36,540 nucleotides of DNA from Ectocarpus siliculosus (Eukaryota; Sar; Phaeophyceae; Ectocarpales; Ectocarpaceae). Both the position numbers and the translations under genes were made by a program. The stretch is from NCBI GenBank assembly GCA_000310025.1, contig FN648817.1:1-36540 (forward strand), given 5' to 3'. Below the pieces are notes generated by a model, which saw only the letters and a list, made by a program, of their open reading frames with translations, was not told the DNA's origin and did no database searches. Positions 1 to 36,540 of the stretch are shown piece after piece (position 1 is the stretch's first letter; every line of letters begins with the position of its first letter).

Positions 1-802
1 TGATCGCCTGGGGTATCATGACAACGACCGTTTTCACCGAGGGCACCCCGGTCACGATGGCGGCCGCTGAACAGTCGTTGTCCATCACCGGCATTACCAC
101 CAGGTCAGTGAAACGTTCGGCTGTGCAAGCGCACACCACGCGCGAACGTTAGGACGCGGCCATGGTAGCGTGTCAAGTCGGCGCATCAAAGTCATACACC
201 CCTGACTTTATTTTCAATAGCACCGGTCACCACGAAGAATTTCTTTTGTCTGAGTAAAGACTACAACGATCACTACCTACCGTGATAGCTGTGGCGTCCG
301 TTGACCGGTGGCTAAATTAGACACACAACGGGCACGCGCAGCGACTCACTGAGCTGCCGCGCTTTGAGACTCTACCCCTGCGCGGGGTTCATGGCTCCGA
401 CCGTGTGCACCCTACAGCCGTCACTACTTGATTCGCCGTTCGTTCACGTTTTCGGAGAAATTCGGCTAATTAGTCTTGAGCGAACGATCACGCGATAGCT
501 GGCCAGTACATCATATGATAGACGAGAGTCACTGAGTAATAATCGTACCCTGTAGTACTGTAGTGGTGTGACATCACTCAACGTTCGTTGCATCGTCAGA
601 GCAGCGCGCATTGCTTCGCGTGGTCTGGAGCATCTCGTGTCGAATGCAACCGTCGATGATTAAACCACCTGTGTCTTCTCGGGCCGTTTCTGCTATATGT
701 CGCTACGTGAACGAACAGCGAGTTCCCCTGGGCGTCCATCATCTGGACGCTGATCGCGTTGATTTTGTCCGCGTTTTCGGGCAGGGACATCGTCATCGAC
801 AT
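1..802 (-). CDS. Possible exons of a minus-strand gene, low confidence
   Basis: Two protein-like stretches can be read on the minus strand. One starts with an ATG at 802 and reads through MSMTMSLPENADKIN for about 45 codons, to a possible donor just after ACACAG near 669. The other covers 120 down to 1, after an acceptor-like TTGCACAG, and contains VVMPVMDNDC followed by hydrophobic residues to the window edge. The splice phases of the two do not match directly, so a middle exon would be needed. The segment 1-103 is also open on the plus strand and ends at a good donor (ACCAG|GTCAGTG), so its strand is uncertain. I recognise no family. The gene, if real, continues outside the window. Confidence 0.22.
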
Positions 803-1681
803 TATGGTGAGGCCAGGCTTCGTTAGGGCGGGAATTGACTATCATTCCTGTTTATGTTCGCCTTTTTCCCATCCTTCGTCGATTAACGAGTCGTGCAGCA
901 GCATGTGGTGCAGTTCACCCAAATTTCGCGCCTCGTTTGATCTGTCCTCTTGAGACAGAAAAAAGGCCCGAAGGGCTGGCGGTCTGGTATCAAATCTCCT
1001 TCGGCGCCCGATATGCTGTTAACAGATAAGCGTTATCTGTCTTAAAATAACAGAGGGTGCTGTCCTCATACTTGTATGGCAAGTTACGTCTGGCGAGAAC
1101 CCGTTCCAGGATTGCATGGAACCTGGTTTGATAGTCTCCCACGAGATAGGGTTCGACCGAAAGCTAACCTTTCCCTGCTGTGTCCACCTCACCACACCGC
1201 CGCCTCCGCATGACATGTCAACCCCACAGGCCTTAATGTTCACCACGATGCCCTTCGATTCATTCGTCAAGACGCTTGGCTTCGTCCTCGTCATTCTCCT
1301 TCACGTGAGATGGGTGTGGATTTGACACGTACGGTGTACCAGGTATATGGAAGAGCTGCACGGCATGTCTGCAGAAAAACATCACTGTAGCTACGGTAGT
1401 GTGTGGGCAGTGCGTGCCGATGGAACATTCGGCGTGAGAACGAGGAAACACTTCGCTTCTGTATGCTCCGTTGAAAGCTTAGCTGCAAATAGGACTGAGT
1501 GCATCCACGCCCGGGAGAGGTTTACTCACGCAGAGCTCGATGCAACGGGCAGCACCCATCGCCTGAAATCTCGTGCCACGCGTACCATGCGAAAGAAGAA
1601 CCAGCGCCATCGCTAACATCCCTCTCTGCTCCTGTATTGCATATATATTCTGTTTGCGTTCACAATTCGTTTGTACCCTAG
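803..1681. other. No gene recognised
   Basis: Only short frames with no recognisable motif are present. The 3' edge ends in a plausible splice acceptor (TTTGTACCCTAG) immediately before the first exon of the coiled-coil gene. At least part of this stretch is therefore probably intron or 5' region of that gene. An upstream exon carrying its start codon could lie here, but I could not identify one. Confidence 0.4.
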
Positions 1682-4669
1682 GCTCACTTCTATGGGTTGG
1701 CCGAGCGTTGCCTTCGCACTGCCGTACAATTCGGCAACACCAGGCGAGTTGTGATGTCCGCGAAGCACAAGGCGCAGGTCAAGGCGCTCAAGAAGAAGCT
1801 CCGGGTCAAGTGCCGGATGGTGGAACTGGCGTCCATTTTGGACGTCCAATCGACGTAAGTAAACACGAACAACTTTCAATAGACATGACTACATAGGGTT
1901 GTGCAGTGTTACATGCCGGTGTAGGCTGGGTGTTATCTGGGGAGAACACATTGACAGGCGGAAGTCACGGGGGATGAAGATGTTAGGTATGGCAAGATGT
2001 ACTTGCCAAGCACAAGTCTCTCCCACCCACAGTACGCCAAGGGGCGTTCACTCGCAGCAAGAGACGTTTGTGTGGATGTTGGTGTGTGCATGTGTCAGGA
2101 TCAGTCACTCTCCCATCCGTACCGGCGGGGTGAAATTAGAGCTAAACCTCATGGCCCTTGAGGAACGGCACCAGCTGAAGCGTCATTCGAACGAAGTTGA
2201 GCTCAACTCTGCTGTGGTTTGAGGTAGAATCAGCTACCGCTCTTGTTTCAACTGCGTCAAATATTTTTTTGGTAAACCTGCTCCTGCTGCTGCTGCTGCT
2301 GCTGCTGCTGTATCTCCTTTGTGTGCGTTTCAGTAACCTTCAAGCCTCGTACCGGCAAAGGATCAAGCTGCAAGACAAGCAGGTGAGGACACCCCCATAT
2401 CACACCCCTGTCGGTGTTGTGTTAAGCATCCTCCGGCTCTTGTCGTGAGTTTCTTGGCAGCCGTAAAGTCCTATCATTTCGTTGAACTCACCATGATTGG
2501 GCGGCCGCCGTTAGATAATGAACTTTGATGACAGACCCACATACTGTGCTACCTCCTCCACATGGGCCATGTGGACGACAGAATACGAATATATACTTCT
2601 ATATATCCCGCACGCAGCAGAACGGGGATGACAATTTGCTGTTCTCTTACAGTAGCTACGTGGTATTTCAGTTTTGAGTTCGATGACTAAACCGATCTGA
2701 AGTATATGCCCTCCTCCTCCCTCCCTTGCCCCCCCTCCTTTGGTCTTCTTATGATGTCGCCTGTCTTCCACTTTCGCGAACGTCACGGTCTTGCAGCTAT
2801 TCACTCTCCACCTCCAGTTCAGCGACCTTCAGCGGTCGAACGCCGCGACCGTGAGGGATTTCTCGCACTACATGTGGTGCGCCGAAAGAACCGTGGACTC
2901 GCTTACCGGCGCCAATGCCCTGCTCGAGAACAAACTTGCCTGCTTGGAGGCAGATGTGAGTCAACTATTGGTAGAGGGGGGGGGGGGGGGGTACCAATTT
3001 AGGATGTCTAGAGTCTCTAAACGTTTGTCATGTGAGAGGGAAAACCGACTCAATGGAAACTATACCCTTGGCGATGCTCTCCTTCCTGATTCGAAACGTA
3101 ACAAAGCAAACGTTGCGAAGTAATGCTCTAAGACGGTGGATTTCGGGCGAGACCATTTCTCAGCCCACGCACAACCGCAATCGATCGCACACACACCCTG
3201 TGTTTGTGCTGTAGCCACTATAGTAGTACGCCTGCCACACTTGACGCTTTGTTCAAGTGCTTGGTACCATAAGCATACGGGTTCAGGCTGTGCGGGTGGA
3301 ACGTGCATTGTATCTACCCACTGATACGGTGTTTCCGCTACATCGCTGGCTCGACGCTCGTGACCACAGGTGCAGACTGGCCACGACCTCTATGACCAGT
3401 TTCGATCCGACTTCCTCTGCTCTCTTCGGGACGGAGAGACGGCGCTCAGCCACAAGGATGCGGAGATATCCTCTCTGAAGCAGGTGGGTCATGCAGTGGG
3501 TTGTGACAGGATGACAACAGGAGGGAAACTGCTGCTGCTGCTGCTGCTGCTGCTAACTGTGTGCGCACTGAGTACACAATTTCACGAGAATTCCTAGTAG
3601 GTTTCTCCGGTTGACGTTGTTGCAATCCTTCCGCGGTTCTACACGGTGAGGTCGATGGGGTAGAAAACATTCGACGCACGTTTGAATGACGCCCTGGTCA
3701 CGCTCTACCCAGCAAAGCAGTGCTCTCTATCGTGAACAACGCTTCAGGTACCCAACCTCGAGGGCCAAACCTAAGGTAGATCAAGATGAGTGTGGAGCCG
3801 CAGTAGCTGTGACAACATGTAATGATACCACCACCATCGCGTCCTCCGCCCCCTTGCGCTCTGTGCTGTGGGCAAATGATGACAGGACAACGCTCAGCTC
3901 GTTAAGGCCAATCAGGACAAGGACGAGGAGATCAAGCTCCTGAAGGCTCAGCTGGCCATGCAGCTCAAGCAGCCTCAGGAAGGTCAGCATACATGTGAAC
4001 GTGTTGCCGATGTGGTGTACGCTAGTCGCGGGACACACACACATTGTGTGCAGAGATCGCCTATACTCACGCCCGTGGGTACCCTTTGAGCGCTTGCTTT
4101 GAGCAAGGCTTTGGACGAGCGATCGTGGTACATATGCATATGTGGGCATCACAACCTCAGCCGAAACGATGACTCGCGAGACGTCAAATATTTGGTGGAA
4201 GGGTGTGCTTACCCATTACGAATAGGTTGGTCGTCAACGTCTTCATCGGATGGGAATGGTCATGTTGCAGCTCGTCATCTACCAGTTTGTGTTTACTTGC
4301 TACTCGCACGGTGCATGGGAGACAACGATTTCAGGAATCAGTCAAACACTCAACACCTCAGTGCATGGTTTTTGTACCGTCAATGTTTCCCCTATAGTCT
4401 AGAGAGTAAAGCGAATGTTGAAACGTTGAAAGACGGGTGTTCGAGTGGATTCGTCCCATGCCCTCTCCCAACAAAATGTCATGTTAGAAACCAAGCAAGG
4501 CACAAACCCGGTCGCGAGCGGCGTCAAGAGCGCAACACTTTTCCTGTGTGTCTCACAAAACGCGGGCGTACAAATACAACGTTCTGTGTGCTCTCTTGTT
4601 GCGTTTTTTCAATTTTGCAGGCGAAAACAACGCCCACACCGACTTCTCTACTGAGCTGCCCAGCCCCAG
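1682..4669 (+). CDS. Multi-exon coiled-coil protein, function unknown
   Basis: Six exons chain with consistent splice phase: 1682-1854, 2334-2382, 2797-2955 (or from 2818), 3370-3483 (or from 3376), 3898-3982 and 4621-4669. Every intron is GT-AG, for example GTAAGT at 1855, GTGAGG at 2383 and TTTTGCAG at 4620. The joined reading is rich in Lys, Leu, Gln and Glu (for example AQVKALKKKLRVKCR in exon 1 and KDEEIKLLKAQLAMQL in exon 5). That pattern predicts coiled coil and therefore probably a structural or scaffold role, which is inference only. The start is unsettled: an in-frame ATG lies at 1754, but the frame is open back to an acceptor at 1681, so an upstream first exon is likely. Introns 2 and 4 carry CTG or poly-G tracts. 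I do not recognise the family. Confidence 0.6.
2284..2310 (+). repeat. (CTG)9 microsatellite in intron
   Basis: Nine perfect CTG units lie 23 bases upstream of the exon-2 acceptor of the coiled-coil gene, inside or beside its pyrimidine tract. Confidence 0.95.
2976..2991 (+). repeat. Poly-G run of 16 in intron
   Basis: Sixteen consecutive G bases begin 20 bases after the GTGAGT donor of exon 3. Run length is prone to sequencing error. Confidence 0.95.
3529..3552 (+). repeat. (CTG)8 microsatellite in intron
   Basis: Eight perfect CTG units lie in the intron after exon 4, 46 bases from its donor. This is the second CTG tract in the same transcript and in the same orientation. Confidence 0.95.
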
Positions 4670-5211
4670 GTACGATACCAAAACGGCATGACGGTTGCTC
4701 GGTAGACTTGCCAGCAAACGGTTTCGGCCGTTTGTTCTCTGTTTCAAGTCCCCTTTGTCGGTGGGTGCTTTTTTAAGACTGTGATGACATTGTTTTGGCG
4801 ATGGGTGCAGGTGGTTGTTCTTTACCAGGTATCACTGACGACTTCATACAAGGTGTGTTCTGCGATGCTTCATTGATGGGATAATTTGCTTGCAAGCTGC
4901 GGATAGTACTTCGCAATACCATGCCCAGTAGGATATTTTCTACTCCTTTGAGCAATCTAGGGGGAAGTCGGGGGCGAAGTGATGCACAACCGTCTTCTTC
5001 AAGCACTTCGTTGGCGTATTTCGGCCATTCCATCCCACCAGACGTGATTAAAGGAATGTATTTTATGTATACAGCAAGCAAAACCGGCCCGCTTACTTGT
5101 TTGTCCCCCGGTTTTATGGTCATCCAACTTGCATGCCTCCCTGTTTTGCGGTGGTGCTTCCCTCCCGCGCCCGTCGACTCTGTCCTATCGAACAAACAGC
5201 TTGCACAGCAG

Positions 5212-6224
5212 GTGGGGAAGCGCCGAGAACGTCCGCAGGTGTCTCGAGTTTCCAGGCCAAGGGCCACCCGTCCGTCTCCACGGACTCGTCCGCCGCTGTG
5301 ATCGCCACGGCCGCTTCGGGGACCTTCGTCTCCAAAGCCTCCCGTTCGGGCACCAAGTCGGTCGCCACGACGACCTACCTGGACACCACCGCCGATGACA
5401 AGGCGGCGGCGGAGTTCCTAATTGCGGACACCGCGCTCGCACACTGGTGGTTGTCGGCGACCGCTACCTCGGCTGGGTGAGGGTGTAGCACGCTGTTTTC
5501 GTCTCATGTCCTATCTGCGAGCGTCGACCTCTGCTGTTGGTGTTGCACTTGGTGTTGGCCGTGCTGTTGCTGTTGCGCTTACTATAGGGAGTGTGGTGCC
5601 AGCAAGAACAACATCGAAGATGACCTGTGTATCGAGCGCTGTATGTATATTCTCCCTTCGACGTAGACTAGTCTAAGATGGCAAGCGGAACTGGGAAACA
5701 AGTAGGCATTTCTGGGTTCACCCGTTCATGAACAACGCAGCAATGACCTTAACATTTCCCGAAGGCCAATTGAATAGCGAGACAAACACACACCCGCTCA
5801 AGTTTGGAGTGGGTCATCTTCCGTGTGGCAGTTTTGCCCGAATTGTGTGTATGTGTGCCCTACGGCAACAACGGCATGGGAGTCCGATGGAGCTTCCAAG
5901 GCGGCAATGATATTTCCTGTAGCATAGTTAGCAGAACCTGCCGTGCACCTCAGTTACTACGTGTGCCTGCTCTATTTCCTTCTGCCCGCACTGCTTGACA
6001 GAAACTGAATGCCACCAGTTCGTTCTGGACCCTGAAGGTGGACCACATCTTCTATCTGCAGGGCCTTCCAACACCTTTTGACCAAGACACCCATCATCTA
6101 CGACGAAGGGACTCCTTCTCCAGTCTCTTCCCACGGCATGTTGATTTTTGGTCGCCGCAACACGGTTTTGTTATCCTCTGTCAAAAATCTCTTTACACTC
6201 GTACTCGTATGTTTTATCGCATGA
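5212..6224 (+). pseudogene. Probable 3' exons of the coiled-coil gene, with apparent 1-nt shifts
   Basis: An exon from 5212 to 5479 follows acceptor GCACAGCAG and ends at donor TGG|GTGAGG. The next begins at 5998 after CTGCTTGACAG and is followed by an in-frame stop at 6222-6224. The phase at 5212 fits the end of the previous exon at 4669. Coding quality is good in pieces, but the pieces sit in different frames. There is an apparent extra T in the TTT near 5249-5252. A base appears to be missing near 5436-5446, before a stretch reading VVVGDRYLGW that splices in phase to KLNATSSFWTLKV. There is an apparent extra G near 6060-6063, after which the frame contains TKTPIIYDEGTPSP. Either the gene is decaying or the draft has base errors. 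No family is recognised. Confidence 0.4.
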
Positions 6225-6444
6225 CTCAAGACAGCAGTGTCCAAGGCATCGTTGTTGTCCTGTTTTCGAGATGAGCGCTCCGAGGAGCACCGTATGTAGT
6301 TTTAGTATTCCACGCCTTGTCGAGCTAAAAGTGCGACCAGCACGGGACCATCGCTTGAGAAGTGGAAGGGAGATTCATCCACAGGGTGTGTTGGTTGTGT
6401 GGAAGAAGGACCACACACGATCAAACAACCAAAAGGAAGAGAAA

Positions 6445-6483
6445 ATTTGAAAATGGCATGAAGGAATTTGAAAATGGCATGAA
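6445..6483 (+). repeat. 21-bp tandem duplication
   Basis: An 18-bp sequence, ATTTGAAAATGGCATGAA, occurs at 6445-6462 and again at 6466-6483, separated by GGA. Confidence 0.9.
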
Positions 6484-6548
6484 TCCTCGTTTATTGTTTG
6501 TGGTGTCGCGGGAGCGCAGTGGGGGTGATGTACATTATCCTTATCCGT

Positions 6549-6622
6549 GCCCATGGGTACCCATGGGGGCGTGGGTACCCAAGCGTACCCATGGGCATTG
6601 TACCCATTGGGGCGTGGGTACC
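6549..6622. repeat. GGGTACCC/CCATGG palindromic lattice, copy 1
   Basis: Imperfect tandem units mix CCATGGGTACCCATGG, GTGGGTACCC and TACCCATTGG. The core is an alternation of the palindromes GGTACC and CCATGG. Related blocks lie at 24572-24767 and 25410-25480. Confidence 0.85.
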
Positions 6623-7520
6623 TAGACTATGGGAACGACGTTGGAAATTGCAAAACTCCCTCTGTTAGATGTATGCATACGTACTCCTCGTTGTGGACAC
6701 TTTGGGTTCGGCACCCGGCATTTTCTTCCTCTCGGAAGCCACTCTCTTTCTCGGAGGCACAAAGCGGGGAACGCGATGCAACACTGCGCATGGCTGGTAC
6801 TCGTAAGCCATTCACCTGCGGCGCCTGTCCTTACCGTTCAACCTCGCGTAAACTGGATGCATGCGCGCGCTATGCTTACCACCCATGACAAAGAAAGGCG
6901 ATGATCCATCACCTAGCAACATATGAAGGCATAGTCTGACTGACGGAGGAAATGCGTATATACGAAGTGTAAAGATCCCAGAGCACGTATTTCAAGCGGA
7001 AGGTCATCAGCTACCAAGGGCAGGTAGCCGGAAACGCTACTCTAGTCAGATGGCATTATGGTCGGGGTCGCGTCCCCCCCAGCGAAAGGGTATCGGGGGC
7101 GCGTGAGGGTTAGCGCCAGTGAGTTGCCGCCCCGGTCGCAGTTTACAGCCTTGGTGTACGTACCAACAGCGAATAACTCGACTCTTCGCTTTTGTTCATG
7201 GCCACAACTTGTACATCATGCTGATTCCATTGCTGCTGCCGCCCCAAGCGTCACCGCAGAGTCCATGGACCGCACCGTTGGCCTTTTAGACTTTGCGGCG
7301 GGCACGGTGATACGCTGCGCAGCAGTTCAACTAGGCTGAGCGTGTGCACCCAACTTTGGTAATAACGTAGATCATGTGTGTGATTGTTCGGGGTTGTGTC
7401 GCAGTGTACGGCGAATGGAATACTTGTGGTGTGTTCTTTGGATAAAACGAGCAAAAAATAAGGTAAATGCTCGTGGTAGAAAATATTTATGCGTGAGGGG
7501 CCTTGTCAACGGAGGGTTCT
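6623..7520. other. No gene recognised
   Basis: No convincing exon, RNA gene or repeat was found here. Short frames on both strands lack motifs and protein-like composition. Confidence 0.4.
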
Positions 7521-7766
7521 ATGCGCCACATCTTCCCAAAGATTGCTTTTGTTGTCCTGGGCACTCTTGTCGTCGTCCTCGTGCAAGAAGAGGTGGGAGT
7601 CCGCTGGCACAACCTCTCACGGAGGTTGGCAACCACGAACAGTGTACGTACATGGAATGACGTGTCGCAACACCTCGTGCGTGAAGCTGTGGGTCAAGTT
7701 TTCCTCGTGACCGGCTACAAGGCTGAACCACGTGCTTTGGTACTTACAAGGGACATCGAAAGCTAA
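7521..7766 (+). CDS. Small membrane-anchored ORF, hypothetical
   Basis: An 81-codon frame runs from ATG at 7521 to a TAA at 7764-7766. Residues about 6-21 (PKIAFVVLGTLVVVLV) form a hydrophobic segment that could be a signal anchor or signal peptide. A polar region follows (QEEVGVRWHNLSRR, then DVSQHLVREAVGQVFLV). It could instead be the first exon of a spliced gene. There are no recognisable domains and no conserved neighbours, and the coding call rests on composition only. Confidence 0.3.
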   Translation: MRHIFPKIAFVVLGTLVVVLVQEEVGVRWHNLSRRLATTNSVRTWNDVSQHLVREAVGQVFLVTGYKAEPRALVLTRDIES

Positions 7767-8189
7767 ATTACTTGTAATACGTGCTGTTCGTTGCCGTACG
7801 CAGGAGCTGCCGACAAGGATTGGATTTCTTGTCCACACACCCCTCCTGTGTAGCCTTGGATGGTTGTAGTTGTACGGAAAAAGGATACTGAAAGTGTACA
7901 TTTTATTACTCTGCGTACAATGAAAAGTGTCGTATACGTCTCACGACGAAAATGAGAGTACTGTCGCCATACCAAGTTGGACGCCACCAATAGAAACCTG
8001 GGAAGGCCGTACAAAAATGGTCATGTACGTACGCGGTTGTCGTCACCTTGAAGCCTCTCACCGAAAACACACCCGCGGACGCTCTTGCCGATACACGGTA
8101 TACGAGAACATGGCAACAGGTAACGACCACTGAAAATAAAGCAGGCAGCCGCAAGGATGTCACTTCCATTGTGGCAGAGAATAACCTTG

Positions 8190-8343
8190 GAGGACCCGCT
8201 GAGGGTAGTAAGCCGTGCCATACTTCGATTGAAAACACTAAACAACTGCGAGAGAGAAAAACCCATGAGGACCCGATGATGGTAATAAGTCGTTCCATAC
8301 ACTTCGATTGAAAACGCCAAACAACTGCGAGAAACAAACGTGG
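8190..8343. repeat. 77-bp tandem duplication, diverged
   Basis: Two adjacent units begin with GAGGACCCG at 8190 and 8267. Both contain CTTCGATTGAAAAC and AAACAACTGCGAGA at matching places, with several substitutions and a small length difference. The duplication makes the minus-strand frame through here look repetitive. Confidence 0.8.
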
Positions 8344-8560
8344 CACAACACGAACGACTGAAGTCCCACAAAGAAAACCAGGGAATACCCCGCGTCGGAA
8401 CATGCACGGGGCGCCATTCGTAAACCTCTTCACCCCACCGTGCCAGAGCGAGCTCGAATGCCCTGGTCTACAAAACCACGATCGTTCATCACGAAGTATG
8501 GAGCTGGTCACCACCAGGCATTTCCCCGCATATTACTGCGCGCTTCAAGTGTTTATCCTT

Positions 8561-9558
8561 TCAACGAGTCAAAGATGCATCTCTAAACTGAACCCTCTTC
8601 AGCGACCTTGGCCACATGTAACCACACGTAAAACCGTCACCTGTAGACATCCCGTCAAACCTCAGTTCGACTATAGCTCTCGGCCAACGTACGCCTGACA
8701 GTGGTTGTTGGAAGCGTTTGCCAAACGACAACTCCTTCAGGGTAGGAGCCCAACATGACTCGAGAGTGATTGAATGATCCCCCGAAGGCAAGCGACTCCA
8801 ATCCAGGCGGCCACTGCAAGGTGTAAACCTTCGTGTTGAACTTACCCTCAAGCACCAACGTCTTTAGGCTCGTAGGCCAGGTGGTGTCGCTTACACGCCA
8901 CCCGCAGCCTGACCCAAACTCGAAAGCTTCTAGCGTGGAAGGCCACTTAGCGCGTTCGACGGAAACCATGTCGTCGAAATCATCCGGGAACACAACCTAT
9001 GCAAGATCCTGGGCCAATGAACGGCATCAACCTCCTGGTTAAATTTTAAGGGAAACGACACCTCCTACAGCCCGTCAGGCAACTGCATGCCTTGTATTGG
9101 GCTGTTGAAACTCCCCCCCAACCGTAGGACCTTGGGCGTGGCAGGGAGTACCACAGGAGGCCTCAGCCCCCCGTTCCACGCACCCCCCAAGGTGAGATAC
9201 TGCAACGAATCAGGCCAGATAACGCCTAGCAGGTTCTGCTGGAACGCATCACCGGCCGTCAGAGCGATCAATGCATCCGGCCAATGATAGCCGGTCAATG
9301 GCTGGTCAAAGCACGTACCAAACGCCAAACGTTGCAAGCTACTGGCCACCGGACTGCGTCGATTGGCTGGTTGAAGCATCCTCCTAGACGAATGTCCTCG
9401 ATGGAATCTACGAAAGTCACACCTTCGATGGACCTGTTGAATGTGCTTTCTAGCGAAAGTTGCTTCAAATTAGGAGGCATACTGATACTTTCGAGTGGCT
9501 GGTTGAAGCGGCTCTCGTAGCCGGATCCTGTTATATTCTTATCCCTTACCCAGATCAT
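8561..9558 (-). pseudogene. FNIP-like leucine-rich repeat protein, broken
   Basis: The minus strand encodes a run of repeats of about 24 residues with a consensus near FNQPL-x2-V-x-WP-x-SL-x2-L-x-FG. Examples are FNQPLESISMPPNLKQLSL, FDQPLTGYHWPDALIAL and FQQPLSGVRWPRAIVELRF. FNIP repeats are known from Dictyostelium and giant viruses, and similar repeats are common in brown algal LRR proteins. The repeats continue across three changes of frame: frame from 9558, then 9379, then 8993, then 8851. There is also an in-frame TAG near 9063, after which repeat-like sequence continues (FNQEVDAVHWP). A first ATG is at 9556-9558, with no signal peptide visible. Either this is a decayed member of a multigene family or the sequence carries base errors. 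Confidence 0.6.
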
Positions 9559-9707
9559 TCGATGTAAGTATTGGATTTGGTTGGGTGAGGCCTCCTGCGC
9601 CGGTCTGTGGTCCCGCCCATTACTTTCTTGTTAATTATCCGATCTGTCACATCTTAGTTCTTGACCACTCACGCCTCTAAGCTAGGTCTCGCCCACCCAA
9701 ACTTTCT

Positions 9708-11589
9708 TTATTTTTCGCGGCGAGCACACGCAGAGAAATCGCATGTGAAGTCAGCCGACAACGGCAACGCGTTTGAGTCTGCGTACAGCTCGCTACGGGT
9801 CCTCTTGGAACCCGGTTCCCCCACACTAGTAGTGGCGCCAACATATCGCTTCGCTACACTCTCCGTGCGCCACCCGGCAATTTTCATGATAGCGACCATC
9901 GCCGTTCCGTCAAGCGACTGCGCTACAGAACCTCCGACGCGGAACGAGTGCATAGTGTAGCGGTGCGGCAGTCCCGCCGCTCGGAAATGCCCTTGTAGGG
10001 CAGCCGTCATCTGAACCGCCGTAAGCGGAGCGCAGCCCCGAGTTCCATCCAGCAGAACGATAGGAAACAGATGCCCTTGGGACAAATCCCAGCCAATACG
10101 CTCCGCCGCACTGATGTAGGCCGTAAAATTGCTCACCGCACAAATAGACGGGCAAGCGACGTCCGGACGCACGACCACGGCATCAACGGAGTCCCGGAGG
10201 GTCTTGCCAAACTGGAAGTTGAAAATCAGAAGACCCTGCCCCGCGGGCAACCGCAGAACTTGCGATCCCATAGTGAAGGAGAGATCATGGCCTCGCCGCA
10301 TGGAGGCGAACGCCAGCGAAAACAAAGCGACGTCCCTGGTGAGCTCAATACGTTCCGCCAAAGAGGACGCAGTCTGCGCGCGAGAGCGCATGTCCCTCAA
10401 AAGATCGATGAGGACGTGCGGTAACATAGCCTCTGCCTGGTTGACAGCGACACCCACACGTTTTTTTTCCTCCCCCGTGAAGACGAGGTAGGAGTCGACG
10501 AGAGGACTACAACAGGGGTTGCCCGAGCGCGTGGCAGGGTCCCAGCTGCTGTCTTTTCCCAACTGTTCTTGCATCGCCATCTTCAGCTTGGACACGATCC
10601 CTTTCTGCATGGACGCGGCGGCATACCGCTTAGCACATGGCGTGTTGGAAGACAATCGCGGCCGTGAGTCGTGCCGACACCAGGGCATGCCCTGTCGTGC
10701 ACCCGCTTGGTACCACTACCTTGTGTTTCCAAGAAGCAGAGATAGTCAAACACGTCTCGGTCCGACGCCTGCTTCCAACCCCGACGTTGTTCAGTCGCCG
10801 AAAGTATGAAAGCGTCGAACCCGTCCGCTACGGCGCACTTGCACTGGTGAGGACGACGGTTAGACGCGGCCGAGAGGACCTGATCACCACGAGCGCGCAG
10901 CGCGTCGAAATCGATCGACACCCGAGCCGCTTGAGGGTCAAGCGGTACCGGACGCCCGCGGGCAGGCTGAACACCGCAGGATCAACAATAGTTGTAATGT
11001 CCCACGTTTTCCGTCTGGCACGACGAACACAGCCTTCTGACTGCAGGAGGCGGCCATGGCGGAGCGCGAGTTCCACAGTGTACTCGGCCAGGAGTTTCTT
11101 CGCCTCGGCCTGGCGATAGGCAACTGACTTGTCGCCCGCCCGCGAAGTGGCCACCTTCCTGGCGCGCGCCAAAACTGCCGTGTAGGTCTCCACCCCGGGA
11201 AGGGGCGGCAGCCGAGTGGCCACCTCACCCAAACGGAGGACCAGCTCCTCCACAGTGCCCTGATCGCAACCGAGCCGGTTGTGGTCGAACACCCGCCCAA
11301 GGTCTAGCGTTGCCCCTGCTCCCGGCACCAGCGCCGTGTAGCACGGCAGAGCGTAGGCTGCCGTGGTCGCGTCCACAAACGCGGCCGTCTGGCGGTCGGG
11401 CCGGGGAGGCAGCCCAGGTGGAGGCAGGGAAAGCGGTCCCATCGGCGCGCTGGCAGCCCCTGGGGCCGCGGCAGCCGCCGCCGGGGCAGAAGCCTCTGAG
11501 GAAGCAGGCGCAGCCGCTGAGGAAGCCGTTGTAGAAGAAGCAGCCGCCGAAGTCGCCGCCGTGGAGCGCCGCGTGTTGCGAGGCGGCAT
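9708..11589 (-). pseudogene. Tyrosine recombinase (Crypton- or DIRS-like), three frames
   Basis: The C-terminal frame (10688 to 9708, 326 codons) has the tyrosine-recombinase catalytic set. It shows Arg in FASMRRGHDL (131/132), Lys in FQFGKTLRD (162), the HxxR box in MHSFRVGG (H247, R250), Trp in AGWRT (273, where His or Trp is usual) and the nucleophile Tyr in AKRYVG (282). Upstream, a frame from 10921 gives an N-terminal SAM-like region with DRDVFDYLCFLET and Cys/His residues. A frame from ATG 11587-11589 gives an Ala/Ser/Pro-rich leader and a helical segment. The three frames overlap and advance by one each time, so single-base changes near 10960-10990 and 10620-10690 would join them. No RT is adjacent, which favours Crypton over DIRS. 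The catalytic residues look intact, and the broken frame is the oddity. Confidence 0.65.
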
Positions 11590-12146
11590 GTTACGACTCT
11601 CAAATATATCCCTTCTCCTCGATAGCTCCGGCGTATTTCGGGAGAGAAAAGGGGGACTAAACTAGGTGGGGTCATTTTCCAACATCCTTTCTGGAATATC
11701 TGACTCTTCCCGATTTCGTTCCGAAATCTAGATGCGTCTCAAATCCGAGATTACGAAAGACATCACCTCAACGGTGGCCGGCCACACCACTCCGTCCATG
11801 GGCGAGTCGAATAAATCCTTGGCCCGAAATACACGCAAGTGACTCGGCGGCAACACGCGAACATGTGATTTGCCCGCTAGCGGACCATAAGTCCGCGGAA
11901 ATCGACATCATCCTGACGCCGTGCATGTTGTCGTGGAACTTGTTAAAAGAAGGGGCGGACGTACATGCCGACCAAGTACTCGCAACCGCAGTCGATGGCT
12001 TCAGCTTGGTTAGCCACTCTACCGATTCTCTGTCGTATGTCGGCCCCTGGTAAATTTCGTCGCCTAGGGTACTCCTGAGGAGAGGATCCAGCATCCCTTT
12101 GTGGGTTACTGTGGCACACATCGCTGCTACGTTGCATATCTGACAG
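11590..12146. other. Spacer between divergent mobile-element genes
   Basis: This lies between the recombinase start (minus) and the first recognised KDZ exon (plus). It probably holds both 5' regions and any element ends. I found no clear terminal inverted repeat or promoter motif. The 3' edge ends in an acceptor-like CATATCTGACAG. Confidence 0.4.
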
Positions 12147-15100
12147 GGGGGGCTTCAACTCCTACGCTGAACTGCACTCCAACACGGCCGCCGCGGACGT
12201 CGGCGGCGGCCGGGAGTTGCGCCTCCTGGGTTCAGAGCTCCTGCAGTGCTGGGAGATATACGCCGTGCTTAAGGCCGCAAATAATGTCGGTAAGAAAGTT
12301 GCGTTGTCCCCTTACTGCAACATGTTGTATTCTGTTGTGACAACACAGCAGACCTCTCCCCGCATTGGAATACATTTTCCATCGAAGGCGAACAAAATTT
12401 AGCACCCAATCCCCATTCCGACCGCGTACAGGTTAACAGTAACTTCTCGTAGGAAGGATAAGGGAGCGCCGAGCAGGGGACATGCGTGCGAGCCTTTTAT
12501 TTGGCAGTAGTCAATCGTTTGTTTCTTCTTGTCTTTCCTCTGTCATTACGCAAGGGGTGGGACACCTACCGGGGGTGGGAGATGTTTGACAAGCCTTAGC
12601 GGTTACACGAACGACCGCGCCTCCTCTACAGCACGGAGGGTTATTCACACAGAACCGACAACCGATGGCGAGTCGCCTTCAGCTATCGTTCTGGCAGCTG
12701 ACTCAAGTTCTTAGTCTTGCTTGCCGTTACTCAAACTTTCTCCGTTATGATTTCGTGCAAGGTCCACACAAGTGGTACGCATTGCCGGCCCAGGCACTCA
12801 AGCCAAGGGATCCCAAGGCTGTCGATGTGTTTGATGAGAGAGGTGAGCAGTCAGGATGCAATAGTGTTGGGCGGGGCTACGTCGTGTCGAGGAGGAGCTC
12901 AACGACAGGTACTGGAGGGACTCCCCGTGGGTAGATCACGCTTGTGATCAGTGCCGGAAATACACTCCCATAGAGGGACAGGACTTCTGGACGCAGGCGG
13001 CCGCGATAGACGGCATACGTCCACGCGATACTTCAACGTCTGCAAGTGTTTTTTTTCGGCGGAGAATGCCTTACTCTTGGCTCGTTTTATTCTGGTGTCG
13101 CAAAACAGTCTCATACTTCGTCGCCGCTATCCATACCTTCCGCTCGTCGGTTTGGGTTTGTCCGCTCCAAACACTGCCAAGGACGTTGCGCAGCGGCGGG
13201 TAGATGGTATTATTCTTAAATGATGCGTATTGCCGGGACTTTGTTAGGCGCATTTCGATGTTATCGCCGTTAGTTGGCGCTGCCGTGTGTTTCACATGGA
13301 GCTGCCTTTCGAGGCGCCGTGGGTGGGGGCGCTAAGTGTTACTTGAACGTCCCCGTACACACACTCCTTTGTTGTCGCATGGTTCCCGGAATTTTTTTGT
13401 TTGCCCAGCTCACGCACAGACCAACCATCAACGTCGTTTGTAACGCCTGTTGATCCCACAAAATATAACTCGACACCACCCTCTCCTTCAAACGTCCCGC
13501 GCCTTCACAAGCCCGTGCTCTTTCAAGTGTGACCGTGACATTGAAGGGCTTCACTCCACGCAGACGTACGTTGCAACTTAGTGTCAAGCGAAGACACGGT
13601 TGAGCACGATTCCCCAGTAGCTAACCCTCGTCCGAAGCCCTGTCCCAAGCCCTTGCCGCTAGGCTGCACGTATTCGTGCATCATCACCACAACCAACGTT
13701 CAATACGTGTCGCTAAAGCTACCTGAATGGTAGCGTCATGCCCAAGTTCATCACGCTTGCTGAGAGACGCGTTAATCGACGTATCGGTATGAGGAAAAAC
13801 GATGGCAGCAACGCCGTCGATTAGCTTTCTGGGATAGTAAGGCGTGCCGCTTGTACAACGCTAGATCGATGGCTGAGGTTTTCGTGACACAGAGGCTCAC
13901 CAACAGCATGCATAACGTAACCAGCTACGTCTTCCATACACTGCGAGACCAGTCAAACGGCAACCAACACAAACTGCGTATCGTAGGAAGGCAACAATAA
14001 TCAAGATACGCCGAGGTCTTTTCGTGATCTTTTGTGATCTTTGAATGGCAGATACTGCGAGGACCACGCTGCTGTACACGGGCACAAATGCGCGTTCTGG
14101 GTCGCACAACCGCCCTGCGGAAACATTCGCGAGGACAACAGGCTAACGTGCACAGCACACAAGGCACAGGAGGACGAGTTCTACAGAAGGAACCGGGAGG
14201 CTACGTGGACTGCTGCACAGCGAGCGCGCTTCTTGGGCCAGGAGGTGTCGTAGAATCAACGCATGCTACGCCCACCCCCCTTTAGGACGAAACAGCAACC
14301 TACGACGAAGGGTTTTTGATGTCGGGTTTCTGCATAAACAACAATAGCGGCGGTGGCATACTCTGTGATTGGTTACCGACATGATATCGTCTTTACATCA
14401 CCAGAGGGTTCGGCAGGGCTTATCAACTACCTATCAAGTACGTGTTTCGTCGTGAGTCTGAATAAAAGTCTTTGGACTTCTTCGAAGGTACAGAGCTGCT
14501 TGGCTCCTCCTCCTTCATCTGGCCCGTTTTACAGAACCCCAACAACTGTTACTCCTTTCCCCTTGCGTTCTTTATTTTTGGCAGTTTTTTTTTGGAAAAC
14601 CGCTCCGATAGGGGTGCCAGTTTTTCTTCAGCAACGTGATGTGCGCACGTTCCAATCTAAAAAGTCTCGCACAAGCGCCGTGGTTTTTGCATCGACTCCC
14701 CCTCTGCTTCACGGGTGAAAAATACCCACCTCAACGTTTTTCCTTGAACAGCGCAAGCTATTTTACCCCTAACTCTACTCCTAACCCCACCACAGCTACA
14801 GGACAATAGGCGCGTTCCGGCCGGGATGGTCCCTCCGACATGGGTTCTCAGCCGAGGACGGAACGCGCCCGGCAGACGACGCGAACGATTTTTCTCACAC
14901 CGCATGGACTTGAGACAGAAGCTCCACACACCAACATCAGTTGAGGGTGTACATCACCATGTACTCCAAGAATACACTGTAGGAGGGCCTGCGATTGAAG
15001 CCCACTGACACCGCAGGCTTCGGGTTTAACCTATTTTGAACGTGGCGGTATCGAGTGTATCATAACGAATCTGGCGCGCATGGGAGCAGCCGGACGTAAG

Positions 15101-16180
15101 CCACATTGATCGGCACAATCACAAACCCCTTGCTCCCTTGTCACTGCGTGCGTGTGTGTGCCGACAACATAGCCTGAGGACATGAGGATGCTCCGTGCAG
15201 TTCTAGGAAGGAAGATCAGCTGGGGGAGTCTTTCCGCGAGCTGGTCTTGCGGGATCATCTGCGGGATAGTGCCCCTCTTGGAGGCGGAAGGATGTGCCGA
15301 TGTGGACGCGGCCCTGAAACATATTTTTCCCGATGAGGATCGACGCCCGACCATCCTCTTTTACGACAAGGCCTGCGTTCTGGACCGCTACCTGAGCGAC
15401 CGAGGGGATCTGTCCTGGGTTGGAACGATGCTGATCGTCGACCGGTACGTGACACGTGGGCCGGTGTTTCCAAAGCACCCGGGGCAATTCAACGAGAGAC
15501 TACGTACACCTCGGCCTAAAGTAGGGCGTGCTCCCTGATAGTGAGTTACTCACAGCAGCAGGTTGGGCGTTCTAAGTTGTAGTTGGCGTGGCGTTGGGGG
15601 TGACGTGAGCAGTGTGTCCGAACTCCAACTTGGAATTCAGTACCACATACCCCGGCCGTACCCAATACCCGCGTTGTGCGCATATCGTTACTATGGACGC
15701 CGGCAGGTTCCATTATCGGGGCCATACGGAGCTTGCGTGCTCTATCCTCAACAACCCAAACGACTACAACAACCCTCTTCTGTGGAACTTGCAGCAAGAC
15801 CCACCCGAGTTCTGCTGGAACTCCTCCATCGCCGAGTCCAACAACGGGTGGCTAAGCCGTGCGTCAGATACACCCTGCGTCGAACCAATACCAGTTTCTG
15901 GTTAACACCGTCATTACAGACCCCCGTTGATGTCTTTTCCTCGCTGTCTCACTCGTAGTCCGTGTTGATTTATCCATTAAGGCTAAGTACCTCCAACTAC
16001 GTTAACTACCCACACCTGTTCTGAAACGCATGCCTCTCTTGTTGACCAGGGTTTCGACATGTCCTCATGCGCATGCCAAAGGTGCTGAACCGTTTCGTCT
16101 TGGACAACAACATCTGCTTCAAGAACGAGCTCCTGCTCACCAAAAAGCTGTTGTCCCAGCACCCGACCTTTGACCGTTAG
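12147..16180 (+). CDS. KDZ-type transposase with CxC cysteine clusters, intron-containing
   Basis: Recognised exons are 12147-12289, 12762-12842, about 12865-13020, 14052-14244, 15201/15207-15444, 15707-15858 and 16050-16180 (TAG at 16178). Splice phase matches at 12289/12762, 15444/15707 and 15858/16050. CxC-type zinc clusters appear as HACDQCRKY and then YCEDHAAVHGHKC with later Cys/His residues (exon 14052). The RNase H-fold core shows SCGIICGIVPLLEAE, ILFYDKAC (Asp codon 15365), then across the intron IVD and RFHYRGHTELAC, and NSSIAESNNGW (Glu codon 15834). The C-terminal exon contains MRMPKVLNRFVLDNN. Order and motifs match KDZ (Kyakuja-Dileera-Zisupton) transposases. Exons between 13020 and 14052 and between 14244 and 15201 are not all identified. 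The frame shifts by one near 15241-15244 and possibly in GGGG near 12872-12877. Confidence 0.65.
14809..14869. repeat. 11-bp inverted repeat with 39-bp loop
   Basis: GGCGCGTTCCG at 14809-14819 is the exact reverse complement of CGGAACGCGCC at 14859-14869. It lies in the KDZ gene between recognised exons. Confidence 0.85.
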
Positions 16181-16607
16181 TGAAGCACGTACAACACATA
16201 CATCCGGAACGGCAGGTTGTAGACGTCAGGAACCGTACAGCTCCCGCTGCCATCTTTTTCGTCCTCCTACGGTGTGTCGAGAGCGGGCCAACATTCCTAC
16301 CGATCCGAGTTCCCTGGTGCTCTCTACCTAGCAGAGAGGAATCCCACCCGCACAGATGTCCTGGAGTGATGGGCTGAAGGATGCACTTGGTTATGGTTAC
16401 ACCATTCGCGCTACCTAATGGGGCTGCTTTACGTACATTCGAGCCGTTTAGGTTGCTTCCTCTTTTCTAGCTGCGTCATGTCACTTTGATCGGCGATGTT
16501 TCTTCCTAGAGTGGGTTTACTAGAATGGGTTGACGTTGTTGTCGTTGTTTTTTGGTCCCATTGCACGGTTGACATTGAAAATTGCCAACGTTTCCCGGTA
16601 TGGGTTT
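16181..16607. other. KDZ 3' flank up to the copia insertion
   Basis: No coding motif is seen. This is the 3' untranslated or flanking part of the KDZ gene. The copia element inserted 432 bp after the KDZ stop codon. No KDZ terminal inverted repeat was identified. Confidence 0.4.
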
Positions 16608-16612
16608 CCTTC
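16608..16612 (+). repeat. 5-bp target-site duplication, left
   Basis: CCTTC immediately precedes the 5' LTR and is repeated immediately after the 3' LTR at 23903-23907. Five bases is the usual duplication length for copia integrases. Confidence 0.85.
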
Positions 16613-16944
16613 TATTCGATATACTCGTAGCATAGCATGGGGGTGGTATATTGCGTATACATATGCGGGGATTGCAGTGACGAACTACGGAGGGACAAGA
16701 AGTTTCTTTGTGTTTTCCTTGGGAGTGTAGTAGATTGGTGGAGATTCATGGAGATTCGTTCTGGGTATTAAAGCGTTATGCGTGACTTGATGCCGTGATG
16801 GAATGACGAGCTCAAGCACGCCCCCGATGAATACAACACGTTTTTCACCACGTCTACACGTCTTTACCTACCCGTGCGGCCCGTCATGGCCGAGCTGCTC
16901 TACGCTCCCATCACACACAACTGAGCCACCCGAATTATCGATCA
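16613..16944 (+). repeat. 5' LTR, 332 bp
   Basis: Identical to 23571-23902 at an offset of 6958. One extra matching base on each side (C at 16612/23570 and C at 16945/23903) is chance: it belongs to the target duplication, the end of the polypurine tract or the leader. A TATA-like GTATTAAAGC lies near 16765. Confidence 0.92.
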
Positions 16945-17028
16945 CGCTAGCGTATGACACGTCGTCTACGAGATTCGAGTCGAGCTTAGTTTGGAGTATC
17001 GCTTTGCGGCGATCAGCAGCAGCCACCG
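16945..17028 (+). other. Retrotransposon leader; primer-binding site not canonical
   Basis: The sequence directly after the 5' LTR begins CGCTAGCGTATGACACG. It does not start with TGG as expected for pairing with a tRNA CCA end. A primer from an internal or half tRNA, as in some copia elements, is possible but unproven. The polyprotein ATG follows at 17029. Confidence 0.5.
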
Positions 17029-20000
17029 ATGAGCGACACCGAGCAAGATCGAGTGAGCGCCCGACTAGCAGAGGAGGAAGCCCGGATCAACGACTTGGTC
17101 GAACAGAGGGTAGAAGCAAGACTGGCCGAGATGTCGAGGCAAGAAGCAGAGGAGCGGAGGACAGATGACGTCCGGACCGGAAGAGAGCACGAGGATCGCC
17201 ACCAGCAACACGCGGGGCGGCCATCGGCCAACCCGACGACCGACGAAATCGCCCGCACACTCGCCGAAGCCCTCACCGGTCGACTTCACGTCTCATCAGG
17301 GGACATGGGTAGAGTACCCATTAACGCAGGGACGGTTCGAATGACTGAGACTAAGCGCCTAGCGCCTTGGGATGGTGTTTTCAAGCAAGGGGAGGATGAG
17401 CAGGCTAAGTTTTTGATTTTTCGATCGAACATGGTAGCTATGTTTGCCCAGGAAGGAGTGCGTGACGTAGTACTGACAGAAGAAAAAATTCCAGTTGGGA
17501 AAGAAGGCGTGAGCATGGAGGAGATGCGTAGGGTGCATTCGAGTGGACGGGTAGAAAAGGCAATAACGGCGTGGAACCTGCTGATCACGACAGTGACATA
17601 CATGCCAATCCTAACCCAGATCATCGCCGATGGGAGCCCTAGTGGAGGTTGGAAGATATTCCTCAATTATTACGAGCCGCGTGCCAGGGCCGAAAAAGAA
17701 AGGCTGTCATCTCAATATCACGCTCTTGAGATGAAAGTAGGGGAGACCCCGCAAGAGTACTTCGGGAGATTTGCTGTTTTGCGCAGTAGGCTCGCCTCGC
17801 ACGGTGTTGTTTTCTCCGACGATGATGCCAATGCCCACATGGTATACCACCTTTCCGACGAGTACTCGGTAGAGAAGAAGATTCTGACCATGTCACCGAT
17901 TCCCCCCTCGCGCGAGACAATTGAAAAGGCTGTGCGAGATGCTCATGCGGACTCGGTTCGCCGTCGGGAGGGGGAACCGAAGAATGGCGCGGGGCACGCG
18001 TTCGTCGCTTCCGGTGGCATCCGGGGCGATGGACGTGTCCAAAATGGGTCGAGTGGAAACGGCGGGGGTCAGGACGGAGACGGAGGCGCCCGGAGTCGGA
18101 GCAGGAGCAGGGTGAGAGGAAACAAGAAAGGCGGAGGTGAGAGAGGAGCCGACAACGACCACTGCTACCTACATCCGCGCTTGTTCCACACCAACGCCCA
18201 GTGCTACACCCAGCGCGACCGTCGGAAGGAGCAGGAGCAGCAGCAGCCCCAACAGCAGCAGTCTCAGCAACAGCAACCCCAACAGCAGCAGTCTCAGCAA
18301 CAGCAGCCTCAGCAACAGCAGCCTCAGCAACAGCAACTTCACGGACCGCCGCCGCAGCAGCCGAGCTACAGTGGGGGGGGCTGGGGCGGTGGGCCTCAGC
18401 ACGGACCTCACAGCGGCTACGGAGGACAGCATCAGCACAGGTATGCAGCGCCCCCTCGTCCTCCACAACCGCCTTGGCGGCCTCCGTACGGGCACGCTAA
18501 TGTGATGCACGCGTATAGTGCTATGCCCTACGGGGGGCCCGCGAATGGTACCGAGTATGGCGGGTGGGAGCAGCAGCAGCAGCAGCAGCAGCCTTCGCCA
18601 GACTACTACCAGCAGCAGCCGTACTACCCGCCTCCGACACCGTACTACCAGCAGCAGCAGCCACCATCGCAGCCTCCGCCACCGCCGTCGTTTCAGCCGC
18701 AGCAGCAGCAGCACTCCACCCATGCCCCGCCCCAGTCGCCCTCTCCCGGAGCAGCAACCTATCCGCCTGGGCATCTCCACTCCCTGATGGCACACTTTGT
18801 GTCCGCTGACGAGATGAGTTCGCTTTCGGTTTCGAGTGATGTAAGCAGTGTCGCATGTGGTGATGATCTTGGCTTTGCTTTGTCTGCACAGAGTTGCGAA
18901 TACAGTCCTGGTAGGGAGGTATTTTGGTCTGATAGCGGTGCAAGCAACCATTTTGTGAGTAACAGCTCCAAGATGTACAACATCTCGCCTGTCCCCCCCG
19001 GCAAAGAATTCATCAAAGTAGGCAATGGTGCTTATTTGCGCGTGGAGTGCGTAGGTAGTGTCAATCTGGCATTTCACATGGCAGGAGGTCGATCGGGGGA
19101 AGCGGATTTCTGTGTCCAATTGACAGACGTGTACGTAGTACCAGGGATTTCGTTCAACTTGTTCTCTCTGCACCACACGCAGAAAAAGCACAGGATAATG
19201 TTGGATGAGAGGGGTGTGCACCTTTTCGGTGGTCGGCTTAGTTTCGCATACTCGGATATCGGATGCTCTCTATCGGCCACCCGCTTGCCTCCCTCGTACC
19301 GCGACGGTGATGTAATCCCCTCTACCGTTGTCCCTCCCCCCGTTGTCCGCCAAGCGTCTCCGCCTGGTGTTGGTACTGGCCTTTTCGCGCAAAACCCCCC
19401 TCCCCCTTCTCAGATTTCAGGATCGGGTGCAGGATGCGGTCCGAGTTCCAGCTTCCCGTCCATCGGTCCCGCCGGTGTTGTACCTTCGGCTCCGAGCTTC
19501 CCGTCCATCGGTCCCGCCGGTGTTGTACCTTCGGCTTCGAGCTTCCCGCCCATCGGCGCTGCCGGTGTCGTACCTTCGAGTTCGAGCATCCCGTCCACCA
19601 CTTCCGGTGTAGTACCTCCGAGTGATGCTTCCCCGCCTATCGATGTTGATTTAGTGTCTCCGTCGATCCGAGATTTTCAGCCTGCCCTAGCCGCAGCCAT
19701 CGCCTCATCCGACGTCCTGTCCCCCTCAGTCGTGAACCCGAATGTGTCGCGAGAGATAGAGATCATGCCCCTTGAGTCCCAGGATAATTTGCCTTTGATG
19801 GACATGAGTATGTTCTTGGATGTAGGCTTGATGAACGGACAGGACTCGGTCCCGCCGGGTGACTTTTATCCCGACCCATTAGGCGTATGTGAGTCCGTGA
19901 AGCCCCCCGTTGCGTTCGCTGTGATGCAAGATGAGTTGGACGTGCTCAGAGACTTTGTTGTCGAGTGCCGTGTGAAGCAAGATGTAGGTCCCCCCTCCCT

Positions 20001-21846
20001 TTCCCATGCTTTGGCGATTATCGCCCCCGGTGGTCCAGCGTTCACTGTAGGAAAACCCACGTCCACCATCGACATTAATTTGTTCCACGCTTCCACCGGC
20101 CACGTGAATGAATTCTTGATGAGGGAAACCGCAAAGCAGCAGGGTGTTCAATTGGTGGGGGAACTGCAGCCATGCGTCGGCTGCATCGAGGCGAAGGGCA
20201 GGAGGGCCCCGGTGCCGCGGCGTGGAGTCACCCGCGCGGCGGTACCGTTCGGCAAGGTGCACATCGACATCACCGGCCCGTACTCTGAGGCGTTCGATGG
20301 TTCTCGTTACCTGATCATGTTCGTGGACAGCGCGTCGCGGTGGCAACGGGCGTACGGCATGCGGGCCAAGAGCGACACCCTGACGTACACGCGGCGCTTC
20401 CTCGCCAACCTGAACGGCAACGGCACTCCGGGGTGTTTCCGCATGGACAACGGTGGTGAGTTCACCAGTGCTGCCTTCGTCGCGTTCTGCGACGCCGCTG
20501 GCATCCGGCGCGAGTACACCGCACCCGACACCCCGAAGCAGAATGCGGTCGTCGAGAGCGCAATCTGGCGCGCTATGAAGGGGGGCCACGCCGCCCGTCG
20601 CCACGTCCTCTCCATGGGCCACGTCGACCTCGCCTCTATCCCCGGTATGGACGCCAACGGACACCGGCTGTGGCTTGCATCGGCGATCTGGGCCTCCGGC
20701 TGCTTCAACCGTTCCGCGACGTCGGCCAACCCGGCCTGGATGTCGCCGTTCGAGGCCTTCTTCGGACGTAAACCGCCGCTCAACGTCGTCCCTTTTTTCC
20801 AGGAGGGGATGATGCGCGTGAAGCGCGCCAGCAAGGCGGACGTCCAATCCGTGCGTTGCTTCTACATGCACGGAGCGCGCAACCACTCCGCCGCCACTGC
20901 CGTCGTTCTCCGCGCCGACACCGGAAGGATCTGCCTGTCCAACAACGTCGTGTGGATCAACCGCCGCACCGCCGTGCCGGCGCCGGTACCGGCCAGCGGG
21001 GGGGGCTCTTCGGTCACCGCGGCGCCCTCGCCGGCCGCCGCCGTTCCTGCAGCCGCTGCCGCACCGCCACCGCCATGGGCATCGCGGACGTACACCTACA
21101 CCCCGCCCACAGCGACCACCGCTTCGCCGCCGCCCACTTCTCCGTCGATCTTCACAGGGTCCGGAGCCGCGTCGCCGATCTCCACGGCGTCTTCGAGTGC
21201 ACCGCCGTCCACCGCAGCCACGCCGCCCCGTCCACCGCCGACACCCCCGCCCGCAAGCGCCGCCGCTCCCGCTCACCCGCCGCTTTCACAGCGAGCGGTC
21301 AGAGAATTGGGCGAGAAGGAAACCAGAGTGCATGGCCGTACGCGCGGCGACCGAGTGCGCTTCATGGATGAGCAACAGCAACCGCCGTCGCCGTCAGGTG
21401 GCGGCACCGCTCTCCAACACCGCCTTGGGCTGCTGTCGATGATGGGCAAGGATGCGCTCGTCTCGTCGCTCGCCACCCGGGAGGCCGTCGATCAAGGACG
21501 TCGAGACCTGCCACCGTCCGCCAGCATCGCCCCTCCCGCTCCCCCACCGCCGCAAGATACGAGTTTAGCAGGCCATGGGAGCGGGGGGGCCGCAGGAGCT
21601 GGAGGGCCGGGGGGCCTGCACATGTTCGCAGCAATGTTCGCCACCCGCGAGGACGTGGAAGCCACTCTTCGTGGCAAGCGCCCTCCTGACAAGATGCCGG
21701 ACCTCCCTCACTGCCTCGCCAGCGACCTCCGCGTGCCGAAAACGTTCAAGGAGGCCATGCGGTCTCAACATTCAGAGTTGTGGGATGATGCAGTCGGTCG
21801 GGAGTTTTTCGGTCTGTTGGATGCAGGTACTTTTAGTCCGGTGTAG
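17029..21846 (+). CDS. Copia Gag-protease-integrase polyprotein
   Basis: A frame of 1605 codons ends in TAG (21844-21846). Residues about 100-310 are a Gag domain of the copia UBN2 type (for example LSSQYHALEMKVGETPQEY). C379-H382-H387-C392 has zinc-knuckle spacing but His in the second position. Residues about 400-580 are Gln- and Pro-rich, built on CAG tracts. The protease active site is DSGAS at D635. A Ser/Pro/Val-rich linker with 15-residue repeats covers about 800-870. The integrase zinc site is H1020, H1025, C1049, C1052, and the catalytic triad is D1080, D1140, E1176 with the D-35-E spacing. A proline- and alanine-rich segment follows to about 1450, and then the start of the RT region. 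The long linker between protease and integrase is unusual. The ATG is the first in a long open frame 84 bases after the LTR. Confidence 0.9.
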   Translation: MSDTEQDRVSARLAEEEARINDLVEQRVEARLAEMSRQEAEERRTDDVRTGREHEDRHQQHAGRPSANPTTDEIARTLAEALTGRLHVSSGDMGRVPINAGTVRMTETKRLAPWDGVFKQGEDEQAKFLIFRSNMVAMFAQEGVRDVVLTEEKIPVGKEGVSMEEMRRVHSSGRVEKAITAWNLLITTVTYMPILTQIIADGSPSGGWKIFLNYYEPRARAEKERLSSQYHALEMKVGETPQEYFGRFAVLRSRLASHGVVFSDDDANAHMVYHLSDEYSVEKKILTMSPIPPSRETIEKAVRDAHADSVRRREGEPKNGAGHAFVASGGIRGDGRVQNGSSGNGGGQDGDGGARSRSRSRVRGNKKGGGERGADNDHCYLHPRLFHTNAQCYTQRDRRKEQEQQQPQQQQSQQQQPQQQQSQQQQPQQQQPQQQQLHGPPPQQPSYSGGGWGGGPQHGPHSGYGGQHQHRYAAPPRPPQPPWRPPYGHANVMHAYSAMPYGGPANGTEYGGWEQQQQQQQPSPDYYQQQPYYPPPTPYYQQQQPPSQPPPPPSFQPQQQQHSTHAPPQSPSPGAATYPPGHLHSLMAHFVSADEMSSLSVSSDVSSVACGDDLGFALSAQSCEYSPGREVFWSDSGASNHFVSNSSKMYNISPVPPGKEFIKVGNGAYLRVECVGSVNLAFHMAGGRSGEADFCVQLTDVYVVPGISFNLFSLHHTQKKHRIMLDERGVHLFGGRLSFAYSDIGCSLSATRLPPSYRDGDVIPSTVVPPPVVRQASPPGVGTGLFAQNPPPPSQISGSGAGCGPSSSFPSIGPAGVVPSAPSFPSIGPAGVVPSASSFPPIGAAGVVPSSSSIPSTTSGVVPPSDASPPIDVDLVSPSIRDFQPALAAAIASSDVLSPSVVNPNVSREIEIMPLESQDNLPLMDMSMFLDVGLMNGQDSVPPGDFYPDPLGVCESVKPPVAFAVMQDELDVLRDFVVECRVKQDVGPPSLSHALAIIAPGGPAFTVGKPTSTIDINLFHASTGHVNEFLMRETAKQQGVQLVGELQPCVGCIEAKGRRAPVPRRGVTRAAVPFGKVHIDITGPYSEAFDGSRYLIMFVDSASRWQRAYGMRAKSDTLTYTRRFLANLNGNGTPGCFRMDNGGEFTSAAFVAFCDAAGIRREYTAPDTPKQNAVVESAIWRAMKGGHAARRHVLSMGHVDLASIPGMDANGHRLWLASAIWASGCFNRSATSANPAWMSPFEAFFGRKPPLNVVPFFQEGMMRVKRASKADVQSVRCFYMHGARNHSAATAVVLRADTGRICLSNNVVWINRRTAVPAPVPASGGGSSVTAAPSPAAAVPAAAAAPPPPWASRTYTYTPPTATTASPPPTSPSIFTGSGAASPISTASSSAPPSTAATPPRPPPTPPPASAAAPAHPPLSQRAVRELGEKETRVHGRTRGDRVRFMDEQQQPPSPSGGGTALQHRLGLLSMMGKDALVSSLATREAVDQGRRDLPPSASIAPPAPPPPQDTSLAGHGSGGAAGAGGPGGLHMFAAMFATREDVEATLRGKRPPDKMPDLPHCLASDLRVPKTFKEAMRSQHSELWDDAVGREFFGLLDAGTFSPV
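18233..18345 (+). repeat. CAG/CAA-rich tract coding Gln repeat
   Basis: Interspersed CAG, CAA and CCC/CCT triplets in gag code QQQ/QP runs. A second pure (CAG) stretch lies at about 18570-18591, and others lie near 18609, 18650 and 18700. Confidence 0.85.
19450..19616 (+). repeat. 45-bp in-frame minisatellite in pol linker
   Basis: About 3.5 units start at 19450, 19495, 19540 and 19585 and code FPSIGPAGVVPSA-like 15-residue repeats. They lie between protease and integrase. The first two units are nearly identical and the later ones diverge. Confidence 0.85.
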
Positions 21847-23269
21847 CAACCAGTAGAAAACTTCATCAACGCCAAGTGGGTATTCAACTGTAAGGCAGAC
21901 GAGTACGGATGGCCGACGAAATTCAAGGCAAGACTTGTAGCGCGGGGGGACATGCAGAGGGCTTCGATTGATTTTGGAGAATTGTTTGCACCCACCGTAT
22001 CCGTGTCTAGTGTGCGTTTGTTGGCAGCTTTGGCATGTGAGCAGAACCTTGACTTGTGTCATTTCGATATTCAGCAGGCGTTTGTGCAGTCTGAGCTTGA
22101 AGAGGATGTTTTCATGCGTCTCCCGCAAGGTTGTGGTAGGTTATCTGGACTGATCGTGAAGCTATGCAAGAGTCTGTACGGTTTGAAGCAGGCGTCACGA
22201 CAATGGCATGCGCACCTGACGAGGTGTTTGTTACTTTTAGGATTTGTGCAGTGTTTGGCGGATGCATGTGTTTTTCGATTTATGGAGGATGGATGTGTGA
22301 TCATGATCATCGTGGTCCACGTGGAATGACATTTTTGCCGTAGGGCAGAAGGAGAGATGTGACAAGTTTGGCAGAGACCTCAACGAGATGGTCCCCGTGA
22401 AGAACCTTGGGGAGTTGAGGTGGTACTCCGCGTGCTTTTACCAGAGAGATCTAGAGAGAGGCCTTTTGAGGATCTCGCAGCAAAGGTTTGCAGAAGAGTT
22501 GGCTGCAGAGTACGGCGTAGAGTGGGGGAAGAGTGTGCCCTTGCCTGTGAGCATGAAGCTCACCGACTTTGACGAGGACGAAGCGTGTGCTGATGTCCCT
22601 TTCCGCGAGTTGGTAGGATCCCTGATGTGGTTGGCCACTCAAACCAGGCCGGACATCGCGAATGCAGTACGAGCAGTAGCGCGGTATTGCGCGTCTCCCA
22701 AGATGGTGCACTGGAAGGCAGCACTTGGTATTTTAGGGTACGTGCGTAGGACGAGTTGGATGGGGATTACATTTGAGAGGGGTGTGGTGACTGGCATGAG
22801 CATGCAGGTGTTCGTGGATGCTGACTATGCGAGCAAGGCAGCAGACCGTAGGTCGGTTTCAGGAGGACTAGTGATGTGTGGGGGTGGGTGTGTGACTTGG
22901 TTTTCGAGGACGCAGAAGTGCGTTACGCTTTCCACAACGGAAGCAGAGTATGTGGCAATTGCCGACGTCTTGAAGGAGGTGCTTTTCTTGAGGCAAGTTT
23001 GGCGTTTTATGTTGCCAGATGCAGGTATGCCGTGCATTCAAATCTTCGAGGATAATCAGGGAGCGATTCAGATTGCGCACAACCCGATCACGAACTCAAA
23101 CTCGAAGCACATTGATGTACGGCATCACTTTATCAGGGAACTGGTAGAGAGGAAGGAGATTTCGATTACTCATGTGGCGTCGGAGTTTCAGCATGCAGAT
23201 TTCTTGACGAAGGCTATCAGCAAGGAATCTTTTGCGTTGCACAGAGACTTTGTGGTGAATTTGCAGTGA
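21847..23269 (+). pseudogene. Copia reverse transcriptase and RNase H, frame-broken
   Basis: After the TAG at 21844 the same frame continues through NAKWVFNCK, KARLVARGD, FDIQQAFVQS and SLYGLKQASRQWH, the standard copia RT blocks. It stops at 22327-22329. At 22325-22326 (GTGGAATGAC) one A is in excess of what the HVDD active-site motif requires, and the remaining RT and RNase H continue in the next frame to TGA at 23267. RNase H shows Asp in VFVDADYAS, Glu in STTEAEY, Asp in FEDNQGA and Asp in KHIDVRHH, a complete catalytic set. Every domain looks conserved, with no other break, so the lesions are either very young, assembly errors or recoding sites. Confidence 0.85.
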
Positions 23270-23560
23270 CAGAGGTGTTTTGGGATCAAATCGTGCTTTG
23301 CCGTTGAGTGGAAGAGAGAGGATATGTACGAGTTTGAACAAGAGATAGAGAGGGTCAAGTGGAGATGGTAGTGTTTTGGAAGGTTAATGTTCGGGATTTT
23401 TCTTGATGATTTGGAAGAGTTGGTATGCGATTGATTGTTTTTGGAGGTATTGTTTTGGTGTTGGAGTTTTCGATTTTGTCTTGGTTTTGATTTGTTTTGG
23501 GATGAACTGGTATGATAAGGATGACTTTGATATTTTGTTGGAGCATGACGATGCATACGA

Positions 23561-23570
23561 GCAGGGGGGC
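23561..23570 (+). promoter_or_regulatory. Polypurine tract before 3' LTR
   Basis: GCAGGGGGGC directly abuts the 3' LTR start at 23571, the expected position of the plus-strand DNA primer. The 290 bases before it (23270-23560) are non-coding and T/G-rich. Confidence 0.7.
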
Positions 23571-23902
23571 TATTCGATATACTCGTAGCATAGCATGGGG
23601 GTGGTATATTGCGTATACATATGCGGGGATTGCAGTGACGAACTACGGAGGGACAAGAAGTTTCTTTGTGTTTTCCTTGGGAGTGTAGTAGATTGGTGGA
23701 GATTCATGGAGATTCGTTCTGGGTATTAAAGCGTTATGCGTGACTTGATGCCGTGATGGAATGACGAGCTCAAGCACGCCCCCGATGAATACAACACGTT
23801 TTTCACCACGTCTACACGTCTTTACCTACCCGTGCGGCCCGTCATGGCCGAGCTGCTCTACGCTCCCATCACACACAACTGAGCCACCCGAATTATCGAT
23901 CA
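23571..23902 (+). repeat. 3' LTR, 332 bp
   Basis: Identical copy of 16613-16944, ending in CA and followed by the CCTTC duplication. Confidence 0.92.
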
Positions 23903-23907
23903 CCTTC
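23903..23907 (+). repeat. 5-bp target-site duplication, right
   Basis: CCTTC, matching 16608-16612. The pre-insertion site can be inferred as continuous sequence from 16612 to 23908. Confidence 0.85.
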
Positions 23908-24571
23908 CTGGCGGGAGTGTTGTCTGTTCTCGGGACGATATGTGCCGTGTGTATGTCAACATCGTGGTTCCGACTTCTTGTCAATATCTTGGTTCCGACA
24001 ACATATTTTTTCCTTGTTGCGTCGTACACAGCGTAACGACGATATTTTACAATTTCCCACGCAGAGTTCGTCGTGAAGGTGTCGAGCGTGGATTTTCTAT
24101 GGTGCAGTCTTTGGCTTCATATATTTTTCACAACATCGTCTTTTTGTGGCGTCATTACGTATGTTAGTATTTCCTTCGTGGTTCTTCAGGACCGAGCCAA
24201 ATAGTGCCGAATATGGGGCATATACAGCAAGGGGTAAGGGATTCAGGTCGTGGCAGAAGCGACCCCGCCCCAAGAAGCGTAAGGGGGTTTCAACCACGTG
24301 GACACGAGATGGTCACGACATACATACCGGGTTTCATATCGTCGCCGAAGCGAACCCGCATTGCCAATTGACGTTCTGTTCCTTACTTCATCTCTCCCCG
24401 AGGTAGTATACACGCATTCGTGCGCGCCCGTTCAGGTGACAAAAGGGTTTCAAACCATATCCGAAGCTTTCCCGCCCCGCGGCCCTCTTCATTGCGTCGG
24501 GGTTCTCCGTTTATTTCTGTGTCTCGGTGCAGATGTTTGATACATTGACCCATAACCAAGTGAAATTACAC
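23908..24571. other. No gene recognised
   Basis: This is the right flank of the copia insertion. Short related segments recur (GGGTTTCA followed by GAAGC, near 24329 and 24448), suggesting old repeat debris. No convincing exon was found. Confidence 0.4.
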
Positions 24572-24767
24572 GGTGGGTACCCACGTGCACCATGGGCAAT
24601 GCCCATGGGTACCCATGGGTACCCATGGGTTGCCACAGACAATGCCCATAGGTACCCATGGGTTCCAACAGACAATGCCCATGGGTACCCATGGGTTACC
24701 ACGGGCAATGCCTATGGGTGCCCATGGTGACTCATGGCCACACACATGGTGACCCATGGGCACCCAA
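24572..24767. repeat. GGGTACCC/CCATGG palindromic lattice, copy 2
   Basis: Perfect 10-bp periodicity (TGGGTACCCA alternating with ACCCATGGGT) runs about 24599-24630. It is followed by units of about 33 bp sharing CAGACAATGCCCAT (near 24636 and 24669) and then degenerate CATGG units. The sequence is its own reverse complement at short scale, so frames on both strands translate to similar MGTHGYPW-like peptides. Confidence 0.9.
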
Positions 24768-25084
24768 ACTGATGCCTAACGCTAGCCCATTGTCGTCACC
24801 GTGGGTAGCCACAGGCACCCGTTGGTGATAACCGTGGGTAGCGATCCGTTGGTATCGGTGGTGTAGCACCCTACGGGTGCCGACGGGAATTCGGGATGAT
24901 CACCAAGGGACCTATTCGTCCTGACGAAGGAAAGACGACATGTCTTGGAGCTTTGAAAACAACTAAACCCACCGTACCGTTTAAATCTGAAACAAGTCAG
25001 TATGATGAAGAGACGTGCCCAAGGCCTCGGCGTGCGCGTGCACTGTACGAAACACGGGAGATGCAACTACGCCCTCAGCGTCGC

Positions 25085-25132
25085 GCCGTGGACCTGGGTG
25101 AGCCTAACGCCGTGGATCTGGGTGAGGCCACA
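25085..25132 (+). repeat. 24-bp tandem duplication
   Basis: GCCGTGGA-C/T-CTGGGTGAG begins at 25085 and 25109. The units differ at few positions. Confidence 0.8.
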
Positions 25133-25409
25133 CTGACGCGCTTTCCTCCACGCCCACACCAAGCCAGTTCAGTTGTATCCTTTCTTTCTTTACATTCTTG
25201 CGCCGAGCTGGAATAATGCTGGACTCACCAACTGCTGTGCTGTGAGCCTCCCACGGAACCTTGGGTGTACCACCTCGCTGCGGCCGCGCCTTCGTCGACC
25301 CCGCCTAATCGATGTTATAGAGTACGCTTAATCTTGGTACCCGTTGTGATCCATCCCCGTGGAGGTGAAGGCCATTACGGTCCTCCGTGGGCCGTTGGTG
25401 GCCGTGTGT

Positions 25410-25480
25410 GCCCATGGGTACCCATGGGTTCCCATGGGGCGTGGGTACCCACGGGTACCCACGGGTACCCATGGGTTGGG
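25410..25480. repeat. GGGTACCC/CCATGG palindromic lattice, copy 3
   Basis: Units of CCCATGGGTA, then GTGGGTACCC and ACGGGTACCC repeat at 10-bp steps. Same family as 6549-6622 and 24572-24767. Confidence 0.9.
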
Positions 25481-25871
25481 CACGAATAACGATAGTGCAC
25501 ATGATTGCGCAGTGGGGGGACGAAGAGACCTCTTGTGTTGACCGGCTCGGTTCACCAATCATCACTACTCGGCGGAGGCAACACGTCCCGGCTTTTTGGC
25601 ACACGACTCTGGCGGCTACCGTTGCAGAGAGGTCGGCGCTTTTTTGCCCTCGAGTTTGGCTCTATCTCTTACCAAAATGCAGCGGAACTACATCTATGTG
25701 CATCTGACTTCATGCAGAAATGCGTTGACCCCGCTCGCAACCGGTTGCTCCGGAGTGGGACCCCTGTGTTTGCGATTTCTCGGGGTAAAGGGTGATCGAG
25801 AGCAAGACGAAGGTAGTTTCGAGGATCCAATGGTAGAGAGCTCTCAATGAACATGCAGAGCACCACAGAGC

Positions 25872-26310
25872 NNNNNNNNNNNNNNNNNNNNNNNNNNNNN
25901 NNNNNNNNNNNNNNNNNNNNNNNNNNNNNNNNNNNNNNNNNNNNNNNNNNNNNNNNNNNNNNNNNNNNNNNNNNNNNNNNNNNNNNNNNNNNNNNNNNNN
26001 NNNNNNNNNNNNNNNNNNNNNNNNNNNNNNNNNNNNNNNNNNNNNNNNNNNNNNNNNNNNNNNNNNNNNNNNNNNNNNNNNNNNNNNNNNNNNNNNNNNN
26101 NNNNNNNNNNNNNNNNNNNNNNNNNNNNNNNNNNNNNNNNNNNNNNNNNNNNNNNNNNNNNNNNNNNNNNNNNNNNNNNNNNNNNNNNNNNNNNNNNNNN
26201 NNNNNNNNNNNNNNNNNNNNNNNNNNNNNNNNNNNNNNNNNNNNNNNNNNNNNNNNNNNNNNNNNNNNNNNNNNNNNNNNNNNNNNNNNNNNNNNNNNNN
26301 NNNNNNNNNN
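25872..26310. other. Assembly gap (N run, 439 positions)
   Basis: All bases are N. Nothing can be said about content, and the true length may differ. Confidence 1.
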
Positions 26311-27370
26311 ACGCGTGTATTTTGAAACATAACATGTGAAAGTCCGGCGTGTCAGAGAGCAGACTACCGGCTGCTCGAAAGCGAGAGAGAGACTGACCTA
26401 AAGCCCTGTGAGAGGCGCAGTTGAACGATGACATGTATTTGTTGTGGTGGATGGGGAGCAGAGGAAAGCGCCTACAAACGTTCCTTCCTCAAGCGGGGAT
26501 GAAATAGCGGGAAAACGGAATGAACATTTTTCAAAACATGAAAGCGGGAAATATGAATCTGCATGTTAAAAAAACTCTACATACTGCTGCGGTGTGGGAC
26601 ATGTGAGAGGGACTGCTGTTGTTGTGTAAGAGGGGAGAGACTGGCGGCACGAAGTAATGTGACGTGTGTGAAAGGGAGAAAGGTTCCGAGCGACCGAACC
26701 GGGTGTGATGAACGAGCCAAACGCAATGGTGAGACATGAGAGAGAAACGGTGAACACAAGAATACAACACCGAGGAACAGATGGAAAAGAGGAAATGTGA
26801 AATAAATGGACCGCTGTGAGAGAGACCGAGAAGACCCGAAATGGAGCCCTCTCAGCGCAGATAGATCCAGACAGACAGAGAGGGAAGCGACAGAGGGTCA
26901 GACCTAGTGCCTCGTGTGAGAGCCGCAAATAAATGTGTGCAGCGGAGGACAGAGCGACAGACGTCGTGTGATCAGAAACACAGAAGGACCGGGCCATCTA
27001 ACCAGTCTATCTCAAAGAGATCGGAATATAAAATAAGCATAGGCTATATAGTGAATACGTGCCTGCGTTTGTTTGGAAGAACCTCTGCTTGGAGATATTG
27101 GATGGACCCGAAGTGAACAGAATTGTACACAACAACCACATGACAACAGAGTTTACAGGCAGCCACGCATGTATTAGACACGCATGCATTTATTGAGAAA
27201 GCACGATGCTGTTCTTTATTGTTCTTACGTGCGCGGTAGTTTGGTGCGACACCGAAGGGGTGGGGAGTCATGCGTCCCGCGCGAGTCCGCAAATAAATTG
27301 GACACGCGCCAAACACGCGCTGGCGACGAGCGCACAGGCGGGTTACCTACACTGTTTGACAACGGACTAA
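26311..27370. other. Purine-rich plus strand, no gene recognised
   Basis: From about 26340 to 27000 the plus strand is markedly enriched in A and G (repeated GAGAGA, ACAGA and GGGA), so the minus strand is pyrimidine-rich. CCGCAAATAAAT recurs near 26923 and 27288. No exon could be supported. Confidence 0.5.
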
Positions 27371-28119
27371 GCTTCCATGGAAGTCAAAATATGCCTCCAT
27401 GGAAGTGGTTCACTGCTTCCATGGAAGTCACGATGGCTGGTCTGGTTCGGGTAGCCAGCTTCCATTACGATTCCATGGAAGCTCATCGAGGTTCCATGGA
27501 AGTGAATCTGCTTCCATGGAAGCAGCCGCTATTTGCTTCCATGGAAGAAGGATTTCGAACTTCCATGGAAGCGCGTAGAGCTTCCGTGGAAGTGACACTT
27601 CGATGGAAGCTCGTCGCTCGACAGAGTCGCAGCAACTTCCAATAGAAGTTGTGCTAACTTTCATGGAAGCACGACAACTTCGATGCAAGCAACTTCCATA
27701 GAAGTCGGTGACAGCGGTCGAAATCAATTTTGATGGAAGCACCGAAACGTTCATGAAAGCAACTTCCATGGAAGGGTCTGGACATGTGTTCACTGCAGCT
27801 TTCGTGGAAGCATTCCAGCTTCCATGGAAGCTGTCGACGAAGACTTCCATGGAAGCTGCGGGAATAACCTTCCATGGAAGTGGTCCACAACACCAAAGCT
27901 TCCATGGAAGTATACGCTAGGGACTTGAAATCTAGAACATCCAGCTTCCATGGAAGTATATCCTGCCCTTCAAGCTTCCATGGAAGTCGCTCTCAGTCCT
28001 CCCGAAGGACTTCCATGGAAGCTTGTTCATGCCATTTCCGTGGGAGAAGGCGTCGAGACCAACCTTGCATGGGAGTTTCCCCATACAGAGTTGTCCAGCT
28101 TCCTCCATCCATGGAAGCG
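27371..28119. repeat. Spaced palindrome array A (CTTCCATGGAAG)
   Basis: About fifteen perfect copies of the core TTCCATGGAA, most within the 12-bp palindrome CTTCCATGGAAG, plus a dozen one- or two-base variants. Spacers of about 10-60 bp do not resemble one another. Copies are often preceded by A or G and followed by T or C. Translated frames show FHGS, SMEV and LPWK repeats in all frames and on both strands, so the array is not coding. Confidence 0.92.
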
Positions 28120-28928
28120 TCGTGTGTCAGGGATATCTACGTGTCCATGTGTGTGTGTACAGTAGCGAAGATCTATCACTCCATGATCGCTGCAGTCAAC
28201 TTAAGTAGTACCCTAGTTACGACATGAAGATTGTGTGTGCACACTACAAGGTATCATGAGCCACACCTAGGTATCAGACGCGTGCAATTTCACGCAGAGC
28301 CAATACCACACGCTGTATGACGCGCGCTCCCGTACAGGGCTGGCAGCGGACGGTCATAATAGTTGTCGGTGAAACCCCAAGGTAGGCGGTCGACTATTCG
28401 GGGTCCCCAACAGTAGGAATTGGGATCCAGAGCTGGCCCATGCGCCTCTCTCCCTCACTCTCATACCCTACCATCAATCTCTGACCTTGGAGTAAGACGT
28501 TAACAACAACATCATCCACAGCTCCCACGGGCGGCATTGTAATAATCGTAATAATCGACTTCCAATCCTAGTTCAAAGAAAGGCAGATCGTTACATGACC
28601 TTAATCATTTCCCTGGAGGGAGCATTTTGTTATAAACGCGTTTGTGGAAAATTCATCTACAACGAGTTCCAGGTTTTCCGTGGATGAAATGTTCCGCAAT
28701 ACCTCTTCCATAAACGCGCGCCTTCTTGTATTTTCCATGGAACAAAATGATCTCACTTGGGACTTTGCGTGTGTGTATACTATGTGTGTGTTTTTATTAT
28801 TAGCATCGACCGCGCTAACCGGCTGACCAATGAGAAGACGTAGTCTAAATCTTAGTGCGGTTGAATACACAAAACTCACTTCTATCTGCCATGAACTGGG
28901 ACCCCGTGAGGGGTCGGCATGGGGGAGG
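28120..28928. other. Spacer, no gene recognised
   Basis: A lone TTTCCATGGAA lies near 28732. The 19-base TAACCGGCTGACCAATGAG at 28816-28834 recurs exactly at 33306-33324, just beyond array B. A minus-strand frame at 28601-28879 is protein-like in part but has no recognised domain. Confidence 0.4.
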
Positions 28929-29582
28929 CTAAACTATCCTTCGGATCAAAGACAGAAACGGTAGCAACATAATACTGCACGCGTCTGTACGAAGGCTATT
29001 ACCTTGTACTCGAGTTCGTTTAGGAGAACTTTCACCATTATCCTCTTTGTTTTCGCTACCATCAATCTGATTATCATTTTGACAACCATATCTTGACAGT
29101 TCTTCCCTAGCCCTGCGTCTTTTGTTCTGGGGAAGGTCGTCTGGCTCAAACCCTTTGCTCTCTTCCACTCCTGCATGTTTCCCTCCTCCATTGTCGTCTT
29201 TGTCCTCCTGTGTTCCCGTGTGTGTGTAGAACAATAAAGCTTCATCGGTGTGGAGGTGATCATGTCCTACCAGTGAGCCGTGGACGAAGAATACACACGA
29301 AGAAGAGGACCCTCCGTAGTTCGCCTCATCCCCGCGGCCTCGCTGTGATGGGTGAAGCGGACTGGGCCGCGGTTCCGTTCGCACGTGGGTAGGTTGGTTG
29401 AAGGGCGAGCGACTAGAAGACCGTCGGTAGCAGATGACGACAAACGCACTCGTAGGGTAGCAGAAGATGGTGTGATTGGTAAAGATCGAGGTAGAGGTGG
29501 GTTTCGGGGGGGGAAGGAACGGGCTGCAGTAGACCCCAATAAATCGTCGGCGCAAATACTGCACGAACGGATACGACGACAC
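28929..29582 (-). CDS. Hypothetical acidic protein, low confidence
   Basis: A frame of 217 codons. The C-terminal half is charged and contains a basic cluster resembling a nuclear localisation signal (PQNKRRRAREELSRYG) within acidic Asn/Asp/Glu-rich sequence. The N-terminal part is not protein-like and may be intron. An overlapping minus-strand frame (29267-29737) carries a Cys-rich stretch, CAVPSCECRR then CSICADDL. A spliced gene using pieces of both is possible. No family is recognised. Confidence 0.22.
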   Translation of the reverse strand: MSSYPFVQYLRRRFIGVYCSPFLPPPKPTSTSIFTNHTIFCYPTSAFVVICYRRSSSRSPFNQPTHVRTEPRPSPLHPSQRGRGDEANYGGSSSSCVFFVHGSLVGHDHLHTDEALLFYTHTGTQEDKDDNGGGKHAGVEESKGFEPDDLPQNKRRRAREELSRYGCQNDNQIDGSENKEDNGESSPKRTRVQGNSLRTDACSIMLLPFLSLIRRIV

Positions 29583-29872
29583 TCACAACTGGGTACCGCA
29601 CAATTTAATCCTCTCATTCCTGGAGGGAGTGCCACGGTAGGGGAGTAGGTGGCTCCTAACATGTAGTATATGAAAAAGTCTAGTATAAGAAATAGTCCTC
29701 CGCCCACGATCGTGCAGATATGGAGCCATACCCACATCCTAAGGCAAAATTATTTACAGTTTCTCTACAATACGGCTACAGCAACACTCCGCAACAGCGG
29801 TATGTATGCGGATACACACCTCTGGTACGCACTGACGACGGCTGGTGCGGGAACCTTTAGGTTGGTGGAAAT

Positions 29873-29894
29873 AACCTCATAAGTTCATGAGGTT
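29873..29894. repeat. 8-bp hairpin
   Basis: AACCTCAT and ATGAGGTT are separated by AAGTTC. The hairpin is itself enclosed by GGTGG (29864) and CCACC (about 29908). Confidence 0.7.
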
Positions 29895-29935
29895 CGCTAA
29901 ACGGACCACCAACGAAACGCAAAGAAAGATACAGT

Positions 29936-29961
29936 AGCTGTCGCTACGATGAGCGACAGCT
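29936..29961. repeat. 10-bp perfect hairpin
   Basis: AGCTGTCGCT (29936-29945), loop ACGATG, then AGCGACAGCT (29952-29961). No U-run follows, and terminator-type logic does not apply in this genome. Confidence 0.85.
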
Positions 29962-31703
29962 GTCCTGATAGACGTAACTGTCGTCAGATGTGTGCGTCCA
30001 CGGCATGAAGTTGGTGTGATTGCGAGGGGCACCGCAGGTGGAATATCAGCTGTTCTTGTTGCAACTGACTTTGTCCTGCGGCAGTCTGTCGCCAGCTACA
30101 TGTGGTGTCGGCTGCCGGCGCCTGGCAGCATCTCCCACTCAGTTAGCCTCCCGCTGTTCTGGTTTCGACGGTATCTCTCGCTGTCGCCTAGCGGCCGCTC
30201 TCTGTCGGTCCACCCGTGGCCTGTGTTTTGTGTGTTTACATTATTGCCATGGTTTTGGAAGCCGCCGACAACAAACGATGGTCTCCCGCAAGGTGGCCAT
30301 CTGTATACCATCAAGTGTCGCGGTCATTGGTCGAGTTTCGACATGCGATGTCCCTTACCTTGTCGTTGTTGGAGCGGAACATGCAGATAGGTACCACCGG
30401 CCTGTGGCTTGTAGGGATGTGTTGGGGATGGAATGTACTTAGCAACCCCGGGTTCCGTTGGACCCCTGCCAATTAGGGCTCCAAGGATAGTATCTTGCGG
30501 TTCTGAGTTCTTGATCGGTTGTTTTGTTTGTCCGGTGTCACGTGTCGAACGGGAGCGATGGGCTTCATAGTTGTTTGTGTTCTTTGTTCGTTTCTCCTTT
30601 GGTCCTGGCAGTCGCCAGAAGACCGTGGTGATACTTGTTGTGAAGACATTTGGCGATTCGCCCTTCAACCTCTTCTGGTGCATTGCAGGTGGAAACGATG
30701 TTACGGCCTGTCAAGAGCCATATTTTGGTTTTCAATCTAGGGTGTTCTCTGCGAACCCATTTGCCTTCAATACCGTGTGCTTGAGCTGATTCCGATGCAA
30801 GATGCCTTGGGTAGTGATGAATGATTGATTGAGGTCTTCCTTGCTTTGAGTGGAAATGGAAAAGGCACAACGCCAGGTTTTGCGCCACCAAATCATTGTC
30901 AAAGCTTGCTTTGTCGCACGCTCTGGCAAGTTTCGTGGTATGACGGCGTGTGCCTGCTTCTTCTATGACCACGCCTCCGCATCCCACCAGTCCCATGAAG
31001 AAAACTTCCTTCGCCCCCGATATTGAGCGTGCAATGAAAGAACAGTGTTTTTGACAAAAAATTCCCGCCAAAAGTTGAGAACAAAGGTTTCAAACCTATG
31101 TAATTTTTTCTCGCAACTAAATGCTCCCAAAAAAAAACGGTGAAATAGGTGACCAGATCGTCAAACGTTACCACCCTATGGTTCGGGCATCGGAACGGGG
31201 GCTAAAGATTAGGACCCCTGGGAATCAAATAGGGGCCTCTAGTTTCGTGCGCGCATGTCCTGCTATCGATTGCCATTTTGTTGCTACGCGTTGGAACAGA
31301 TCGATACTTCGAGCTTTTTTTACCATCTTCCTGGAATGAACGTGAATAATACTGTCTGTCCGCGATCCGCGGATAATGTACACATTTATTTCCGATAATA
31401 CACAGTTTCTACATTATTACCTTGAACATAATAGCGCGGGGAAAAACAAACTGATTGTCTCGTCAGTCGTCGTGTTTTGGAACATCATGACTTCGTGTCA
31501 CAGCAACGAACACGTCGCAGGGTTTTCAACTTCTTCTGAGAAGGGTTGTTGCGGACCTCAAACAACCACAGACAATGTTACATTTTGGAGATTTCCCGAC
31601 AGGACCTCTATCGTCTTCTACTGATTTCCCCTGAATGAACAGCTTCTTCGTCTTCTACTGATTGTTCCATCCCTCAAACGCTACGAAATAATACGTGCCC
31701 ACT
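29962..31703. other. No gene recognised
   Basis: Several 70-170 codon frames occur on both strands, but none has motifs, splice-phase chains or convincing composition. The largest (30565-31071, minus) is not recognised. Confidence 0.35.
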
Positions 31704-33274
31704 GCTTTCATGGAAAGTTGTGCTGCTTCCGAGACGGCAGTTCTCTTCTTCCGTGGTGCTTCCGTGGAAGTTGACACACATTACATCCCCATCTACAATA
31801 CTCTCATGTAATAAGTGCTTGGGCTGGTTTCATGGAAATTTTCCATCTTCCGTGGGAGTTGACAGAGAGAGATCAACTTGGCCTTTTTCATGAAAGTTGC
31901 CGAGTTTCCATGGAAGTTGCCTAGAAATCGAGACGAACTCTTCCACGGAAGGAAGTTGCTCTCTCTCATGGAAGTAGCTCAATGCTTCCATGGAAGTTGA
32001 TGTCCAGTTGTCACAAACACTTCCATGGAAGTTGCTCTCATGGAAGTAGCTCTCATGGAAGTAGCTTGCTTCCATGGAAGTTGCTGTCCACTTGCCTAAA
32101 ACACTTCCATGGAAGTTGCTCTCATGGAAGTAGTATGCTTCTATGGAAGTACCTTCCAGTTTAGTGGCAGGGGTCGATGGACGGACTTCCATGGAAGTGC
32201 ACTTCCATGGAAGCTCGATGGTCCTTCCGTAGAAGTTGCAGACGAGACTTCCATGGAAGCAACCACCCCTGATTCCATGGAAGCTCCATCTACATCCATA
32301 AAAGTATCTCATACTTCCGTGGAAGTCGCGTGGAAGTTCGGTGGTGATTTCGCGCAACAGCTTCCACGCGGCTTCCGTGGAAGAAGCTTTCACTTCAATG
32401 GAAGTAGATGGAGCTTCCATGGAAGCGAGGCGAGCTTCCGTGGGCTTCCATGGAAGTAAACATTTACGTCCATGGAAGTAGAATTTGACTTCCATGGAAG
32501 CGTGTCCCATATGTACAATGGGCACCTGAAACAGTCATCATCTCGTTCTACCACCAGATCCGACTTCACACGAACATGCGACGTATGTTTCTTCCTTCCC
32601 CAGTTAAAAAACAGGGCCAAGGGTGGATCCCCCCGCTTATGGTAAGGTGGGAAAACCTGCCATGGAAGCTGAGACACGCGGAATACAATCTACTCCTCCT
32701 CCCGTCATGCTACCTACTGTACCATGGTTGACTTCCACACCTGGAGCGGAGAGTAGGACGAGTGATGATGTACTTCCATGGAAGTATCGCCATGACATCT
32801 GTGAACGTTCCCATGGAAGTCGCTCCTGAATACTTCCATGGAAGCTTGGGGCGGGTGGCGTACTTCCATGGAAGTATCGCCACGATTCGTTTGGACAGCT
32901 TCCATGGAAGCCGCATATTTTGACTTCCACGGAAGCTGGGGTCGGGTGGTGTACTTCCATGGAAGTAGAGCGATGATGCTTCCATGGAAGCTAGATATTA
33001 TGCTTCCATGGAAGCTGTCTGATTATGGCCTACTTCCATGGAAGCACGTGGAAGTGGGTGTAATCGATTTCCATGGAAGCGCTCCAAACTACTTCCATGG
33101 AAGCTACCAAACTTCCATGGAAGCTTCAGCTTCCATGGAAGTTGTTGCTGACCCCCCAGCTATGTGAACTTCCACGGAAGTCGCCCACACTTTGATGGAA
33201 GTCAGTTTCGAGCTTCCATGGAAGCTGAAATCAATGAACTTCCATGGAAGTAAACATCTACTTCCATGGAAGCT
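31704..33274. repeat. Spaced palindrome array B (CTTCCATGGAAG)
   Basis: About twenty-seven perfect TTCCATGGAA cores and many near copies, densest at 31980-32500 and 32765-33272, with a sparse interval at 32510-32760. Spacers are mostly unrelated to each other and to array A. A local sub-repeat TCATGGAAGTAGC occurs three times near 32038-32130. Confidence 0.92.
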
Positions 33275-33340
33275 ACACACATATGGACAGTAATGTAGAG
33301 GACTGTAACCGGCTGACCAATGAGTTTGTATTGGTATGTG

Positions 33341-33362
33341 TGAGAGAGAGAGAAAGAGAAAG
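33341..33362 (+). repeat. GA microsatellite
   Basis: GAGAGAGAGAGAAAGAGAAA-type tract directly after array B. Confidence 0.85.
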
Positions 33363-33774
33363 GATTCACAGTGTTTGTGCAATAAGCTGTGTGATCGGTT
33401 GTGCTATTTTCTATGTGATCCTTCGTGCCCGTCCAGATTGATACCTTTTGTACCCTGCACGAGGTACAACTCGTTCTGTGTGTGTTGTTCTTACGGAAGA
33501 ACACAAAAAAGGGCCGTTACGCATTTCAACTATGTCGCAATTGCACACACGCTCACGCACCAACGCACTTTTCTGCTCGTGATCTATCGCTCTCCCTCTG
33601 ACGACCAGCAGCTCTCGCCCGGTGAAGCTATGGCCTGCTTAGAGACTCCCTCTCTCCGCGCCTTTGGCTGCGCCGGGAGTGAGTCTGTTTGCGCCTCTGC
33701 CCGCTGTCTGCCCGCTGTATGTTTGTCGCTGTGCCCGCTGAGCTTGTGTTGTCTGCTGTGCGTGGGTTCTGCAG

Positions 33775-33840
33775 CTGCAACAGCTGCAATCTGCTGTGTG
33801 GTCACGTGCGGTCCGACCCCGACGCCCTGTTGAAAATCAA
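33775..33840 (+). CDS. Candidate 66-nt exon at the edge of the satellite
   Basis: The segment is bounded by a pyrimidine-rich acceptor (GGGTTCTGCAG) and a strong donor (GTGAGG at 33841). One frame reads CNSCNLLCGHVRSDPDALLKI, with CxxC and CxxH spacing. A possible preceding exon (about 33600-33672) ends before GTGAGT at 33680. If both are real, the 116-bp satellite that begins 18 bases later would lie in an intron. The strand and frame are supported only by splice signals and composition. Confidence 0.28.
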
Positions 33841-33857
33841 GTGAGGCACTCTAAACC

Positions 33858-36540
33858 CCATTGGTGGACGTCGCGGAAGCGCTTGGGTTCATTCTAAGGA
33901 AGTTGTGAAAGTGAAGTGGACTTCCACGGAAGCTGACGGGGTGCATCATTCGTCCAATAATGTAGCATATGAGACGCCATCGGTGGAAGTGAAGGAAGCG
34001 CTATAGGTCAGTCTACGGAAGCTGTGGAAGTGAAGGTGACCTCCATGGAAGCTGGCGAGAGGGTCATTTGTCCAATAGTGTAGGGTGAGACGCCATTGGT
34101 GGAAGTGAAGGGAGCGCTATAGTTCAGTCTATGGAAGTCATGGAAGTGGAGGTGTCTTCCGTGGAAGCTGTCAAGAGGATCATTGGTCCTATAGTGTAGG
34201 GTACAATGCCATTGGTGGAAGTGAAGGGGGTCCTCGGGTTCATTCTACGGAAGTCACGAGAGTGGAGGTGACATCCATGGAAGTGTCAAGAGGATCATTT
34301 GTCCAATAGTGTAGGGTGAAACGCCATTGGTGGGAGTGAAGGCAGCGCAATAGTTCAGTCTACCGAATAGATAGGTGGAAGTGAGGCGGACTTTCATGGA
34401 AGTTGTCAGAAGCGAGCGCTGGGGTTCGATATACGGAAGTGTTGGAATTGAAGTGGACTTCCATGGAAGCTGACTAGATGCATTATTCGTCCAATAGTGT
34501 AGGGCGAAACGCCATTGGTGGAAGCGAAGGGGGTCCTTGGGTTCATTCTACGGAAGTCACGAGAGTGGAGGTGACATCCATGGAAGCTGTCCAGAGTATC
34601 ATTGGTCCTATGGTGTAGGGTGAAATGCCATTGGTAGAAGTGAAGGGGGCGCTATAGTTCAGTCTACAAAAGTCGTGAAAGTGAGGTGGACTTCCATGGC
34701 AGTTGTCAAGAGGATCATTTGTCAAAAAATGTAGTGCAGGGTGAAACGCCATTGGTAGAAGTGAGGGGACCGCTTGAGTTCAGTCTACAAAAGTCATGGA
34801 AGTGAAGTGGACTTCCATGGAAGTTGTCAGGAGGATGATTTGTCCAATAGTGTAGGGGTGAAACGCCATTGGTCGAAGTGAAGGGAGCTCTAAAGTTTAG
34901 TCTTCGGAAGTCATGGAAGTGGAGGTGACTACCACGGAAGCTGTCAAGAGGATCATTTATCAAATAGTGTAGGTTGAGACGCCATCGGGGGAAGTTAATG
35001 GAGCGCTTGGGTTCAGTCTTCGGAAGTCATGGAAGTGGAGGTGACTTCCATGGAGGCCGACGAGGTGGATCATTTGTCCAATAGTGCAGGGTGAGACGCC
35101 ATTGGTGAAAGTGAAGGGAGCTCTAAAGTTCAGTGTTTGGAAGCCATGGCAGTGGAGGTGGCTTCCATGGAATCTGACGAGATGCATCATTCAAACTAAC
35201 AGTGTAGACTGGTGGAAGTGAGGGGAGCGCTCGGGTTCGTTATACGGAAGTGCTGGAATTGAAGTGGACTTCCATGGAAGTTGACGAGATGCATCATTCG
35301 TCCAATAGTGTAGGGTGAAACGCCATTGGTGGGAGTAAAAGGGGTCCTTGGGTTCATTCTACGGAAGTCATGAGAGTGGAGGTGACATCCATAGAAGCTG
35401 TAAAGAGGATCATCTGTCCTATAGTGTAGGTTGAATCGCCATTGGTAAAAGTGAAAGGAGCGCAATAGTTCAGTCTACGGAAGTCATGGAAGTGAAGTGG
35501 ACTTCCATGGAAGTTGTCCGGAGGATCATTTGTCCAATGGTGTAGGGTGAGACGCCATTGGTCGAAGTGAAGGGAGCTCTAAAGTTTAGTCTTCGGAAGT
35601 CATGGAAGTGGAGGTGACTTCCACCGAAGCTGACGAGATGCATCATTCAAACCAACCGTGTAGCCTGGTGGAAGTGAGGGGAGTGCTCGGGTTCGTTGTA
35701 CGGAAGAGGTGGAAGTGAAGGTGACTTCCATGGAAACTGACCAGATGCATCATTCGTCCAATGGTGTAGGGTGAGACGGCATTGGTGGAAGTGAAGGGGG
35801 CGCTTGGGTTCAGTCTTCGGAAGTCATGAGAGTGGAGGTGACTTCCATGGCAACTGACGAGATGCATCATTCAAACGAAGAGTATAGGGTTAAACGCCAC
35901 GGTGGAAGTGAAGGGAGCGCTATTGGTCAGTCTACGGAAGCCATGAGAGTGGACGTGACTTCCATGGAAGTTGTCAAGAAGATCATTCGTCCAATGGTGA
36001 AGGGTGAAACGCCGTTGGTGGAAGTGAAAGGAGCGCTTGGGTTCAGTCTATGGAAGTCATGGAAGTGAAGTGGACTTTCATGGAACTGGTCAAGAGGATC
36101 ATTGTCAAATAGTATAGGTTGAGACGCCGTCGGGCGAAGTGAATGGAGCGCTTGGGTTCAGTCTTCGGAAGTCATGGAAGTAGAGGTGACTTCCATGGAA
36201 GCTTTCAAGAGGATCATTTGTCCAATAATGTAGGGTGACACGCCATTGATGGTGGAACTAAGGAAAGCGCTTGGGTTCAGTCTACGGAAGTGGTGGAAGT
36301 GAAGTAGACTTCCACGGAGGCTGACGAGGTGCACTATTCGTCCAATAATGTAGCATGAGACGCCATGGGTGTAAGTGAAGGGAGCGCTATAGTTCCGTCT
36401 ACGGAACGGAAGCTGTGGAAGTGAAGTTGAACTCTATGGAAGCTGACGAGAGGATCATTTGTCCAATAATGACGGGTGAAATGCCATTGGTGGAAGCGAG
36501 GGGAGGGCTTGGGTTCGTTATTTGGAAGTCATGGAAGTAC
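33858..36540. repeat. About 116-bp tandem satellite carrying the same palindrome
   Basis: Units of about 115-121 bp are phased by GCCATTGGTGGAAGTGAAG, at 33976, 34092, 34208, 34323, 34511, 34627, 34748, 34865, 34981 and 35098. They continue to the window end, giving at least 20 units. Each unit holds GGAAGTCATGGAAGTGGAGG, a CTTCCATGGAAGCTG-type palindrome and CATTTGTCCAATAGTGTAGG. One interval (34323-34511) is longer and contains a truncated unit. Sequence identity between units is moderate. A period near 117 (3 x 39) keeps long minus-strand frames open, which explains the Thr/Ser/His-rich ORFs there. Confidence 0.93.

What the first reader, a model, noticed from the sequence alone, without database searches (positions are those of the whole stretch)
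27371..28119. Short palindromes spaced by unrelated sequence (array A)
The 12-bp perfect palindrome CTTCCATGGAAG recurs about fifteen times in under 750 bp, with non-homologous spacers. Ordinary tandem duplication would copy the spacers as well. Conserved units with variable spacers point to one of three things: selection or a copying process acting on the 12-mer itself, short targeted insertion of the motif, or decay of an older satellite that spared only the palindrome. It is CRISPR-like in layout only; nothing suggests CRISPR function.
Basis: partly seen in the sequence, partly recalled or inferred. Interest (0 to 1): 0.85.

Follow-up and report, generated by a model that had tools for sequence, protein, structure and literature searches.

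The report
Transposon ends packed with palindromes
The row of identical 12-letter palindromes is one end of a family of jumping DNA elements scattered through a genome that looks like a brown alga's; the palindromes look like docking sites for a protein that moves or controls the elements, a known type of arrangement in an unusually dense palindromic form.

Summary
In detail: 27371-28119 holds 13 exact and 21 near-exact copies of CTTCCATGGAAG, with spacers no more alike than shuffled ones. It is not local. The 12-mer has 1,212 sites in the 189-Mb genome against 6 for a reversed control, clustered in copies of a DNA-transposon family. The array starts 7 bp after a terminal inverted repeat (TIR; core 162 hits, many in satellites, control 0). 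Ten paired-TIR elements, nine of them 0.85-1.04 kb, show 8-9 bp target duplications. A second arrayed unit (30246-33305) inserted into the first; two 96-99% identical contigs show the empty site. The 117-bp satellite at 33853-36538 repeats TIR plus palindrome. So spacers are copied, as part of an element. In two long subfamilies, and between consensuses, the motif changes less than spacers; in short elements it decays equally. Mutations do not preserve pairing (5 of 215 double mutants), favouring a dimer's binding site over a hairpin. Best model: subterminal binding arrays, as in CACTA or hAT elements. Transposase and superfamily remain unidentified.

The parts
27340..27364 (+). Left terminal inverted repeat ('G end', GGGTTACCTACACTGTTTGACAACG) of the long element A
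   Evidence: Core CCTACACTATTTGACAAAT, 3 mismatches here; 77+85 genome hits at 2 mismatches or fewer, many of them satellite units, 0 for the reversed control; copies at C296, C25 and others begin within 27332-27345
27372..28117 (.). Array A: 13 exact / 21 near-exact 12-bp palindromes, subterminal array of element A
   Evidence: 99% copies at C70, C144; 77-81% copies at C296, C74, C30, C25
28118..30245 (.). Internal part of element A, shared with C144 and C70 in full, with C74 and C30 to 29587, with C296 to 29460
30246..33305 (.). Element B: 3,060-bp unit inserted into element A; 14 bp of target lost, no target duplication seen
   Evidence: Empty site in C144 (L018:4703/4718) and C70 (L019:2724/2709); 96% copy at C42 with the same ends
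31705..32500 (.). Array B1 of palindromes, with an 84-bp tandem duplication; at C12 (L020) the homologous block ends in its own TIR
32773..33272 (.). Array B2 of palindromes; the six best copies outside the window (C12 twice, C42, C76, C16, C1; 86-91%) all end at 33305-33306
33282..33305 (-). Right end of element B: sister TIR CAGTCCTCTACATTACTGTCCATA read on the minus strand
33306..33852 (.). Continuation of element A to the right of insertion B
   Evidence: C144 96%, C70 97%; part 33552-33820 also at C74 and C30
33853..36538 (+). 117-bp satellite inside element A; the unit carries a palindrome and a TIR copy (ATTTGTCCAATAGTGTAGG)
   Evidence: related TIR-bearing satellites at C144, C70, C30 (about 116 bp) and C74 (75-89 bp), and at C2 (117 bp)

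Best explanation
The array is the subterminal region of a TIR-flanked DNA transposon. SHOWN: short copies with both TIRs (D end GATCTCCCACACTATTTGACAAAT, G end GGGTAACCTACACTATTTGACAAAT) lie between 8-9 bp target duplications; palindromes fill both subterminal blocks; long relatives (homology blocks spread over 11 kb in two copies) carry array, internal DNA, TIR-bearing satellite and a gene-like region; an arrayed unit has inserted at a new site. INFERRED: a dimeric DNA-binding protein (the element's transposase or a TnpA-like accessory protein) binds RCTTCCATGGAAGY; many sites raise its local concentration at the ends, helping synapsis and cutting at the TIR and perhaps regulating the element. 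Only lineages that keep the sites keep moving, so the motif stays while spacers drift in the source lineages; once inserted, short copies decay neutrally.
For: 12-mer 1,212 vs 6 control. TIR core 162 vs 0 (includes satellite units). Target duplications: longest shared flank word averages 7.7 bp in 10 true pairs vs 3.9 bp in 90 mismatched pairs; 0 of 2,002 permutations reach it. Empty sites for element B in C144 and C70, 14 bp lost in the window. Motif vs spacer mismatch to leave-one-out consensus: A set (6 copies) 2.6% vs 6.8%, lower in 6 of 6; B2 set (7) 1.6% vs 8.7%, lower in 6 of 7; short elements (15) 6.6% vs 6.9%, lower in 8 of 15. Consensus A vs consensus of short elements, first 590 columns: motif columns 95.8-97.4%, spacers 78.5%. 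Double mutants symmetric in 5 of 215, close to my rough expectation of 6-7 if unlinked; single mismatches are commonest at the outer and central bases, leaving TTCC..GGAA. Outer bases are R...Y, with A.C 114, A.T 112, G.T 110, G.C 72, i.e. no pairing. Precedent: CACTA elements with 19-23 copies of a 12-bp subterminal motif (passages, PMC8978399) and TNPA binding subterminal repeats (passages, PMC2613891).
Against: No transposase is linked. The two MULE matches near arrays belong to a family also found without arrays (5 of 45 matches were read). The DUF7869 gene beside the C296 array belongs to a separate insertion, since 5 other copies share its boundary and have no motif in the stretches read. 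KDZ and CACTA Pfam models gave nothing, but the tool warns this does not show absence. Fragments of the gene-like region (C144 only) match no transposase model, and codon-position tests are weak or flat. Element B left no target duplication and lost 14 bp, which is not canonical cut-and-paste. B2 spacer divergence is inflated by one misaligned copy, L024 at 40%. Alignment favours matching motifs, so the motif/spacer contrasts may be overstated; the short elements show none. No protein binding was measured.
Confidence: 0.82

Rival explanations
1. A host DNA-binding factor, not the transposon's own protein, binds the palindromes, and the element recruits it for expression, silencing escape or chromatin.
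For: Two families with different TIRs (A: CCTACACTATTTGACAAAT; B: CTCTACATTACTGTCCATA) carry the same palindrome, and no transposase was found.
Against: The two TIRs look alike by eye, so the families may simply be sisters sharing one binding protein. In the fetched loci the motif clusters in repeat copies; sites at host promoters were not examined.
Confidence: 0.15
2. Passive leftover: the palindromes come from an old amplified satellite and have no present role; only their copying inside transposons keeps them frequent.
For: In 15 short copies the motif decays at the spacer rate. Tandem duplications exist in B1, B2 and the 117-bp satellite, whose unit keeps several GGAAG half sites.
Against: Spacers of array A are unrelated; motif columns are more conserved than spacers between subfamilies and within A and B2.
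Confidence: 0.12
3. The palindromes act as single-strand hairpins or cruciforms (fold-back replication, RNA structure).
For: Perfect 12-bp palindrome.
Against: No loop is left in a 12-bp perfect palindrome. Double mutants are symmetric in only 5 of 215, and the flanking R/Y bases do not pair. No Rfam match in the window at gathering scores.
Confidence: 0.03
4. CRISPR-like spacer array.
For: Layout of repeats and unrelated spacers only.
Against: 12-bp repeats, start-to-start distances from 14 to over 60 bp, eukaryotic genome, whole array copied with its spacers.
Confidence: 0.005

Closest known systems
CACTA (EnSpm) transposons with subterminal repeats, e.g. Spm/En, soybean Tgmt*, Chenopodium Jozin
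   Same: TIRs plus several hundred bp of closely spaced copies of a short (12-bp in Jozin and En-1) motif; giant and deletion-derived forms; TNPA binds the motif in Spm/En (passages)
   Different: Here the motif is a perfect palindrome, CACTA lies inside the TIR rather than at its end, the target duplication is 8-9 bp rather than 3, and no CACTA transposase was found
hAT elements (Ac/Ds, Hermes) with subterminal transposase-binding repeats
   Same: Short repeats near the ends bound by the transposase (listing and abstract starts only); 8-bp target duplications (recalled)
   Different: hAT transposase was not searched for; hAT motifs and TIRs were not compared
Mutator-like elements (MULE)
   Same: Target duplication near 9 bp and G-starting ends (MULE features recalled)
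   Different: The MULE copies read here are not part of the arrayed elements
Giant and unclassified DNA transposons of Ectocarpus (KDZ, EnSpm, Sola-1; DNA/Unknown)
   Same: Over 10 kb, nested insertions, genes without transposase homology, 51 unclassified DNA families (passages, PMC12477816)
   Different: The main text has no 'palindrom' or 'subterminal'; its consensus library was not available, so this family may already be listed there without comment

Membership tests
TIR DNA transposon (class II, cut-and-paste) | Terminal inverted repeats at both ends | tested here: met
   17 short loci examined, 11 gave a TIR pair, 1 (L035) judged spurious, 10 used
TIR DNA transposon (class II, cut-and-paste) | Fixed-length target site duplication | tested here: met
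   Shared flank word 5-11 bp, mean 7.7 vs 3.9 in mismatched pairs; best length 8-9 by eye, several imperfect, L029, L033 and L040 unclear. The B insertion in the window shows none
TIR DNA transposon (class II, cut-and-paste) | DDE transposase in an autonomous member | tested here: inconclusive
   None linked
CACTA / EnSpm | Element ends with CACTA and 2-3 bp duplication | tested here: not met
   CACTA is preceded by conserved GGGTAACCTA or GATCTCCCA; duplication 8-9 bp
CACTA / EnSpm | Dense subterminal short repeats | tested here: met
   23 and 25 exact motifs in the two subfamily consensuses
MULE | MULE transposase carried by the family | tested here: inconclusive
   45 PF10551 matches; 5 read: the two near arrays are about 95% copies of the three array-free ones; 40 not inspected, though C1 has no exact 12-mer near its two matches
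KDZ | KDZ transposase | tested here: inconclusive
   PF18758: 0 matches, but also 0 in all 14 controls
hAT | hAT transposase, 8-bp duplication | not tested
   Transposase not searched; duplication length 8-9 cannot exclude it
CRISPR array | Uniform spacer length and longer repeats | tested here: not met
   Distances 14 to over 60 bp; 12-bp repeat; eukaryotic genome with EsV-1-7 family. cas genes were not searched for

The most novel reading that the evidence does not exclude
A transposon lineage whose ends, and nearly the whole body of its short derivatives, have become a lattice of about 25 identical dimer sites at preferred distances (20-22, 24-25, 30, 35 bp), bound cooperatively by a dedicated non-transposase protein, possibly the gene carried beyond the satellite, which also drives the birth of a 117-bp satellite from TIR plus palindrome. 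That would be a visible step from transposon end to satellite DNA.
Probability: 0.12. Interest if true: 0.7.

Novelty: new variant of a known kind. Interest (0 to 1): 0.42.

Why it matters
It replaces a puzzling 'palindromes with random spacers' pattern by a testable object: a transposon family with over a thousand presumed binding sites, short and giant members, an insertion with its empty site, and a satellite made of its own TIR. In my view the proteins that read subterminal motifs are little known outside plants and a few animals; most Ectocarpus transposon families were described as unclassified before a 2025 survey (passage, PMC12477816).

Tried and rejected
KDZ and CACTA transposase models: no match, uninformative by the tool's own control. 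MULE: two matches near arrays looked promising; they are one family of about 95% identity with three copies that lack motif and TIR in the 3.3 kb read. DUF7869 gene next to the C296 array: first taken as the transposase; rejected because 5 other copies are 98-99% identical up to the same boundary and have no motif in the 0.6-2.8 kb read beyond it. Of 12 DUF7869 matches, 8 were looked at; C106:144520, C2, C33 and C125 were not. C23 has a match about 5 kb from an array; not resolved. Pfam on 49 of the 133 open frames of 130 aa or more (window and 19 loci): one copia gag and two weak hits. Codon-position signal: weak in C144/C74, flat on average for C144/C2, although C144, C74 and C2 share a C-terminal frame and stop by eye. 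The C144 fragments match no family; a Beta_elim_lyase match at E 3e-4 is below its cut-off and not used. Predicted duplication at the far end of the C144 element: not found; the 10-mer at C144:9178 is also in C74 and is not a duplication. My first motif/spacer test overstated conservation because it picked intact motifs; one search corrects for this. Spacing periodicity (about 4.8 bp) rests on partly homologous arrays and is only a lead. Paper searches: the 12-mer as text occurs in one paper, on bermudagrass, by its title unrelated (listing); DUF7869 in none.

Full report
WHAT IS THERE. The interval 27371-28119 contains 13 exact copies of CTTCCATGGAAG, 21 with at most one mismatch and 24 with at most two; 500 dinucleotide shuffles average 0.002 at one mismatch or fewer. 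The 17 usable spacers are no more alike than shuffled spacers (13 of 60 shuffles reach the observed mean). More copies lie at 31705-32500 and 32773-33272, and about one per unit in a 117-bp satellite at 33853-36538.

GENOME-WIDE. The window is C268:1-36540 of a 189.5-Mb, 492-contig genome. The 12-mer has 1,212 sites, the reversed control palindrome 6. The EsV-1-7 cysteine motif family has 150 listed matches (880 candidates, 150 scored) and none in 14 control genomes (the controls named elsewhere are prokaryotes, so this is a weak control); that domain has proliferated in brown algae (passage, PMC12477816), so I take the host to be a brown alga. The species is not established.

THE ARRAYS ARE MOBILE. 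Array A has two 99% copies (C70, C144; possibly segmental duplicates or unmerged alleles) and many 68-81% copies, several beginning near window 27332-27345. Array B2's six best copies outside the window (86-91%; C12 twice, C42, C76, C16, C1) all stop at window 33305-33306, while the DNA from 33306 on matches other contigs. Comparing C144 and C70, 96-99% identical to the window on both sides, shows that 30246-33305 is an insertion: they lack it, and the window has lost 14 bp of the site. The 14 bp are also present in a 51-bp repeat at 28787-28837, so the empty state is the older one.

ENDS. Short relatives of array A share an inverted repeat with core CCTACACTATTTGACAAAT: 77 forward and 85 reverse genome hits at 2 mismatches or fewer, many of them satellite units, and 0 for the reversed control. 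One end reads GATCTCCCACACTATTTGACAAAT, the other GGGTAACCTACACTATTTGACAAAT. In the window the second form occupies 27340-27364, 7 bp before the array. Of 17 short loci, 11 gave a TIR pair; L035 was dropped as spurious. Among the 10 left, nine are 0.85-1.04 kb and L044 is 1.4 kb. Their two flanks share words of 5-11 bp, mean 7.7, against 3.9 for 90 mismatched pairs, and 0 of 2,002 permutations reach the true sum. This is a target duplication of 8-9 bp, imperfect in several copies; L029, L033 and L040 show little.

LONG MEMBERS. C144 and C74 share homology blocks spread over 11 kb from the left array, past the satellite, to a region with exon-like frames on the minus strand. That region also occurs at C404, C25, in part at C83 and, at 70%, C2. 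At C2 it lies between a 117-bp-period satellite and a D-end TIR. The order G end - array - internal - satellite - gene-like region - D end is therefore pieced together: the last end was seen only in C2, whose array and G end were not read. The C2 satellite has drifted to CTTCC(A/G)(C/T)GGAAG-type sites. The satellite unit contains both palindrome and TIR, so it looks like amplified element end.

CONSTRAINT ON THE MOTIF. Against leave-one-out consensuses the motif differs at 2.6% vs 6.8% for spacers in six long copies, 1.6% vs 8.7% in seven B2 copies (one misaligned copy, L024, inflates the spacer value), and 6.6% vs 6.9% in fifteen short copies. Between the consensuses of the long and short subfamilies, motif columns agree at 95.8-97.4% and spacers at 78.5%. 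I read this as selection in the moving lineages and neutral decay after insertion; alignment bias towards the motif could account for part. Single mismatches are commonest at the outer and central bases (positions 1, 6, 7, 12), sparing TTCC..GGAA. Only 5 of 215 double mutants keep the palindrome, and the R...Y flanks do not pair. These features fit a site read by a protein dimer, not a folded strand.

MECHANISM. Most likely: a dimeric transposase or helper protein binds the subterminal sites and brings the two TIRs together, as TNPA recognises the subterminal repeats of Spm/En (passages, PMC2613891); Chenopodium CACTA elements carry 19-23 copies of a 12-bp motif at their ends (passages, PMC8978399). 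The element is nevertheless not a CACTA element by its ends or its duplication. Binding, synapsis and regulation are inferred, not shown.

WHAT IS MISSING. No transposase could be tied to the family; the MULE and DUF7869 leads that lay beside arrays were traced to separate families or insertions, except one at C23 left open; KDZ and CACTA models were uninformative, hAT was not searched. Element B's ends are asymmetric and its insertion lost 14 bp, so its mode of movement is open; a B-family relative at C12 (L020) has two sister TIRs and flanks sharing GAGTGAAA (read by eye).

IN PRINT. The 12-mer as text appears in one paper, on bermudagrass, by its title unrelated (listing). The main text of the Ectocarpus transposon survey (abstract, passages and one methods section read) does not use 'palindrom' or 'subterminal'. 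Its library was not available here, so the family itself may be listed there. Two wider paper searches (listings) showed no description of this arrangement in their titles or abstract starts.

Noticed in passing
16612-23903: Copia-type LTR retrotransposon (gag, integrase core, Pol_BBD domains) with 334-bp LTRs that are 100% identical, so a very recent insertion.
   Followed up: partly
24602-24727 and 25411-25476: Two arrays of another palindrome, CCCATGGG(TA), sharing the CCATGG core; short elements L029 and L033 sit beside CCCATGGG repeats. Possibly a second family with its own palindrome.
   Followed up: no
consensus of the short elements, printed: The centre of the short elements holds a telomere-like (CCCTAA)n stretch between the two palindrome blocks.
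   Followed up: no
C296:19149 onward; C206, C94, C362, C365, C106: A recently moved element with a DUF7869 gene (motifs MMDGANQSNFVVP, VQVDNTVAENKNNY, MVGHTHIQIDQIFS, DDE-like by eye), 98-99% identical copies, one inserted in an arrayed element. DUF7869 is in no held paper.
   Followed up: partly
30826-31152 within element B: A separate dispersed repeat, about 40 weaker matches at 64-89% identity.
   Followed up: no
28787-28837 and about 30235-33325: 51-bp direct repeat, the second copy split by element B; region 28784-29217 is also found inverted beside B2 copies at C76 and C16.
   Followed up: no
array distances: Start-to-start distances cluster at 20-22, 24-25, 30 and 35 bp and avoid values between; arrays partly homologous, so significance is uncertain.
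   Followed up: partly
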